NCBI RefSeq assembly: GCF_003096415.1
Contig: NZ_QEKH01000024.1
Coordinates: 1-64,000 of the forward strand
Direction: 5' to 3'
Source: Victivallis vadensis
GTDB taxonomy: Bacteria > Verrucomicrobiota > Lentisphaeria > Victivallales > Victivallaceae
DNA length: 64,000 bases
Position numbers and translations under genes: made by a program. The notes beneath the pieces were generated by a model. That model was not told where the DNA came from, ran no database searches, and saw only the letters and a program-made list of their open reading frames with translations. Every line of letters begins with the position of its first letter. Position 1 is the stretch's first letter. Below, piece by piece: positions 1 to 64,000 of this stretch.

Positions 1-213
1 AAAAATTCGTGTTTTTTTCAATCAAGGTCGGCACAATAAATTCAGGAACTTCTCTCGATTCGCGGGAGCAGTTCAAAAAAACAGGAAAACTTGAACTTAT
101 CTCTAAATAAACCCTAAAATATCCCGGCTTGCCGAAATTAAAAGCCGGAAACAGGAAAAACACCGCATTTTTACCATATTCTGACAAAAACCGCTATGCG
201 GCCTCCGTCCTCC
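1..213. other. AT-rich gene-free stretch at window start
   Basis: No supported gene is seen here. The stretch is AT-rich compared with the rest of the window and lies downstream of the minus-strand lyase gene. An inverted repeat CCGGCT...AGCCGG at about 124-148 could be part of a transcript end, but no clear T-tract follows it on the minus strand. Confidence 0.5.
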
Positions 214-2619
214 TCACTTCCCGCCCGGGAGAAAACGTACCGACAACTCCACCGCGCCGGAAGCGGGAGCCGGAACCGTGAAACGCACCATCTTCACCTT
301 GCCGGTTTTCTGGTCGAACGGCTTCAGGAGTTCTTCTTCCGCCACGACCTCCCACGCGCCCGGCATATTTTTTTCGAGACGCAAAAAGGCTTTTCCCTGC
401 GTCAACAGCAAGGAACCGTCCGTTTGCGTCGCGGCTTCAGCCCGGGTGCACATCTGCCAACTGATAATCTCTCCTGGCTTCACTCCCTGCAGAGTGTCGG
501 TCAGAGTCAGGGTACGGTCGGCGGCCAAGCCGGCCCGCCGGACCACCCGTTCCGCTCCTCCGGCGTAAACCGGCGTCAGATCGGCTTCGATCATGTTCCC
601 GGAAGCGGCTGTAATCGCGCCTTTCCCGTCGACTCGTTGCGGCTGTCCCCCGATCCGCGCGATATTGTGGCTGTCGGCTCCGTAGCGGAAAACCTGCCAG
701 CGTTCGCTGTCCTGCTTCATGTCCCATATCTGCAGGACTTTTTCCAGCTTCGAATAGTTCTGCGCTCCCAGGTCCATCGCCCATCGCACGCCGTCGGCCT
801 CGTAGATGAATGCGCCGCAATCCATATGGCCGTGGTTGCGCCGCGGCGAACCGGCGGTAAGGCCGAAGTAGACGGCATCCGGTTCCCAGCCGGAACGCAT
901 CACCGCAAGCGGCGCGGCCGCACTCTTTCCGCTGAACCAGCCGAGCGGGCCGTTTTTCACTTTCCCGACCGGTGGCCGGAGTCCGGTCAGAATCAGCGGC
1001 AGCAGCCGCTTGTCGTCCTGTTTCCATGCGGGCTTCTCCCGGCAATACGTCTCAAGCATGCCGTTCTCCCACGGCACAAGCCAGTCGGCCCGGTCAAACC
1101 GTTTCGCCAGGCTGAACATTGCAAACGAAAGCTGCCGCCTCTGGAATGTATGGGTATCGCCGCAATTGAATGTGAAGCCGGTTGGCCCGGTCATCGCCTG
1201 CATGAAGTCTCCGGTCTGCGACAGTCCGGGCGTATCGGCCAGGCCGAAATTCCGGTTGAATGCCGCGTCGAGCATATCCAGCGCCAGCGCGGTAAAATCC
1301 GACGCGTAAATCCAGTAGCCCGGTCCTTCCGGATGAGCGCCGCGCGGACTGTAACTGGCCGCCAGCGAGTAGCGCAGCCGTTCCACCGCACGGGTGATGA
1401 TCCGCGCGGCAAGCTCAGGTTCGCGGTCGCCGACCGCAACCGCTCCGGCGATCAATCCGGCATGACAGACCTGATTCCAGTTGTTGGTGGTCGAAACCCA
1501 CCACATTTTCGGCCCGAACGAGGGCTTGAGTCCTTTTTCAACAATCGCGGCGGCAACCCGGTCACGCTGTTCCGGGGTCAGCTCTGCATAGAGCCAGTCA
1601 TAGGCGAGCGACACCCCCATCAGCAGTTCGGCGGTATCGAGAAAATGTTGCGGATTCCAATCCGGATAACCGGCTGCGTTCAGCAATTCGGCCACCGCCC
1701 GCTCGGCGAACCTCCTTTCACCGGTCAGTACCCATGCCGTCGCCAGCGTGTTGAGCCGCGCTAGTATCTGCTGGCTGGCAGAGAGCATCCGCATCGGATC
1801 CATCATCACCTTCGGCTGCGGCGGCATCGGCAGCAGCAGCTCCGCATTGCCTACGATCCGCTTCGCCAGCAGTTTTCCCAGTGGTGTTTCTGCATTCTTC
1901 CGGATTGTGTCGAACCGGTCGACGAGTACCCTCGGCCGCCGCACTCCCAGTTTGTCGACTGCCTCACGCACCTCCGCCGTGATTCCGGCGGGAACCGCGG
2001 TGATCTTCAACGTCAGTTCCGCCGCCTCTCCGTTCCGTTTCGGAAAGAGGCGCAGCCGGTAGGCTCCGGCGGCGGAAAACAGCTCGAATCCGAATTCTCC
2101 TTCAAGTTTCACCGTGCTGCCGGAGGTCTCCAGCAGCACCGCCTTGGCCGACTTCCATTTACGCCCTCCGAAATCAGCGGCACGCTTCGGCAGTTCCACC
2201 GCGTCCCTGTCAACCGTGCAGCGGCGTCCCCCCAGTTCCGCCGCCGGTATGGCGCCGTTCAACACCAGCAACGCCCTGAACCGCTCCGGGAATTCCAGCC
2301 GCCATCGGCAGGCGATTGCATTCTCTCCGGCAGTTTCCACCGTTTCAAAAAATCGGCACGCCACACCGTCCAACAGCTGCCAGGACGCTTCCAGTTCAAA
2401 ACGTTCCGGCAAAACTTTCGGGAATCCGACCGCAGGAGCCAACGCCGGAGGCTGCTGGAAGCTCGGCTTCCAGTCCTGATAGGCCATCCATTCGAATCCG
2501 ATGCCGTCGCCGATTCGGAGCCTGCCCTCCCGGTCGACCGAAAAAGCGGGCGGCAGCGCAGCCGCGCTCACCGCCGCAAATACAGCCGCACACCATATTC
2601 CAAATTTACCGATCACCAT
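214..2619 (-). CDS. Secreted heparinase II/III-like polysaccharide lyase
   Basis: This 801-residue protein has an N-terminal signal peptide (hydrophobic to about residue 22), a beta-rich N-terminal region, an alpha/alpha-toroid middle and a C-terminal heparinase II/III-like beta domain. Visible family-type motifs are NNWNQVCH at about 379-386, EGPGYWIY at about 431-438 and NHGHMDCGAF near 590-600, which carry the conserved Asn, His and Tyr of such lyases. The family cleaves acidic polysaccharides by beta-elimination; the actual substrate (glycosaminoglycan, alginate or other uronate polymer) cannot be read from the sequence. The ATG at 2619 follows a strong GGAGGAGG. It is the last gene of a regulator-pseudopilin-lyase operon, 12 bp after the pseudopilin. 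Confidence 0.85.
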   Translation of the reverse strand: MVIGKFGIWCAAVFAAVSAAALPPAFSVDREGRLRIGDGIGFEWMAYQDWKPSFQQPPALAPAVGFPKVLPERFELEASWQLLDGVACRFFETVETAGENAIACRWRLEFPERFRALLVLNGAIPAAELGGRRCTVDRDAVELPKRAADFGGRKWKSAKAVLLETSGSTVKLEGEFGFELFSAAGAYRLRLFPKRNGEAAELTLKITAVPAGITAEVREAVDKLGVRRPRVLVDRFDTIRKNAETPLGKLLAKRIVGNAELLLPMPPQPKVMMDPMRMLSASQQILARLNTLATAWVLTGERRFAERAVAELLNAAGYPDWNPQHFLDTAELLMGVSLAYDWLYAELTPEQRDRVAAAIVEKGLKPSFGPKMWWVSTTNNWNQVCHAGLIAGAVAVGDREPELAARIITRAVERLRYSLAASYSPRGAHPEGPGYWIYASDFTALALDMLDAAFNRNFGLADTPGLSQTGDFMQAMTGPTGFTFNCGDTHTFQRRQLSFAMFSLAKRFDRADWLVPWENGMLETYCREKPAWKQDDKRLLPLILTGLRPPVGKVKNGPLGWFSGKSAAAPLAVMRSGWEPDAVYFGLTAGSPRRNHGHMDCGAFIYEADGVRWAMDLGAQNYSKLEKVLQIWDMKQDSERWQVFRYGADSHNIARIGGQPQRVDGKGAITAASGNMIEADLTPVYAGGAERVVRRAGLAADRTLTLTDTLQGVKPGEIISWQMCTRAEAATQTDGSLLLTQGKAFLRLEKNMPGAWEVVAEEELLKPFDQKTGKVKMVRFTVPAPASGAVELSVRFLPGGK

Positions 2620-2631
2620 CTTCCTCCTCCT

Positions 2632-3327
2632 TCAGTTGGAACGGCGGAACTTCTTGAACCACAGGAACGCATTGTAGGACGCATAGGTTTCCCAATTCGC
2701 CGCCGCCCGGTTATCGACGGTCCGCACTGCTCCATCCTGATAGAGCACATTGGATTTCACCCCATGTGCATGAGGCTGGTCGTTCAACTTGAAAAACTCA
2801 TCGGCGGCCATCGCCCGGTCCGGATATTTCAGCCGGTAGCTGTGGGTCAGATTCTCATTCCATTTGCCGTAGGCTTCTTCCCACAGGAACGGCAGAAACC
2901 GGTAGCTCGACAGCAGCCAGTCCGGACAATTCCGCGTGATCCAGGACATGTCGTAACGGTTGAAACCGGCCGCAACCGTCGCCGCCGCGGAACGCGCGGG
3001 ACATTCAAAGCTTTTTGCCGCCGGGATCATTCCGGTATCGATCAATGCCGAGGCCAGGCCCTGATTGGAGTTCCCACGGCGGAACTTGGTTGTATTAAGG
3101 GTATTATAGTTATTGTCATCATCCGTCGGCGCATAGGGAAACCAGCCGTTGAAATCGATCGTATAGGAAGAAATCCCGATGCCGATCTGCTTGAGATTGT
3201 TGATGCAACTGATATTGCGCGCTTTCTCCCGCGCCTTCTGCAATGCGGGCAGCAGCATCGAAGCCAGAATCGCAATGATTGCTATAACAATCAGCAATTC
3301 AATTAGTGTGAATTTTGTTCTTCCCAT
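2632..3327 (-). CDS. H-X9-DG pseudopilin of the lyase cassette
   Basis: This is a type II secretion-like prepilin of about 231 residues. The short basic leader MGRTK is followed by FTLIELLIV and a hydrophobic helix ending in [11 protein letters not shown]. The C-terminal part holds [12 protein letters not shown], an exact H-X9-DG motif. A prepilin peptidase would cleave before the Phe and methylate it. I prefer the second of two adjacent ATGs (3327) because it gives a better spacing to GGGAGGAA. The gene lies between the GntR-type regulator and the lyase on the same strand with very short gaps, so the three are probably co-transcribed. Its function beyond a pilin-like fold is unknown. Confidence 0.88.
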
Positions 3328-3373
3328 CATTTCCTCCCTGTGGCGGTCATTATTTCTTGTTCCGGTTGAAAAC

Positions 3374-4405
3374 TCAAGGTTCCAGAATCCGGCAACTGGA
3401 ATTGATGCACAGTTCCGCTCCCACGATCCGTCGCACCGGTTCGGTTTCCGGTTCTTCCAGCCTCCGCAGCAGGTGCGTCAACGCCGCCTGTCCCATCTGA
3501 AAAAGCGGCATCCGAATGCAGCTTACCGGAAAGGACACTCCCGCCACTCTGTCCATATCATCAAAGCAGATCAGTGAAACATCCCCGGGAATTTGCAGCC
3601 CGGCCCGTTCCGCCGCCACCGCGAAAGTCGGAGTCTGACAGCCGAACAGCAAAAACGCGGCGGTCGGCCGGCGCTCTTTCAGCACACCGGCCAGTTCATC
3701 CACCGTGGGATCGCGCAACACCAGCCCGGAGGGCGACGGAAGCCGGTGCGCCGCGAATGCCTGATAATACCCCCGCTCGCGCAACTCCATCGAAGCACCG
3801 CCGCCGGTCACCATCATAATCTCCCGGTGACCCGCCATCAACAGATATTCGACCGCCCGGTATGCTTCCCGGGTATAATCAACCGAAAAAAACGAGAAAC
3901 GCGGGTTCTCCGGTTGCCGGTTGATGAACGCAATCGGCAAGCCTTTTTCGGCCAGCGCGGCATAAGGCGCGTAATTTTCATCTCCCACCCACATCATCAA
4001 CAATCCGTCTATGCCGGCCACGTTCAGCGTCTTCGGATTGCGGTTGTCAAGCACCGTGAGCCGGCAGCTGTCCTGCTGCGCCGCATCCAGAATTCCTTTC
4101 ATCAGCAGTTCCTGATAGTAAGCTCCCCAGCCGGGTGCGATCGGATCAATGCCGATCGTCCACGGCCGCGACGGCGCCTTCGGTCCCGGCGCGGAACGCA
4201 GCACTTCCCAGCCGACTCCGGCACGGCTGCTGATGAATCCGCGCTCCGACAACAGTTGCAACGCCTTGCGCGCGGTAGTCCGGCTGACTTGGTATTCCTC
4301 GGCAAGCCGCTTTTCGCCCGGCATCAATTCGCCGGGAATCAGCAGACGTTCCCTGATCCGCCGGTGAAGCTCCTCATAAACGGCCCGATAGGCGATTTTC
4401 GACAT
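3374..4405 (-). CDS. GntR-type regulator with periplasmic-binding-like sensor domain
   Basis: A 343-residue regulator with an N-terminal GntR winged helix ([19 protein letters not shown] at about 33-51) and a LacI/PBP1-like ligand domain from about residue 80 ([24 protein letters not shown]). Proteins of this build bind sugars and release DNA. It is the first gene of the operon with the pseudopilin and the heparinase-like lyase and has a good promoter with an overlapping palindrome upstream, which suggests autoregulation. The inducer is probably a breakdown product of the polymer cut by the lyase; this is inference. Confidence 0.88.
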
Positions 4406-4437
4406 TTCAAACGTTCCTATACATGTTTACGTGATCC

Positions 4438-4455
4438 TGTCTATAATTATACACA
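4438..4455. promoter_or_regulatory. Candidate operator overlapping the -10 box
   Basis: An 18-bp near-palindrome, TGTC-TATAATTATA-CACA, has the perfect core TATAATTATA and one mismatched pair. It covers the -10 hexamer, the position expected for a repressor site. The likely ligand is the GntR-type regulator encoded immediately downstream, by analogy with the other cassettes. Confidence 0.45.
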
Positions 4456-4474
4456 ATCCAGCCGCAGATGTCAA
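4446..4474 (-). promoter_or_regulatory. Sigma-70-like promoter of the lyase cassette
   Basis: On the minus strand TTGACA (4469-4474) and TATAAT (4446-4451) are both perfect consensus hexamers, separated by 17 bp. The promoter sits 41 bp upstream of the regulator ATG at 4405. Confidence 0.8.
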
Positions 4475-4587
4475 TAGCGCATCGGATTTTTTTCAGGAAT
4501 TTTTCCATTCATACCGGTTGGTCTTCAAACCCGGCTCCCGTCTTGCCCGTTGTTCTGATGAAAACGGAGCACCCGCCTGCATCCGGT

Positions 4588-4974
4588 TCAGGTCCACTCG
4601 ATCCATCGGGACCAATCTATCGCCAACGCCAGACCGCCCCCGTTCAAAACAGCGGGAATCAGCACCAGTAGAACGGCGTAAGCTGTATTCATTGAGGCTT
4701 CCGCTTCACTTCCGCCGGAGTCATGAGTGCCGCATGTCACAATAAATCCGGCGATCATAACCAATATCGCCAGCGCATAACCGGCCAGCACGCCGAAATG
4801 CAAAAGCCGATATTTTTTGCCGATCAGCCCGGCGACACATTCGGCTGCGGAAAGAAGATTTGGGAACACGATCAGCCCCCACAACAGCACCGGCGAAGCC
4901 AACCGATACATAAAAAGCGAAAGCGGCAGCACGATTGTCAACAGCAAAAGAAGCCGTATGAAATACATCATCAC
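4588..4974 (-). CDS. Small membrane protein of unknown function
   Basis: A 128-residue protein with four hydrophobic segments (about 5-25, 27-47, 55-80 and 95-118), probably an inner-membrane protein. The family is not recognised. The start is uncertain because it begins with three consecutive Met codons and has no clear Shine-Dalgarno sequence. It lies alone between tRNA-Pro and the lyase cassette, on the same strand as both. It could be transcribed together with the tRNA. Confidence 0.55.
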   Translation of the reverse strand: MMMYFIRLLLLLTIVLPLSLFMYRLASPVLLWGLIVFPNLLSAAECVAGLIGKKYRLLHFGVLAGYALAILVMIAGFIVTCGTHDSGGSEAEASMNTAYAVLLVLIPAVLNGGGLALAIDWSRWIEWT

Positions 4975-5001
4975 TGATATCCGGTGAACTGATCATAAAG
5001 T

Positions 5002-5078
5002 TGGTCGGGGTGGAGGGGATCGAACCCTCGACTTTCTGCTCCCAAAGCAGACGCGCTAAGCCACTGCGCTACACCCCG
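5002..5078 (-). tRNA. tRNA-Pro (anticodon TGG)
   Basis: The minus strand folds as a cloverleaf: acceptor CGGGGTG paired with CACCCCG, a D arm with AGCGCAGT, an anticodon stem TCTGC/GCAGA with loop TTTGGGA (anticodon TGG), and a T arm GAGGGTTCGATCCCCTC. The 3' CCA is encoded (5002-5004) after discriminator A. It should read CCN proline codons. Confidence 0.97.
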
Positions 5079-5101
5079 ACGAATTGGAAATAAAGTGCGG
5101 T

Positions 5102-5130
5102 AATATATCCCCGAAGCGGAGAATATGCAA
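5102..5130 (-). promoter_or_regulatory. Promoter of tRNA-Pro
   Basis: TTGCAT (5125-5130) and TATATT (5102-5107) on the minus strand are 17 bp apart and end 24 bp before the tRNA 5' end. The tRNA therefore appears to have its own promoter rather than being the tail of the preceding operon. Confidence 0.6.
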
Positions 5131-5140
5131 TACGGCGCCG

Positions 5141-6493
5141 TTATTTTTCCGAAGATTCCGGCTTGCCGGCCGGTTCGTCGATCTTCAGTTTGCGGACCCA
5201 TTCCAGTTTGTCGCGGCCGATTTCGACCCGCACCCCCGGCTCCGTGCCGAAGAAAATCGCCTTTTCACTCTCCTCGAACAACGCCCCGAGTTCGACCCGG
5301 CCCGTATCCTTGAACTTGATTTCGCAGTTGGCCACCCACACGTCGATCTTGCGGTTGACCACCTTCTCCTTCTGCACCTCCAGTACGTAATCGCGGCTCG
5401 AAGGCATCGCCCGCGGATGCGACACCGTCACCACATGCCTGCCCGGCGCGACGGAATCAATCAGGATCGGCTTCGTGCCGGTCGAATTCTCCGACTCGGC
5501 CACACTTTTGCCGTAAGGCTTGCCGTCCAGCGAAATATGGATTCCGGCCGGCTGCACGTTCAGTATGATCGCCCCGGTGCTCTTGACCAGCTTGAACCGG
5601 ATGCTGTCGCTGAAGCCCGCCGCGATCTGGATCGTCTTTTCCCCGACATCGTATCCCTGCTTCACCGCCCTGATCCGGTAGACCGCCGGAGTCAGGTTCA
5701 TCACGGTGCACGGCGTGACGCCCTGCTTCACGTCGTTCACGAAGATTTCGGCCCCGGCCGGCTCGGAGGTGATGTCGATTCCGCCCGGCTTCGGCGTCAG
5801 CTTGTAGGTTTTCGGCAGCTCCTCGCCCCGGTTCAGGGTCAGCACCTGCTCCAGCGGCAGGAAGCCGGGAGCTTCCAGCCGGATCCGGTATTTGCCCTCG
5901 TTGAATTCGCCACTGTACGGCGTCGCCCCGACCGGCCGGTCGTCGATGAACAGCTGCGCCTGCTCCGGTATGCTCGAAATCGTCGCCTTGGCGATATTCG
6001 CGTCGAGGTTCACCATGATCTGCCGCGGCCGTTCGTCGTCCACGCGCCAGTCGATCGCCCGCTCGCTGTAGCCGGGCATCCGGAGCTGGCCGGAAAAACT
6101 GCCGAGCGGCAGCTCCAGCACCAGCGGCGTCGCCCCGACCACCCGCGATCCCATCACCAGCTCCGCTCCGGCGGGCCTGGTCGCCACCAGCACCGAAGTC
6201 AGCGCCGGTTCCAGTTCGACCGCGATCCGCCGATGCTCCTGATCCTTCAGCACGACCGACTGCCACTTCGGGGCATAGCCGGGCGCCGTGAATTTGAAAA
6301 GATACGAACCCGGCGGCATCTTCAATTCAAACGGCGGCTTCGTAAACACCTGTTTGCCGCAGCCCACCGACAGTCCTTCCGGCCCGGTGATGTTCACCAC
6401 CGCGCCGGGCGGCTCTTTCCTGCCGCATCCGCCCGGCAGCGACAATGCCGCGGCCAACACCGCCGGCAGGAAAAAATTCATCATCCGTTTCAT
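5141..6493 (-). CDS. PEGA-repeat lipoprotein
   Basis: A 450-residue protein with a lipoprotein signal (LSLPGGCGRK, lipobox Cys about residue 23) followed by several beta-sandwich PEGA-type repeats. Each carries a version of I-x-S-x-P-x-G-A-x-I/V-x-V/I-D (for example VATRPAGAELVMGSRVVG, ISSIPEQAQLFIDDRPVG, ITSEPAGAEIFVNDVKQG, LNVQPAGIHISLDGKPYG). PEGA domains are usually extracytoplasmic and are often found with surface layers or Ser/Thr kinase systems. It starts 4 bp inside the preceding FHA gene (ATGA overlap), so it belongs to the Tad-like operon. A structural or anchoring role at the cell envelope is inference. Confidence 0.85.
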   Translation of the reverse strand: MKRMMNFFLPAVLAAALSLPGGCGRKEPPGAVVNITGPEGLSVGCGKQVFTKPPFELKMPPGSYLFKFTAPGYAPKWQSVVLKDQEHRRIAVELEPALTSVLVATRPAGAELVMGSRVVGATPLVLELPLGSFSGQLRMPGYSERAIDWRVDDERPRQIMVNLDANIAKATISSIPEQAQLFIDDRPVGATPYSGEFNEGKYRIRLEAPGFLPLEQVLTLNRGEELPKTYKLTPKPGGIDITSEPAGAEIFVNDVKQGVTPCTVMNLTPAVYRIRAVKQGYDVGEKTIQIAAGFSDSIRFKLVKSTGAIILNVQPAGIHISLDGKPYGKSVAESENSTGTKPILIDSVAPGRHVVTVSHPRAMPSSRDYVLEVQKEKVVNRKIDVWVANCEIKFKDTGRVELGALFEESEKAIFFGTEPGVRVEIGRDKLEWVRKLKIDEPAGKPESSEK

Positions 6494-8046
6494 TTCAGTT
6501 TTCCCCTCAGAGCGTTGTCGACCGCGAAAAGCCCGCGCCTCGCCTTGTCATAGGGCACGGAGCCGACATCCACCAGCTCCATCACCTCCTGATAGACCAG
6601 CCGCAGCTTCCCGTAATCCTTGAGCGCCGCCAGCCGGGCTACCTCCGCATTCAACGCATTGAGCTTGCGCTCGCGCAACTGCTGTGCCTCCGCCAGCCGG
6701 CGGCGCGCCCGGTCCCACATCGCCGGATGCGGCGAGAACTGATCCAGATAACTGACCGTCAGCCGGTAGCGGGCGATCGCGTCGCGCAGGTTCGACGGCA
6801 GCGCCTCCCGGTCGGCGAACAACTGCTCGGCCTTCACGAAGCTCGCCTCCGCCTGCGATTTCAACTCCTCCGCCGTCAGCGCGATGGTCTGAAGCCCGTA
6901 CTGCTCGGCCAGCGCGTTGATTGCCGCCTCCGCCTTTTCAAACTCCATCGGCAGGAACTGCCCGGCCACGCGGATATCCGCGACCCGGGTTGGTTCGGCG
7001 ATCACCAGCCGCCGGTTGACCAGCTCGCGGGAGCGCGGCGCGGCGGGCCGCGCCATGGTCCAGATGCCGGAGCTTTCCAGCTGGCCGCGCAGCACATCCA
7101 GATTGCTCTTGCCGATCTCTTTTTCGGTGCGCTCGACATGGCGCATGGATTTGATGTCGTCGAGAAGAAAGGTCGCCCCGCCGTTTTCCAGCAGCATCGT
7201 AAAGCGGAACACATTGTCCGGCGCCTGGATCACCTTTTCGTAATAGACCGTCAGCGGCTTCTCCGCCGCGGCCGCATTCGCGGCGTTCTTCGCAGCCGGA
7301 GCAGGCGAAAAGAGCCGGATGCACGCGCTGATCACCACGACCACCACACAGACGATCACCGTATAAAACGTCAGGTTGGAGATGCGGCGGCGCGGCTTCG
7401 CCGGGGCGTTTCCCGCGTTTTCCTCTTTCCTCTCCTTTTTCGACTCGTCGAACAGCCGGAAATTCCCGGAGTGGATCGCCGATTCGATCGCCACCGGCTC
7501 GGCGGCGGGCGGAGGAGGAGCTGCGGGGGCCGGTTTCGGGCTCACCGGCGGAAGCGGTTCGAGCACCCGGGTCCGCGCCGACGGCGACACCGCCTCCGGT
7601 GCCGGGAACGGAATCGCTTCGGTCGGAGCGGAATTGCGGACCACACCGGTTCCGGGCGCAACACCCGGTTCGCGCGTGCGCTTGCCGGAAAGCCCCGGCA
7701 CCGGATTGGTCACCGACGACGGAATCGGATTGAAAATCACCTTGGGCGGCTCCGCGGCCAATCCCGAAACCCGGATCATCTGGTCGCCGATTTCGAGCAG
7801 GTCCCCTTCCGCCAGCGTGCGGTCGCTGGTGATGCGCACCCCGTTCAGCTTCACGCCGTTGGTGCTGCCCTGATCGCTGACGATCCACGCGCCGTCCGGA
7901 TTCAGCCAGAGCCGAGCGTGGTAGCGCGACACGCCCTCGGTCGGAATCCGGACGATATTGCCGTCCTCCCGGCCTATGGTAATCTCCGGCAGCGCAAATT
8001 CGGCTTCGTCGCCGCTTCGCACACCGTTGACAAAAGATATTTTCAT
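6490..8046 (-). CDS. FHA-domain membrane protein in Tad-like operon
   Basis: A protein of about 518 residues. Residues 1-95 form an FHA domain (GREDGNIVRI, SRYHARLWL, DQGSTNGVKLNG), a phosphothreonine-binding fold. A Pro/Ala-rich linker follows, then one membrane helix near 235-260 (FYTVIVCVVVVVISACI) and a mostly helical C-terminal part with possible coiled coil. I use the ATG at 8046, since the FHA fold starts directly with MKISFVNG; an in-frame upstream start would only add non-conserved residues that overlap the DUF192 gene. It shares the operon with an FHA-fused ATPase, hinting at phosphorylation control. Confidence 0.85.
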   Translation of the reverse strand: MKISFVNGVRSGDEAEFALPEITIGREDGNIVRIPTEGVSRYHARLWLNPDGAWIVSDQGSTNGVKLNGVRITSDRTLAEGDLLEIGDQMIRVSGLAAEPPKVIFNPIPSSVTNPVPGLSGKRTREPGVAPGTGVVRNSAPTEAIPFPAPEAVSPSARTRVLEPLPPVSPKPAPAAPPPPAAEPVAIESAIHSGNFRLFDESKKERKEENAGNAPAKPRRRISNLTFYTVIVCVVVVVISACIRLFSPAPAAKNAANAAAAEKPLTVYYEKVIQAPDNVFRFTMLLENGGATFLLDDIKSMRHVERTEKEIGKSNLDVLRGQLESSGIWTMARPAAPRSRELVNRRLVIAEPTRVADIRVAGQFLPMEFEKAEAAINALAEQYGLQTIALTAEELKSQAEASFVKAEQLFADREALPSNLRDAIARYRLTVSYLDQFSPHPAMWDRARRRLAEAQQLRERKLNALNAEVARLAALKDYGKLRLVYQEVMELVDVGSVPYDKARRGLFAVDNALRGKLK

Positions 8047-8507
8047 CGAAACCCCTTGTTCGTTCCAGTCCCGGTTCCCGGCTCGGCCGAGCACGGGGAA
8101 GCCCCTGCATTTTTTAAGATAGTTTCAGATTGCAATTTTTCAATCGCCTCACCGTCCAAAGTCGAATTTAAATTGATCCGGTGCCCGACCCGGCAGGCGG
8201 CCCGTTCGATCGCGCCCGCGGGCAGTTCGATCACCGTGACCGCTCCGCGGCAGCCGGCGGGCAGCCGCCACGGCCGGAAATCGCTTTTCAACCGGATCAC
8301 CTTCGACTCCCGGTCGAGAAAGACCAGGTCGATCGGCACCGTCATCCACCAGCTGTGCACCGCGCCGCAGCGGGGAAATACCATCGCGTCGAACTCCCCG
8401 GCCGCAAAGCGCCGCCCGATCATGCCGCGCAGCCGATCGAACCAGCCGAGCGCCCACCGCGGATGACGCGCCAGATACCGTTTCGAATCCAGATCGTAAA
8501 TCATCAT
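8043..8507 (-). CDS. DUF192 family protein
   Basis: About 154 residues. The central part matches the DUF192 pattern: the stretch RLRGMIGRR, then FPRCGAVHSWWMTVPIDLVFLD, then a Gly-rich turn and VIELPAGAIERAACRVGHRI. The biochemical function of the family is not known. Start: two adjacent ATGs at 8507 and 8504, of which the first overlaps the TadC stop by 4 bp, typical of translational coupling. It ends overlapping the next FHA gene. The last 35 or so residues are a non-conserved tail. Confidence 0.82.
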   Translation of the reverse strand: MMIYDLDSKRYLARHPRWALGWFDRLRGMIGRRFAAGEFDAMVFPRCGAVHSWWMTVPIDLVFLDRESKVIRLKSDFRPWRLPAGCRGAVTVIELPAGAIERAACRVGHRINLNSTLDGEAIEKLQSETILKNAGASPCSAEPGTGTGTNKGFR

Positions 8508-9382
8508 CCCACCCGGAACATCTGAAGAACCTGAAGGGCCAGCGGCCCGAAAATCACGATCAGCACCGACGGCAGAATGCAGAACACCACCGGGAAAATG
8601 ATCTTGACCGCCGCCTCGTTCGCCAGCTTCTCCGCCAGCGAAAAGCGTTTGTTGCGCTGCATATCCCCCTGCACACGCAGCAGCTGCACGATGCTGACGC
8701 CCAGCTCCTCGGCCTGCACGATCGCGTTGACCGTCGTGGTGAGGTCGGGCTGCCGCACCCGCTGCGCCATGTCGCGCAGCGCATCCGCCCGCTTGCGCCC
8801 GAGCTGCATCTGCCGGAACGCCCGGGTCAGCTCCTCGCCGAGCGGGTCCATCCGGCGGCGGGCCAGGATGTCGCGCAGCGCCGACACGATGTCGCGCCCC
8901 GACTCCACCGACAGCATCAGCAGATCGAGCACGTTCGGCAGCGCCTTCATGATCGACAGATGGCGCGCCTTGATCCGCATCGACAGCCACATCGACGAAT
9001 AGAACGTGACGACCAGCGCCGCCATGCACAGACAGATCAGCACCCGGCCGGAGAGCGCCCCGATCAGCAGAATCACCAGCCCCAGCAGATAGACCAGCAG
9101 CTTCAGCCCGATGAAGTCCCCGGGAGTGAACACCTCGCCGTACCCCGCCATCAGCAGCTTCGGAGCGACACTCCTGCGCCATGAAGCGAGCCCCTCCGAC
9201 TCCGAGGTGGAGCGGACCAGCGGCAGGAACGGCATCAGCAGCCGGAACAGAACCGGCACCGGCAGATCGGTTTCCGCCCGTTTCCGCTCCAGCTCCACGC
9301 CGGAGAGCAGCCGCAGGATGCACAGCGAAAGGCAGGTCACCGCCGCTCCGGCCGAAAACGCCGCCGCCAACTGTATAATCAT
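8504..9382 (-). CDS. tadC: TadC-like inner-membrane platform protein
   Basis: About 292 residues with a GspF-like fold: an N-terminal membrane helix, two central helices (LLVYLLGLVILLIGALSG and LICLCMAALVVTFYSSMW) and a C-terminal helix pair (VVFCILPSVLIVIFGPLAL). The cytoplasmic helical bundle carries the family-type LRDMAQRVRQPDLTTTVNAI stretch near residue 200. TadC pairs with TadB to form the platform of Tad/Flp-type pilus machines. I use the ATG at 9382 with AGGGG upstream; a TTG at 9388 is possible. It lies 19 bp after tadB. Confidence 0.85.
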   Translation of the reverse strand: MIIQLAAAFSAGAAVTCLSLCILRLLSGVELERKRAETDLPVPVLFRLLMPFLPLVRSTSESEGLASWRRSVAPKLLMAGYGEVFTPGDFIGLKLLVYLLGLVILLIGALSGRVLICLCMAALVVTFYSSMWLSMRIKARHLSIMKALPNVLDLLMLSVESGRDIVSALRDILARRRMDPLGEELTRAFRQMQLGRKRADALRDMAQRVRQPDLTTTVNAIVQAEELGVSIVQLLRVQGDMQRNKRFSLAEKLANEAAVKIIFPVVFCILPSVLIVIFGPLALQVLQMFRVG

Positions 9383-9401
9383 ATCCAACTTGCCCCTGCT
9401 C

Positions 9402-10301
9402 CTATACTTCGATGGTTACGATCCGGCGGATGATCAGAAAACCGATCACGTCGAAAATTCCCGCCACGATCAGCAGCGCGATCCCGATCGGATTGGTCAC
9501 GAACGCGCGGATCATCACCGGATTGATCCACCACAGCCCGATCAGCAGCGCCACCGGCGTCAGCGCGATCAGGATCGCCTGAAGCCGTCCCAGCGCGGTC
9601 AGCGCGCGGACCTTGTTGGAGATGCGCACCCGCTCCCGGATCAGCGAGGCGACCCGTTCCAGCGTGCCGGTCAGCTCGCCGCCGGTCTGCCGGGCGGTCA
9701 GGATCGCGGTGGCGACCAGCTCGAAATCCTCCGACCGCAGCCGCCGGTTCATATTTTCCAGCGCCTGCTCCACCGGCACGCCGAGCCGTATCTCCTGGAT
9801 CAGCAGCCGGAATTCGACGGAAATCGGGTGGATGTTCTGCTCGGCGACCTCCTCCAGCGCCTGATTGATGCTGAAGCCGGCCTTCAGCGAACTGGAGATC
9901 ACTCCCAGCGCGTCTTCCAGCTGGAAATTGAATTTTTCGAGCCGCCGCACCTTGAGCTGCCGCAGCACCAGCCGGGGAAGCAGAAACAGGACCACGCCGA
10001 AAAACAGCGCGACGAAAATCCCCCACTTCCACGAATATCCCTCCACCAGCGTCGACATCAGGATGATCGAAATGATGATTCCCGAAGTGGCCAGCGCCAG
10101 ACTCAGATCCAGCACCCGCCTGGCGGGCATCTGGATCAACACGTCGTCCAGCTCGGTGCTGGCTTCGGCCAGATAGCGTTCCCGGTAGCGGGCCGCCACG
10201 TACAAACCGAATTCGATCAGCACGAACGTGGCCAGCATCACGCTCAGGAACGCACAGATTCCCGGCCAGAATGAGCTTGACAGCATCGCGCTTTCCTGCA
10301 T
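9402..10301 (-). CDS. tadB: TadB-like inner-membrane platform protein
   Basis: About 299 residues, GspF-type. An N-terminal helix (FWPGICAFLSVMLATFVLI) and two further helices near 95-140 precede the cytoplasmic domain with GFSINQALEEVAEQ, then two C-terminal helices (ILIALTPVALLIGLWW, IALLIVAGIFDVIGFLII). It is the partner of TadC. The ATG at 10301 has GAGAGG 8 bp upstream and is better than the in-frame TTG further up. It follows the FHA-CpaF gene by 11 bp. Confidence 0.86.
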   Translation of the reverse strand: MQESAMLSSSFWPGICAFLSVMLATFVLIEFGLYVAARYRERYLAEASTELDDVLIQMPARRVLDLSLALATSGIIISIILMSTLVEGYSWKWGIFVALFFGVVLFLLPRLVLRQLKVRRLEKFNFQLEDALGVISSSLKAGFSINQALEEVAEQNIHPISVEFRLLIQEIRLGVPVEQALENMNRRLRSEDFELVATAILTARQTGGELTGTLERVASLIRERVRISNKVRALTALGRLQAILIALTPVALLIGLWWINPVMIRAFVTNPIGIALLIVAGIFDVIGFLIIRRIVTIEV

Positions 10302-10312
10302 AAGGTTTCCTC

Positions 10313-12019
10313 TCAACTGCTTTTCCGGCTGAACATCCGGATATCCAGGTCCAGCTTGGCGCGCTCGATCTCCTCCATGAAGGTCGGCACGCTGCCGGTC
10401 GGTTCGAATACGCCGGTGATCCGGTTTTCACCGTCCCAGCCGGTCTGGCGGAACACGAACAGATCCTGCATCGTGATCACGTCCCCCTCCATCTTGGTGA
10501 TTTCGCTGACGTTCACGATCTTGCGGCTGCCGTCCCGCTCGCGGGTGATCTGCACCACGATATGGATCGCCGACGCGACCTGTTCGCGGATCGCCCGCAG
10601 CGGCAGGTCGAAGCCCGCCATCAGCACCAGTGTCTCCAGACGCGACAGCGCGTCGCGGGGGCTGTTCGCGTGGATCGTGGTCAGGCTGCCGTCGTGGCCG
10701 GTGTTCATCGCCTGAAGCATGTCCAGCGCCTCGCCGCCGCGGCACTCGCCGACCACGATCCGGTCGGGACGCATGCGCAGGCTGTTGCGCACCAGGTCGC
10801 GGATGGTCACCGCCCCCTTGCCCTCGATGTTCGGCGGGCGGGATTCCAGCCGGACCAGATGCTCCTGATGGAGCTGGAGTTCGGCGGCGTCCTCGATGGT
10901 CACGATGCGCTCGCGGTTCGGCAGAAAGGAGCTGAGCACGTTCAGCAGCGTGGTTTTGCCGGAGCCGGTGCCGCCTGAGATCAGGATGTTCTTGCGCACC
11001 GCGACGCAGACCGCCAGAAACTGCATGATGTCCGCCGAAACCGAACCGAACCGGATCAGGTCCGCCGCTTCAAAAGGCTTGCGGGAGAACTTCCGGATCG
11101 TGATCGTCGGCCCCACCAGCGACAGCGGCGGGATGATCGCGTTCACGCGGCTGCCGTCCGGAAGCCGCGCGTCCACCATCGGGGAGCTTTCGTCGATCCG
11201 CCGCCCCAGCGGCGCGACGATCCGCTCGATCGCGGAGAGCACCTGATTGTTGTCGGCGAACGCGGTATCGGTCCGGTACAGCACGCCTTCCTTTTCCACA
11301 AACACCTGATCGGGGCCGTTGACCATGATTTCGGTGATGTCGTCGCGCTCGATCAGGTACTCCAGAGGACCGAGGCCGACCGCTTCCTGGATCAGCTCCC
11401 GTTCCAGCACCGACAGCGGCAGCTCCGGCGGCAGGGTAACGGTCAGCTGCGAAAGAATTTCCCGCACCATCACCGCCGCCTGCTCCTTGAGTTCGTCGCC
11501 GGAGACGCCCGCGACCGCCAGCTTCTTCAGGTTCAGCCGGATCAGCAGCTCCCGGTGGGCGTGCTTCTTGATCTCCTGCAGGATCGGGCGCAGCCGCGCC
11601 GGCACGCCGGAAATCTTCAAGAGAGGAATCTCCTGTTTCTTCGCCTCCGCCGCCAGCAGTGAAATTTCCGGGGCGGCCGCAGACGCCGGCGCAACCGCCG
11701 CCACCGGAGCCGGGGCGGTTTCCGCCCGGCGCACCAGAATCTCCACCTTGCCGAGCCGCAACGTCCGCCCCGGCCGGATCTCATAGGGTTCATGCGGAAA
11801 CAGCGCCGTCCCGTCGTCGGTCACGGTGCCGTTCCGGCTGCCGAGGTCCATCACGGTGAGCCGGTCGTCATGCACCACGAACTGCGCGTGGCGGCGGGAG
11901 ATGTCGGGCCGGATGATCCGGATGTGGCACTCCTCGGCGGCGCCGACCAGATAGGCGCCGCCGGGCAGCTTCGCCGCCGAATCCGGCGCTCCGGGCTGAT
12001 GGATTACGATTTCAAGCAT
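10313..12019 (-). CDS. cpaF: CpaF/TadA-type secretion ATPase with N-terminal FHA domain
   Basis: 568 residues. Residues 1-100 are an FHA domain ([16 protein letters not shown] at about 60-66), followed by an Ala/Pro linker. From about 140 on it is a CpaF-type hexameric ATPase: [12 protein letters not shown], Walker A GGTGSGKT (349-356), Asp/Glu box [33 protein letters not shown] and the His-box region [21 protein letters not shown]. The ATPase powers assembly or retraction of Tad-type filaments. The FHA fusion is the odd part: it offers a phosphothreonine-dependent docking site on the motor. It follows cpaB by 21 bp. Confidence 0.92.
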
Positions 12020-12040
12020 GGCTCGCCTCCCGCGCCCGGC

Positions 12041-12835
12041 CTATTTCAGGCGCATGCGGTCTTCTTCGCGCCGCTGGTTGTAGGTGGGAATCTCTTTTTC
12101 AAGCTGCTTGAAGTTCACGCTGCGCTTCTCGGTCTCGCGCGAAATCTTAACATCCTCGAAATTGCGCAGCGACAGATTCAGCTTGCCTTTCTGGGAGGCG
12201 AAGATGATCATCTCCACCTCCTCGGGATACAGCAGCAGCGTCACGGTGCCGTAGGAACGCGCCCCCGCGGGATCGAGCGACGCGCTTCCCCAGCGGTTGC
12301 CGACCGCCAGCACCTTCACATCCTGCAGGATCGTCAGCGTCACGGTGTCGAGCGAACTGTCGCCGCGCACGTCGGGAAAGCGGAAGGTGCCGATCACATC
12401 GACATCGTCGTTGGGCTGGATCAGGTTGTTCACCGAGGAGACCGGGTCCACCGGAATCGCGACCGCCCGCATGCCGGGACGGATCACGCCGTTGAACCCC
12501 TGCCGCTGGGTCATCGGCTTCAGGTCGGTGCTCTGCAGGACCTGTCCGGCGGTCATCGTGGTTTCGAGCTGGCGGCCGATCACCCGCGACACCTCGCTCC
12601 ACGGGATTTCGCGGCTCATCGATTGCATTTCACGGGAGCGCCGGACCGGATACCGGACCAGATCTCCCGGCTGCAGCTCCTCATTGGGAGCCTTGTCCAC
12701 CGCCAGTTTGATCAGCACCACGGTCTCCGAATCGCCGATGATCCGCCTTTTTTCGGCCTCCAGCTGCTGATAGCTCAACACGAACGCCAGCAGACCGAAC
12801 ACCACCGCGCCGAGCAATAAGAATTTCTGCCGCAT
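12041..12835 (-). CDS. cpaB: CpaB/RcpC-like Tad assembly protein (SAF domain)
   Basis: About 264 residues. One N-terminal signal anchor (FLLLGAVVFGLLAFVLSY) is followed by a SAF-like domain (KAPNEELQPGDLVRYPV, AGQVLQSTDLKPM, RAVAIPVDPVSSVNNLIQPNDDVDVIGTF), the arrangement of CpaB/RcpC. These periplasmic proteins help the outer-membrane secretin pore. No secretin gene is adjacent, unlike most Tad loci. I chose the ATG at 12835 because the membrane anchor starts right after it (MRQKF). It is the first gene of the operon; a weak promoter TGGCAT-N17-TATATT lies at 12902-12930 on the minus strand. Confidence 0.82.
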   Translation of the reverse strand: MRQKFLLLGAVVFGLLAFVLSYQQLEAEKRRIIGDSETVVLIKLAVDKAPNEELQPGDLVRYPVRRSREMQSMSREIPWSEVSRVIGRQLETTMTAGQVLQSTDLKPMTQRQGFNGVIRPGMRAVAIPVDPVSSVNNLIQPNDDVDVIGTFRFPDVRGDSSLDTVTLTILQDVKVLAVGNRWGSASLDPAGARSYGTVTLLLYPEEVEMIIFASQKGKLNLSLRNFEDVKISRETEKRSVNFKQLEKEIPTYNQRREEDRMRLK

Positions 12836-12921
12836 ATGCACTCCCCGAACAGGTTGAAAAGATCCAGCCGACGGGAATCGCAACGGTTCCCGATATTCTG
12901 GAATATATACGCCCCATCTGG

Positions 12922-12978
12922 AAAATGCCAGAGTGTTTTCCCGTTTTTTATCAGGAAAACACCGGAAAGCGGCATTTT
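12922..12978. repeat. Nested inverted repeat between cpaB and the P-ATPase gene
   Basis: The outer arms AAAATGCC (12922-12929) and GGCATTTT (12971-12978) enclose inner arms GTGTTTTCC (12933-12941) and GGAAAACAC (12954-12962). It follows the stop of the minus-strand ATPase gene at 12980 and may be its transcript end. No T-run follows on that strand, so this is tentative. Confidence 0.5.
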
Positions 12979-12979
12979 G

Positions 12980-15835
12980 TCACTTCGGCGCCAGGCGCCG
13001 GGCGACGAAGCGGATCAGCTCCCCGATCCACAGCACCAGCGAAGTCGCCGCGATGATCTCCACCCAGGTCAGCACATCCAGAGGCGCCACCCGGAACGCG
13101 CGGCCGCCGAAGGTCACGATCACGATCTGCCCGGCCAGGATCGCCCCCGCGATCAGGTAGAACATGTGGTTGCCGCCCAGCCGCCGCAGGAAGGAACCGG
13201 CCGTGCCGTAAGCGCGCACATTGAACAGATTCCAGAACTGGATCAGCACGAATACCGAAAAGAACACCGTCTGGTCGCGCAGCAGCACCGCGCCGGCTTC
13301 CCCTTTCATGTGGAGCAGCCAGCCGATGAAGAAGGCCACCAGCGCGATCGCGGTGCCGAAGATGTTCTTCGCCATCGTGCCGGTCACGATGAAGTCGCCG
13401 CTGCGGCGCGGTTTGCGGTCCATCACCGCCGGGTCGGGCGGCTCGGTCGCCAGCGCCAGCGCCGCGAAGGTGTCCATGATCAGATTGATCCACAGCATCT
13501 GGATCACCGTCAGCGGCAGCTCCACGCCGAGGAACGGCCCCGTCACCGCGATCAGCAGCGCCGCGACGTTGATCGTCAGCTGGAAGATGATGAAACGCTG
13601 GATGTTCGCGTACAGCGAGCGTCCCCACAGCACCGCATTCACCACGCTGGCGAACGAGTCGTCCAGCAGGATGATCGCCGCCGCCTCTTTCGCGATCGCG
13701 GTGCCGGTCTTGCCCATCGCGATGCCGACATCCGCGTTGTTCAGCGCCGGAGCGTCGTTGGTGCCGTCGCCGGTCACCGCGACCACTTCGCCGGAACGCT
13801 TCAGCGCCCGCACCAGTTTGAGCTTGTCCTCGGGCCGCGCCCGCGCCATGATTTTCAGCTTGCGGCCGATCCGCACCGCCTCGTCGTCGTCCAGCGCCGC
13901 GTACTCGCGGCCGGTCAGGATTTCACCTTCCCCGAAGCCGCCGTCCCCGGCAAGACCGATCTGGCGGCCGATTTCGCGGGCGGTCTCCGGGCTGTCGCCG
14001 GTCACGACCTTCACCTGAATTCCGGCGGTGCGGCAGCTGCGGATCGCGGGCGGAACCTCCGGCCGCACCGGGTCTGAAATCGCCGCGAAGCCGAGGTAGG
14101 TCAATTCATTTGCCACATCGGCCAGGTCGGCGCCGGCGGGCAGTTCCACGCGCCGCATGCAGATTGCCAGCGTGCGCATTCCGCGCGCCTGATACTGTTT
14201 CAGCTCGTCGAACAGCTCTTCGCGTTTCGCGTCGGAAAGCTCCTCCTCGCCGGACGCGGTCAGCACCCGCGCCGAACGCGCCAGCAATATTTCAGGCGCC
14301 CCCTTCACATAGAGCACCATCGTATCGTCCACCGCCGAACGGCCGTAAGTCGCCATGAATTTGCGTTCGGTCGAAAAGGTCAGCTGCTCCTTGAGCTGGA
14401 ACGCGAAGCGCAGCTTCAGGAAATCCAGCCCCAGCCCGTGCAGATAGAGCAGCAGCGCCCCTTCGGTCGGATTTCCGACCGCCTCCGCCGCGCCGTCGGG
14501 CGAAATCGAAAGGTTGCCGGTGGTGTTCACCGCGATACTCTCCTCAAGCAGCGCGCCTTTCCCCTCCGGGAACGCGGCGAACCGCATCGAACTCACCCGC
14601 ATCCGGTTCATGGTCAGCGTGCCGGTCTTGTCGGTGCAGATCACCGTCGCCGCGCCGATGGTTTCGCAGGCGTGCATCTTGCGCACGAGGTTGTTGGAGG
14701 CGGTCATCCTGCGCATGCTGTACGCGAGGCTCAAGGTCACGCTCATCGCCAGCCCCTCCGGCACCGCGACCACGATCAGCGTCACCGCGATCATGAAAAA
14801 GCCCAGAATCTTCCCCAATGCCGCCGTCGACATCACCGGGTCTGGCCAGACGCCGCCGAGCGCGATCCCGCCCAGCCCGGCGACGGCGATCACCGCCGCC
14901 GCGATCAGGCATGCCGCCACCCGGCATTCCGGCCCCCGGAACCGGGGCAGGATCAGCTCCAGCCCGTCGGTGATCAGCGGCAGCCACACCCGCAGCAGCG
15001 CGACCAGCAGCGCCAGCGCCAGCGTCGCGGTGACGCCCCACTGCGGCAGCGTCTGCACGATGTCGCCGCGCACGATCTCACGTCCGACCAATACGCCGAA
15101 AGTGGTTGCGGCGATCACGAAACCGACCAGGCCGATGATCCGGCTGAGTTTTTCGAGCTGTTTCTGAAGCGGCGTCTCCTCATCGCTTTCCAGCGAGGCT
15201 TCGCGGGCGGTTTTGCCGATTTCGGAGTGTTCGCCGACCGCGACCAGCCGGGCGTAGCCGTAGCCCTCGACCACCGGAGTGCCGCGCAGCAGCTTGTCGG
15301 CCGGATAGATGCACTCGCCGAGCCGGGCGATTTCGGGATGTCCGGAAGGAAACTTCTCCACCGGGTCGGTTTCTCCGGTCAGGCTGGACTGGTCGAGCTG
15401 CAGATTCACCGCCTCCAGCACCAGCGCGTCGGCCGGAATTTCCTCACCCTGTTCGACGAACACCACGTCGCCGACCACCAGGTCGCGGCGCGGCACCATC
15501 ACGAAAGCCCCTTCGCGGATCACCTTGTACGGCAGGTCGTCGTTGCTTTGATTCAGCAGGTCGAACTCCTTTTCCGCCCGGTACTCGTTGATGAAGGCGA
15601 TAAAGGTCGCCAGCGCGATCGCGACCAGGATTCCGCCGCCCTCGACCCAGTCGCCGATCACGCACGACAGGATCGCCGCGATCATCAGAATCCGGATCAC
15701 CGGATCGCTGAATTTGCGCAGATACTGAATATACCACGGCACCCGCACCGGCGGAGCCAGTACGTTGGCCCCGTTTTTTTTGCGGCTGTCTTCGACTTCG
15801 GCCGCCGACAACCCCTTGTAGTTCAATTGATCCAC
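12980..15835 (-). CDS. Calcium-type P-type cation ATPase
   Basis: 951 residues, typical for P2-type ATPases. Visible are the N-terminal cation-ATPase domain (GLSAAEVEDSRKKNG), the actuator loop SLTGETDPVEK, membrane helices, the VAVPEGLAMSVTLSLAYSM segment with PEGL, the phosphorylation motif CTDKTGTLTMNR near residue 400, the nucleotide-binding YVKGAPE, and the hinge MVTGDGTNDAPALNNADVG-type motif (here AVTGDGTNDAPALNNADVG). The C-terminal half has a P-type C-terminal transmembrane bundle. It probably exports Ca2+ from the cytoplasm. The start is GTG with GGGGGAG upstream. It follows the acyltransferase gene by 34 bp. Confidence 0.93.
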   Translation of the reverse strand: MDQLNYKGLSAAEVEDSRKKNGANVLAPPVRVPWYIQYLRKFSDPVIRILMIAAILSCVIGDWVEGGGILVAIALATFIAFINEYRAEKEFDLLNQSNDDLPYKVIREGAFVMVPRRDLVVGDVVFVEQGEEIPADALVLEAVNLQLDQSSLTGETDPVEKFPSGHPEIARLGECIYPADKLLRGTPVVEGYGYARLVAVGEHSEIGKTAREASLESDEETPLQKQLEKLSRIIGLVGFVIAATTFGVLVGREIVRGDIVQTLPQWGVTATLALALLVALLRVWLPLITDGLELILPRFRGPECRVAACLIAAAVIAVAGLGGIALGGVWPDPVMSTAALGKILGFFMIAVTLIVVAVPEGLAMSVTLSLAYSMRRMTASNNLVRKMHACETIGAATVICTDKTGTLTMNRMRVSSMRFAAFPEGKGALLEESIAVNTTGNLSISPDGAAEAVGNPTEGALLLYLHGLGLDFLKLRFAFQLKEQLTFSTERKFMATYGRSAVDDTMVLYVKGAPEILLARSARVLTASGEEELSDAKREELFDELKQYQARGMRTLAICMRRVELPAGADLADVANELTYLGFAAISDPVRPEVPPAIRSCRTAGIQVKVVTGDSPETAREIGRQIGLAGDGGFGEGEILTGREYAALDDDEAVRIGRKLKIMARARPEDKLKLVRALKRSGEVVAVTGDGTNDAPALNNADVGIAMGKTGTAIAKEAAAIILLDDSFASVVNAVLWGRSLYANIQRFIIFQLTINVAALLIAVTGPFLGVELPLTVIQMLWINLIMDTFAALALATEPPDPAVMDRKPRRSGDFIVTGTMAKNIFGTAIALVAFFIGWLLHMKGEAGAVLLRDQTVFFSVFVLIQFWNLFNVRAYGTAGSFLRRLGGNHMFYLIAGAILAGQIVIVTFGGRAFRVAPLDVLTWVEIIAATSLVLWIGELIRFVARRLAPK

Positions 15836-15869
15836 AGAACAACTCCCCCTTTATTCAATATGATTCCAA

Positions 15870-16550
15870 TCATGACTTCGACTGCATGTTCTCCCGGTCG
15901 ACGGTCATCGCCAGCAGCGCCGCCTCGACCTTCTGCCGGTACTCCTCGATGCCGGCGTCATCCAGATCGGGCGGCACGAAAATCTTGTCGCCCAGAATCA
16001 GCGTCAATTTACAGAAGGGCTTCGGCAGCTGGAACTTGTCCCAGCTTTTCACGCTCCAGTAGCGGCTCGCGTTGATCGTGATCGGAATCACTCCGGCCCC
16101 GGTCAGGCTCGCCAGCTGGATCGGCCCTTTTTTCATCACATAGATCGGCCCGCGCGGTCCGTCCGGCGTGAAACTCACATTGTAGCCGTCGCGGATCGCA
16201 TGGACCGCCGCCAGCTGCGCTTTGGCCCCGCCCCGCGAGGAGGAGCCGCGCAGGCTCTTCAGCCCCAGCACCGAAATGAAATCGGCGATATACTGCCCGT
16301 CGCGCGACGCGCTGACCACCGCCATCGTCCGCTTGCGCGCATATCCCGGAATCGCAACCGGGAAAAACAGCAGCCGGTTGTGCCACGTCACCGAAACCGA
16401 ACCTTCCGCGTGCCCGATATGGTCGTTCGGGTCGATCACCTCAAGCCGGTATATCGTATGGATCGCCAGCTCCAGCAGATGCGCCGGCAGCCAGTAGATC
16501 CAGGTCGGGAACTTCTTGATGTTGCGGAACTTCTTTTTCAGGTATCCCAT
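15870..16550 (-). CDS. DUF374-type lysophospholipid acyltransferase-like protein
   Basis: 226 residues. After an N-terminal membrane segment comes the acyltransferase region: the sequence SVTWHNRLLFFP, ASRDGQYIADFISVLG, RGSSSRGGAKA and the hallmark FTPDGPRGPIYVMKKG near residue 130. DUF374 proteins act like KDO-transferase-associated or lipid A-like acyltransferases at the inner membrane. The expected HX4D is replaced by an S-rich motif, as is common in this subfamily. Its ATG directly abuts the stop codon of nth, so they are co-transcribed. Confidence 0.82.
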   Translation of the reverse strand: MGYLKKKFRNIKKFPTWIYWLPAHLLELAIHTIYRLEVIDPNDHIGHAEGSVSVTWHNRLLFFPVAIPGYARKRTMAVVSASRDGQYIADFISVLGLKSLRGSSSRGGAKAQLAAVHAIRDGYNVSFTPDGPRGPIYVMKKGPIQLASLTGAGVIPITINASRYWSVKSWDKFQLPKPFCKLTLILGDKIFVPPDLDDAGIEEYRQKVEAALLAMTVDRENMQSKS

Positions 16551-17192
16551 CTATTTATCCTTTACTCCGCGCCGTTTGCAGATCGGGCGGATCGTGCAGC
16601 GGTCGCAGGCGGGTTTGCGCGCATCGCACACCCGCCGTCCGTGCTGGATCAGGATGTGCGAAAAGTTACTCCACAATTCCGGCGGCACCTTCGCATTCTG
16701 CTCGGCCTCGATCTTCACCGGGTCGTCGCAGTCGACCAGCCCGATCCGGTTCAGCAGCCGGTTCACGTGCGTATCCACCGGGAAGCCCGGAATTTTGAAC
16801 GCATCGCCGAGCACCACATTCGCGCTCTTGCGCCCGATGCCGGGCAGCGTGGTCAGTTCCTCCATCGTGTGCGGCACCTCGCCGCCGAACTCATCGACCA
16901 GTTTTTTCGCACAGGCCGAAAGATTCTCGCTCTTATTGCGGTAAAGCCCGCAGGTGCGGATGATCTCCGCGATCCGTTCGACCGGCAGCTCCGCCATCGA
17001 AGCCGGGTCCGGCGCGACAGCGAACAATTCTTTGGTGACCTCGTTGACCCGGTCGTCACGGCACTGCGCCGACAGCATCACCGCCACCAGCAGCTGAAAC
17101 GGCGACGCATGTTTCAGCGGGCAGGTGCAATCCCCGTAAAGCTTGTAAAGCCCGTCGTAGAGTTTACGCCACTGCGCGGAAGAAGCCATCAC
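16551..17192 (-). CDS. nth: Endonuclease III
   Basis: 213 residues, a normal length. It removes oxidised pyrimidines and nicks the abasic site. The helix-hairpin-helix LPGIGRKSANVVLG holds catalytic Lys122 and Asp140 lies in FPVDTHVNR. The iron-sulfur ligands C189, C196, C199 and C205 keep the C-X6-C-X2-C-X5-C spacing. It starts 4 bp inside hisH (ATGA), indicating coupling. Confidence 0.96.
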   Translation of the reverse strand: MMASSAQWRKLYDGLYKLYGDCTCPLKHASPFQLLVAVMLSAQCRDDRVNEVTKELFAVAPDPASMAELPVERIAEIIRTCGLYRNKSENLSACAKKLVDEFGGEVPHTMEELTTLPGIGRKSANVVLGDAFKIPGFPVDTHVNRLLNRIGLVDCDDPVKIEAEQNAKVPPELWSNFSHILIQHGRRVCDARKPACDRCTIRPICKRRGVKDK

Positions 17193-17806
17193 TCCAACCC
17201 TCCGGCCAGCGTCAGGTAATTTTCCAGAAGCCGAAGTCCCGCCCGCTGGCTTTTTTCAGGATGGAACTGGGCCGCCAGCCACCGGCCGGAACCGATCACC
17301 GCCGAAAACGGCGTGATGTACTCCGACTCCGCCAGCGTGAACCGCTCATTCACCGGCACATAAAACGAATGCACGAAATAAAAGTAACAATCCTGCGGCA
17401 ATCCCTCCGCCAGCTTACAGCCGGGCCGGAACCGCGCCGAATTCCAGCCGATCTGCGGCACCTTCAGTCCCACCGCCGGAAACCGCGTCACCTTTCCCGG
17501 AAAGACTCCGAGGCCGCGCACTCCCGGCGCTTCCTCGCTCTCCTCAAGCAGCATCTGCATACCGAGGCAGATCCCGAGGAACCAGCCGCCGTTTTCCACA
17601 AATTCCGGGAGCGCCCGGTCGAAGCCGCGGCTTTTCAGGTTCTCCATCCCGTCGCCGAAGTTCCCGACGCCGGGCAGCAGGCAGCAGTCAAAGCCGGTCA
17701 GCTCCTTCCCGCTGGAAACCACCTCCGCCCGCGCGCCGACGAATTCCAGCGCCTTCGCCACCGAACCGAGGTTTCCCATATTATAATCGATCAAGGCGAT
17801 GCTCAT
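17189..17806 (-). CDS. hisH: Imidazole glycerol phosphate synthase glutaminase subunit
   Basis: About 205 residues, class I glutamine amidotransferase. Catalytic Cys80 (FLGICLGMQML), His182 and Glu184 (AAQFHPEKSQ) are present, along with DYNMGNLGSV at the N terminus. HisH provides ammonia to HisF in histidine synthesis. The ATG at 17806 follows GGAGGGTGACG; a start at 17824 would lack a good site. No hisF or other his gene lies nearby: the partners here are nth and an acyltransferase, so hisF must be elsewhere. Confidence 0.95.
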   Translation of the reverse strand: MSIALIDYNMGNLGSVAKALEFVGARAEVVSSGKELTGFDCCLLPGVGNFGDGMENLKSRGFDRALPEFVENGGWFLGICLGMQMLLEESEEAPGVRGLGVFPGKVTRFPAVGLKVPQIGWNSARFRPGCKLAEGLPQDCYFYFVHSFYVPVNERFTLAESEYITPFSAVIGSGRWLAAQFHPEKSQRAGLRLLENYLTLAGGLE

Positions 17807-17842
17807 CGTCACCCTCCATATCATATCTTCTTATGAATGGAT

Positions 17843-17872
17843 AATATAACACCGCAAATCCCGGATTGCCAA
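17843..17872 (-). promoter_or_regulatory. Candidate promoter of the hisH-nth operon
   Basis: TTGGCA (17867-17872) and TATATT (17843-17848) on the minus strand are 18 bp apart, ending 36 bp before the hisH ATG. Confidence 0.4.
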
Positions 17873-17923
17873 AGGGGGGCACACTCTTCCTAACAATTTT
17901 CTAACAGAAAAGAAACCTCTGTC

Positions 17924-17975
17924 GGGATTTCGTTCCTTTGGAGCGGGCAGGGCGCTTCGAGAGGAGCGAAATCCC
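17924..17975 (-). terminator. Long hairpin after the amidohydrolase gene
   Basis: The arms GGGATTTCGTTCC (17924-17936) and GGAGCGAAATCCC (17963-17975) form a 13-bp stem with one mismatch, immediately after the minus-strand stop codon at 17977. A T-rich stretch follows a short distance on. Probable transcript end. Confidence 0.55.
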
Positions 17976-17976
17976 G

Positions 17977-19509
17977 CTATGGGCGATAGACGGCCTCGCC
18001 GTCAATCACGGTAAGGAGCAGGCCGGAGGCGGGGGTATGCGGATTGGCGAAATCGTCGGTGCCGTCGAGTTCTTCGGGATCGAAGACTGCGAAATCGGCG
18101 GGACGGCCTGCGGCGATGTAGCCCTGACCGGCCAGCCGGAAAGTGTCGGCGGGCAGGCCGGTGACCTGCCGGACGGCGCTTTCGATGGAAGCTCCGTCCT
18201 CGAACCGCAGCTTCAGGAAACGCGGCAAGGAACCGAAGGCGCGCGGATGGCTCCGGCCGATCGAATAATCAAGGGGGCGGGCGTTCTCATCGCTTCCGGC
18301 CATGCACCACGGGAGCGCGAGAATCCGGCGCAGGTTTTCTTCGGACATGCCCCGGAATCCGGCGGTGGTTCCGGCCGCATCGGCGGAGAGCAGCTTCACC
18401 GCCAGCGCCGGAGCCGTCACCCGGAATTGCGCGGCGAGCCGGTCGAGGGTTTTGCCTTCGCAGCCGGAAAAGCCGGGGGCGGCGGTACCGACCAGCCGGA
18501 CGGTTCTCCAATATTCGGAAGAGCGCGATTCGTCGAGGGCGGTTTCGAGAGCTTGCTGTTCAGCCGGATCGGCGAGACGGCGCTCAATGGTTTCATCGTC
18601 AAGGTCGCCCCATTCGCCGGGCAGGATCACGCTCAGCTGCGTCATCGACTCGGTGTAGGGATAGCGGTCGACCGAGAGTTCGATGCCGTCTTGCCGCGCC
18701 GCCTCCAGCAGCGCGAGCGCGGCGTCCAGCTTGGACCAGTTTGCGCGCCCGGCGGTTTTGAAGTGGCTGATCTGCAAGCGGTTCAGACCGGCGCGCCGGG
18801 CGCATTCGACGGTTTCCGAGAGGGATTCGAGCAATTCGCTGCCCTCGCTGCGCAAATGGGTCGCATACAGCGCCCCACGGGCGGCGAGGCGCTTCATCAG
18901 GAATACGATTTCGTCGGAATCGGCGAATTTGCCGGGCACGTACAAGAGACCGGTGGAGAGGCCGGGCGCCCCCTGTTCGAGCATCCGGTCGAGCAGCCGG
19001 GCCATCTCATCAAGCTCGGGGCCGGAAAGCCCGGCCTGTTCGTAGCCGGCAATCGCGGCGCGCAGAGTGTTGTGGCCGCACAATGCGTGCATCTTGAGCT
19101 TCACGCCGCGCCGGGCGAGGGCGGCGCGCCAGCCGGAGTAGTCGTCCCAGTCGATTTCGACGCCGTACTGACGGTAAAGCTCGTTCAGGTGGGCGCGGTT
19201 GAAACGGGTGACCGGAAAGGCGGAGAGTCCGCAGTTCCCCGCGATTTCCGACACCACCCCCTGCGAAATTTTGCCGAATCCCTCCGGGCGCGCCAGAATG
19301 GACAAGTCGGAGTGACCGTGCACGTCGATGAAGCCGGGCGCAAGGATGCGCCCCCCTAGGTCGAGCGTGCGGTCGGCGGCGGAAGCGGTGATCGCCGGCT
19401 CAATTGCGCGGACTTCGGCGCCTTTGGTCAGGACCGCGCACTTGCGCAGCGGAGTGCCGGTGCCGTCGGCGAGCCACAGATTTTTATAAAGAACGCTTGA
19501 GCAACTCAT
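17977..19509 (-). CDS. D-aminoacylase-like amidohydrolase
   Basis: 510 residues of the N-acyl-D-amino-acid deacylase branch of the amidohydrolase superfamily. The metal-binding HGHS motif is in ILAPGFIDVHGHSDLS (about 58-73); other family features are ISEIAGNCGLSAFPV, GHNTLR, YATHLRSEG, ISHFKT and the late GSDENARP. Enzymes of this type hydrolyse N-acyl-D-amino acids or similar amides. It overlaps the 3' end of the debranching enzyme gene by 26 bp, which would place its ribosome-binding site inside that gene. No functional link between the two products is obvious. Confidence 0.85.
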   Translation of the reverse strand: MSCSSVLYKNLWLADGTGTPLRKCAVLTKGAEVRAIEPAITASAADRTLDLGGRILAPGFIDVHGHSDLSILARPEGFGKISQGVVSEIAGNCGLSAFPVTRFNRAHLNELYRQYGVEIDWDDYSGWRAALARRGVKLKMHALCGHNTLRAAIAGYEQAGLSGPELDEMARLLDRMLEQGAPGLSTGLLYVPGKFADSDEIVFLMKRLAARGALYATHLRSEGSELLESLSETVECARRAGLNRLQISHFKTAGRANWSKLDAALALLEAARQDGIELSVDRYPYTESMTQLSVILPGEWGDLDDETIERRLADPAEQQALETALDESRSSEYWRTVRLVGTAAPGFSGCEGKTLDRLAAQFRVTAPALAVKLLSADAAGTTAGFRGMSEENLRRILALPWCMAGSDENARPLDYSIGRSHPRAFGSLPRFLKLRFEDGASIESAVRQVTGLPADTFRLAGQGYIAAGRPADFAVFDPEELDGTDDFANPHTPASGLLLTVIDGEAVYRP

Positions 19510-22500
19510 AGACTCTGAAAAACTCCGATCCGCTCCAGGCCTGTGCCGGACAACCGCCCTGACGGTGCGGCGCGTCGCCGTCCGCCACTTCGGGGAGCTG
19601 TCCGATCACGCCGGTTTCAAAATATCCCGCCGCCGACATCAGAATCGCCAGCGCCCGCTTCCGCACCGGTTCGCCGCCGAGCCGGTAGAGCGCCTCGCAG
19701 TAAGCCGGGAAGGGCCAGCTCCAGACGGTGCCGTTGTGATAGGCGACCTTGCGCGAGGTATCTTCCGGCCCGCAGTAACGGCCCCGGTAGGGGTGCTCCG
19801 GGTCGTTCAGCAATACGCCGTTGCGCTCGACCGGCAGCCGGCAGGCGACGGGCCGGTCCGCGAGACTGCGGATGCCGCCCGGCACGAGCAGTTCTTCGGA
19901 GTTGGTCAGGATCAGGCGGCATTTGGCCGGATCGGTGACCGCGCCGAGGGTGACGGCGAGCAGCTGGTTGGGGCGGATGTGGTCGTCCGGCACCGCCGCG
20001 CGGGCGGGAACGCCGCGCCGGGCATGGAGACAATCCGAACACCGTCCGGGCAATTGGAAGAAATACCGTTCGATGCTTGCCGCGACCCGTCTGGAAAGTT
20101 CGCGGTACTCCGGCTCTTCACGGCCGAGGAAGTCGAGCGCGGCGAACCAGAGCGCCTGAATTTCGACCGGGTATCCTTCGCGCGGCGTTCCGGCCGGGAA
20201 ATTGGTATCCATCCATGTGAAGTGGGACGGGCTGAAGATCAGCGCGCTGTCGGAGTCCATCACAATGCCGTTCGGAGTGCCGCGCCTGTAGTTTTCGACG
20301 ATCGACACAAGCACGTTCCGCAAGGTGCGGCCGCCGCAGTCGGCGTCAAGGATTGCGGCAGAACCGGCCGCATCCACATAGTCGCGGGTTGCGACGATCA
20401 GGTAGAGAGGCGCGTCGCTGGTGTCGCGGTTCGCGTCGTCGAGACCGCGGATCATGTTCGGAATCGTGCCGTTGCGTTCAAAGAGCGCGAACTGGCGGAT
20501 GATCGCTTCGGCTTCCGGCCTGAAGTTTCCGACCACGAGTCCGCGCAGCGCGATCAGCGTGTCGCGCCCCCAGTCGAGGAACCACGGATAACCGGCGATC
20601 ACGGTGCTGAATTCGTCGCGTTTGACCACAAAGCGGCGCATCGCGGGTTCAAACAGCTCATCGGGGCCGGTGCTGGAGGGATATTCGCGTTGTTCCGGCC
20701 ACTCGATCCCGTCCGGGATCGGCCGGTCGGCGGCATCGGCGAAAGCAGTCAGCGTGGCGGTCTGACCACCTTCCAGATGATATTCGAAATAGCCGGGGCT
20801 GAACAAATCGGTCTTGTCCTCCAGCCCGTAATAGCGTTCCGACGGCAGGTCGACCATATAATACCACTCCGGCTGGCTGTGGAACGAGCCGCCTTCGGCG
20901 CGCAGCGCGAGCCGACGCTCGGCGGGAGTGAAGTCAAAGCCGTTCTCAAGGGAGCGGACCGCGGCCGGGAAGCGCTGCTCCGGACCGGCGAACGCCTTGG
21001 TGACCTGATGGTTGATCCGGTCCTCAAGATCGGGGCGCAAAATCAGTTTGGCCGGCGTCGAATCGGGCAGCTCGCCGGGACGGTCGCAGGAACAGTGGCG
21101 GCGGAAATGGAAGCGCACCGCGTCGGTGTTGAACGCCCCTTCCATTTCGATTTCCAATATTGCCCGGCAGCCCTGACCGGCGGGGAGCGCGAAGAGCCAC
21201 CGCGCCCGGTTGTCCGGCTGTGCGTTGAAGGCGATCAGGTTATCGAGTTCGATGCTCCGGCTGTAGCCGTTGACCACCAGCCACGCCCGGCAGCGGGTGA
21301 ACATCACGTGGCGGTCCACCGGATAGGAGCGGTTGATGTTCGCGGCCAGAATCGCCTCGTATTTGCTGGTCAGTCTTCCCCACGCCGCCGAAAAGTAGCT
21401 GATTCCGCCGAACCGGTTGGCGGCGAAGGCATAGAGGTCGCCGAGCGGATGCTCGACCGCGCTGTTTTCCTGTCGGATACGGCAGCGGTCCGGCTGGGGC
21501 AGCTGTACCAGTTCCCCGGAACTTTTCACGATCTTCTCCTCCGACTCGAACACGGTCAGCCGGATCGACAATGAAATCATGCTGGTCAGGTGGTTGGGCG
21601 GCAGCGCGATCATCGCGAGGTGATGGCGGCCGTCGGCGGAGGGAAGACTGGCGGCCAGCCGCAGATTGCGGTCGCCATGACGGATTTCCACCCGGAACCG
21701 GCTGTGTCCCTTCACCAGAAGCACATCGCCCGGCGGCAGCATCACCCGGCGGTGCGGATCGGATTCGACCCGGTAACGGGTCACAGGCGCCGGATCGATG
21801 CCGGAAGAGGCCGCCGCGAACGCAACGGGATCGGCCAGCATCGCCTTGCCCGGCTCCGCCGTCGCGCCGCCCGCTTCCAGTCCGCCGAGAGCGACGAGGA
21901 TGCTCCGGGCCATCGCATCGGCCCGCTGCCGTTCGACCGGCGCGGGCTCGCGGCCCGGAACCGGATCAGGGAGCCGGTAATCCGTGAAATCGATGCAGAG
22001 CCCTTCGCCGGGAGCAAGCTCATAATTGAGTTCATTGAATTCGTGGCGGAACGTAATCCGGCGGCCGCTCAGAAGGTCGGTTCCTTCCCCGGGGCAATCC
22101 GCCACCGGCCAGTGAACCGCGGCAGCGCGGTCGCAGTCGAGGTTCAGCAGCACCAGCACCCGGGTTTTGCCGTCGGCGGCGGTACGGCGGGCGGCCAGGA
22201 CGTTGCCGCCCCCCTTCTGGATCAACTCCACATGCGAACCGGCGAGGAAAGCCGGATGGTCGGCATTGAGCAGCGTGAGTTTACGGATCACTTCGATCAG
22301 ATTGGGGGAAGCTCCCCAGTTCAGTGCTCCCGCGCCGTGCACGTCGATCTTCTCGGTCGCAAAGAATTCGGCACCGTTCGCAAAGCCGAACGCGCCGTTT
22401 TCCGCCAGCAGCGCCGCGACCAGGAAACGCAGCCGGGCGTAGACCCTGCCGGAGGCCGCCAGCCGCATGTTGTCGTGGGTTTCGGCGAAGTTGACCAGTG

Positions 22501-23734
22501 TGCCGTACAGGGCGCTGCATTGGTCCACATAGGGAAAATAGCGGCTGATCTGGTCGCGGGTGTAGTTCTGGAAGAGCTCGGAATAGCCCCAGGTGAGGCC
22601 GGAGTAACCGAGCAGCCGCTCCTGCACCTTCAGCGGGCCGCCGAGTCCTTCGAGCAGGAACACGGTATCCGGAAACTCCTCGCGGACACGCGCGACGATG
22701 TAGTTCCACGCCGCTTCCGGCAGCATGTAGCCCGCGTCGCAGCGGAAGCCGTCCACGTGGCGGCGGCACCAGAACAAAAACACCTTCGCCATCAGCTGAT
22801 GTACCTTGGGATCGGTGTAGTCGAGCTTGCAGAGGTCCGCCCAGACCACGCCCCACGCGCCGGGACTTTCAAAGGCGCCGTCCGCTTTGCGCACGAAATA
22901 ATCCGGGTGCTCCCCCTGCAGCTTGGAGGCCCAGCCGGTGTGGTTCACCGGGATGTCGAGAAAAATCCGGCCGTTGCGGGCATGGACCGCGTCGACCAGC
23001 TCGCCGAACTGTTCCAGCGGCGTCGCCTTCGGGTCGAAGTCGGCCAGCGCCGGATCGACGTTGAAGTAGTCCAGCGACGCGAAAGGGCTGCCGTAACGCC
23101 CCATCCGGCCGTACTGGGTCGGCGCCGGGTGGATCGGCAGCAGCTGCAAAATCCGGCAGCCGAGCTTGTTGAAGATATGGTCCAGCTGCTTTTTCAGCGC
23201 CCGGAATGTGCCGGAGGGAGGAATCACGGTATAGCCCCGGCGGTCGAGTTCGGCGAGTTCTTCCGGATCGGGAGCGGAGACCGCCTTGTCCATATTCGCG
23301 CCGAACTGCCGCACGAAGGCCGAATAGATCGTATTGCCCGCCGCCGCGTTCGCGCTGCACACCTTGAAGCGGAAGTTCTCCCCCTCCGGCCACAGGATCG
23401 CCGAACGGTCGGCGGGCAGGAAGCTGCATTTCGCCTCGAATATGCCGATTTCAGTGAAGGGCAGCGTGAGTTCCGCCACGCCGGGAGCGACCGCTTTCAT
23501 CGGCAGGTCGTGCCAGTCGAGGCCGGCGAGCGCGCGATGCTGGTCGGTGCGCGCGACGATTTCGGCGCGGCGGATCGCGGCGCGGCCGATGTTGGTGCGG
23601 ACGACGGCGGTTCCGTCCCGGTCCGCCGGGATGCCGTCAAGACGGAAGGTTACGGTATCGCCGGTGTGGAAAATAGTACGCGCCGGACGGATTGACTGCT
23701 GCATGATCGTGCTCTCGCTGTGAATGAATTCCAT
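19484..23734 (-). CDS. Two-domain glycogen debranching enzyme
   Basis: 1416 residues. The N-terminal half is a GH13-like glucanotransferase: ILQLLPIHPAPTQYGRMG, FLDIPVNHTG (Asp260, Asn264 and His265), DGFRCDAGY (nucleophile Asp333), FLLEGLGG (Glu362) and FAETHDN. The C-terminal third, from about 1040, is an amylo-1,6-glucosidase module (GDE_C/GH133) with GYPWFLDWGRDTLIALRGL and later YHNGTVWSWPFPAYCEAL. Together they would shorten and remove glycogen branches, as in eukaryotic AGL-type enzymes. An internal Met at codon 11 (23704) is an alternative start; both have weak ribosome sites. No signal peptide is seen, so it is cytoplasmic. Confidence 0.88.
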   Translation of the reverse strand: MEFIHSESTIMQQSIRPARTIFHTGDTVTFRLDGIPADRDGTAVVRTNIGRAAIRRAEIVARTDQHRALAGLDWHDLPMKAVAPGVAELTLPFTEIGIFEAKCSFLPADRSAILWPEGENFRFKVCSANAAAGNTIYSAFVRQFGANMDKAVSAPDPEELAELDRRGYTVIPPSGTFRALKKQLDHIFNKLGCRILQLLPIHPAPTQYGRMGRYGSPFASLDYFNVDPALADFDPKATPLEQFGELVDAVHARNGRIFLDIPVNHTGWASKLQGEHPDYFVRKADGAFESPGAWGVVWADLCKLDYTDPKVHQLMAKVFLFWCRRHVDGFRCDAGYMLPEAAWNYIVARVREEFPDTVFLLEGLGGPLKVQERLLGYSGLTWGYSELFQNYTRDQISRYFPYVDQCSALYGTLVNFAETHDNMRLAASGRVYARLRFLVAALLAENGAFGFANGAEFFATEKIDVHGAGALNWGASPNLIEVIRKLTLLNADHPAFLAGSHVELIQKGGGNVLAARRTAADGKTRVLVLLNLDCDRAAAVHWPVADCPGEGTDLLSGRRITFRHEFNELNYELAPGEGLCIDFTDYRLPDPVPGREPAPVERQRADAMARSILVALGGLEAGGATAEPGKAMLADPVAFAAASSGIDPAPVTRYRVESDPHRRVMLPPGDVLLVKGHSRFRVEIRHGDRNLRLAASLPSADGRHHLAMIALPPNHLTSMISLSIRLTVFESEEKIVKSSGELVQLPQPDRCRIRQENSAVEHPLGDLYAFAANRFGGISYFSAAWGRLTSKYEAILAANINRSYPVDRHVMFTRCRAWLVVNGYSRSIELDNLIAFNAQPDNRARWLFALPAGQGCRAILEIEMEGAFNTDAVRFHFRRHCSCDRPGELPDSTPAKLILRPDLEDRINHQVTKAFAGPEQRFPAAVRSLENGFDFTPAERRLALRAEGGSFHSQPEWYYMVDLPSERYYGLEDKTDLFSPGYFEYHLEGGQTATLTAFADAADRPIPDGIEWPEQREYPSSTGPDELFEPAMRRFVVKRDEFSTVIAGYPWFLDWGRDTLIALRGLVVGNFRPEAEAIIRQFALFERNGTIPNMIRGLDDANRDTSDAPLYLIVATRDYVDAAGSAAILDADCGGRTLRNVLVSIVENYRRGTPNGIVMDSDSALIFSPSHFTWMDTNFPAGTPREGYPVEIQALWFAALDFLGREEPEYRELSRRVAASIERYFFQLPGRCSDCLHARRGVPARAAVPDDHIRPNQLLAVTLGAVTDPAKCRLILTNSEELLVPGGIRSLADRPVACRLPVERNGVLLNDPEHPYRGRYCGPEDTSRKVAYHNGTVWSWPFPAYCEALYRLGGEPVRKRALAILMSAAGYFETGVIGQLPEVADGDAPHRQGGCPAQAWSGSEFFRVYELLKRSL

Positions 23735-23892
23735 ACTTTCCGGTAATATACTGCATCGGAGTAAAAAAATAAAGCATTCTTCGGGCTTTCTGCTTTTAAA
23801 ATCGGATCAGTTGTGTTATCTTAATTGCATTTCGGGCAGATGTTGTCGTTTGCCGCAACAAGCAACAACCAAAACAACAACGGATTCAAAAA

Positions 23893-25986
23893 ATGAGACG
23901 TTTCATATTGCATAAAATATTACCGTCGGCGCTGCTGCTGGGAATGGTGTTCCCGCTGCTTGCGGCGGCGCCGCAGGAATACAGCGACCGCCAGCTCAAA
24001 CTGATCGCCCAGATGACCGCCCAGCTGCTCTCGCGGAACCACTACCGGCAGCAGCAGCTGGATGAAAAAGTGTCGTCGCAGCTGTTCGACGAGTATTTCA
24101 AGATGCTTGATCCGAACAAAATCTACTTCACCGAGGAGGACGTGAAAACGTTCGAGCCGGTGCGCAACACTCTCGGCGCCGCATTGCTGCGCGGCGATTC
24201 GAGTTTCGCTTTCCGGGTCTATGAACTGTACAAGACGCGCAACAACGAATTCAAAGCGTTTGCGGAGGCGCAGCTCAAGAAGCCGTTCGACTTTACGAAG
24301 GACGAGTCGTTCGTGACCGACCGGCGCGACCTGCCGCGCGCCGCGAACCGCGAAGAACTGGAGAAGCTCTGGTATCTCCGGCTCAAGAACGATGTGCTGG
24401 CCTACCGGCTTTTCAACCGGGCGCTGGACGATGCCGCCAGAAAAAAGAAAAAAGAAGACAAGGACGAAACCGCCAAAATCGCGAAAATCTGGGAGGCCAA
24501 GACCCCTGAGGAGAAGGTGCTCAACCGTCTGCGCGACATCAACAACGATATCATGCAGAGGGAGAAGGTGGATATCCTCGGCCTCTATCTGAACGCGCTG
24601 GCGCAGGTGTACGGCCCCCACTCCAACTACCTGCCCCCCCAGCTTGAGGAGGATCAGGAGATCAGCATGAAACTGTCGCTGACCGGAATCGGCGCGACCC
24701 TGACCAGTGACGACGGCTATATCAAGATCGTCGCGATCGTGCCGGGCGGTCCCGCCGCCCTCGACGGCCGCCTGAAGGTGGAGGACCGGATCGTGGCGGT
24801 GACCCAGGAAAACGGCGAGGTCACCGACGTGGTCGACATGCCGGTCTCCAAGGCGGTGAAGTACATCCGGGGCCCTGAAAACACCAAGGTGACCCTGACC
24901 GTGCTGCCCGGCGAAAAGGGCCGCAACGGCGTTCCGGAAAACATCACCCTGACCCGTGCCAAGGTGGCATTGGTGGACAGCGAGGCCAAAGGCGAAGTCA
25001 AAGAGGTCAAACGCGCCGACGGCAAAGCGGTCAGGGTGGGCGTGATCACGCTGCCGAGCTTCTACCGGGATTACGAAGCGGAGTTCCGCGGGGATTCCAA
25101 AGCCAAGAAGTGCACCGACGACGTCGCCCGGATTCTGGAGGATTTCTCAAAGCGGAAGGTGGAATCGGTGGTGATGGACCTGCGGCGCAACGGAGGAGGC
25201 AGCCTGCCGGAGGCGATTTCGCTGACCGGGCTGTTCATTCCGACCGGTCCGGTGGTGCAGATCCGTTCCGGCGACCGGGAGGTTCATCTGGAGTCGGACA
25301 ACGATCCGCGGCTGGCGTATGACGGCCCGCTGGTGGTGCTGACCAGCAAGCTCTCCGCCTCCGCTTCCGAAATCTTCGCGGCGGCGATGCGTGACAGCGA
25401 ACGTGCGATTCTGGTCGGGGACAGCCGCACCTTCGGCAAGGGAACCGTGCTCAATGTGATGCAGCTGGACCGGTTCCTGAAATTCATCGGGGAAAATTTC
25501 GAGGCCGGCTCCGCGATCTACGAAACCGCGATGTTCTACCGGATCGCGGGCGGCTCGGTGCAGCAGCTCGGCATCACGCCGGATATCCAGCTCCCGTCGC
25601 TGACCGAAGAGCTGGAAATCGGCGAGATGTTCATGGACAACCACTTGCCGTGGGATACGATCAAGCCGGTCGAATTCAGGAAGTTCAAACCGGAACATAT
25701 CGCGAAAGTTCCGGCGCTGGCCGAAGCCTCTGAAAAACGCATCGCCGCCAGTCAGGAGTATCAGAGCCTGATCCGCAAGATTGAGCTTTTCCGCAAATAC
25801 AAGGATAAGAAGGAAGTCTCCCTGAACGAGGAAAAGCGCTGGAAGGAGTATCAGGACGAAAAGCAGGTGCAGGAAGAAGCCGACCGGCTCTATCGGGAAA
25901 ATTCCGGTACGAAAGAGAAAGACGAAAAAAAGCAGTTCGATCCCGAGCTGAACGAAGCCGTCAATATCGCCGCCGACCTGGTGTAA
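23893..25986 (+). CDS. prc: Prc-type carboxy-terminal processing protease
   Basis: 697 residues with a signal peptide (ILPSALLLGMVFPLLAAAP). A Prc-like N-terminal helical region is followed by a PDZ domain (about 255-335, GIGATLTSDDGYIKI) and the S41 protease fold: SVVMDLRRNGGGSLPEA, KLSASASEIFAAAM with the catalytic Ser, and TFGKGTVLNV with the catalytic Lys. The charged C-terminal tail matches the DUF3340-type extension. It degrades or trims C-termini of periplasmic proteins. It is divergent from the debranching enzyme gene, with 158 bp between them. Confidence 0.94.
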   Translation: MRRFILHKILPSALLLGMVFPLLAAAPQEYSDRQLKLIAQMTAQLLSRNHYRQQQLDEKVSSQLFDEYFKMLDPNKIYFTEEDVKTFEPVRNTLGAALLRGDSSFAFRVYELYKTRNNEFKAFAEAQLKKPFDFTKDESFVTDRRDLPRAANREELEKLWYLRLKNDVLAYRLFNRALDDAARKKKKEDKDETAKIAKIWEAKTPEEKVLNRLRDINNDIMQREKVDILGLYLNALAQVYGPHSNYLPPQLEEDQEISMKLSLTGIGATLTSDDGYIKIVAIVPGGPAALDGRLKVEDRIVAVTQENGEVTDVVDMPVSKAVKYIRGPENTKVTLTVLPGEKGRNGVPENITLTRAKVALVDSEAKGEVKEVKRADGKAVRVGVITLPSFYRDYEAEFRGDSKAKKCTDDVARILEDFSKRKVESVVMDLRRNGGGSLPEAISLTGLFIPTGPVVQIRSGDREVHLESDNDPRLAYDGPLVVLTSKLSASASEIFAAAMRDSERAILVGDSRTFGKGTVLNVMQLDRFLKFIGENFEAGSAIYETAMFYRIAGGSVQQLGITPDIQLPSLTEELEIGEMFMDNHLPWDTIKPVEFRKFKPEHIAKVPALAEASEKRIAASQEYQSLIRKIELFRKYKDKKEVSLNEEKRWKEYQDEKQVQEEADRLYRENSGTKEKDEKKQFDPELNEAVNIAADLV

Positions 25987-25996
25987 TCCGCTCATC

Positions 25997-26032
25997 GCCG
26001 CGCGTCAATACCCTTCCGGGAAGATGCGCGGC
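25997..26032. terminator. Hairpin between convergent genes
   Basis: The arms GCCGCGC (25997-26003) and GCGCGGC (26026-26032) enclose a second small stem CTTCC/GGAAG. It lies just after the protease stop and before the end of the converging MgtC gene. It probably ends the protease transcript, although no T-run is seen. Confidence 0.45.
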
Positions 26033-26114
26033 AGTTCGCTTGAACAGCAACAAAACAGGTGCGGATGGCGTTACGGCCTGCCGGTACGCGCCGCGAAAGC
26101 GGCCTTGCCGCTCC

Positions 26115-26783
26115 CTATTCGATCTTCTCAATCATGATATCGGGGAACTGCTGCAGAAACGCGGCCAGAACGTTTTCATCGCTCTGGGCGTGGAGCCGGA
26201 TGTACATCTTCACGCGAAGCCGCTCCTGCTTGCCGGTGTGGTCGCTGGTCACGGAACAGTTGATGATCCGGTAGCCGTTGTTGTTCAACTCGTTGGTGAT
26301 CTTGATCAGGTTGTTGCGGTTGCGGGTGGAAAACACCAGCTGCAGGCACTCGGTTTTCATATTGCGGAAAATGCATTGGAAGATTTCGAGGCCGATCAGA
26401 GTGAGCAGCGTGGTCACGAGGCCGAGCACATAGAGTCCTCCTCCGACCGCCATGCCGATTCCGGCGGCGACCCAGAGACCGGCGGCAGTGGTCAGGCCGC
26501 GCACTGCCTGTTTCTGCATCATGATGGTGCCGGCGCCGATGAAGCCGATGCCGCTGACGATCTGGGCGGCGACGCGGGCGGCGTCGCCGGGACGGATTCC
26601 GGCGACTCCGGCGGAATCCTGAAACCCCCACTGGGAAACGATCATGATCAGGGCGCTCCCGAGGGAGACGAGAAAGTGGGTGCGCATTCCGGCGACTTTG
26701 GCGCGGTATTCGCGTTCAAGCCCGATGGCGGCTCCGAGGGCTCCGGCGAGCAGCAGACGGCCGATGAATTCCAGTGTCAACAT
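26115..26783 (-). CDS. MgtC/SapB family membrane protein
   Basis: 222 residues. The N-terminal half has the MgtC pattern: FIGRLLLAGALGAAIGLEREYR, GMRTHFLVSLGSAL, GIGFIGAGTIM and GLTTAAGLWVAAGIGMAVGGG, with four membrane helices. The C-terminal 80 residues form a cytoplasmic ACT-like domain. Members of this family are linked to Mg2+ stress, but the exact role is not known. It has its own likely promoter overlapping the end of the symporter gene. Confidence 0.88.
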   Translation of the reverse strand: MLTLEFIGRLLLAGALGAAIGLEREYRAKVAGMRTHFLVSLGSALIMIVSQWGFQDSAGVAGIRPGDAARVAAQIVSGIGFIGAGTIMMQKQAVRGLTTAAGLWVAAGIGMAVGGGLYVLGLVTTLLTLIGLEIFQCIFRNMKTECLQLVFSTRNRNNLIKITNELNNNGYRIINCSVTSDHTGKQERLRVKMYIRLHAQSDENVLAAFLQQFPDIMIEKIE

Positions 26784-26822
26784 GATACAGCCTCATGGTT
26801 TCCGGGTTGGTTGCAACCTGTC

Positions 26823-26850
26823 ACTATACCATGTTTCCGCCGGAATTCAA
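26823..26850 (-). promoter_or_regulatory. Candidate promoter of the MgtC gene
   Basis: TTGAAT (26845-26850) and TATAGT (26823-26828) on the minus strand are 16 bp apart. It overlaps the stop codon of the upstream symporter gene, so MgtC may be transcribed separately. Confidence 0.45.
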
Positions 26851-28667
26851 GCGTTTTCCGAGGATGCGGCGGAGATTTCCATAGTCCGGGCGGCAGGAAT
26901 CAGCAGCGGCCGGCCGAGGGTGGCGATGGTCAGACCCTGATATTTTTCGCGCGGCTGTTTCGGGCAGAACCACAGGATTGAGAAAGCTCCGAGAAATGAA
27001 ATCGGCAGGAAGAAGGCGAAACTGCGCGCCAGCGGCACTTCCCGCACCATCGCCTGGCTGTAGAAATACCAGACCAGCATCCCCTCCGCGAAGCCGAGCG
27101 CCAGCAATCCGAGCAGCGCGGTGATCCTGCCGGACCACCTCCGCCGCAGCGCCGGAACCAGATACGGCAGCAACAGCGCGGCTCCGGCAGCGAGCGGGAT
27201 TCCGGCATAGCAGAAATCCAGCTTGCCCGCCCAGCCGAATCCGGCGGCGGGATCGAGACGCCACGCCTGTTCGGAGGAACGCGACAACGCATACCAGAGG
27301 TTCATCGCAACGCCTTCGCCGAATGCGAATGCGGTGTAGCCCCAGATCAGCTTCGCATTGGCGCGGCTCGACAGCACCGCGAACAGGAAAGCGGGCAGGA
27401 TGGCGGCGCCGATCAGGTAGAAGATCGTGCCGACCTCCGAAACCGACTGGGTCAGCCACTGGCCGGAGAGCTCCAGCGCCAGCGCAAGGCCGACCGCGAA
27501 CACCCCGATCAGCAGCGTCGCGTATTTCGAGACGGTGACTTCGGCGGACGGTGCGAGGTTCCGGTTGATGAATTTCTGGTGAATCTCCTTGAGCCACACC
27601 GCCGCCATCGAGTTCATGCCGGAGCTCAGGGTGCTCATGATCGCGGCCAGCATCGCGGCCATGAACAGTCCCGGCACCGGCGACGGCAGCTGCGTCGAGA
27701 CGAAGTGGAAAAATGCGGCGTCCCCGCTGCCCGGCCCCAGCGCCGGATCGGGATTCTGCCGGTAGTAGGTGTAGATCGCCAGTCCGGTGAACCACAGCAC
27801 GAAGGTGAACAGCATGCCGGAGACGGTCGCGACGCACTGCGACTTGAACCCCTCTTTCCAGTTCCGGGTGCTGAGCAGCCGCTGGATGGTGATCTGGTCG
27901 CTGCACGAGGTGGTCAGCGGTGTGACGACCGCCCCCCAGAGCAGCAGCCAGAAAAGCAGTCGCACATAGGGGGAGAGGCCGTAGAATTCCGGCTGCGAAA
28001 ACTGCGGCATGCCGTGGCCGTCGCGGAATGCCGTCGCCACCGCTTCGGCCGCTCCGCCGTCGATCCGGCCGCACAGGATCGTCACCACGACCGCGAAGCC
28101 GCCGGCCAGCACGAAGAATTGCAGCACATCGGTCCAGACCACCGCTTTGGTGCCGCCCATCACGGTGTAGACGATGCCGACCACTCCCACCAGCAGGATC
28201 GAAAACCACGGCGGCCACGCGTAGGTCGCCTGAAAGATCTTCGCGGTGGTGTAGAGCACCATCGCAAGGTACATCGTGCGGGTGTAAAAAGCGGAGAAAG
28301 CCACCACCGCCCGCACCGTCGAATCGTAGCGGTATTCCAGATACTCATACGGCGTGAAGCTGCCGAGCCGGAAGTAGAACCGGGTGAACAGCAAATAACA
28401 CGGGATCACCAGCAGCAGCCCGACCGTGCCGGAGAGGCTGAACAGCGTCAGCCCGTTGTTGAAGATCTCTCCCGGCACCATCACGATGGAGACCGAGCTG
28501 AGCAGCGACATCATGCAGGCGATGCCGACTGCCAGGAACGGCATGTTGCGCCCGCCGAGCAGATAGTTTTCGCTGCTTTTTTCGCCGCGCGAGAAGTAGA
28601 CCCCGATGCCGATCACGGCCGCGAGGTAGAGCAGGATGATCAGGTAGTCGAACCAGGCCTGTTGCAT
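26847..28667 (-). CDS. Sodium:solute symporter (SSS family)
   Basis: 606 residues with about 13-14 hydrophobic helices. The first segment with VIGIGVYFSRGEKSSENYLLGGRNMP is typical of the SSS family, as are SSVSIVMVPGEIF, GGTKAVVWTDVLQFFVL and AAIMSTLSSGMNSMAAVWLKEI. It imports a solute with Na+. As the last gene in the operon with a sialidase-like protein and an HpaI-type aldolase, it probably imports the sugar acid released by the enzyme; this is inference. It is 26 bp from the sialidase-like gene. Confidence 0.92.
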   Translation of the reverse strand: MQQAWFDYLIILLYLAAVIGIGVYFSRGEKSSENYLLGGRNMPFLAVGIACMMSLLSSVSIVMVPGEIFNNGLTLFSLSGTVGLLLVIPCYLLFTRFYFRLGSFTPYEYLEYRYDSTVRAVVAFSAFYTRTMYLAMVLYTTAKIFQATYAWPPWFSILLVGVVGIVYTVMGGTKAVVWTDVLQFFVLAGGFAVVVTILCGRIDGGAAEAVATAFRDGHGMPQFSQPEFYGLSPYVRLLFWLLLWGAVVTPLTTSCSDQITIQRLLSTRNWKEGFKSQCVATVSGMLFTFVLWFTGLAIYTYYRQNPDPALGPGSGDAAFFHFVSTQLPSPVPGLFMAAMLAAIMSTLSSGMNSMAAVWLKEIHQKFINRNLAPSAEVTVSKYATLLIGVFAVGLALALELSGQWLTQSVSEVGTIFYLIGAAILPAFLFAVLSSRANAKLIWGYTAFAFGEGVAMNLWYALSRSSEQAWRLDPAAGFGWAGKLDFCYAGIPLAAGAALLLPYLVPALRRRWSGRITALLGLLALGFAEGMLVWYFYSQAMVREVPLARSFAFFLPISFLGAFSILWFCPKQPREKYQGLTIATLGRPLLIPAARTMEISAASSENA

Positions 28668-28693
28668 GGTGAAAATTCTCCCCGTTGGACGGT

Positions 28694-30391
28694 TCAGCGG
28701 CTGTTGAAGCCGAGATAGCTGAGGTCGGCCGCTCCGAATACGTCGCCGGAGCCGTCGCCCCAGGTGAAACCGGGGCTGACCGCCCGGTCCGCCGTCAGCT
28801 CCGCGGTGAAGAGCGGCTGCTTTTCGCCCTTGCGAAAGAGCCGGTAAGTGCCGGAGGCACGGTCGGCTTCAAGCGTGAAGGCGTGGAACGAGGTTCCGGC
28901 GGCGAAGGGGATCGCCTTCAGCTTCCCGGCGGAACGGTACACGAGCTTTTCCGTGCCGAAGCCGATCCAGCCGTACCGGTTCGGGAGCTCCCTCTCCCCC
29001 TCGAAGCAGAAGCGGATCGCGAACTGCGGCCTCTTTTCGGCGGCGTCGCCCAGCCGGAATTCAAAACCGGCCGAAAGCTTCCCGGCGTCCGGCGGCAGCG
29101 GTGCGTGGAAATGGGCGAATTTCTGCGGCGCATCCATGCCGCGGTGGACGAGACGGAGAACCGGGTGCGGCCGCTCCGCGATCCGGCTGATTTCATAATA
29201 CGCTTCGCTGCCCGTCTGCCCGCGGGGACGGTAGTTGGCGGGCAGGAAGGTGCGCCGGTCCTCCGGGAGCAGGCCGGAGGCTGGCGAATAATAAAGCTCG
29301 TATTTCGCGGCTTCGGGATCGTCGGTTTCGGGGCGGCGGCTCGCATCGTCCCGCACCACGTCGAGGGTCATCGCGACGATCCGGCTGAACAGCGCCGGAT
29401 TGCGCCACGAACCGAAATCGCTCTCGTCATAGATCACCAGCAGCCGGTTCGGTTCGGTCTCCAGAATCGAAGCGTAGGAGCTGCCGGAGCCGCCGTAGAG
29501 CGTGCAGCGCTGGTAGCTGCGTCCGGTGCCGGTGAAGTCCAGCAGCAAATAGAGCTTCGGCCTCCCGGTGATGACCGCCAGCGTGCCGTCGGCGAGCACC
29601 TTTGCACTCGGAGCGACCGAGAAAGGCGCGATCTCCACGGGCGCGCTCCAGCTTCTTCCGCCGTCGCCGGAACGGAGCTGCAGCAGCGGCGACACGCCGC
29701 CGACCCGGACATACGCAAGCAGTTCGCCGCCGGAGAGTTCGACCACGGCGCACTCGTTTGGCCCCTCCGGCATCCGCGCGGCGGGATCTTCGAGAATGGT
29801 TGAAAGGTAGCTCCAGCTTTTGCCGTCATCCTTCGATTCGATTACGAAGCTGAAGAATTTGGGCGCGTTTTCCTTGCGTCCGTAACCGGTCAGCAGCAGC
29901 CGCCCGTCACGGAGCCGGAGCACGTCGCGGTGCAGCCGGAATGTGCTTCGGAAGGGCAGCGCCAGTTCAAAACTCTCCGCCGTGACCGATCGTCCGTCCG
30001 GCGCGAGGATCACCCGTTTGATCGTGTGACGGTCGGAAACCTTGTCGTCCCAGCAGGAGATATTGCATTTGCGGCCGTCCTTCGACAGATAGGCGTTGAA
30101 GCCGCCGAATTCCGGCACGGTTTTGCGCCAGGTCTTACCGTCGTCCGGCGACCAGTCGCGGCAGGCCCGTTCCGTGACGGTATGGATGCCGGAGGAGTGG
30201 TTCAGATAGATGGTTCCGTCGGGGAAGCGGTGGGCGAAGCAGAAATTCAGGTGTTCGGGTGAGGTTTCGATCAGCGACATGCCGACCGGTTCGACGCGGC
30301 CGCCGTTGAAGAGCCGGGTTCCGGCCGGAGGCGCGGCCGCGAAGGCAGCCGCCGCGAACACGGTACAGGCGGTCAGGGAAATTGCTTTCAT
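28694..30391 (-). CDS. Secreted sialidase-like (BNR repeat) hydrolase
   Basis: 565 residues with a signal peptide (LTACTVFAAAAFAAAPP). The first 370 residues look like a six-bladed propeller with three clear Asp boxes: SPDDGKTW, SKDDGKSW and SGDGGRSW. This fold is shared by GH33 sialidases and other exo-hydrolases. The C-terminal 190 residues look like a concanavalin-type beta domain (FEFRLGD..., GTYRLFRKGEKQPLF). I do not see the complete Arg triad with certainty, so activity on sialic acid is not proven. It lies between a pseudopilin and an SSS symporter. Confidence 0.8.
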   Translation of the reverse strand: MKAISLTACTVFAAAAFAAAPPAGTRLFNGGRVEPVGMSLIETSPEHLNFCFAHRFPDGTIYLNHSSGIHTVTERACRDWSPDDGKTWRKTVPEFGGFNAYLSKDGRKCNISCWDDKVSDRHTIKRVILAPDGRSVTAESFELALPFRSTFRLHRDVLRLRDGRLLLTGYGRKENAPKFFSFVIESKDDGKSWSYLSTILEDPAARMPEGPNECAVVELSGGELLAYVRVGGVSPLLQLRSGDGGRSWSAPVEIAPFSVAPSAKVLADGTLAVITGRPKLYLLLDFTGTGRSYQRCTLYGGSGSSYASILETEPNRLLVIYDESDFGSWRNPALFSRIVAMTLDVVRDDASRRPETDDPEAAKYELYYSPASGLLPEDRRTFLPANYRPRGQTGSEAYYEISRIAERPHPVLRLVHRGMDAPQKFAHFHAPLPPDAGKLSAGFEFRLGDAAEKRPQFAIRFCFEGERELPNRYGWIGFGTEKLVYRSAGKLKAIPFAAGTSFHAFTLEADRASGTYRLFRKGEKQPLFTAELTADRAVSPGFTWGDGSGDVFGAADLSYLGFNSR

Positions 30392-30417
30392 GGAAAAGTC
30401 TCCTTTGTTGCTTCAGG

Positions 30418-31725
30418 TCAGAACGGCAGTTTTTTACCGCCGTGCGCATAGTGCGTAATCAGGTCGCCGCTCTCCTCCCGGACCTCGCGGGCCCCCATCG
30501 AGGAGACGTGGCCATCGCTCCAGCCGATATTGGCCCGGTTGGCGTGATCGAACGCCGCAACGTTCGCGGAGCTCCCCGTCCCCCATTCAAAAGTCTGCTT
30601 CAGAAAGGCGGCGTCGGTGGAAAAGCTGTCGGCAATCACCATTTTATTCCCCTTGATCCGCGGGAAGTTCAGCACGTTCACATCGTCGCGGGTTTCATTG
30701 GAAGGTTTTGCAATCGCATCGCCGAGGTAGGGCTGCCACTCCGCGGGCTTGCGGGGCATGCCGTACACGAACTGGATCGCCCCGTCATCTTTCAAACTGA
30801 ATGTGAAAGGCGCCCGCGCCGGGCAGATCGCCAGTTGGCCGTCGTTCAGATAGCCCCGGTAATAGAGCCGTTTGGCCCAGCTGGCGTGGCCGAGGTCGTC
30901 CACCGTGGAGCGCACCAGCAGCCGCCCGTCGAAATCGCCGGTATAGAGGTTGCAGAGTTGCAGAATCTGGCGCAGGTTGCCGGTACAGCGGATCGAACGG
31001 GCCTTTTCGCGCGCCTGGTTCAATGCCGGCAGCAGCATACTCGCCAGTATCGCGATGATCGCTATCACGACCAGCAACTCGATTAGCGTAAAATTTACGG
31101 TGGTCGGCCTTACATGGCGGAATGCGGGGGGCGTGTCCGCCGCCCCCCGCGCCCCCTGCGTCCGGCAAGGTGCCGGTGCCGGGTACGGGACGGTCGACAG
31201 GCGAGGCAGCGGTCGTTCGGCGGGGGAAGAAGATTCGCAATAACGTGAAATTGTCTTCCCGCTTTTCTGCGGAAAGGCAACTTCACGTTTTTGCTCCGAC
31301 TTGCCGCTTGCAGAGCATTGGCGGAGGCGTGAGAGCTTGCTGGAAGTCAGGGAGATGTTGAGGTGATTTGGTACGGGGAGAGACGCGGCGCTTATCGCCG
31401 CTTTCTCTCCCCCGAACCCCTCTCTTTTACGCAGAGCGGAAACTGGAGAGACAACGAGGTGCCGGGGGAGCAGAGCTCCCCAGCGGGATAAGTAGGAGGA
31501 ACGAAGTGACGACGCACATCCCGTTACTTGGCAGCGGCACCTTGCCGCCTCTCTTTTACGCAGAGCGGAAACTGGAGAGACAACGAGGGGCCGGGGGAGC
31601 AGAGCTCCCCGGCAGGATAAGTAGGAGGAACGCAGTGACGACGCACATCCCGTTATTCGGCAGCGGCACCTTGCCGCGAGGGGGCGGGAAATCAATACGG
31701 CAACAGATAGAACATTCCTTTTCAT
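30418..31725 (-). CDS. H-X9-DG pseudopilin with repeat-expanded leader
   Basis: About 435 residues if translated from the ATG at 31725, which has an excellent GGAGGAG site and overlaps the aldolase stop (ATGA). The pilin proper begins at residue 212 with FTLIELLVV and ends with an exact H-X9-DG motif ([12 protein letters not shown]). The 211 residues before it are unlike any prepilin leader. Most are made of two 43-residue copies encoded by a 129-bp tandem repeat plus GC-rich repeat DNA, all kept in frame. Normal leaders here are 5-30 residues. Either the repeats were inserted into the leader, or the true start lies closer to 31100. Confidence 0.72.
31163..31184. repeat. GC-rich REP-like motif within the pilin leader region
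   Basis: The sequence GGCAAGGTGCCGGTGCCGGGT here closely matches copies at about 44698-44718 and 44757-44778. The inverse form GGCAGCGGCACCTTGCCG occurs in both units of the 129-bp tandem repeat. This shared motif ties the leader expansion to the intergenic repeats elsewhere in the window. Confidence 0.6.
31419..31676. repeat. 129-bp tandem duplication, two copies
   Basis: Copy 1 runs 31419-31547 and copy 2 runs 31548-31676. They differ at only a few positions. The unit length of 129 is 43 codons, so the minus-strand pilin frame stays open through both copies. Each unit has an internal palindrome around GGGGAGC-AGA-GCTCCCC and ends with a REP-like GGCAGCGGCACCTTGCCG. Confidence 0.93.
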
Positions 31726-32516
31726 GATATCTCCTCCTTCGGGTTGGGAATGTTGGCTTTTGCGAGCAGTTCGCGGCAGTAACTGCCGAGGCCGAGCACG
31801 TCGGCGCCGAGATTGATGAAGCGGAAGCCCTCCTGTTGCAGTTCGCGGACACCGGAGGGTGAACCGACCGTTCCGGCGAACTTGCCGTGGCGGAGCGCGG
31901 CGGCGGCGACCCGTTTCCGGGCGGCTGCGACTTCGAGAGCGTTGCATTCGCCCGGTTTGCCGATCGACTGGCTGAAGTCGCCGGGGCCGAAGAAGACGAT
32001 GTCGATCCCCGGCACCGAACAGATGCCGTCGAGTTCCTCCAGCGCCTCCGCGTCTTCGATCTGCACGGTCACGAAGCGGTTACGGTTCACGAAGCGGATG
32101 TATTCGCCGAAATCGGCGAGACAGTATCCGCCGTCCCGGTTGCCGCCGTCGATCGCCCGCCGTCCGAGCGGATGGAAGCGGACCTGCCGCGCGACCGCTT
32201 CCGCATCCCGTTTCGACATCACATGCGGCACCATGATGCCCGCCGCATCGAGTTCGAGCGGCTTCACGAGGTCGCTGTAGGAACCGCGCGGCACGCGCAC
32301 CATCAGGTCCGCGCCGCAACTCCGGGCCGCCAGCACCTGACTCTCCAGTACGGCGGGATCGTTCGCGACGTGTTCGCCGCACACCCACAGGCAGTCGAAG
32401 CCGCAGGAGGCCGCGATTTCCAGTACGCGCGGGCAGGAGAGATTGCTCTTGAAGATGAACACCGTCTCCCCGCGCCGCAGCTTTTCCAGCGTTACACTCT
32501 TCCGAAAGGGATACAT
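31722..32516 (-). CDS. HpcH/HpaI-type aldolase
   Basis: 264 residues. Family features are [14 protein letters not shown] at about 40-53, [29 protein letters not shown], the Arg and Glu metal/substrate positions around [17 protein letters not shown], and [21 protein letters not shown]. Relatives cleave 2-keto-3-deoxy sugar acids to pyruvate plus an aldehyde with a divalent metal. It lies 3 bp after the FCD regulator gene, and the two are followed by the pilin, the sialidase-like protein and an SSS symporter. A role in catabolism of a sugar acid imported by that symporter is likely but unproven. Confidence 0.87.
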
Positions 32517-32519
32517 GGG

Positions 32520-33188
32520 CTATTTGCCTCCTTCCTTGTATTTGCGCAGATGGCTGCGCATGATCCCGCGCGCCAGTTCGAGGTTGCCGGTTTCGAGCGC
32601 CTCGACGATCTGGAAGTGTTCGCGCGCCCCCGCCTGGCTGGCTTCGGCACTGGCGCTGCGGCGGGTGAAAAAGATTTCCAGCAGGTTCGAAAAGGCGATC
32701 AATACCTGATTTTCGCTGATTTCCAACAGCTTGCGGTGAAATTCGCAGTCGCGGTGATAGTTGCGTTCGATCTCTTCCGGCGTGTCATCGTAGCGGGCGC
32801 AGTCCGCGAGGGCGCGCAATTCGTCGAGCTGCTGCGGCGTGATCTTGTCGATGATGATGTCCAGAACGCCCAGCTCGATCGAAAGCCGCGCTTCCAGCAA
32901 TTGAAAATAAGAAAGGTCGCTGACTGCGATCTGGAAGCCGAGCACCCGGCTCAGGATCGAGAAATCCACCTGCCGGATCCGGGTGCCGCCGCGGGTCGAA
33001 CTCTCCACCAGCCCGAGAAACTTCAGCCCGCGCAAGCCTTCGCGGACGCTGACCCGGCTGACGCCGAAAAGTTCGGTCAACTCCTCCTCGGAGGGCAGTT
33101 TGTCATTCAACTTCAACTTGTGTTCGATCAGATAGGACAGAATCCGGTCGATGCTTTGGTCGGTTTTATTGGAATTGCCGTTTTTCAT
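32520..33188 (-). CDS. GntR-family regulator with FCD domain
   Basis: 222 residues. The winged helix spans about 10-78 (KLPSEEELTELFGVSRVSVREGLRGLKFLGLV) and the all-helical FCD effector domain fills the rest, with its metal/ligand-binding His in YHRDCEFHRKLLEIS. Such FadR-type regulators usually respond to sugar acids or other carboxylates. It heads the operon with the aldolase, pilin, sialidase-like hydrolase and symporter and has a palindrome on its promoter. It is the only cassette regulator here of FCD type instead of PBP type. Confidence 0.93.
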   Translation of the reverse strand: MKNGNSNKTDQSIDRILSYLIEHKLKLNDKLPSEEELTELFGVSRVSVREGLRGLKFLGLVESSTRGGTRIRQVDFSILSRVLGFQIAVSDLSYFQLLEARLSIELGVLDIIIDKITPQQLDELRALADCARYDDTPEEIERNYHRDCEFHRKLLEISENQVLIAFSNLLEIFFTRRSASAEASQAGAREHFQIVEALETGNLELARGIMRSHLRKYKEGGK

Positions 33189-33202
33189 GTAAGATCTCCG
33201 TA

Positions 33203-33227
33203 TTTGTATTATAAATTATGATACAAA
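33203..33227. promoter_or_regulatory. Candidate operator of the FCD regulator
   Basis: A 25-bp palindrome with perfect arms TTTGTAT (33203-33209) and ATACAAA (33221-33227). The TTGTAT half-sites resemble operators of FadR-type GntR proteins. It overlaps the -10 hexamer. Confidence 0.55.
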
Positions 33228-33243
33228 AACCCGGTTTTGTCAA
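33215..33243 (-). promoter_or_regulatory. Promoter of the aldolase-pilin-sialidase operon
   Basis: TTGACA (33238-33243) and CATAAT (33215-33220) on the minus strand are 17 bp apart, 26 bp before the regulator ATG. Confidence 0.7.
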
Positions 33244-33344
33244 GAGGTGATCTATAAAAAGTACAAAAAAATAGATTATTTGTAATAAAAATACCCTTCA
33301 GCTCCGGGAAACGGCGCGGAAGGGCAAAGAGAGTTGACCGGAGG

Positions 33345-33830
33345 TTATGCCTGACGGCGGGAAGAGGCGGGGCGTTCTTTGGGAGTCCGGGAAGAGCAGG
33401 CGGAGACGCCGGCTTTGGCGCGATGCCTGCGATAGGTGATGATTGCCGCAAGCTCCGGAATCCTTTGCAGCCGGGCAGTCACCATTTTGTGCATGGCCTG
33501 TCGGGAAACTCCCCGCCGGGCGGCGAGATCGCTGATGTTCAGCGAAGGGTCGGCGAGCTTCTGGTTCAGAAGTTCCAGCGAGGAAGAGTCGAGCGAGGCC
33601 ATGAATCCGATCACTTCGCAAAGGTCGGCGCGAGAGTAACGCCGGTCCCGTTCGAGTTCACGCATGCGGTTGCGGCAATCGGGCATGTGCGGATCGAACC
33701 GGCCGGCGGGAAAGAAAACGGAATTCTGTTCGGAAATCAGCGGCGGATCGCCGGCTTCCCGGCAATACTCTTTCAATTTGCAGGAAATGCACTCGTTTTT
33801 CCGGTTGTATTCTCTGGCGTAGCAGTTCAT
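33345..33830 (-). CDS. Cys-rich helix-turn-helix protein of unknown family
   Basis: About 161 residues from the ATG at 33830, which has GGAGC 6 bp upstream; starts further up lack a ribosome site and give an AT-rich non-conserved extension. The N terminus has five cysteines, four of them in MNCYAREYNRKNECISCKLK and the following EYC. This may be a small metal site. A helix-turn-helix follows near 115-140 (ISDLAARRGVSRQAMHKMVTARL). The family is not recognised. It is divergent from the S24-like regulator gene, with a 321-bp AT-rich gap between. Confidence 0.65.
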   Translation of the reverse strand: MNCYAREYNRKNECISCKLKEYCREAGDPPLISEQNSVFFPAGRFDPHMPDCRNRMRELERDRRYSRADLCEVIGFMASLDSSSLELLNQKLADPSLNISDLAARRGVSRQAMHKMVTARLQRIPELAAIITYRRHRAKAGVSACSSRTPKERPASSRRQA

Positions 33831-34151
33831 GAAAAGCTCCATTTTATAATATTTAGTTAATATAAAACTTAATTTATTTTCTAAAAAAAGATATTCCCGG
33901 GTCAAATATTCAGGAGGGGATAAGTGAAATACTTTGCTTGCCGCATCCGATCTTACCTCTGTTTTTTTCTGTTGGTCTTTTTGCGATTTTTTTGATACTT
34001 TCAATATAATGAAGAGTATTCTTAATTTCAAGTCCTGTTTGAGAAATTTTTTCAAAAAATCTTGAACTATTGGATTTATGTGGTATAATTTGTAATATTT
34101 AAGATTATTGTTAATAGATGGGGATCGAGAACTGTCATTCAGGAGGAAGCG
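33831..34151. other. AT-rich divergent intergenic region
   Basis: This gap separates two divergent regulator genes and is strikingly AT-rich compared with its surroundings. It contains a plus-strand promoter at 34062-34089. In-frame open sequence continues on the minus strand but lacks a convincing start and GC-rich codon use, so I do not count it as coding. Confidence 0.6.
34062..34089 (+). promoter_or_regulatory. Promoter of the S24-like regulator
   Basis: TTGAAC (34062-34067) and TATAAT (34084-34089) are 16 bp apart, 62 bp upstream of the ATG at 34152. Confidence 0.6.
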
Positions 34152-34907
34152 ATGAAGAGGCACGTAAACGGTTGGGAGACGATTGCGAGGTATTTAAAAT
34201 TACGCGGGAAGCAGCAGCAGGACCTGGCCCGGCTGCTGCATATTACGCCGCCTGCGATTTCGCAGGTGAAGAACGGCTGCTTTCTGCTCAGCCCCGGTCA
34301 ACTGGCGACGATTATTAATTACCTTGAATTTGATGAACCGGCGATCAACGAGTTCTATACGGAACTGTTCAATGCGCGGATTGCGACGGATGGCCGGGGA
34401 AGAGAGGCAAAAGCGCCCGAACTGCCGCCGAACTGGAGATTTTCCGTCACTTTCAGGAAAAGCGGCCCGAAACGGAGGGCCGAAACATATCGCATTCCAC
34501 TCGCCGGAACCGCGCTGCTGGATCATTACGCAGCACTTTTCGAATCGCTGCCGGATTATCTGGCGCGCCATTCCGATGAGTTTCTGTGGGTCCCGGAAAG
34601 GGAAGAGGGATTGTGCGCGCTACGGATCGGCGAGGAGATGGGGGAGGCGGCGTTGACGCCGGGCAGCTTGGTGCTGGTCCGGGGACGAAGCTATCCCGAT
34701 CCCGGACAGCTCTGTCTGATCGGCCTGCTTTCGGGGAAAGTGGTGCTCCGGGAATTCTGGCCGGAAGGGAAAAAGGTGTTTTTCCGCGAAGCCTCCGACC
34801 ATCGCGGCAGAGAACTTGTCGTCACGCGCCGGGGGGCTGCGCGGCAGATCCGCTGGGTCCACCCGGTCCGGGAAATCCGGCCCCGGGATGACAGCCGCTC
34901 CGTATAA
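34152..34907 (+). CDS. XRE-type regulator with degenerate S24/LexA-like domain
   Basis: 251 residues. The N-terminal helix-turn-helix spans about 20-43 (QQDLARLLHITPPAISQVKNG). The C-terminal part from about 155 follows the S24 pattern. However, at the Ser position (GxSM in LexA) it reads G160-E-E162-M, and at the Lys position (VKR in LexA) it reads VVLREF, with Arg200. The autocleavage dyad therefore appears lost. It may act as a non-cleavable sensor or dimeriser. The ATG at 34152 follows GGAGG. No phage genes are nearby, so prophage origin is not supported. Confidence 0.78.
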   Translation: MKRHVNGWETIARYLKLRGKQQQDLARLLHITPPAISQVKNGCFLLSPGQLATIINYLEFDEPAINEFYTELFNARIATDGRGREAKAPELPPNWRFSVTFRKSGPKRRAETYRIPLAGTALLDHYAALFESLPDYLARHSDEFLWVPEREEGLCALRIGEEMGEAALTPGSLVLVRGRSYPDPGQLCLIGLLSGKVVLREFWPEGKKVFFREASDHRGRELVVTRRGAARQIRWVHPVREIRPRDDSRSV

Positions 34908-34945
34908 CCCGTTTTTCCACCCGGTGCGGCGAAGCGGGATGCCGC

Positions 34946-34989
34946 AAAAAAATCGCCCGCTCCGGGGGAGATGAAACCGGAGCAGGCGA
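34946..34989 (-). terminator. Intrinsic terminator of adhE
   Basis: On the minus strand a long stem TCGCCTGCTCCGG pairs with CCGGAGCGGGCGA (one mismatch) and is followed by seven T. It ends 31 bp after the adhE stop at 35020. It also lies after the converging regulator gene and may serve both. Confidence 0.88.
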
Positions 34990-35019
34990 CGGGAACGAGC
35001 GTTTTTTCAGAACGGGAGA

Positions 35020-37656
35020 TTATTTCCCGTAGTAGACGTTGAGCAGCATTTCCTTGATTTCCTCGATCAGCGGATAGCGCGGGTTCGCGCCGGTGCACTG
35101 GTCGTCGAACGCCTTGACCGCCAGTTCGTCGAGCTGGGCGAGGAAGGTCTTTTCGTCGATGCCGTACTCCTTGAGGCTCTTCGGAATCTCAAGTTCCGCC
35201 TTGAGCTTTTCGATCGCCTTGATCAGGTTGGCGACGCTCTCGTCGTCATTCCTGCCGCCGAAGCCGCAGTAGGTCGCGAGGTTGGCGTACGCCGCCTTCG
35301 CATGCGGATACTTGTACTGCGGGAAGGTTCCCTGCTTGGTCGGGCAATCGGTCGAGTTGAACTTGATCACCTCGCAGATCAGCATCGCGTTGGCCAGACC
35401 GTGCGGCACATGGTACATGCCGCCGAGCTTGTGCGCCATCGAGTGGCAGACGCCGAGGAACGCATTCGCGAACGCCATGCCGGCCATCGTGGAGGCGTTG
35501 TGCATGTGCTCGCGGGCCTCCTCATCCATCGCGCCGTTGTTGAAGCAGCGCGGCAGGTAACCGAAGACCAGCTTGGCAGCCTCCATCGCGAGGGCGTTCG
35601 TATAGTCGCTGGCCATCACCGATACGCGCGCTTCGAGGGCGTGGGTCAGAGCGTCGATGCCGCTGTAGGCGGTCAGGCGCTTCGGCATCTTCATCACGAG
35701 CTGGGTGTCGATGATCGCCATGTTCGGGGTCAGCGCGTAGTCGGCCAGCGGATACTTGTTGCCGGTCTCCTCGTCGGTGATCACCGCGAACGGCGTCACT
35801 TCCGAACCGGTTCCGGAGGTGGTCGGCACCGCGACCATCAGCGCCTTCTTGCCGAGTTCCGGCAGCCGGACGATCCGCTTGCGGATATCCATGAAGCGCA
35901 TCGCGACGTCTTCAAAGCTGATTTCCGGGTGTTCATACATCAGCCACATGATCTTGGTCGCGTCCATCGGCGAACCGCCGCCGACCGCGATCAGCACGTC
36001 CGGCTGGAAGGAGTTGATCCGCTCCAGTCCCTTGCGGGCGAGCTGGATGGTCGGATCGGGTTCGACATCGGCGAACACCTCGGTCGCGATGCCCATATTG
36101 TCGAGCTGGTGCAGCAGGTCGTTCAGGATGCCGGTGGAATACAGGAACTTATCCGTGACGATGAACGCCTTTTTGCGGCCCTCGAGATCGCCGATCGCGG
36201 TGGGCAAGCAGCCGTACTTGAAGTAAACCTTCTGAGGAATTCTGACCCACAACATATTCTCTCTCCGTTTCACAATGGACTTGATATTCAACAGGTGCTT
36301 CGGCGTCACGTTTTCGCTGACCGAGTTGCCGCCCCAGCTGCCGCAGCCGAGGGTCAGCGACGGATTCAGCGCGAAGTTGTAGATGTCGCCGATCGCGCCC
36401 TGGCTGGAGGGCATGTTGACCAGCGTGCGCGAGGACATCATCACGTGGCCGTAGTATTTGGCCCGGTCGAAATTCTGCGAGTTGGTGTAGAGCACGCTGG
36501 TGTGGCCGAGGCCGCCGTATTCGAGCAGCTTCCTGGCGTTTTCGACCGCATCCTCGTAGGTTTCCGCCTTGTAGAGGGCGAGCACCGGGGAGAGTTTTTC
36601 ACGGCTGAACGGATAGTCCGGGCCGACGCCGTCGGTTTCACCGATCAGCACCTTGGTCCCGACCGGAACCTTCACGCCCGCCATTTCGGCGATCTTGTAC
36701 GCGCTCTGGCCGACGATTTTCGGATTGAGCTTGCCGTCGACCTGGATCACGTCGCCGACCTTTTTGGCTTCGGTTTTATTCAGGATGTAGGCGCCGCGGT
36801 ATGCGAACTCCTTCTTGACTTCGTCATAGATCGAAGCCAGCGCGGTCACCGACTGCTCGGAGGCGCAGATCATGCCGTTGTCGAAGGTCTTGCTCTGCAG
36901 GATCGAGCTGACCGCCATCTTGATGTCGCTGGTATCGCCGATCACCACCGGAACGTTGCCGGGGCCGACGCCGACCGCCGGAGTGCCGCTGGAATAGGCC
37001 GCCTTGACCATGCCGGGGCCGCCGGTCGCAAGGATCAGGCTCACATCCGGGTGGCTCATCAGCTGGCCGGAGAGCGCGACGGTCGGTTCGGCGATCCAGC
37101 CGATGATGTCTTCGGGGGCGCCGGCCTTCACCGCCGCTTCCAGCACGATCCGGGCCGCTTCGACCGTGCACTTCTTAGCCCGCGGGTGGGGGCTGAAAAT
37201 GATGCCGTTGCGGGTTTTGAGCGCGAGCAGCGACTTGAAGATCGCGGTCGAGGTCGGGTTGGTGGTCGGGACGATGCCGGCGATCACGCCGACCGGTTCC
37301 GCGACCTTCGCAATGCCCATCGCCTCGTTTTCCTCGATCACGCCGCAGGTCTTCATGTCGCGGTACTTATTATAGATGTACTCCGCTGCGAAGTGGTTCT
37401 TGATCACCTTGTCCTCGACCACGCCCATGCCGGATTCGGTTACGGCCATCTGGGCCAGCGGAATGCGGGCATTGTTCGCGGCAAGCGCGGCGGCGGAGAA
37501 AATCCGGTCCACCTGCTCCTGCGAATATTCGGCGTACTTGACCTGCGCCGCCTTGACCCGGGCGATCAGCCCGTTCAGCATTTCGCGGTCGCGCTCATCC
37601 TGCGTCTTTTCCACCTTGACGGCCGGTTCGGCCTTGACTTGTTTTGCGCTCATCAT
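35020..37656 (-). CDS. adhE: Bifunctional acetaldehyde/alcohol dehydrogenase
   Basis: 878 residues. The N-terminal half is a CoA-acylating aldehyde dehydrogenase (PVGVIAGIVPTTNPTST; catalytic Cys in NGMICASEQSV near 245). The C-terminal half is an iron-dependent alcohol dehydrogenase (GGGSPMDATKIMWLMYEHP; iron-binding His in FLGVCHSMAHKLG and HVPHGLANAML). It reduces acetyl-CoA to ethanol and regenerates NAD+, a sign of fermentative growth. The start is one of two adjacent ATGs after GGGAGGA. It is monocistronic with a clear terminator. Confidence 0.97.
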   Translation of the reverse strand: MMSAKQVKAEPAVKVEKTQDERDREMLNGLIARVKAAQVKYAEYSQEQVDRIFSAAALAANNARIPLAQMAVTESGMGVVEDKVIKNHFAAEYIYNKYRDMKTCGVIEENEAMGIAKVAEPVGVIAGIVPTTNPTSTAIFKSLLALKTRNGIIFSPHPRAKKCTVEAARIVLEAAVKAGAPEDIIGWIAEPTVALSGQLMSHPDVSLILATGGPGMVKAAYSSGTPAVGVGPGNVPVVIGDTSDIKMAVSSILQSKTFDNGMICASEQSVTALASIYDEVKKEFAYRGAYILNKTEAKKVGDVIQVDGKLNPKIVGQSAYKIAEMAGVKVPVGTKVLIGETDGVGPDYPFSREKLSPVLALYKAETYEDAVENARKLLEYGGLGHTSVLYTNSQNFDRAKYYGHVMMSSRTLVNMPSSQGAIGDIYNFALNPSLTLGCGSWGGNSVSENVTPKHLLNIKSIVKRRENMLWVRIPQKVYFKYGCLPTAIGDLEGRKKAFIVTDKFLYSTGILNDLLHQLDNMGIATEVFADVEPDPTIQLARKGLERINSFQPDVLIAVGGGSPMDATKIMWLMYEHPEISFEDVAMRFMDIRKRIVRLPELGKKALMVAVPTTSGTGSEVTPFAVITDEETGNKYPLADYALTPNMAIIDTQLVMKMPKRLTAYSGIDALTHALEARVSVMASDYTNALAMEAAKLVFGYLPRCFNNGAMDEEAREHMHNASTMAGMAFANAFLGVCHSMAHKLGGMYHVPHGLANAMLICEVIKFNSTDCPTKQGTFPQYKYPHAKAAYANLATYCGFGGRNDDESVANLIKAIEKLKAELEIPKSLKEYGIDEKTFLAQLDELAVKAFDDQCTGANPRYPLIEEIKEMLLNVYYGK

Positions 37657-37722
37657 CAGTCCTCCCTAATATAAGGTTTGTGCAATTTCCGGCAAACTGT
37701 AACGAAACTTCGGTAATGCGAT

Positions 37723-37745
37723 ATCGATATTTTAACATCGATATT
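37723..37745. promoter_or_regulatory. Direct repeat upstream of adhE
   Basis: ATCGATATT occurs at 37723-37731 and again at 37737-37745, 14 bp apart, about 70-90 bp before the adhE start. It may bind a regulator of fermentation genes. I do not see a canonical Rex site. Confidence 0.3.
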
Positions 37746-37902
37746 TTTTTATCTAAACCTAATATAGCTCCTTTAGGAATCAATTGCAAGCAGGGTTTTT
37801 CAAAAAATATGCAAAATAATCTTGAAAAAACGGCGAAAAGCGGTAGTAGTATGAAATCAGTAAAAAAACGGAACTGCAGAAAGACGAGGAGTCCAAAGTC
37901 CC

Positions 37903-38289
37903 ATGCCGACAGTCGAAGCAATCGCCGCCGAAGCGAAAAACGTGATGAAAGCAGGAGCGGTGATCATCACCGCCGCGGAATTCAAGGGAAATTCAGCCAC
38001 CCGGCTGCAGGTCTATTTCTGGGACGAGCACCAGGCGGTAATGGATGTGATCGGCAAGTCCGACCTGCTGGAAAACTGGCCGGACGACGGAGTGTACGCC
38101 CTTGATACCACCGCCCCGAATGCCGAAGATTCGATGCGCCTTGTCCACCGCTGCGAAGGCGAAGAGGAAATCTACATCCGCACCACTGACGAGGACGCCG
38201 AGGCGGATGAGCTCGGCACGCTGCCGACCGTCCTCTTCCTCGAATCGGTCGAGGCCATCTGCGAACTGAAAGACAAAATCAAACTCTGA
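37903..38289 (+). CDS. Small acidic protein of unknown function
   Basis: 128 residues, strongly acidic in the second half (EGEEEIYIRTTDEDAEADE). It has no signal peptide or membrane helix and no motif I recognise. The frame has the GC-rich codon use of neighbouring genes and a GAGGAG site 12 bp before the ATG, so it is probably real. It stands alone between adhE and the DAHP synthase gene. Confidence 0.7.
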   Translation: MPTVEAIAAEAKNVMKAGAVIITAAEFKGNSATRLQVYFWDEHQAVMDVIGKSDLLENWPDDGVYALDTTAPNAEDSMRLVHRCEGEEEIYIRTTDEDAEADELGTLPTVLFLESVEAICELKDKIKL

Positions 38290-38368
38290 CGGGCAATGCC
38301 TCCGCCCGGCAGTGAAATCCCGGGGGCTCGCGAGGCTGATTTATCCGGATTTAAGCATTTTCCCGGGC

Positions 38369-38397
38369 TTGTAAATGTGCGGGGCGGGTATTATATT
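38369..38397 (+). promoter_or_regulatory. Promoter of the DAHP synthase gene
   Basis: TTGTAA (38369-38374) and TATATT (38392-38397) are 17 bp apart, 23 bp upstream of the ATG. Confidence 0.6.
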
Positions 38398-38420
38398 ATC
38401 CGACCTGAAAGGATTTTACG

Positions 38421-39488
38421 ATGATCAGCAGTAACAATATCAATATCGCCAGCCGCAGCGTGCTGTCGAGCCCGGGGGCGATCCGCTCCGAGCTGCCGCT
38501 GTCGCTGGATGCGGTGATCAAGGTGATGGAGGCGCGGCAGGAGATCTGCGACATTCTCGACGGGAAGTCGAAGAAGTTCATGATGATCGTCGGACCGTGC
38601 TCGATCCACGACCCGGAAGCCGCGATCGAATATGCGGAGCGGCTGAAAGCTCTGAGCGAAGAGGTCAAGGACCGTATTCTGATCGTGATGCGCGTCTATT
38701 TTGAAAAGCCCCGGACTACGGTGGGCTGGAAGGGGTTGATCTACGACCCGGACCTCAACAAGAGCTACAACATCGAAAAAGGCATCTTCATCGCCCGCAA
38801 GCTGATGCTGCGGATTGTCGACCTCGGTTTGCCCGTCGCGACTGAAATGCTCGACCCGATCATCGCGCAGTACATCGCCGACGCGGTCGCGTGGTCGGCG
38901 ATCGGGGCGCGCACTACGGAAGCACAGACCCATCGCCAGCTCGGCAGCGGCCTGTCGATGCCGGTCGGTTTCAAGAATGCGACTGACGGGACGTTCCAGA
39001 CCGCGATCGACGCGATTTCGACGGCGCGCAGCGAACACAGTTTCATCGGTGTGCTGGAGGACGGCCACGTCGGAGTGTTCCGCACCCGCGGCAACCCGTA
39101 TGCGCATATCGTGCTGCGCGGCGGCTCCGGGCAGCCGAATTACGGCGCGGAGCATATCGCGTTTTTGAAGGTCGCGATGCGCAAGGCCGGCATCAAGCCG
39201 GCGATCGTGGTGGATTGCAGCCATGCGAATTCCAACAAGAATTACAAGAACCAGCATATTGCGCTGGAGGATGTGCTCCGGCAGATCGCGGACGGCGAGG
39301 ACGCGCTGACCGGGGTGATGCTTGAGAGCAACCTGCTGCCGGGCAGCCAGAAAATTCAGGCCGGGTGCCGTCCGGACCCCGGAATCTCGATCACCGACAG
39401 CTGTATCGGCTGGGATGAAACCGCCGAACTGATCCGGCGCACCCATGAGGCGCTCGGGAAGATTCACGGTGAAAACTCCGGCGAATAG
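38421..39488 (+). CDS. aroG: 3-deoxy-7-phosphoheptulonate (DAHP) synthase, class I
   Basis: 355 residues. It condenses phosphoenolpyruvate and erythrose 4-phosphate, the first step of the shikimate pathway. Motifs include MIVGPCSIHDPEAAIEYAERL, MRVYFEKPRTTVGWKGLIYDP, IGARTTEAQTHRQLGSGLSMPVGFKN, VDCSHANSNK and GVMLESNLLPGSQ. This is the AroF/G/H type, which is normally feedback-inhibited by an aromatic amino acid. AAAGGA lies before the ATG. The next gene is an unrelated rhamnulokinase 82 bp away. Confidence 0.96.
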   Translation: MISSNNINIASRSVLSSPGAIRSELPLSLDAVIKVMEARQEICDILDGKSKKFMMIVGPCSIHDPEAAIEYAERLKALSEEVKDRILIVMRVYFEKPRTTVGWKGLIYDPDLNKSYNIEKGIFIARKLMLRIVDLGLPVATEMLDPIIAQYIADAVAWSAIGARTTEAQTHRQLGSGLSMPVGFKNATDGTFQTAIDAISTARSEHSFIGVLEDGHVGVFRTRGNPYAHIVLRGGSGQPNYGAEHIAFLKVAMRKAGIKPAIVVDCSHANSNKNYKNQHIALEDVLRQIADGEDALTGVMLESNLLPGSQKIQAGCRPDPGISITDSCIGWDETAELIRRTHEALGKIHGENSGE

Positions 39489-39570
39489 CACGGAGCGGGC
39501 GGTCGCGGCTCAGGGGCCGGGCCGCCCGATGCGTTTGAACAGGGGACAAAGTAGCGGAGAACACAAATCT

Positions 39571-41049
39571 ATGAAGAACTTTCTTGCGTTCGACCTCGGC
39601 GCTTCCAGCGGCCGCGGTATCATCGGCAAACTGGAAAACGGCAAACTGACGCTGACCGAAGTGCACCGCTTCGCCAACGGCCCGACCGAGCAGGGCGGTT
39701 CGATCTACTGGAATTACCCGCAGCTGGTCGAGGAGCTCAAGACCGGTCTTAAGAAAGCGCTTGCGATCGAACCCGCTCTCGACGGCATCGGCATCGACAC
39801 CTGGGGGGTGGACTATGTGTTTTTCAGCAATACCACCGGCAGGTTCCTGCGCTGGCCCTACCACTACCGCGACGTGCGCACCGGCAACGCCGAGAGCGAC
39901 GTGTGGAGCAAAATCTCCAAGCAGGAGCTTTACGGGCATACCGGCATCCAGTGCATGACGCTGAACACGGTCTACCAGCTGGCCGCCCACTTCCGCGAGC
40001 ATCCGGAGGATTTCAAGGACAGCCACTTCCTGACCATGCCCGACGCGCTGGCCCGCGCCCTCGGCGGCGACGACACCAGCGAATACACCGACTGCTCGAC
40101 CACCAATCTGCTCGATCCGGTCACGAAGGAGTGGGACTGGGAGGTGATCGACCGGGTCGGCCTGCCGCGCGAGGTGTTCCCGAAGATCGTGAAACCCTGC
40201 ACTTTCGGCGGCACCCTGAGCGAAGAACTTCAGCGGGAACTGGGCTGCGGCCCGATTCCGATCATCAAGGTCGGCAGCCATGACACCGCCAGCGCGGTGG
40301 GCGCGGTTCCGGCTCCGACTTCGGGCAACTGGGCGTACATCAGCGCCGGAACCTGGGCGTTGCTCGGCGCCGAGATCGACGAACCGCTGCGCACCGCCGC
40401 GTCGGAAAAGGAGAGCTTCACCAACGAGGGCGGCCTCGACGGCAAGATCCGCTTCCTGACCAACATCATGGGCAGCTGGCTCTTTCAGGAGACCCGGCGC
40501 AACTGGCGCGAACAGAAGGACCCGGAGCTGTCGTTCGCCGAGATGGAGCGCATGGCGCTCGCCTCCGAACCGTGCCGCTATTTGATCAACCCGAACGACG
40601 CGAGTTTCGTGACGCCCGGTGACATGCCGCAGCGCATCTCCGACTTCTGCGCGGATCACGGCGAAGGAGCGATCGTCGACGACGGCGCGGTGGTGCGCGC
40701 GATCTACGATTCGCTGGCGCTCTACTTCCGCTGCAAGCTCGAAACGCTCGCTTCGCTGCTCGGCGTGAAATACCAGTGTCTGAACGTGGTCGGCGGCGGC
40801 ACCAAGGACGGGCTGCTGATGCAGCTGACCGCCGACGCGCTGAATATCCCGGTGGTGGCCGGCCCGGTCGAGGCGACCGCGATCGGAAACCTTCTGGCGC
40901 AGGCGATGGCGACCGGTGCGGTCAAAGACCTTGCCGCCGCGCGCCAGGTGGTCAAGGATTCGTTTGAAGTCAGGACCTACCGGCCGAATGAGGCGATGCA
41001 CGCGCTCTACAACGGCGAAATCGAACGCTTCAAATCGCTTGCAAAGTAA
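39571..41049 (+). CDS. rhaB: Rhamnulokinase
   Basis: About 492 residues, FGGY kinase family. It phosphorylates L-rhamnulose in rhamnose catabolism. The N-terminal FLAFDLGASSGRGIIG is the phosphate loop, and ISAGTWALLG and LNVVGGGTKDGLLMQLTAD are further family motifs. The start at 39571 fits FDLGASSGR at residues 5-13; an in-frame extension upstream overlaps the aroG gene and is not conserved. Rhamnose isomerase and aldolase are not adjacent. A GC-rich hairpin separates it from aroG. Confidence 0.93.
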   Translation: MKNFLAFDLGASSGRGIIGKLENGKLTLTEVHRFANGPTEQGGSIYWNYPQLVEELKTGLKKALAIEPALDGIGIDTWGVDYVFFSNTTGRFLRWPYHYRDVRTGNAESDVWSKISKQELYGHTGIQCMTLNTVYQLAAHFREHPEDFKDSHFLTMPDALARALGGDDTSEYTDCSTTNLLDPVTKEWDWEVIDRVGLPREVFPKIVKPCTFGGTLSEELQRELGCGPIPIIKVGSHDTASAVGAVPAPTSGNWAYISAGTWALLGAEIDEPLRTAASEKESFTNEGGLDGKIRFLTNIMGSWLFQETRRNWREQKDPELSFAEMERMALASEPCRYLINPNDASFVTPGDMPQRISDFCADHGEGAIVDDGAVVRAIYDSLALYFRCKLETLASLLGVKYQCLNVVGGGTKDGLLMQLTADALNIPVVAGPVEATAIGNLLAQAMATGAVKDLAAARQVVKDSFEVRTYRPNEAMHALYNGEIERFKSLAK

Positions 41050-42873
41050 GTGGGGTATCGTACTGACAGGAAACGCGGTTCCGGGATCGGCGGATTCCGG
41101 GGCCGTTTTCTGCTTTTGCTGCTGCTGTGCGGACTGTCGCTGGCGGGCGGTGAACCGCGCACGCTGTACACGGCGGGCGGCAGCCGGGTCAAGACGCTCG
41201 ACCCGGCGCAGGCGGACGACCTCTCCAGCCGCAATCTGGTCGGGGCGGTCTACGATACGCTGCTGCAGTACGACTACCTGAAGCGCCCTTACACCCTGAT
41301 CCCGTCGATGCTGGCGGAGATGCCGAAGGCGAACGACGCGCTCGACGTGTACAGCTTCCGGCTGCGGGATGACCTCTACTTCGCGGACGATCCGGTGTTC
41401 GCCGGGCTGCCGAAGGAGGCGCGCCGGATCACTTCAAAAGATGTGCTCTATTCGATCCTGCGGCTTGCGGATGTGCGCAACCACAGCCCGGTCTACTGGC
41501 TTTTCCGCGGCAAGATCCGGGGGCTGGACGAGTTCAACCGGGCGACCGCCGCCGCGCCGAAGGGGGATTTTACTCCGTACGACAGGGGGCTGCCCGGTTT
41601 CGAGGTTGTGGACGACCTGAATTTCAAACTGCACCTGACCGGGCCGGACCCGCGTTTTTTGTATATGCTGGCGATGCCGAATGCGGCGGTGGTGTCGCGT
41701 CGCGCGGCGGAGCGGTACGGCGAGGAGCTGGCGCGCCATCCGGTCGGGTCCGGGCCGTTCCGGCTGACCGAATGGATCAACGATTACAAGCTCCAGCTCG
41801 ACCGCAATCCCGACTACCGCATTGAATATTTCAAGGGGGCGGAAACTCCCGCCGACCGGAATCGGCCGCTGCCGCTGGCCGACCGGGTGGTGCTCTATCT
41901 GGTCAAGCAGCCGATGTCGTCGTGGCTGCTCTTTCTGCAGGGAAACCTCGACCTGAATGCGTTGGACAAGGACAACCTCGACCTGGTCGCCGGGGGAGGG
42001 GCGGAGCTGGCTCCGGCCTTGAAAGCGCGGGGCATCCGGCTGCTGCGCACTCCTGAATTCGAGGTGCGCTACGTCGGCTTCAACTTCAGCGATCCCCTGC
42101 TTGGGAAGAACCTGAAACTGCGGCAGGCGCTGAGCCTCGCCTACGACGTGCGGCGCCGGGTGGAACACACCAATTTCCAGTTGATTCCGGCGCAGGGGCC
42201 GATTCCGCCGGGCGTGGCCGGCTACGACCCCGGCTATCGGAATCCGAATGCGGCGGACGACGTCGAAGCCGCCCGCCGGCTGATCGCCGAAGCGGGATTT
42301 CCGGGAGGGCGCGACCCCGCGACCGGCGAACCGCTGCGGTTCAGTTTCGACCAGACCGGCAACAGCTCCGCCTACCGCCAGCTCGGCGAGCTGACCGCCG
42401 CCGACTTCGCCCGGCTCGGCGTCGAAACCGAACCGGTGCTGAACAACAACCCGCGCTTCTACGAGAAACTGCGGCAGGGCAGGTTGCAGCTTTTCCGGCT
42501 GTCGTGGGTGGGGGATTACCCGGATGCGGAGAACTTCCTGCAGCTCTTTTACAGCAAAAACATCGGCGGCTGCAACCGGGTCGGCTTCAGCGACCCGGAA
42601 TACGACCGCATGTTCGAGGCGATCCTGCCGATGCCGGATTCGCCGGAGCGGACCGAACGCTACCGGGAGATGGTGCGCTACCTCGGCACGAAGTGTCCGT
42701 GGATTTTCGAGGGTTTCCCGATCGCGTACCAGCTCAACCACGCGTGGCTGGAGAACTATCACCCGCACGACTTCGCGTTCGCCCGCTGGAAATACCTGAC
42801 GGTGGACCCGGAGCGCCGCCGGCAGCTCAAGGCCACCTTCACGCCGCTCAGCATGCGCGAACTCAATCAGTGA
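41050..42873 (+). CDS. Solute-binding protein, peptide/nickel ABC family (SBP 5)
   Basis: 607 residues, exported (FLLLLLLCGLSLAGGEP). It has the SBP_bac_5 pattern: TLDPAQADDLSSRNLVGAVYDTLLQYDYL, FRLRDDLYFADDPVF, HPVGSGPFRLTEW, LRQALSLAYDVRRRV and AEAGFPGGRD. Such proteins bind oligopeptides or oligosaccharides for an ABC importer. No permease or ATPase gene follows, so its transport partner lies elsewhere. The start is a GTG directly after the rhaB stop without a strong ribosome site; a slightly later start is possible. Its stop overlaps the end of the converging gene by 7 bp. Confidence 0.87.
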   Translation: MGYRTDRKRGSGIGGFRGRFLLLLLLCGLSLAGGEPRTLYTAGGSRVKTLDPAQADDLSSRNLVGAVYDTLLQYDYLKRPYTLIPSMLAEMPKANDALDVYSFRLRDDLYFADDPVFAGLPKEARRITSKDVLYSILRLADVRNHSPVYWLFRGKIRGLDEFNRATAAAPKGDFTPYDRGLPGFEVVDDLNFKLHLTGPDPRFLYMLAMPNAAVVSRRAAERYGEELARHPVGSGPFRLTEWINDYKLQLDRNPDYRIEYFKGAETPADRNRPLPLADRVVLYLVKQPMSSWLLFLQGNLDLNALDKDNLDLVAGGGAELAPALKARGIRLLRTPEFEVRYVGFNFSDPLLGKNLKLRQALSLAYDVRRRVEHTNFQLIPAQGPIPPGVAGYDPGYRNPNAADDVEAARRLIAEAGFPGGRDPATGEPLRFSFDQTGNSSAYRQLGELTAADFARLGVETEPVLNNNPRFYEKLRQGRLQLFRLSWVGDYPDAENFLQLFYSKNIGGCNRVGFSDPEYDRMFEAILPMPDSPERTERYREMVRYLGTKCPWIFEGFPIAYQLNHAWLENYHPHDFAFARWKYLTVDPERRRQLKATFTPLSMRELNQ

Positions 42874-43397
42874 ACCGCGGGTTGCCAGCCCGCCTGCCGC
42901 CACTGGAAAATCCGTCCGTCGGCAAGTTCCGCCCGCCTGTTTTCCGCATCGAAAGTTTTGCACGGCAGCCAGTTGCCGTTCAGTTGGAGATGACGTGACC
43001 CGTCCGGCTTTGACAGAAAGTCAAAAATCAGGTCCTGATTCCAGTCTGCCGCCATATTCCCGTTCCATTCCAGAATAGTCTGTCCCCGCCGGTCGGCATG
43101 ATGCCATGAGAAATACCGGTTGCCGGTCGAAGTCGCTCCGATGAAACTTATGTTGCCGTCGTCGGTTCGGAGAGTGACGCTGTTTTCTCCGGTGAGAACC
43201 AGATAATCCGTCTGAGGAGTCCGGTTGTTGCCCAATACGGCAAAAGCCGGGTTCATCAGTTGGAGAGAATAACCGTCATTGCCGGGGTGTGAAAAGCGCC
43301 GTCCGGTCAGAAACGAAACTTCAGTGATATAGCAGAGCAGGATCACATTGCCGGGGAGCAGGAGAAAAGCGGTCAGCCATGGAAGTATTTTTTTCAT
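42867..43397 (-). CDS. Exported protein of unknown function
   Basis: 176 residues with an N-terminal hydrophobic segment (ILPWLTAFLLLPGNVILLCYI) that is either a signal peptide or an anchor. The rest is predicted beta-rich (for example NSVTLRTDDGNISFIGATS). The family is not recognised. AAAGG precedes the ATG. It is convergent with the solute-binding protein gene and divergent from the next regulator. Confidence 0.6.
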   Translation of the reverse strand: MKKILPWLTAFLLLPGNVILLCYITEVSFLTGRRFSHPGNDGYSLQLMNPAFAVLGNNRTPQTDYLVLTGENSVTLRTDDGNISFIGATSTGNRYFSWHHADRRGQTILEWNGNMAADWNQDLIFDFLSKPDGSRHLQLNGNWLPCKTFDAENRRAELADGRIFQWRQAGWQPAVH

Positions 43398-43466
43398 TTC
43401 TTTGCCTTTTCAATCACGAATTGCGGTGGAGTAAGGTATCATGGAATCCGTGTTTTACAAATATTT

Positions 43467-43482
43467 ATCATTGCAAAATGAT
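43467..43482. promoter_or_regulatory. Palindrome in divergent regulator region
   Basis: ATCATT-GCAA-AATGAT, a perfect 6-bp arm palindrome, lies between the divergent exported-protein gene and the GntR-type regulator, about 85 bp upstream of the regulator promoter. It may be an operator, but unlike the other cassettes it does not overlap the -10 box. Confidence 0.3.
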
Positions 43483-43567
43483 TCGATTCAATTTGCGCGG
43501 CAAAAGCCGTCTTTGTGGCTTTTTTGGGGGATTTTAGATGATTTTTGCGGTTTTTTCGGCAAAAAAT

Positions 43568-43596
43568 TTGTTTTTCGGGGCATGTTCCGGTATAAT
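43568..43596 (+). promoter_or_regulatory. Promoter of the third cassette regulator
   Basis: TTGTTT (43568-43573) and TATAAT (43591-43596) are 17 bp apart, 39 bp before the ATG at 43636. Confidence 0.6.
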
Positions 43597-43635
43597 TCAC
43601 AGCAAATGAATCTATTCACCGAAGGCGTGGGGCTT

Positions 43636-44688
43636 ATGGAAAACAAATACGAATCGCTGCGCGAAACCCTCCGGCAGCGCGCGAAACGGGAATTCGCCCC
43701 CGGCGCGAAGTTTCCGACCCAGCGGGCGCTGATGGCGGAGTACGGTGTGTCGCTCGCCACCGTTGACCGGGCGCTGCGCGAGCTGGTCGCGGAGGGAATC
43801 CTGATGCGCAGCCAGGGGCGCGGCACCTTCGTGCGCGAGGAAACCGAACTGCGCAAGCCGGCGGGCAACCAGATCGCGCTGTTGCTGGCCCGGAACGTGA
43901 CCTGCAACGCCCACGCTTTTTATGCGGAAATCCTGTTTGAAATCAACGACCGGCTCTCCGCCGCCGGATGCAGTTTCGCCTATTTCTATACCGATGAAAG
44001 CGGCACGCCGCGCGAACTGGTGCGCCACCTGACCGACGGCGGCCGTTTCCGGGGGGCGATCCTGATCAACCGGATTCCGGAGGAGCTGGCGGTCGAACTC
44101 AAGCGGGTCGGGCTGCCGTTCGTGGTGGTCGACAACCGGATCGAATCGCCCGGCGTCTGCTGCGTGACCGGCGAAAACGAGGCCGGAGCCGCCGCGATGG
44201 TTGAATATTTGATCGTGCGCGGCCACCGCCGGATCGGTTTTGTGAGTACGCCGCTGCAGACTACTTTTCTGGAACGCTACATCGGCTACTGCAACACGCT
44301 GCTCGCCCACGGAATCGCGGTGGACAATGCGATCGTGCAGCGTTTTTTCCGGTACGAGGAGGCGGAACGGGATCTGGCGAAACTGCTGGATTGCGCCGAA
44401 CCGCCCACCGCGATCTTCGCCGCCAACGATACGATGGGCGCCGCAGTCTATCGGGTGCTGAGGAAACGGGGGCTGCATATTCCGGGCGATATCAGCGTGG
44501 CGGGATTCGACGGGGATTATGTGGGTACTCAATGCGTGCCGCGGCTGACCACGGTGGAGGTTCCCCGCCGTGAAATGGGCCGCGCCGCCGCTTCGGCGCT
44601 GCTCCGGCAGATCGCCGGGGAGAAGGTGGAGTCTATTGTGCTGCCGCTGAAGCTGATTGAAAGGGAGTCCGTGTTTGCTTTGACGTGA
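43636..44688 (+). CDS. GntR-type regulator with periplasmic-binding-like sensor domain
   Basis: About 350 residues. The GntR winged helix lies near 20-70 (FPTQRALMAEYGVSLATVDRALRELVAEGIL) and the PBP1/LacI-like sensor follows (QIALLLARNVTCNAHAFYAEIL, VVDNRIESPGVCCV, GHRRIGFVSTPL, GDISVAGFDGDYVG). I chose the ATG at 43636 with GTGGGG upstream, since the frame above it is AT-rich and lies on the promoter. It is followed by 645 bp of repeat DNA before the pilin, unlike the other cassettes where the regulator is close to the pilin. Confidence 0.9.
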   Translation: MENKYESLRETLRQRAKREFAPGAKFPTQRALMAEYGVSLATVDRALRELVAEGILMRSQGRGTFVREETELRKPAGNQIALLLARNVTCNAHAFYAEILFEINDRLSAAGCSFAYFYTDESGTPRELVRHLTDGGRFRGAILINRIPEELAVELKRVGLPFVVVDNRIESPGVCCVTGENEAGAAAMVEYLIVRGHRRIGFVSTPLQTTFLERYIGYCNTLLAHGIAVDNAIVQRFFRYEEAERDLAKLLDCAEPPTAIFAANDTMGAAVYRVLRKRGLHIPGDISVAGFDGDYVGTQCVPRLTTVEVPRREMGRAAASALLRQIAGEKVESIVLPLKLIERESVFALT

Positions 44689-45333
44689 CCGCCGGGCGGC
44701 AAGGCGCCGCCGCCGGGTGCGCGCTCTACGTCCTTCGGGGTCGCGCGGCGTCTGGCGGCAAGGTGCCGCTGCCGGGTGCGCACGCCAATGCCCCTCGGGG
44801 GGCGTGCGACCAAGCACAGGCAAGGCATTGGTCTGTCTGCATAACCACTTATGCGGCGCACAACAAGCGCGGTCAGCGCCGCGAACGAATGTGAGGGCAT
44901 TACTTGCGGCAGCAAGTAACGAGGAACGATAGTGACGAAGCCGAACGTAGTGAGCGAAGCCCCTCCGGCGTAGTGAGCGCAGCGAACGGTGAGGAGTTGG
45001 CCGCCACAGGCGGACAAGTAAGGCCCGCTAGGGCCGCCCGCGAATGGAAGTGCTTGGCAAGTCAACGGGAGTCCCGAGGCGAGCGGGGAGGTCCGGAGGG
45101 CGATTGGCCCTCCGGAGCCATCCGCAGTTCAAAGCGCAACCAGTTTGTTGCCTGTAATAGCATGGAAAGGTAACTAAACTTGAGTATGATTACATGATCA
45201 CATGCGACTTGAAAGCGGAGATAAATCTCCGCACGCCAAGGTCGTCCTGCGATGATCAGGGGCGGTTTCTTTGAAGTGCGAAGTTGACATCGGATCGGAT
45301 AACAAAACACAACCGATTTACGACGGAGGGAAT
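44689..45333. repeat. Repeat-rich gene-free region between regulator and pilin
   Basis: No convincing gene is present. The first 430 bp are GC-rich and built of REP-like parts: two copies of GGCAAGG(T/C)GCCG-x-(C/T)GCCGGGTGCGC at about 44698 and 44757, repeated CGTAGTGAGCG-type units around 44950-44990, and a strong hairpin TCCGGAGGGC/GCCCTCCGGA at 45092-45116. A partial MITE-like end lies at 45195-45239. Open frames through the region are products of GC-rich repeat DNA. Confidence 0.75.
45195..45239. repeat. Partial copy of the MITE-like element
   Basis: Starting GATCACATGCGACTTGAAAG and including the small hairpin GCGGAGAT-AA-ATCTCCGC, this stretch matches the left end of the element at 53533-53724 over about 37 bp with only two or three differences. 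The right end is not found nearby, so the copy is truncated. Confidence 0.8.
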
Positions 45334-46071
45334 ATGTACAATTCAGGAAAGGATGGGCAAATGCAGTGCGGAAAGGACGTATGGTATGGAGAACTTCACC
45401 GGAATTTCACGCTGATCGAGCTGCTCGTGGTGATAGCGATCATCGCGATACTGGCGGCGCTGCTGCTTCCGGCGCTGAACATGGCCCGCGCCAAGGCGCG
45501 CGATGTGACTTGCCTGAACAACCTCAAACAGATCGGCATGGGGTTCGTCGCTTATTATGACGGGAACAACGATTATATACCGCAGCCGCAGAACCCGGAA
45601 AAGGCTTACCAGAAGTGGCAGGATTTCATTCTGCCGTATCTGACCGGGAACGGCGGGAAACGCAGCGGCGATTATCTCGGATTTTATCCGACGAAATCCG
45701 ATCTGTATATCGACAACGGGGTGCCGGTCGGCTCTTTCCGGTGCCCGGCGCAGGCGTCAGCCAGCGTGGACGACCGGTTCAAGCACTACGGGATGAACAA
45801 CAACCTGCGCGACACATCCGGGGCGACGACCAAACCGCTCAAGGTGACCCGGATCAAGCCGGGAAATTTTTCGCAGCGGCTGCTGGCGGCCGACAGCGGC
45901 AACCCGTGGGATGCGGCGGTGGATTACGCGGCGATCCTGAACAAGTTCGATCCGGACCGCCATCAGGGACGGGCGAATATCGCGTTTCTCGACGGACATA
46001 GCGCCACGCGGCGGCTGGCCGACATGCCGTGGGGCGGAAGCAGCGAGTACCGCCCGCTCTGGAAAGACTGA
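45334..46071 (+). CDS. H-X9-DG pseudopilin of the third cassette
   Basis: About 245 residues. The leader of about 24 residues ([15 protein letters not shown]...) precedes FTLIELLVV and the hydrophobic helix ending [11 protein letters not shown]. The exact H-X9-DG motif is [12 protein letters not shown] near the C terminus. The ATG at 45334 has GGAGGG upstream; an in-frame ATG at 45271 lacks one. It is followed 28 bp later by a glycoside hydrolase gene. The two cysteines after the helix (DVTCLNN, FRCPAQ) are shared with the other pilins here. Confidence 0.9.
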
Positions 46072-46099
46072 TTTTCAACGGAAAGGAATATGGAATATC

Positions 46100-48025
46100 A
46101 TGAGAATCGATCATTGGGTGCTGGGGACCGCCATGCTGGCCGCCGTCGCTGCGGCCGGAGCGGAAAAGCTCGACAAAGAATACGGCGTCAATGTGCATGT
46201 GATGTGGGAATATCAGGAGGTTCCCGACGAGTTCAGGATGCTGAAGGAGGCCGGTATTCCGATGGTGCGGGCCGATTACAGCTGGTCCCATCAGGAACGG
46301 CAGCCGGGGCAGTGGAACTGGGGACGGCACGACGCCGGGCTGGAGCAGGCGAAAAAGAACGGCCTGACGCTGCTGCCGATCCTCGGCTACGCTCCGAAGT
46401 GGCAGGAACCGGCGCACGAAAAGCTCGACGCATGGCTGGCCTTCTGTGAAAAGAATCTCGACCGTTACGGCAAGGAGATGAAATTCTGGGAGGTGTGGAA
46501 CGAACACAATCTGGCGATGTTCTGGAAGAATCCGAATCCCGACCACTACCTGAAACTGCTGAAGCCGACTTTCGACCTGATCCGGCGGAAAGCCCCGGAT
46601 GCGAAGGTGGTGCTTGGCGGCACCTCGGAGATTCCGATTCCGTACCTCGAAACTTTCTTCAAGGCAGGTGGCGCGGCATACTTCGACGTGATGAATGTCC
46701 ACCCGTACAACTGGTACGACATCCCGGAAGCGGCGCTGGAGCGCCAGCTCGCGGAGCTGAACGCGCTGATGAAGAAATACAACGTGGACAAGGAGGTCTG
46801 GATCACCGAAATCGGCTGGCCTACCATCGGCCGCGGCTTTATGAAGACCTTCCTGACCGGCGCGTTCAAGGCGGCGGGCATCCGGACGGCGGGGCTGACG
46901 TTGGCGGTGCTGGACGACAACGAAATGCCGCTGGTTTCCTCCTCTCCCGGCCTTGACTTCCGGGCGTTCTTCCCGAACCTCAAGGGAATCCGATCCGTGA
47001 CCTGCGCGGAACTCGCTTCGCTGGACCCCGCCGAGTATCCGGTGCTGATCGCCGGGCCGGACAACACCTTTTCCGCCAGGCCGGCCGACTTCGAGGCGCT
47101 GCGGAACTATGTGAAAAACGGCGGCATCGCGGTCTTTCCGCGCGGCATTCCGTTCTACACCGCATGGCGGCAGGAGCCGGACGGCACCTGGAAGCGCAGC
47201 TGGGCTGACAAGTCGTGGCGGGAACGGCTTCACCTCGACTTCGACGGCTGGTGGCTGGATCGCAGCCGTCCGTTTCCGCGCGGCTTTTCGGGCGTGGTCG
47301 CGGCGGGGCAGGAGCAGGCTTTCCCGCGCTATCGCGGGAAAGCCGGTTCCAACTGCGTGCTCAGCGGCCGGAACCTCAAGGGCAACGATAAAATGATTCC
47401 GCTGATCGAAGGGATCGGCAAGGATGCCGACGGCAGGGAGTACCGCCTCCCGCTGGCCGCGTATTACCGTTTTGACAGCGACCTGAAAGGCGGGGTGATC
47501 GCGAATACTTTCAACTATGTGGGCATGGGGCCGAGCAGCGAGGACCTGCAGGCCCGGCTGCTGCCGCGCACCATCCTTGCCGCTTTCAAGCACGGCGTGA
47601 AGAAAGTGTTCTGGTATGAGCTGCAGGCGATGGAGAACAACAACTCCGACCCGGAACACTTCTTCGGCATCCTTCATGCCGATCTTGCGCCGAAACCGGC
47701 GTGGGAGGCATATAAGACGCTGGTACGGATGCGCCCCGCCGGTTCGACCGTGCCGATTTTCCGCACGGAAAAGGGAGGAGTCCGCATTGCGGAGTGGGTC
47801 AAACCGGACGGCGGGACCGGCTGTGCGCTGTGGGTGACCGGAGCCGCTCTCAAAGCGAAAGTGAAACTGCAGGGCGCGGTGAAGTCCGCCTGCGACTATC
47901 TCGGGCAGGCCGTGCCGGTGGCCGTCGCGGAGGACGGCACGGCGGAGCTGGCGGTCTCCTCCGGCGTGCTCTATCTTGACGGCCCCGCTTCGGTATCGGT
48001 GCTGGATACAACGAAAAACAACTGA
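46100..48025 (+). CDS. Secreted GH-A clan glycoside hydrolase
   Basis: 641 residues with a signal peptide (VLGTAMLAAVAAAGAEK). The N-terminal 320 residues form a TIM barrel of clan GH-A: acid/base Glu135 in FWEVWNEHN and nucleophile Glu237 in VWITEIGWPT, which is the spacing expected for GH39/GH5-type retaining enzymes. A second region (about 320-420, SLDPAEYPVLIAGPDNTF...) looks like a glutamine amidotransferase-like/trimerisation domain as in beta-galactosidases. Exact family and substrate are not assignable by eye. It is related in layout to the enzyme at 59790. Confidence 0.85.
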   Translation: MRIDHWVLGTAMLAAVAAAGAEKLDKEYGVNVHVMWEYQEVPDEFRMLKEAGIPMVRADYSWSHQERQPGQWNWGRHDAGLEQAKKNGLTLLPILGYAPKWQEPAHEKLDAWLAFCEKNLDRYGKEMKFWEVWNEHNLAMFWKNPNPDHYLKLLKPTFDLIRRKAPDAKVVLGGTSEIPIPYLETFFKAGGAAYFDVMNVHPYNWYDIPEAALERQLAELNALMKKYNVDKEVWITEIGWPTIGRGFMKTFLTGAFKAAGIRTAGLTLAVLDDNEMPLVSSSPGLDFRAFFPNLKGIRSVTCAELASLDPAEYPVLIAGPDNTFSARPADFEALRNYVKNGGIAVFPRGIPFYTAWRQEPDGTWKRSWADKSWRERLHLDFDGWWLDRSRPFPRGFSGVVAAGQEQAFPRYRGKAGSNCVLSGRNLKGNDKMIPLIEGIGKDADGREYRLPLAAYYRFDSDLKGGVIANTFNYVGMGPSSEDLQARLLPRTILAAFKHGVKKVFWYELQAMENNNSDPEHFFGILHADLAPKPAWEAYKTLVRMRPAGSTVPIFRTEKGGVRIAEWVKPDGGTGCALWVTGAALKAKVKLQGAVKSACDYLGQAVPVAVAEDGTAELAVSSGVLYLDGPASVSVLDTTKNN

Positions 48026-48053
48026 TGAAAGTATTTGGAAAGAGTGTTGAATG

Positions 48054-49124
48054 ATGAAAGTTTCCGTTTCCCGTTTTGCGAATAATCCGTTGCTGACGCC
48101 CGGCGATCTTGCGCCGTCGCGGCCGGATTTTGAAGTCACCTGCGTTCTCAATCCCGGCGCGTTCCGGTTCGGAGGGAGAATCGGGCTGCTGCTGCGCGTC
48201 GCCGAGCGTCCCGTCCCGGAACCGGGCTTTCTGGCCACGCCGATCCTGGCGGAAGACGGGGCGGTCTCCGTGATCCGGGTGCGCGAGGACGATCCCGGCA
48301 TCAGCAGTGCCAGCTCGCGCAGTTTTGCGTGGAACGGCCGTTTCCTGCTGACCACGATGTCCCACTTCCTGATCGCGTGGAGCGACGACGGCGGCCGCAC
48401 CTTCACTCCGGACTACAGCCGCCGCCTGATGCCGGAACAGTCCTGCGAAGCCTATGGCATCGAGGACGCCCGCGTCGAGCAGGTTGACGGCGAATACCTG
48501 ATCACCTTCACCGCGGTCGGACCGGCCGGAATCGCGGTCGGCTGCCGCCGCACCCGCGACTGGCGCAGTTTCAGTTCCACCGAACTGATCCTGCCGCCGA
48601 GCAATAAGGACGCGGCACTGTTTCCGCGCCGGATCGGCGGCCGGTACCGCCTGCTGCACCGGCCGAGCGATCCCGCTTGCGGCAACCACATCTATCTGGC
48701 CGAATCGCCCGATTTGCGCTGCTGGGGGAACCACCGCTGCATCGCGATGACCCGCCCCGGCTGCTGGGATGAGGAGCGGATCGGCGCCGGAGCCGCCCCG
48801 GTCGAAACCGCCGCCGGCTGGCTGGAACTCTACCACGGCGCCGACCGGACCGGACGCTACGCACTCGGCTGTCTGCTGCTCGACCGCGACGATCCCGCCA
48901 GAGTGCTCGCCCGTTCCGAAGCGCCGTTCATGGAGCCGGAGGCGGATTACGAACTGAACGGCTTCTACGGCAACTGCATTTTCACCAACGGCCAGATCGT
49001 CGACGGTGACCGGGTCCTGCTTTACTATGGCGCGTCCGATTCGGTGGTCTGCGGCGCGGAGTTGCGGATATCCGAGCTGCTCGCCTCCCTGAAAATCGGA
49101 GATTTCGGACGGAAAACCGCCTGA
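48054..49124 (+). CDS. GH130-type mannoside phosphorylase or hydrolase
   Basis: About 356 residues, no signal peptide, five-bladed propeller type. Features resembling GH130 are the N-terminal NPLLTPGDL, VLNPGAFRFGGRIGLLLRVAER, the GIEDARVEQVDGEYLITFTAV stretch with the catalytic-type Asp, and LYHGADRTGRYALGCLLLD. Enzymes of GH130 phosphorolyse beta-mannosides to mannose 1-phosphate. It is cytoplasmic and directly follows the secreted GH-A enzyme, so the pair could release an oligosaccharide outside and split it inside. Mannan as the substrate is inference. The second of two adjacent ATGs is used. Confidence 0.82.
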   Translation: MKVSVSRFANNPLLTPGDLAPSRPDFEVTCVLNPGAFRFGGRIGLLLRVAERPVPEPGFLATPILAEDGAVSVIRVREDDPGISSASSRSFAWNGRFLLTTMSHFLIAWSDDGGRTFTPDYSRRLMPEQSCEAYGIEDARVEQVDGEYLITFTAVGPAGIAVGCRRTRDWRSFSSTELILPPSNKDAALFPRRIGGRYRLLHRPSDPACGNHIYLAESPDLRCWGNHRCIAMTRPGCWDEERIGAGAAPVETAAGWLELYHGADRTGRYALGCLLLDRDDPARVLARSEAPFMEPEADYELNGFYGNCIFTNGQIVDGDRVLLYYGASDSVVCGAELRISELLASLKIGDFGRKTA

Positions 49125-49129
49125 CGTTC

Positions 49130-49157
49130 TTGACAAACCGGATTTTTATGGTATGAT
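49130..49157 (+). promoter_or_regulatory. Promoter of the fourth cassette regulator
   Basis: TTGACA (49130-49135) and TATGAT (49152-49157) are 16 bp apart, 32 bp before the ATG at 49190. Confidence 0.7.
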
Positions 49158-49167
49158 ATCAATACCA
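49149..49167. promoter_or_regulatory. Operator copy 1, TGGTAT-N7-ATACCA
   Basis: The perfect 6-bp arms TGGTAT (49149-49154) and ATACCA (49162-49167) have a 7-bp spacer and overlap the -10 box of the regulator promoter. The same site with the same spacer occurs at 50338-50360 on the pilin promoter. Confidence 0.75.
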
Positions 49168-49189
49168 AAATAAATCAACAGGGTTTGGA

Positions 49190-50275
49190 ATGAAAAGGAT
49201 TGCCGGAAAAAACGACGTATGCCGGGAACATCTCCTGTCGGAGATCGCGGTCGGCATCTACCGTCCGGGCGAGCGGCTGCCCGCCGAACGCGAGCTGGGC
49301 GAAGCCTATCAGGTGAGCCGCAGCACCGTGCGGAACGCGCTGAACGAGCTGGAAGAGCTGGGGATCGTCGAGCGCCGCCCGCCGGTGGGCACTTTCGTGA
49401 CCGGCGAAGCCCTGAAGCGCATCGAACAACTCACTGCGCAGCCCCCGCGGCTGCGCGCCCTCTTTGTGATGACGACCGGCCAGATCGACAATCCTTTTCT
49501 GCAGCGGCTGTTTCTGGCGCTGAAGAACCGCATGCCGGAGGGCGTGGAGCTGACGGTCCGGCTGAGCGACAGCTGTTGCGGCATCTTTGAGGAGGAAAAG
49601 CCGGAATTGGTCTATCTGTTCGGCAATTACCCTGATGAGGAGCTGGAGGAAGCGGCACGGGAAGTGCCTCACCTGATGCTGTTGGGACGACGGCATCGGA
49701 ATTTGAATTTCGTGACCTGTGACGACTATGTCGGCGGGCGGCTGATGGCCGAAGCGGCGCTGCGGGCGGGGCATCGCCACTTGGCGCTGCTCGGGCCGCG
49801 CGGCACCGGCCCCGACTGTGAATTCGCGCTGCGGGCGGCCGGGGTTGCCGATGTCTGCAAAGAGAACGGCGTTCGGCTTCAAAGCCACCGCATGTCGCTG
49901 GAGGAATCTTTGAACCTGACCGCCAGCACCTTTCTGGCGCTGGATAATTTCCTGCGCGGCGATCCGGAGTTGAGCATGATTCTGGCGCTGAGCGACCGGC
50001 ATGCGATTTCCGTGATGGACTGCTGCCGCCGCCGCCATCTGGCAGTGCCGGGTGACATCAGCGTGATCGGCTGTGACGACCAGTGCTTCGTGGAGTCGAT
50101 CCGTCCTCCCCTGACCACGATCCGTTGTTCAGCGGAGGAGATCGGCGAGCGTCTGGCGGCATTCGCCCAGATGATCCTGGACGGCGGCTCCGGCAGCCGG
50201 ATCGTGCTGCGCGAGGCTCTCACGCCGTTTCTGGTTGAGCGCAAAAGCGTCCGGATTCTTCCTATTGTAGAATAA
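49190..50275 (+). CDS. GntR-type regulator with periplasmic-binding-like sensor domain
   Basis: 361 residues. The winged helix is near 15-72 (RLPAERELGEAYQVSRSTVRNALNELEELGIVERR). The sensor domain follows (LRALFVMTTGQIDNPFLQRLFLAL, VTCDDYVGGRLMAEAALRAGHRHLALLGP, PGDISVIGCDDQCFV). It is monocistronic with a matched palindrome both on its own promoter and on that of the pilin-amylase operon, so it very likely autoregulates and controls that operon. The ligand is unknown; an alpha-glucan-derived sugar is plausible given the GH13 enzyme downstream. Confidence 0.93.
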   Translation: MKRIAGKNDVCREHLLSEIAVGIYRPGERLPAERELGEAYQVSRSTVRNALNELEELGIVERRPPVGTFVTGEALKRIEQLTAQPPRLRALFVMTTGQIDNPFLQRLFLALKNRMPEGVELTVRLSDSCCGIFEEEKPELVYLFGNYPDEELEEAAREVPHLMLLGRRHRNLNFVTCDDYVGGRLMAEAALRAGHRHLALLGPRGTGPDCEFALRAAGVADVCKENGVRLQSHRMSLEESLNLTASTFLALDNFLRGDPELSMILALSDRHAISVMDCCRRRHLAVPGDISVIGCDDQCFVESIRPPLTTIRCSAEEIGERLAAFAQMILDGGSGSRIVLREALTPFLVERKSVRILPIVE

Positions 50276-50319
50276 ACATTCCTTTTTCAACTATTTTTCC
50301 ATTTTTTTTCGGTCGGGTC

Positions 50320-50348
50320 TTGACATTGTATGACTTTTATGGTATAAT
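50320..50348 (+). promoter_or_regulatory. Consensus promoter of the pilin-amylase operon
   Basis: TTGACA (50320-50325) and TATAAT (50343-50348) are both perfect and 17 bp apart. This is one of the strongest predicted promoters in the window and would need repression. Confidence 0.88.
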
Positions 50349-50360
50349 TTAAATACCATA
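50338..50360. promoter_or_regulatory. Operator copy 2, TATGGTAT-N7-ATACCATA
   Basis: Perfect 8-bp arms at 50338-50345 and 50353-50360 with a 7-bp spacer enclose the -10 hexamer. It matches operator copy 1 at 49149-49167 in arms, spacing and position relative to the promoter. Confidence 0.8.
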
Positions 50361-50374
50361 ACAAAGGAGGGAAT

Positions 50375-51118
50375 ATGAACCAAATCAATGCATCGGTAAC
50401 TCTACGGCGGCGTTCTGCATCCTGTTTTACTCTGATTGAATTGCTGGTAGTAATAGCAATCATCGCGATTCTCGCTTCGATGCTTCTGCCCGCACTGAAC
50501 AAGGCGCGGGAGATGGCGAAGAACGCCCAGTGCGTGAACGTGCTGAAACAGTTCGGCACCGCGAATCAGATGTATGCCGACAACGGCGGCTACACGGTTC
50601 CCGTTGTCTCGCATAACAGTGAGTGGACAGTCAATCCGGAATTCCGGTCGCTGCTGGGAGTTCCTGCTTATGCGTCCGGGACGGGCGGTACACTGACCTC
50701 CAACTGGCCTGCGAAGTTTCTGTGTCCGAGGGCTTCCCGGATCAACGGGTCGGCGGATGGATTTGCGATGAGCGTCAGTTATGGAATGAACCACAGCGAT
50801 TTCGGGGCGGCCAGCTTCAAAAGAAATGCGTTCAATGCCTACAAGCTCTCAAGCATCCGGAAGCCGAGCATCCTGATTCAGTGGACCGACAGCCTCGACT
50901 ATCTGGTCTACAGCCCCGGAGATCCCGCGAACTACCGTTTGCACGGGGAGGTGTACCAGGCGGATTCCGTGGCGTACCGGCACGGCAACAGGTTCAACGC
51001 CGCGTTCCTCGACGGACATGTCGCGCCGATGAACGAGGTGCAGGCGCGCTATATTTCCCAGCAGAACTATTACCATTGGAGAACGCTTGACCGGAACGGC
51101 GTCGCCATCATCGAATGA
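50375..51118 (+). CDS. H-X9-DG pseudopilin of the fourth cassette
   Basis: 247 residues. A 17-residue leader ([17 protein letters not shown]) precedes FTLIELLVV; the helix ends [11 protein letters not shown]. The exact H-X9-DG motif is [18 protein letters not shown] lies 5 bp before the ATG. It is the first gene under the consensus promoter and is followed 21 bp later by the amylase-like gene. Its leader is highly basic, as expected for a prepilin peptidase substrate. Confidence 0.93.
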
Positions 51119-51139
51119 GAAACGAAGAAAGGAAACAAC

Positions 51140-52627
51140 ATGCTGCACAAAATGCTTCTGCCGCTGGCCCTGCTGCTGGCGGGAACTGCCGTCCCCGGAG
51201 CGGGGATCGATAATTCAGACCTGATTCCGGCGATCCTGCCCGATTCCGAAGTCAGGCTTGAAGCCGTGCCCGGCAGATCGCCCGCCAGCCCGGACTGGGT
51301 CAAGAGCCTGATCATCGTGGAAGTCAACGTGGAAACCGCTTCCCCCACCGGAAACTTCAGCGGGATGGAAAAGGTGCTCGACCATCTCGCGGAAACCGGC
51401 GTGAACGGCATCTGGCTGACGCCGATCAACGAGGGCGTGCAATACGGCAACAACGGCGTCCACACCCTGAACCGCGCCTTGACCAACCGCGACAAAGCCG
51501 AGGAACGCTGGGCGGTCGTGAAACAGTTCGTGGATGTGGCGCACCGGCGGAATATCCGGGTGTTCGTCGATGTGGTCAGCTGGGGAGTGACCAAAACGGC
51601 TCCGCTTTACAAGGAGAAGCCGGAGTGGTTTTCCGGTCCGGCGCACCCGGCATGGCAGGGGTGGGACTGGAACTGGAAGAACCCGGAATTGAACGAGTGG
51701 TTCGCCTCGCGGCTGGTCGACTTCATCCTGCTGACCGGCGCGGACGGATTCCGGGCCGACTGCGCGCCGTTCAGCGCCGGGTACGGCCCATACCGCACTG
51801 CCCGGGAACGGCTGTTGAGCTTCGGCCGCAAGATCATCCTGTTCGGCGAAAACGGCAGCACCCGTGAAAAGACCTTCGATTTCGACCAGAACGCTTTCAT
51901 GCTGCCGCACAAGAAGCCCAGGATGCGCGGCGACGTATTCATGGAGAAAAACATCGTCGACATGATCAAAAACGGCGAGGAACTCGGCTGGTTTGACGGC
52001 CGGGGGGCGTTCAGCGAGAACGGCGGAAACGAGCGGTTCTACGCGCTGACGCTTTCCAGCCATGACAGCGCACACAGCGACAAGCGCGGTTACACCGCCG
52101 CGGGAAATCCGATCACGTTCGGTTACGGGATGATTTTCGCGCCGTTCATTCCGATCTGGTACATCGGCGAGGAGTGGAACAACCCGTATTCGCGCCAAAT
52201 CCCCTCCTACTGGCTCTGGGCGAACCGGATCGACTGGAGGAAGCGGGAGGAAAACCGCGATTTTTATGAGCTGGTCAAGCGGATGATCCGCATCCGCCGC
52301 CAGTATCCGGAAATCTTCGAGGAGTTTCCCGCTTCGCACCGCAATGCCAATATCTTAAAGGTGCAGACCAATCATCCCGAACTGCTGCAGGCCTACGCCC
52401 GCTATCGGAACCGGTCGGCGATCTTCGTCGTGCCGAACAATGGAACCGAAACCGCAAAGTTCCGGATCACGATTCCGTACAGGGAGACCGGAATCGGCGA
52501 CACCGATGTTACCGTGACCGATCTGCTCAACGAAAAACAGCTCGATTCCGGCCGTCCCGAAGCGATCGAGGCGGAGATTCCGGCCGGAATGCTCGGAGTC
52601 TATCTGGTCACCATGCAGAAGAAATGA
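51140..52627 (+). CDS. Secreted GH13-type alpha-amylase-like enzyme
   Basis: 495 residues with a signal peptide (LLPLALLLAGTAVPGAG). The GH13 barrel is recognisable: GIWLTPINEG, nucleophile Asp207 (GADGFRADCAPF), acid/base Glu237 (IILFGENGS) and Asp309 (LSSHDSAHS). The usual DxxxNH of region I is replaced by VFVDVVSWG, which is unusual and may change the substrate. A C-terminal beta domain (about 420-495) follows. It would act outside the cytoplasm on an alpha-glucan or related glycan. Its stop overlaps the start of the next gene (ATGA). Confidence 0.85.
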   Translation: MLHKMLLPLALLLAGTAVPGAGIDNSDLIPAILPDSEVRLEAVPGRSPASPDWVKSLIIVEVNVETASPTGNFSGMEKVLDHLAETGVNGIWLTPINEGVQYGNNGVHTLNRALTNRDKAEERWAVVKQFVDVAHRRNIRVFVDVVSWGVTKTAPLYKEKPEWFSGPAHPAWQGWDWNWKNPELNEWFASRLVDFILLTGADGFRADCAPFSAGYGPYRTARERLLSFGRKIILFGENGSTREKTFDFDQNAFMLPHKKPRMRGDVFMEKNIVDMIKNGEELGWFDGRGAFSENGGNERFYALTLSSHDSAHSDKRGYTAAGNPITFGYGMIFAPFIPIWYIGEEWNNPYSRQIPSYWLWANRIDWRKREENRDFYELVKRMIRIRRQYPEIFEEFPASHRNANILKVQTNHPELLQAYARYRNRSAIFVVPNNGTETAKFRITIPYRETGIGDTDVTVTDLLNEKQLDSGRPEAIEAEIPAGMLGVYLVTMQKK

Positions 52628-53496
52628 GCAGGAAGCGGTTCGGTGCCGGGGCGGTGTTGGCTGCTGTACTTTTAGCTGGCTGTGCCGCTGCCGGTGAGTT
52701 TGTGGTCGACAACGGCAGTTTCCGGGTTGAATTCGTCGATCCGAATGATCCGCAACTCGGCTGCCGCTTTCTGCGGGCGGGCTGGATCAGGAGTCTGCAT
52801 CCGGCCGGAAGCCGCGAAAGTATCTTCGTGATGGAGAGCCTGTTCGGTTTTCATCCTGCTTTCGGCTATGCCTGTGAAATCTATCCGGCGCTGGACCTGA
52901 AGGGTTTGCAGGCGTTGCAGATCGGCGTCGGTGTCATCGAACGGCATCCGCAGTCCCGCTACCATTCCCGCCCGGTTGAGTTGTTCCCGTGGCAAATCAG
53001 CCGGGAAATGCGGGAAAGAGAAACGGTTATGACGGCGCGGCAGCACTCCGGCGATCATTCCGGCTACGCCTATGAACTGACGGTGGAAATCGTGATTCCG
53101 GCAAATTCGCCGGTGATCCTCTGGAAGTATTCCCTCGCCAATACCGGTTCACGTCCGTTTGCGGGGAGTACCTACGCGCATCCGTTTTTCAAGGCCTGTC
53201 CCGGCTTTCCCGGCGGCTGGTATGCGTTGCCGGGCGGAAAACGTCAGCCGGTTGCCGCGCTCCTTCCCGAAAAGACGCTTGAAGCCACGGAGATTCCGCA
53301 GGATTGCCGGGCAATCGCCGCCGGGGGGCTGGCTTCCGGCGGATATGTCGCCGTGATTTCCGCCGACCGGCCGTTCAACCGGATTGACCTCTGGCGCAGT
53401 GAAACCGACTGTTTCGCAGTGGAGCCGTACCTGCCGTTGAACCTTGCTCCCGGAGAATGCCGCGAATGGAGTTGGCGGCTTGAGATCCGCCGGTAA
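52624..53496 (+). CDS. Lipoprotein with mutarotase-like features, function unknown
   Basis: 290 residues. A lipoprotein signal (GAVLAAVLLAGCAAAG) is followed by a beta-rich region (FVVDNGSFRVEFVDPNDPQLGCRFLRAGWIRSL...; PVILWKYSLANTGSRPFAGSTYAHPFF) that resembles the galactose-mutarotase-like fold. The conserved His pair of aldose epimerases is not clear, so I give no enzymatic function. It is translationally coupled to the amylase-like gene and probably acts on its products or helps bind the glycan at the cell surface. Confidence 0.65.
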   Translation: MSRKRFGAGAVLAAVLLAGCAAAGEFVVDNGSFRVEFVDPNDPQLGCRFLRAGWIRSLHPAGSRESIFVMESLFGFHPAFGYACEIYPALDLKGLQALQIGVGVIERHPQSRYHSRPVELFPWQISREMRERETVMTARQHSGDHSGYAYELTVEIVIPANSPVILWKYSLANTGSRPFAGSTYAHPFFKACPGFPGGWYALPGGKRQPVAALLPEKTLEATEIPQDCRAIAAGGLASGGYVAVISADRPFNRIDLWRSETDCFAVEPYLPLNLAPGECREWSWRLEIRR

Positions 53497-53532
53497 CATC
53501 CTCGTTTACGCACCTTGCCATATAAGTATAGT

Positions 53533-53724
53533 GTGCGACTTGAAAGCGGAGATGAATCTCCGCACTCCAAAGACGCTTTGCGTCACAGGAGCAAGCCCAA
53601 AGGCGACGCACGCCAAAGATGCTTTGCATCCGGGAAGCTTCAACCGAATGGCGCACGGGCAACCTTGGAGTACGGAGCCCCTTGGGGCGGCGAAGCCGCC
53701 TTCAGCTCCGCTTTCCAATCGCAC
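53533..53724. repeat. MITE-like element with terminal inverted repeats
   Basis: The left end GTGCGACTTGAAAGCGGAGAT (53533-53553) and the complement of the right end (53704-53724) agree at 18 of 21 positions. Inside are short-loop hairpins: GCGGAGAT/ATCTCCGC, GACGC-TTT-GCGTC, GATGC-TTT-GCATC, GCCCC-TT-GGGGC and GGCGGC-GAA-GCCGCC. It encodes no protein. The left end occurs again at 45195-45239. It is 192 bp long and looks like a non-autonomous mobile or REP-type element. Confidence 0.78.
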
Positions 53725-53909
53725 GTGATCTTACAGGCTGTATGACAACAATAACAGGCATAGTGCCCGGAGGGTAGTGAGCACCGAACCTCCGGCCTTG
53801 CAACGGCGAGGGAGCGGGCATCTTTCCGCAAAAAAGCGGGAAGATGCGTAAAGCGTACGCTGTCCGGCGGGTCTCCCGCCTCCTTATTAGCTCTCTTCCT
53901 CAAAGTCAA

Positions 53910-53946
53910 GCAGACTGTTTTTCGGCATTACCGAAAAACAGTCTGC
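53910..53946. terminator. Perfect 16-bp hairpin, probable bidirectional terminator
   Basis: GCAGACTGTTTTTCGG (53910-53925) is followed by loop CATTA and its perfect complement (53931-53946). It lies between the end of the amylase cassette on the plus strand and the end of fabF on the minus strand, with T-runs inside the stem rather than after it. Ending both transcripts is likely but unproven. Confidence 0.55.
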
Positions 53947-54036
53947 GCTCGCGCCGGCACGTTGCCGGTCCGGGGGGGGGGCGAAGCACCCCCGCTGGGG
54001 TTCCGGGGCAAAGCCCCGGGCCGCCGGAGGCGGAAA

Positions 54037-55290
54037 CTACTCGAACTTGCGGTAGATCACGACGCCGTTGTGACCGCCGAAACCGAGATTGCTGTTCAGC
54101 GCCACCTTGACTTCGCACTTGCGTGCGGTGTTCGGGACGATGTCGAGGTCGCAGTTCGGGTCGGGGGTTTCGTAATTGATCGTCGGCGGAATGATTCCGG
54201 TGCGGATCGCCTGAATGCAGGCGATGGATTCGATGCCGCCGGCCGCGCCGAGAGAATGGCCGGTCGTGCCCTTGGTACTGCTGACCGCGACTTTGTAGGC
54301 CGCGTCGCCGAGAGCCCTCTTGATCGCCATGGTTTCAAACTTGTCGTTCAGCTCGGTGCTGGTGCCGTGGGCGTTGATATAGTCGATATCCTCCGGCTTC
54401 AGGCCGGCGTGACGCAGCGCCATCTGGATGGCCCGCGCGCCGCCGTCGCCGTCGGGGGCGGGGCTGGTGATGTGATAGCCGTCACCGGTGGCGCCGTAGC
54501 CGACGACTTCGGCGAGGATGGTCGCGCCGCGCTTCTGCGCATGTTCCAGTTCTTCGAGGATCAGCACGCCTGCGCCTTCGCTCATCACGAAACCGTCGCG
54601 GTTCAGGTCGAACGGACGGCTCGCATGCAGCGGATCGTCGTTGCGCTGGCTCATCGCCTTCATCGAGCAGAAACCCGCCATGCCGAGCGGAACCACCGAG
54701 GCTTCCGCGCCGCCGCAGATCATGATGTCCGCGTCGTCGCGCTTGATGTCCCAGAACGCTTCACCGATGGAGTGGCATCCGGTGGAACAGGCGGTGACCA
54801 GTCCGAGGTTGGGGCCGCCGGCGCCGTAGCGGATCGAAATATTACCGGAGGCCAGGTCGCCGATCATCATCGGGATCAGCAACGGAGAAACCTTGCCCGG
54901 GCCGCGTTCCTGCAGGATGCGGTCCTGATCGCTCATCGTCTGCAGTCCGCCGATGCCGCTGGAAACGATCACGCCGACGCGGTTCGCATCGATGCCGCTG
55001 CCGCGCAGCTCCTTGGGGAGACCGGCCATTTCCATTGCTTCGTCACTGGCGGCGATCGCGTACTGGCAGAAAAGGTCCAACCGCTTCGCCTCTTTGGCGG
55101 TCATGTATTTGGTGACGTCGAAATCCTTGACTTCACCGGCGATCCGGGTGCGGTATTCCGAAGTGTCGAAGCGGGTGACTTTGCCCAAACCGCAACGGCC
55201 GTTTACCAGAGAATCCCAGAAGTCCGCCAAATTATTGCCGACGCACGAAATCACGCCGCAACCGGTAACTACTACCCGACGATTGTTCAT
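54037..55290 (-). CDS. fabF: Beta-ketoacyl-ACP synthase II
   Basis: 417 residues. The catalytic triad is Cys168 (VTACSTGCHSIGEA), His308 (YINAHGTSTELND) and His345 (GTTGHSLGAAG). It elongates fatty acids by condensing malonyl-ACP with acyl-ACP. AAGGAG lies 11 bp before the ATG. It follows acpP by 248 bp, with a terminator-like hairpin in between. Confidence 0.97.
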   Translation of the reverse strand: MNNRRVVVTGCGVISCVGNNLADFWDSLVNGRCGLGKVTRFDTSEYRTRIAGEVKDFDVTKYMTAKEAKRLDLFCQYAIAASDEAMEMAGLPKELRGSGIDANRVGVIVSSGIGGLQTMSDQDRILQERGPGKVSPLLIPMMIGDLASGNISIRYGAGGPNLGLVTACSTGCHSIGEAFWDIKRDDADIMICGGAEASVVPLGMAGFCSMKAMSQRNDDPLHASRPFDLNRDGFVMSEGAGVLILEELEHAQKRGATILAEVVGYGATGDGYHITSPAPDGDGGARAIQMALRHAGLKPEDIDYINAHGTSTELNDKFETMAIKRALGDAAYKVAVSSTKGTTGHSLGAAGGIESIACIQAIRTGIIPPTINYETPDPNCDLDIVPNTARKCEVKVALNSNLGFGGHNGVVIYRKFE

Positions 55291-55417
55291 AACTTATTTT
55301 ATCTCCTTGTCACGGCGGTTCCCCGCACTGCCCTTGCGGCCCCGGTTCCGCCCGCCGTTCCCGGAAACGGTCTGGTCCGGCAGTCGCCGTTTCGCCCCCG
55401 GAAAAATTATTTGTCAT

Positions 55418-55459
55418 GAAAAAGGGCCACACCAACGCGTTAACGACGATGAGTGGCCC
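55418..55459 (-). terminator. Terminator-like hairpin between acpP and fabF
   Basis: On the minus strand GGGCCAC pairs with GTGGCCC across a 22-bp loop and is followed by five T. It may end or attenuate the acpP transcript before fabF. Confidence 0.65.
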
Positions 55460-55538
55460 GTTTCCAAAGCGTTTTCCCGCTTTGTCCTCCGCTGCCGGAC
55501 CGGTGGTCATCGGGCGAAGTTCAGACAAGAACGAGAGC

Positions 55539-55778
55539 TTACTCCTGGCTCTTGCTTTCGACGTATTTGATCGCGTCGCCGACGGTGGTCAGCTTTTCCG
55601 CGTCTTCGTCCGGAATATCCGAGCCGAATTCTTCTTCCAGCGCCATCACCAGCTCAACCTGATCGAGCGAATCCGCGCCCAGGTCTTCGATGAATTTCGC
55701 TTCCGGAGTAACCTGATCTTCAGAAACCCCGAGCTGTTCGACGACGATCTTTTTCACTTTGTCAGCAACGGAAGACAT
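55539..55778 (-). CDS. acpP: Acyl carrier protein
   Basis: About 79 residues from the ATG at 55778, which is 9 bp after AGGGG; an ATG three codons up (55787) would place its ribosome site too close. [20 protein letters not shown] contains the Ser (residue 37) that receives the phosphopantetheine arm. It is acidic as expected. It carries acyl chains for FabD, FabG and FabF encoded around it. Confidence 0.97.
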
Positions 55779-55866
55779 TTTTGGCATCCCCTTTTCTACT
55801 TGGTTTATCTTTAGTTCTCTTAATGCCGTTTTTATTCTTTTAACATACTTTCAGCATAGCGCCTAT

Positions 55867-55895
55867 ACTATGCCTCGCCAACGGCCAAAAGTCAA
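55867..55895 (-). promoter_or_regulatory. Promoter of acpP
   Basis: TTGACT (55890-55895) and CATAGT (55867-55872) on the minus strand are 17 bp apart, after the terminator that ends the fabD-fabG transcript. acpP therefore seems to be transcribed on its own. Confidence 0.55.
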
Positions 55896-55925
55896 ATTTT
55901 TTTGTTGAAATAATCCATTTTTTTT

Positions 55926-55949
55926 GGAAAAACAGGGCGGAAACCGCCC
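55926..55949 (-). terminator. Intrinsic terminator after fabG
   Basis: On the minus strand GGGCGG-TTT-CCGCCC (55935-55949) is followed by TGTTTTT. It lies 28 bp after the fabG stop. Confidence 0.8.
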
Positions 55950-55976
55950 GTTTCCAGCAGCCGCATTCCGGCTGAA

Positions 55977-56729
55977 TTACATCAGCATGCCGCCGTCGAC
56001 GTTGATGACCTGCCCGGTCACATAGTCCGAATCCGGCGAGCAGAGGAAGTAGACCACGCTGGCCACGTCCTCCGGCTTGCCGCCGCGTTTGGCCGGGATC
56101 ACGGTCAGGAATGCGTCGCGCGCCTCCTGCGGCAGTTTGGCGGTCATGTCGGTCTCGATGAAACCCGGAGCGACCGCGTTCACCTGGATGTTGCGGGTCG
56201 CGAACTCCTTCGCGGTCGTCTTGGCCAGCGCGATCACGCCCGCCTTGGAGGCGGAATAGTTCGCCTGCCCGACGTTGCCCATGCGGCCGACCACCGACGC
56301 GATGTTCACGATCTTGCCGGCGCGCTGCTTCATCATCGGGCGGACCACCGCCTTGGTGAAGTTGAAGGTTCCCTTGAGGTTCACCGCGATCACCGCGTCC
56401 CACATATCCTCGGTCATCTTCAACATCAGCGTATCCTTGGTGATGCCCGCGTTGTTCACAAGGATGTCGACTTTGCCGAAGTCGGCGATCACGTCGGCGA
56501 CGGTCTTGTCGGCGTCTTCCGGCTTGGCCACGTTGGCCGCGTAGGCGCGGGCATTAACTCCCGCCGCCTTGAATTCGTCGGCGGTGGCCTGCGCCACGTC
56601 GAGCATGATGTCGACGATCGCGAGGGAGGCTCCCTCGGCCGCCAGCCGCGAGCAGATCGCCTTGCCGATGCCGCGCGCTCCGCCGGTGACGATCGCGACT
56701 TTGCCTTCCAGACGTTTTTCAGTACTCAT
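55977..56729 (-). CDS. fabG: 3-oxoacyl-ACP reductase
   Basis: 250 residues, short-chain dehydrogenase. The NADPH site TGGARGIG (15-22), NNAG (92-95) and catalytic Ser145, Tyr158 and Lys162 (NIASVVG, ANYSASK) are complete, along with the C-terminal YVTGQVINVDGGMLM. It reduces the keto group during chain elongation. It follows fabD by 40 bp. Confidence 0.97.
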   Translation of the reverse strand: MSTEKRLEGKVAIVTGGARGIGKAICSRLAAEGASLAIVDIMLDVAQATADEFKAAGVNARAYAANVAKPEDADKTVADVIADFGKVDILVNNAGITKDTLMLKMTEDMWDAVIAVNLKGTFNFTKAVVRPMMKQRAGKIVNIASVVGRMGNVGQANYSASKAGVIALAKTTAKEFATRNIQVNAVAPGFIETDMTAKLPQEARDAFLTVIPAKRGGKPEDVASVVYFLCSPDSDYVTGQVINVDGGMLM

Positions 56730-56769
56730 TTGTGTTCCCTTTTCCTTGAATGTAGAGATTGATTCCGAT

Positions 56770-57684
56770 TTACAATTCGATATTCCGCAGCGTTTCGGCG
56801 CTGTTCACGTTGAGGCCCCGGACTTCGGGCAGCGTGCGGCGCAGCAGGCCGGTCAGCACGTTGCCGGGGCCGAATTCGATCATGGTGTCGCCGCCGGCGG
56901 CGACCATGTTGCGCACGCACTCTTCCCAGCGCACCGAACCGGCGACCTGAGCCGCGAGGTTCGCGCGGAGCTGCGCGACATCGGCGGCCGGAGCCGCGGT
57001 GAAGTTGTGGTAGACGGGAATCCGCGGCATCGCGACCGGAGATTCTTCGAGCACCTTTTCAAGCGCCTCGCCCGCCGGCTTCATCAGCCGCGAATGGAAC
57101 GCGCCCGCGACGTTCAGCACGATGATCTTGCGCATGCCGCGCGCCTTGAGCTCCTCGACCGCTTTCGCGAGCTTCACCTTCTCGCCGGAGATCACGATCT
57201 GGCCGGGGCTGTTGAAGTTCGCGACGTCGATTTCGCACGCGGCGCAGACTTCCTTGATGATTTCGGCGTCGCCGCCGAGCACGGAGGCCATGCCGCCGGA
57301 AGTGGCGCGGCAGGCTTTGTCCATCAGCTCCGCGCGCTGGGCGAGCAGTCTGAGCCCTTCGGCGAAAGTGAAGGCGCCGCCGGCGTACAGCGCGCCGTAT
57401 TCGCCGAGGCTGAGGCCGGCGCAGCCGACCGGAGTCACATCCGGATATCTGGTTTTGAATGCGGCGAGCGCCGCGCAGCTCATGGTGTAGATGGCGGGCT
57501 GGCAGTAACGGCTTTCGGTCAGTTTTTCGGCGGGGCCGTTGAAGATGATCGAACTTTGCTCATAGCCGAGCACCGCGTCCGCCTCGTCAAACAGCGCCTT
57601 GGCTTCGGGGAAGGCTTCCGCCAGATCTTTTCCCATTCCGACCGTCTGCGCGCCCTGTCCGGAAAACACAAAAAAAGCTTTCAT
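56770..57684 (-). CDS. fabD: Malonyl-CoA:ACP transacylase
   Basis: 304 residues. Ser92 in GLSLGEYGAL is the nucleophile and His197 in AGAFHSRLM its partner; the N-terminal FSGQGAQTVGMGKDL and the QPAIYTMSCA stretch are also typical. It loads malonate onto ACP. It has its own promoter and heads the fab cluster. Confidence 0.97.
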   Translation of the reverse strand: MKAFFVFSGQGAQTVGMGKDLAEAFPEAKALFDEADAVLGYEQSSIIFNGPAEKLTESRYCQPAIYTMSCAALAAFKTRYPDVTPVGCAGLSLGEYGALYAGGAFTFAEGLRLLAQRAELMDKACRATSGGMASVLGGDAEIIKEVCAACEIDVANFNSPGQIVISGEKVKLAKAVEELKARGMRKIIVLNVAGAFHSRLMKPAGEALEKVLEESPVAMPRIPVYHNFTAAPAADVAQLRANLAAQVAGSVRWEECVRNMVAAGGDTMIEFGPGNVLTGLLRRTLPEVRGLNVNSAETLRNIEL

Positions 57685-57734
57685 TCCATTACCTTTCCAG
57701 ATTGTTGGCCCTTTTTCACGATGTTTGGAAACCT

Positions 57735-57763
57735 AATCTAACACGCAAATTCCGCTTTTTCAA
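57735..57763 (-). promoter_or_regulatory. Promoter of the fabD-fabG transcript
   Basis: TTGAAA (57758-57763) and TAGATT (57735-57740) on the minus strand are 17 bp apart, 50 bp before the fabD ATG. Confidence 0.6.
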
Positions 57764-57832
57764 GCGTTGCGGCCCGAAATCGGCGCTTTCATCGGACCGG
57801 ACACGGTAAAATAGAATTGTACCCGGTACTAA

Positions 57833-57866
57833 AACCGTGTACATTATTTGCAGTAACCGTGTACAT
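57833..57866. promoter_or_regulatory. Direct-repeat operator of the fifth cassette
   Basis: AACCGTGTACAT occurs at 57833-57844 and 57855-57866, exactly 22 bp apart (two helical turns). The second copy lies between the -35 and -10 boxes. A third, inverted half-site ACACGGT lies at 57801-57807. Probably bound by the regulator encoded just downstream. Confidence 0.6.
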
Positions 57867-57876
57867 CGATCATAAT
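57848..57876 (+). promoter_or_regulatory. Promoter of the fifth cassette
   Basis: TTGCAG (57848-57853) and CATAAT (57871-57876) are 17 bp apart, 34 bp before the regulator ATG. Confidence 0.6.
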
Positions 57877-57910
57877 AATAACAGATGCGAAACCAGACAG
57901 GAGGACAGAC

Positions 57911-58975
57911 ATGATTCTGCAGGAACGGACCGACGCCGTTTACGGCGAACTGCGCCGGGAACTGCTGCGCTTCACGCCGGGCAGCCGGTTCTATTCGGTG
58001 CGCCAGCTGATGCTCCGCTACGGCGTCAGCCGCCGCGTGATCGATGCGGCTGTGGAGCAGCTGGAACGCGAGCAGGCCGTCGAAGCCCGCCCCGGCAGCG
58101 GCATCTATGTGAAGCAGACTTCGCCGCGCAAACGGGTCGCGGTGTTTCTGCCGGACTGGCCGAGCGAGGGGAACCGGCGCTTTTCACAGGATCTGCGCGC
58201 CGAGTTCGCGAAGCGGTCCGAACGGTGGGATTTTTCGATCGTGCCCTACGACCATCAGGGGAGTATCCTGCGCGTTGTCGCGGAAACCGCCGCCGCCGTC
58301 AGCATCCTGATCTGGCCGGGGCGTCTGGTCAGCCGGGAGGAACTTGGCGAACTGGCCCGGCTTCCGGGGGAAACGGTGATGATGTGGAACGATCTCTATG
58401 GCGTGTCGATCCATTCGGTCTGCGCCAACAGCGAGTACGGCGGGATGCTGGCCGCGGCCGGATTCATCCGCAAGGGACACCGCAAGCTCGCGGTGATCGC
58501 CTCCGAACCGCGCAACCACGACATCGTCGACCGGATCGCCGGATTCGTCAACACCGCCCGGCTGTTCGGTGCGGAGGCCGTCGAAATTCCGTGCGAAATC
58601 CATCCCGGCGATTATTCGACCGGATGCGCCCACGACGCGATGGCCGAATATCTGGCCGCGCACCGCTGCGGTTTCACCGGTCTGTTCACGATGAGCGACG
58701 AGTCCACGCAGGGCATCATCTCCGCGCTGGCTGAATTCGACCTGCATGTGCCGGACGAAGTCAGCATCATCAGCTACGGCAACGACCGCAACGCCGACTT
58801 CTTCATGCCGCCGTTGACCACGGTCAGCGGCTGCCAGACCGAGTGCGCCCGGCGGCTCGCCGCCGAGCTTGACCGCCGTGAGGAGACTCACGACAGTTCC
58901 ACGATCTACATTCGCGCCAACCCGAGCCTGATCGAACGTGAATCCGTTAAAAATTTAAAAGCCCCCAAAAAATAG
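57911..58975 (+). CDS. GntR-type regulator with periplasmic-binding-like sensor domain
   Basis: 354 residues. The winged helix lies near 20-70 ([28 protein letters not shown]) and the sensor domain after it ([70 protein letters not shown]). GGAGG precedes the ATG. The next gene, a pilin, starts 11 bp later, so regulator, pilin and two enzymes probably form one transcript. Confidence 0.92.
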
Positions 58976-58986
58976 GAGAATCCGTC

Positions 58987-59757
58987 ATGAAAAGAGCTTT
59001 CACTTTAATTGAGTTGTTGGTCGTGATCGCAATTATCGCCATTCTCGCGTCGATGCTGCTGCCCGCGCTGAACAAGGCGCGGGAACGCGCCAAAATGTCG
59101 CTCTGTACCAGCAGCCACAAACAGGTGATACAGGCTCAGCAGTTGTATGCCAACGACTTCAGCGGTTTTATGGTGTGGAAGATTGCCGATGCACACATGT
59201 TTTCCTATGTTCTGACCGGAAACCGCTGGTCTTACAATGCTTCCAAAAAGACGCACAGCTATACGCCGATTCTGGGAGGTGTCGCCTATTTGCCCGCAGA
59301 ACGCCATAAGTTGTTCAGTTGTCCGCTCTCCGGTTCCTATATGCAGGATGATTTTGAACAGTGGAATACCAACGGTTTCTATTATCCGGCCTGGGACGGG
59401 ACCACGTATCCGGAAATCAAACCCGTCACCGGTGATTTCTGGGTGAAAGCGGGAGGGGTTGCGTTTCAGGGATATTCGACCAGCCGTGCCCGGCGCCCTT
59501 CCGAACTTCATCTTTATGCCGATACTGCACGGGTCGGAATCGGCAACTGGGAACGGGCTATCCGCGGCAACTATTACTGGCGCAGCGATAATGTGCGGGA
59601 CAGCGGCGGTCCGGGAGGTATCTGGCTCGGACATAACGATCAGGCTCAGGTTTCGTTCATGGACGGGCATACCGCCACGATGAGCCGCGCCGCGCTCACC
59701 ACCGGAACCATGAAGGTAAAACGTATGGTTTCCAGAGAACTCGGCGAAATCCGCTGA
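58987..59757 (+). CDS. H-X9-DG pseudopilin of the fifth cassette
   Basis: 256 residues. The leader is only MKRA before FTLIELLVV, and the helix ends [11 protein letters not shown]. The exact motif is [12 protein letters not shown]. This very short leader shows how short the normal form is, in contrast to the 211-residue version at 30418. AGGAG precedes the ATG. A glycoside hydrolase gene follows 32 bp later. Confidence 0.93.
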
Positions 59758-59789
59758 TTGCGGTTTCAACAACAGAAAGAGGCTGAAAC

Positions 59790-61634
59790 ATGAAATTTTT
59801 CCGTCACATCACCGGCTGGTTTGCTGCAGCATGCCTGAGTACCGCCGCATTCGGTTCCGACTCGCCGTGGGGGATTATGTCCCATCCCTTCTGGTCCCGT
59901 ACCCCGGAGGAGTTCAAGAATGAAATCAAGATGACTTCCGAAGCTGGGGCGGAGTGGATGCGTACCGATTTCGGATTCGGCATGATCTGCAAAGAACCCG
60001 GAAAATTCAATTTTTCACGTCCGGACAAGCTGGTTGAGGAATTGGCTGCCAAAGGGATTCAGGTCTTGCCGGTGCTGGAGGGATATGATTGGGAAATCCG
60101 TCCGGAGTGCCGTCCGCTCTACAAGCATCTCGATGAGTGGCGCAGCTATGTGCGCGCCGTCGCGGAACATTACAAGGGCAAAATCCACGCATACGAAATC
60201 TGGAACGAGCAGGACGGCGGCTTCTGGCGGCCCGCCCCGAATGCCGCCCAGTATGTGAAGCTGCTGAAAATCGCCTACCGCGAAATCAAGGCGGTCGATC
60301 CCGATGCGACCGTGATCGTCGGCGGAATGTGCTACTGGAACGACTCCTATATGAAAGACATCTATCTTGCCGGCGGCAAGGGGCATTTCGACGCGGTCGC
60401 GGTCCATCCCTATGGCGACGGGCCGGACGCCAGCGCCAAGATGGCATTGGGCGTGGAGCGGTTCAAGGCGCTGCTGGCCGCGAACGGCGACGCGGACAAG
60501 GAGCTCTGGATCACCGAATGCGGCGGCTCCAGCAACCGTTCCAGCCTGATGGACCAGCAGCCGGATATGATGGTTCAGGCGATCCGGCTCGCGCTGGAGA
60601 AGATCGGCCGGTCGTTCCCGGAAAAGCTGAAAGTCGGCGCGCTGAAGGACCTCGTGAATCCCGGCGCCGAATTCCTGACCGCCCGCGAATGGCTGCCCGG
60701 CGCGGAGATCGTGCCGCTGGACCCGCGGCAGCTCGACAAACTTGATCCGGCCCGGATTCCGGTGGTGATCGGCTGCGAACGTCTGACGGTGCAGGACCCG
60801 TATGTGAAACCGCTGCGCCGCTATGTGGAGCGCGGCGGCGTGATGATCGCCTCCGGGCAGGTGCCGTTCTATGTCCGCAAGATCCGGCAGCCCAACGGCA
60901 ACTGGATCGACAAAGACGACTGCGGCACGCTGCACCCGGAGTTCCGGATCGGCTTTCAGGCATGGTGGACCAAAAAAGGGTTGCCCCGCTCCACCTTCAA
61001 CGTGAAAACCACCGAGGCGGGCCTCGCGGGAGGGATCAAGCCGCTGCGTTCGGTCTATTCGACCCGCTGGATGACCGACGCCAACCTGAAATCGGGGGAT
61101 GCTTTCACTCCGCTGGTGGATATCGTCGACAACAATGGCCGGGTGATCGGCCATCCGCTCGCGCTGTATACGTTCAAGGATTGGAAAGGGGCGATCATCG
61201 CCAATACGCTGCTGCTGACCGGCGGGCTTTCGGAGGCGCAGCAGGCCAACCGCCTGCAGCGGGTCTACCTCTCCTACATCGCGAATGGCGTCAAGCGCAT
61301 CTTCATCTACAACCTGCGCAACAAGGGGACCAACCCGGCGGAGGGGGAGGACAATTTCGGGATCGTCCGCCGCGATTTCACGCCGAAACCGGCCTGGCAC
61401 GCTTTCCGGGAGATGACCGCCGCGCTCGGCTCGACCCCGCAATTCATCCGCAATCTGTCGGACGATCCGGCCGTCTGGGCGTTGTTGTTCAAGCGGGCGG
61501 AGGACGGCAAACAGGTGCTCGCCGTCTGGGGGGTGAAGCCGGAAACCGTCTATTCGGTCGACGGCAAAGAATACCGCGGCACGCAGGTCCGTTTCCTGAC
61601 GCCCGCGGAGGATACGAAGATAACGGTGCGATAA
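59790..61634 (+). CDS. Secreted GH-A clan glycoside hydrolase
   Basis: 614 residues with a signal peptide (FAAACLSTAAFGS). The TIM barrel has acid/base Glu140 (AYEIWNEQD) and nucleophile Glu243 (LWITECGGSS), the order and spacing of GH39-like enzymes. A second domain (about 300-400) and a C-terminal beta domain (QVLAVWGVKPETVYSVDG) follow. It is similar in overall build and in several stretches (for example PVVIGCERLTVQDP and GGVMIASGQVPFY) to the enzyme at 46100, so the two probably arose by duplication. Substrate unknown. Confidence 0.85.
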   Translation: MKFFRHITGWFAAACLSTAAFGSDSPWGIMSHPFWSRTPEEFKNEIKMTSEAGAEWMRTDFGFGMICKEPGKFNFSRPDKLVEELAAKGIQVLPVLEGYDWEIRPECRPLYKHLDEWRSYVRAVAEHYKGKIHAYEIWNEQDGGFWRPAPNAAQYVKLLKIAYREIKAVDPDATVIVGGMCYWNDSYMKDIYLAGGKGHFDAVAVHPYGDGPDASAKMALGVERFKALLAANGDADKELWITECGGSSNRSSLMDQQPDMMVQAIRLALEKIGRSFPEKLKVGALKDLVNPGAEFLTAREWLPGAEIVPLDPRQLDKLDPARIPVVIGCERLTVQDPYVKPLRRYVERGGVMIASGQVPFYVRKIRQPNGNWIDKDDCGTLHPEFRIGFQAWWTKKGLPRSTFNVKTTEAGLAGGIKPLRSVYSTRWMTDANLKSGDAFTPLVDIVDNNGRVIGHPLALYTFKDWKGAIIANTLLLTGGLSEAQQANRLQRVYLSYIANGVKRIFIYNLRNKGTNPAEGEDNFGIVRRDFTPKPAWHAFREMTAALGSTPQFIRNLSDDPAVWALLFKRAEDGKQVLAVWGVKPETVYSVDGKEYRGTQVRFLTPAEDTKITVR

Positions 61635-61647
61635 CGGGGGCGGAGAG

Positions 61648-63243
61648 ATGAGCAGGGAATTTCAGTCGTTTCACATTACGGCCTCAAGCGACCCCGTCGC
61701 CGGGCGTATCCTGCGGGAGCGGCTGACGGAACGCGGCCTTGCGGAGGAGCAGTCCGGCCTGAAGATCGAACTGGCCGTGAAGCCGGAACTGGCCGCGGAA
61801 AGTTTTGCGCTGCACTGTGAACCGGAGCGCGCATACGCATCCGTCGCCGGCGGCGACCTGCTCGGCCTCCTGTACGGCGTGGGGAAGTTCCTGCGTTCGC
61901 AGCGGTGGCGGGCGGGCGGGTTCGGCTGTTCCGCACTGAAGCTCGCGGAAAAGCCTGAAAGACGGCTGCGCCAGGTCTATTGCGCCGGGCATTTCCACAA
62001 TTTCTGGCAGGTCGCGCCGGAGCCGGTGCAGCGGCGCTGCCTTGAGGACCTCGTACTGTGGGGCGCGAATTCCGTGCATCTGCTGATCCTGCCGGTGATC
62101 GACTTCGACGACGACTGGGAGAATCCGCAGCTCAAGGCGCAGATGGATAAGATGGCGGCGCTGGTGCGCTCCTTCGCCGCGATCGGCCTGAAGATTTCGA
62201 CGGACGTGTATGTGAACCAGTCCTTCCGCAATACGCCGAAGGAGCTGTACGCCAGGCCGAACACCGATCCCAGACGGGGCAACAACGGCCGGAACGTCTG
62301 CATCTCCAAGCCGGAGGGACACGAATATGTGATGCGCAATTTCCGGAACTATCTGGAGCGGGTCAGGGATCTGCCGATCCATTTCTGGCGCTTCTGGCCC
62401 TATGACGAAGGCGGCTGCACCTGCGAGGCGTGTTCGCCGTGGGGCAGCAACGGTTTCCTGCGGACGGCGGAGGAGATGGCGCGTGAAATCCGCGCGGTGC
62501 GGTCGGACGCGCGCTTTATCGTCTCCACCTGGACCTTCGACCGGCAGGAGTGGGAGGGGCTGGCCGCCCGCATGAGGGAAAATCCGTGGATCGATTACGT
62601 GGTCGCGGACGGGCACGGCGACTTTCCCCGCTGGCCGCTGGAACATGAGCTGCCGGGCGGCGTGCCGCTGATCACGTTTCCGGAAATCAGCATGTGGGGG
62701 CTGGGGCCGTGGGGCGGCTTCGGCGCAACCGTCCTGCCCCGGCATTTCACCGGTTTGTGGAATCAGGTGAAGGGAAAGGCGCAGGGCTGCATGCTCTACT
62801 CCGAGGGCATCTACGAGGACCTCAACAAAGTGATCGAGCTGCAGTTCTACTGGAACGACCGTCCCGCGGAAGCGACCCTGCGCGAATACGCCGATTACGA
62901 GCTTTACGGCGCGGACCCGGAGGAGTTTCTCGCCCTCTGCCGCCTGTTGGAACTCGACCATGTCAACGATCCGGACGCGGCTCCGGCGGGACTGGCGCAG
63001 AAGGCGCTGGCGCTGGCGGAAAAGCTGGATGCGGCCCTGCCGGAAGCCGGCCGCCGGAGCTGGCGCTGGCGGCTGATCTATCTGCGCGCCGTACTCGATG
63101 TGGAGCGTCTGGTCGGCCGGACCGTGCAGTCCGAAACCGCCGTCGCCGCGCTTCGTGAGCTGATCGCACTCTACGGCCTGCCGAAATATTCCGAAGAACT
63201 CGGACCGATGCACCGCGCGATCCGGCCGCCGCTGTATGAATGA
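61648..63243 (+). CDS. Glycosidase-like protein, family uncertain
   Basis: 531 residues without a clear signal peptide. The N-terminal 110 residues resemble the alpha/beta domain that precedes the barrel in GH20, GH67 and GH84 enzymes (YASVAGGDLLGLLYGVGKFL). The following region looks like a barrel (GANSVHLLILPVIDFDDDW; FWRFWPYDEGGCTCEAC, with acidic residues at its strand end; CMLYSEGIYEDLNKVI). I cannot place it in a known family by eye. It ends the fifth cassette, 13 bp after the GH-A enzyme, and probably handles its product in the cytoplasm. Confidence 0.72.
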   Translation: MSREFQSFHITASSDPVAGRILRERLTERGLAEEQSGLKIELAVKPELAAESFALHCEPERAYASVAGGDLLGLLYGVGKFLRSQRWRAGGFGCSALKLAEKPERRLRQVYCAGHFHNFWQVAPEPVQRRCLEDLVLWGANSVHLLILPVIDFDDDWENPQLKAQMDKMAALVRSFAAIGLKISTDVYVNQSFRNTPKELYARPNTDPRRGNNGRNVCISKPEGHEYVMRNFRNYLERVRDLPIHFWRFWPYDEGGCTCEACSPWGSNGFLRTAEEMAREIRAVRSDARFIVSTWTFDRQEWEGLAARMRENPWIDYVVADGHGDFPRWPLEHELPGGVPLITFPEISMWGLGPWGGFGATVLPRHFTGLWNQVKGKAQGCMLYSEGIYEDLNKVIELQFYWNDRPAEATLREYADYELYGADPEEFLALCRLLELDHVNDPDAAPAGLAQKALALAEKLDAALPEAGRRSWRWRLIYLRAVLDVERLVGRTVQSETAVAALRELIALYGLPKYSEELGPMHRAIRPPLYE

Positions 63244-63272
63244 CCCTGAAAGGGACTCGCCGGAGGCGAAGG

Positions 63273-64000
63273 CTACAGCTTCGCAAGTGAATAGAGAATG
63301 ATGCCGGCAGCCATCAGGATGGCCGCGGCGGCGCGGCGGAGCCACATCGCGCGGCTGATCCGGGCGTCGAGCCTGCCGAAACCGTAGTGCAGCAGCAGGA
63401 TGCCGAGCGCGATCGAGATCAGCCCGCGGCTGGCCTGTATCACGTTGCCGAACACGGTGCCGAGCAAACCGAAGCAGACGAAAAGCGCCACCTGCGACAG
63501 ATACCAGCTTACCGCGAACGGGGCAGCTTTCACGAACTGCCGGGTGCTCCAGCGGAACCGGGCCAGCAGCGGCAGCGTCAGGATGCCGAGCACGGCGTAG
63601 CAGACGGTGCCGATCGCGAAACTGTCCCGGATGATATTGCCGCTTTTCGGCAGCAGCACCAGCCGGGTTTCGACCATGTCGGTCAGCGAGTAGGCGACCA
63701 GGGTGACCAGCAGCCAGAAAAGCCCTTTGCGGGTGAAGTGCGCGCCGCCGCTCCAGTTCATGCCGACCGCCGCGACCGTGCTGAGCAGCACGGCGAACCA
63801 TTGCAGTCCGGAAAGCGGCGTTCCGGCGAACAGCACGCAGATCATCGCCAGCACCAGAATCTTGAGGCCGAGCAGCGACGACATCCGGCTCGCTTCGATC
63901 GAGCGCAGCGTGGTGAAGAAGCCGATCTGCCCCACGGTGAAACAGCCGATCCACGCGATCACCCACAGGATGAATTCCGGCAGGCACTCCAGCAGCTGAG
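63273..64000 (-). CDS. DMT/EamA-type transporter, 5' end outside the window
   Basis: At least 240 residues with about eight hydrophobic helices (for example FTVGQIGFFTTLRSIEASRMSSLLG and FVCFGLLGTVFGNVIQASRGLISIALGILLLHYG). The frame stays open to the window edge, and family members have about 300 residues and ten helices, so the N-terminal helices lie beyond 64000. The family exports or imports small metabolites such as sugars or amino acids. It converges on the fifth cassette with a 29-bp gap. Confidence 0.8.
   Translation of the reverse strand, partial: QLLECLPEFILWVIAWIGCFTVGQIGFFTTLRSIEASRMSSLLGLKILVLAMICVLFAGTPLSGLQWFAVLLSTVAAVGMNWSGGAHFTRKGLFWLLVTLVAYSLTDMVETRLVLLPKSGNIIRDSFAIGTVCYAVLGILTLPLLARFRWSTRQFVKAAPFAVSWYLSQVALFVCFGLLGTVFGNVIQASRGLISIALGILLLHYGFGRLDARISRAMWLRRAAAAILMAAGIILYSLAKL

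Follow-up and report, generated by a model that had tools for sequence, protein, structure and literature searches.

A predicted operator shared by an AraR-like repressor gene and a pilin-glycosidase operon in Victivallis vadensis

Genes, promoters and palindromes at the locus

The window analysed here is a stretch of 64,000 nt of the Victivallis vadensis genome (contig NZ_QEKH01000024.1, positions 1 to 64,000). The locus under study comprises a regulator gene and the operon that follows it, each behind a promoter overlapped by the same palindrome:

49130..49157, + strand: regulator promoter, TTGACA (49130), 16-bp spacer, TATGAT (49152-49157), extended -10 TGG; 11/12 consensus matches
49149..49167, no strand: predicted operator 1, TGGTATGATATCAATACCA, an exact match to TGGTAT-N7-ATACCA, over the -10 of the regulator promoter
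49190..50275, + strand: transcription regulator of 361 aa, GntR-type winged helix and LacI-type sugar-sensor-like domain (Pfam)
50320..50348, + strand: pilin operon promoter, TTGACA (50320), 17-bp spacer, TATAAT (50343-50348), extended -10; 12/12 consensus matches
50337..50361, no strand: predicted operator 2, perfect 9-bp arms, TTATGGTAT-N7-ATACCATAA, over the -10 of the pilin promoter
50375..51118, + strand: prepilin-type protein (N_methyl, DUF1559-like), first gene of the operon (Pfam N_methyl 3.2e-6, NCBIfam TIGR02532)
51140..52627, + strand: GH13 alpha-amylase-family protein with a signal-peptide-like start (Pfam Alpha-amylase 1.6e-8)
52624..53496, + strand: lipoprotein-like protein, family unassigned; its start overlaps the GH13 stop

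The regulator had been described from the bare sequence as GntR-type. Its N-terminus is indeed a GntR winged helix (PF00392, E 4.9e-20, residues 13-70), which places it in the GntR family, but the description was incomplete. The C-terminal part matches PF13377, Peripla_BP_3 (E 9.9e-24, residues 190-354), the type of effector domain found in the AraR subfamily, so that the protein is a GntR/LacI hybrid. Its sequence matches in the PDB are to the LacI and GntR families and include the effector domain of the arabinose repressor (3tb6, E 1.4e-6). A GntR winged helix joined to a LacI-type domain is the architecture of Bacillus subtilis AraR.

The first gene of the operon, previously called a pilin, has the N_methyl prepilin-type start and is more exactly a DUF1559-like prepilin-type protein. 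The GH13 gene and the lipoprotein-like gene, whose product had no Pfam or NCBIfam match, are probably co-transcribed, since the start of the latter at 52624 overlaps the stop of the former.

The regulator and pilin promoters are the top sigma-70-like matches of the region, and both copies of the palindrome announced by the sequence-only reading were recovered on them. The one on the regulator -10, at 49149-49167, is exact. The one around the TATAAT of the pilin promoter had been placed at 50338-50360; within these limits the arms are 8 bp long, and a ninth pair extends them to 50337-50361. Its core, TGGTATAATTTAAATACCA at 50340-50358, is again an exact TGGTAT-N7-ATACCA. One palindrome thus overlaps core elements of both the regulator and the target promoter, the arrangement of an autoregulated local repressor. 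Because the left half-site is also the extended -10, the predicted operator is built into the promoter.

Distribution of the palindrome in the genome and in relatives

The whole assembly (87 contigs, 5,199,916 bp) was scanned for further copies, a check that the sequence-only reading had proposed, with many random copies as the outcome that would count against it. Only two exact copies exist in the 5.2-Mb genome, both at this locus. Five others have one mismatch, giving seven matches in total versus three for the reversed control pattern. Together with a scan of 78 genomes of the family, this rules out many random copies of the motif.

The left arm, however, is unspecific. The pattern TTGAC-N14-16-TGGTAT(A/G)AT occurs in 42 promoters genome-wide (reversed control, 0), so that TGGTAT simply reflects the extended -10 in general use in this genome, and all the information lies in the right arm, ATACCA. 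At least five of its six positions match at the right distance in 3 of the 42 promoters, namely at the two window sites and at C36:35134-35152. Taking same-position base frequencies in the other 39 extended -10 promoters, the probability of an exact right arm is 3.8e-4 for one promoter and 1.4e-7 for the two window sites together. The third promoter belongs to the closest paralogue of the regulator in its own genome (31% identity, E 5e-39; the next best match is at 2.6e-14), and its site, TGGTATAATTATAGTACCA, is one base off the consensus arms. More generally, any palindrome read from Victivallis sequence has to be corrected for TGGTATAAT, the generic extended -10.

In the genome with the nearest orthologue (74% identity), that of an uncultured Victivallis sp. 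MAG (G075, NZ_CALXSK010000006.1), the regulator's own promoter carries TGGTATGTTATTGAAACCA, with one mismatch, at the same place as operator 1. The pilin and GH39/arabinofuranosidase-like gene that comes next has an exact site on its promoter, identical to operator 2 over 19/19 bp, and these 19 bp were kept even as the spacer between -35 and -10 diverged.

In two other genomes the site was found at targets unlinked to the regulator. Genome G073 has a 58% orthologue on contig C8, with TGGTATAATTAAAGTGCCA in its promoter, and on another contig, C25, a pilin-esterase-GH13 operon under TGGTATAATTAAAATATCA, whose GH13 protein is 55% identical to that of the window. On C112 of the same genome, a GH39-like gene is preceded by the symmetric variant AGGTATAATTATGATACCT, in which both outer bases are changed and the symmetry is kept; it is a candidate member of the regulon. 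Genome G068 has an exact site before a GH39-like gene on C1 and a 50% orthologue on C27. The promoter of this orthologue retains the left half only (TGGTAACTTTTCCGAACAA) although its helix-turn-helix (HTH) is intact, which suggests that autorepression is not universal. More distant regulators in G022 and G026, about 30% identical, each have two sites, one upstream of the -35 and one on the -10, 42-43 bp apart.

The exact promoter form TGGTATRATNNNNATACCA occurs seven times across the 78 family genomes (reversed control, 0). Four of these copies have a -35 box and are among the sites named above; the three genomes that carry them all possess the orthologue. No -35 box accompanies the remaining three, of which the G015 and G028 copies fall within long open frames and the G072 copy just before a possible gene start. 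As negative controls, the GH13 copies on C1 of the V. vadensis genome and C24 of G075, as well as the GH39-like gene on C3 of V. vadensis, have no site at up to two mismatches, and the GH13 copy on C1 of G068 has only a weak match, far upstream and without promoter context.

In a phylogenetic tree, all operator bearers belong to a single ten-protein clade with support 100/99, which also takes in the G024 protein, whose contig begins inside the regulator gene, the half-site regulator of G068 and two proteins without a site. The HTH residues S-R-x-T-(V/I)-R are common to all aligned operator bearers; in the two clade members without an operator, the last R of this motif is replaced by K or S.

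The predicted circuit and its alternatives

Operators of the GntR family follow the consensus Ny-GT-Nx-AC-Ny, and AraR forms a minor subfamily of this family (PMC4494728). Both window sites fit this palindromic form, as TG-GT-N11-AC-CA. The regulator resembles B. subtilis AraR in its GntR winged helix, its LacI/GalR-type sensor domain and the palindromic boxes at its predicted targets (PMC4218819). R41 and R45 of the AraR recognition helix have likely counterparts in R44 and R48, matched through the motif S-R-x-T-V-R only, and the paired sites of G022 and G026 recall the cooperative in-phase boxes of AraR. In contrast, the AraR box, At(T/A)tGTaCGTAcaa(A/T)T, has the spacing GT-N4-AC (PMC4218819), whereas the window sites and those of the operator-bearing relatives have GT-N11-AC; for this reason we consider the regulator AraR-like in architecture and do not file it as an AraR orthologue. 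The targets differ as well, arabinose metabolism for AraR versus pilin and glycosidase genes here.

The half-site word itself is shared with NanR (TGGTATAW), NagQ (TGGTATT) and GabR (ATACCA). These regulators belong to other subfamilies and use direct repeats (PMC4494728), whereas the half-sites described here are inverted around a 7-bp spacer. Operators of the YtrA subfamily similarly have their GT and AC pairs far from the centre of the palindrome, but the C-terminal domain of YtrA proteins is short and their targets are mostly ABC transporters (PMC4494728), unlike the present regulator with its LacI-type domain and secreted glycosidases as predicted targets.

We hold with considerable confidence that the adjacent AraR-like repressor has TGGTAT-N7-ATACCA as its operator; it would repress its own gene, respond to a sugar and block RNA polymerase at both promoters. 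Without inducer, a regulator dimer would sit on each site and cover the -10, keeping RNA polymerase off two near-consensus promoters, that of the regulator itself (autorepression) and that of the operon formed by the pilin gene, the GH13 gene and the third gene. A small sugar, probably freed from the polysaccharide attacked by the operon products, would then bind the LacI-type domain, and the DNA would be released. That a sugar would relieve the repression, as predicted earlier, is a sound inference to draw from where the operator lies and from the presence of a LacI-type sensor domain. As to which sugar, the GH39/arabinofuranosidase-like targets in G075 and G068 give only a hint of L-arabinose; since the downstream enzyme differs (GH13 in the window and G073, GH39-like in G075 and G068), a single inducer is not obvious.

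The main competing explanation is that another repressor, most plausibly the paralogue on C36, is the principal protein on these sites, the adjacent regulator being minor or sharing its targets. The C36 operator is only one base from the consensus arms, and S-R-x-T-V-R is common to both HTHs. Nevertheless, the two exact sites flank the gene of the adjacent regulator, and G075, G073 and G068 each have the orthologue of that regulator together with its sites. A further clade member above E 1e-20 exists in just one of the three, G073, and the promoter of that member is without operator. We regard a leading role of the C36 protein as improbable, though some cross-talk with it may occur. Even less probable is that the adjacent regulator binds the sites as an activator or dual regulator. 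Some GntR-family proteins are activators, and a LacI-type sensor domain does not set the sign of regulation, but a site on the -10 of near-perfect promoters (11/12 and 12/12) leaves little to activate and favours polymerase exclusion.

The repeat could also be a by-product, its left arm a generic extended -10 and its right arm a chance occurrence in A+T-rich initial transcribed sequence. The left arm is indeed present in 42 promoters, and the right-arm positions are A/T-rich. This explanation has next to no probability, given the exact right arm in both window promoters (p about 1.4e-7) and its retention in relatives at orthologous and unlinked targets, the opposite of what it would predict; the right-arm counts over the 42 like promoters rule out a chance or promoter by-product.

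For the adjacent repressor, then, the claim that regulator, pilin and amylase are linked in one regulon is supported by the genome-wide uniqueness of the site, its conservation at both promoters in G075 and the trans-located targets in G073 and G068. As the same switch lies on both promoters and follows the repressor into related genomes, the regulator, pilin and GH13 genes very probably form one small regulon.

Recurrent repressor-pilin-glycosidase modules

Thirty-five of the 42 extended -10 promoters (loci L111-L150 and others) lead into LacI- or GntR-type regulator genes. This count is a reading of N-termini; all ten that were checked had a Pfam LacI or GntR HTH, though in two or three cases the match fell short of the curated cut-off. 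For 23 of the 35 regulators, a pilin motif lies at most 200 nt downstream. Given this recurring pattern, the window locus is a well-supported example of a recurrent repressor-pilin-glycosidase module. In the window the pilin is served by a separate promoter and operator, whereas at C36 it comes directly after the regulator, the two apparently forming one operon. A second promoter with the site was found in the window module only, among the 42 promoter loci, many of which end a few hundred bases past the regulator.

Several further observations concern other modules. Many of the 42 promoters have a different palindrome of their own immediately behind the -10, such as an AACGTTT-like box. Directly upstream of the locus, at 43441-49124, lies a second module encoding a GntR/LacI regulator, a pilin, a GH53/GH_cc-like protein and a GH130 mannoside phosphorylase-like protein; at the settings used, the promoters of its regulator (43441) and its pilin (45271) showed no operator in common. 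Just upstream of another GntR/LacI-type regulator (57911-58975), AACCGTGTACAT is present twice in direct orientation at 57833-57866, with the copies 22 bp apart, and may be the operator of that regulator. Upstream of more distant GntR/LacI regulators (L068, L070, L067), the -10 is followed by GTTGTTGGTACAA, consistent with an AraR-like box, TTGT-N4-ACAA. At L172 (G075:C24) and L170 (C1 of genome G000), two pilin start motifs stand close together, and the first is cut off after FTLIELLV, as though an intact pilin were preceded by an incomplete copy.

A broader reading, which we offer tentatively and consider possible rather than likely, is that Victivallis may run dozens of parallel circuits, each with a sugar-type repressor, a near-perfect extended -10 promoter with an operator on it, and a pilin-like gene and glycosidases as regulated partners. 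In that case, each pilin-like protein might be a component of polysaccharide capture or enzyme display that is dedicated to one substrate and switched on by its own sugar, and the whole might be a Lentisphaerae counterpart of the polysaccharide utilization loci of Bacteroides. The window locus would be a variant with a duplicated operator and a promoter of the pilin's own.

The repressor-operator circuit itself is of an ordinary, known kind and is well supported. Literature searches on Victivallis pilins and Lentisphaerae regulons found nothing relevant; the site provides a concrete predicted operator for a repressor in a phylum where these searches found none described of this kind. It also ties a pilin-like gene to glycosidases by shared regulation, beyond adjacency. 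Finally, since the predicted operator is found at unlinked operons in other species that have the regulator, it appears that a small regulon can swap its enzymes, GH13 versus GH39-like, while the switch is kept.
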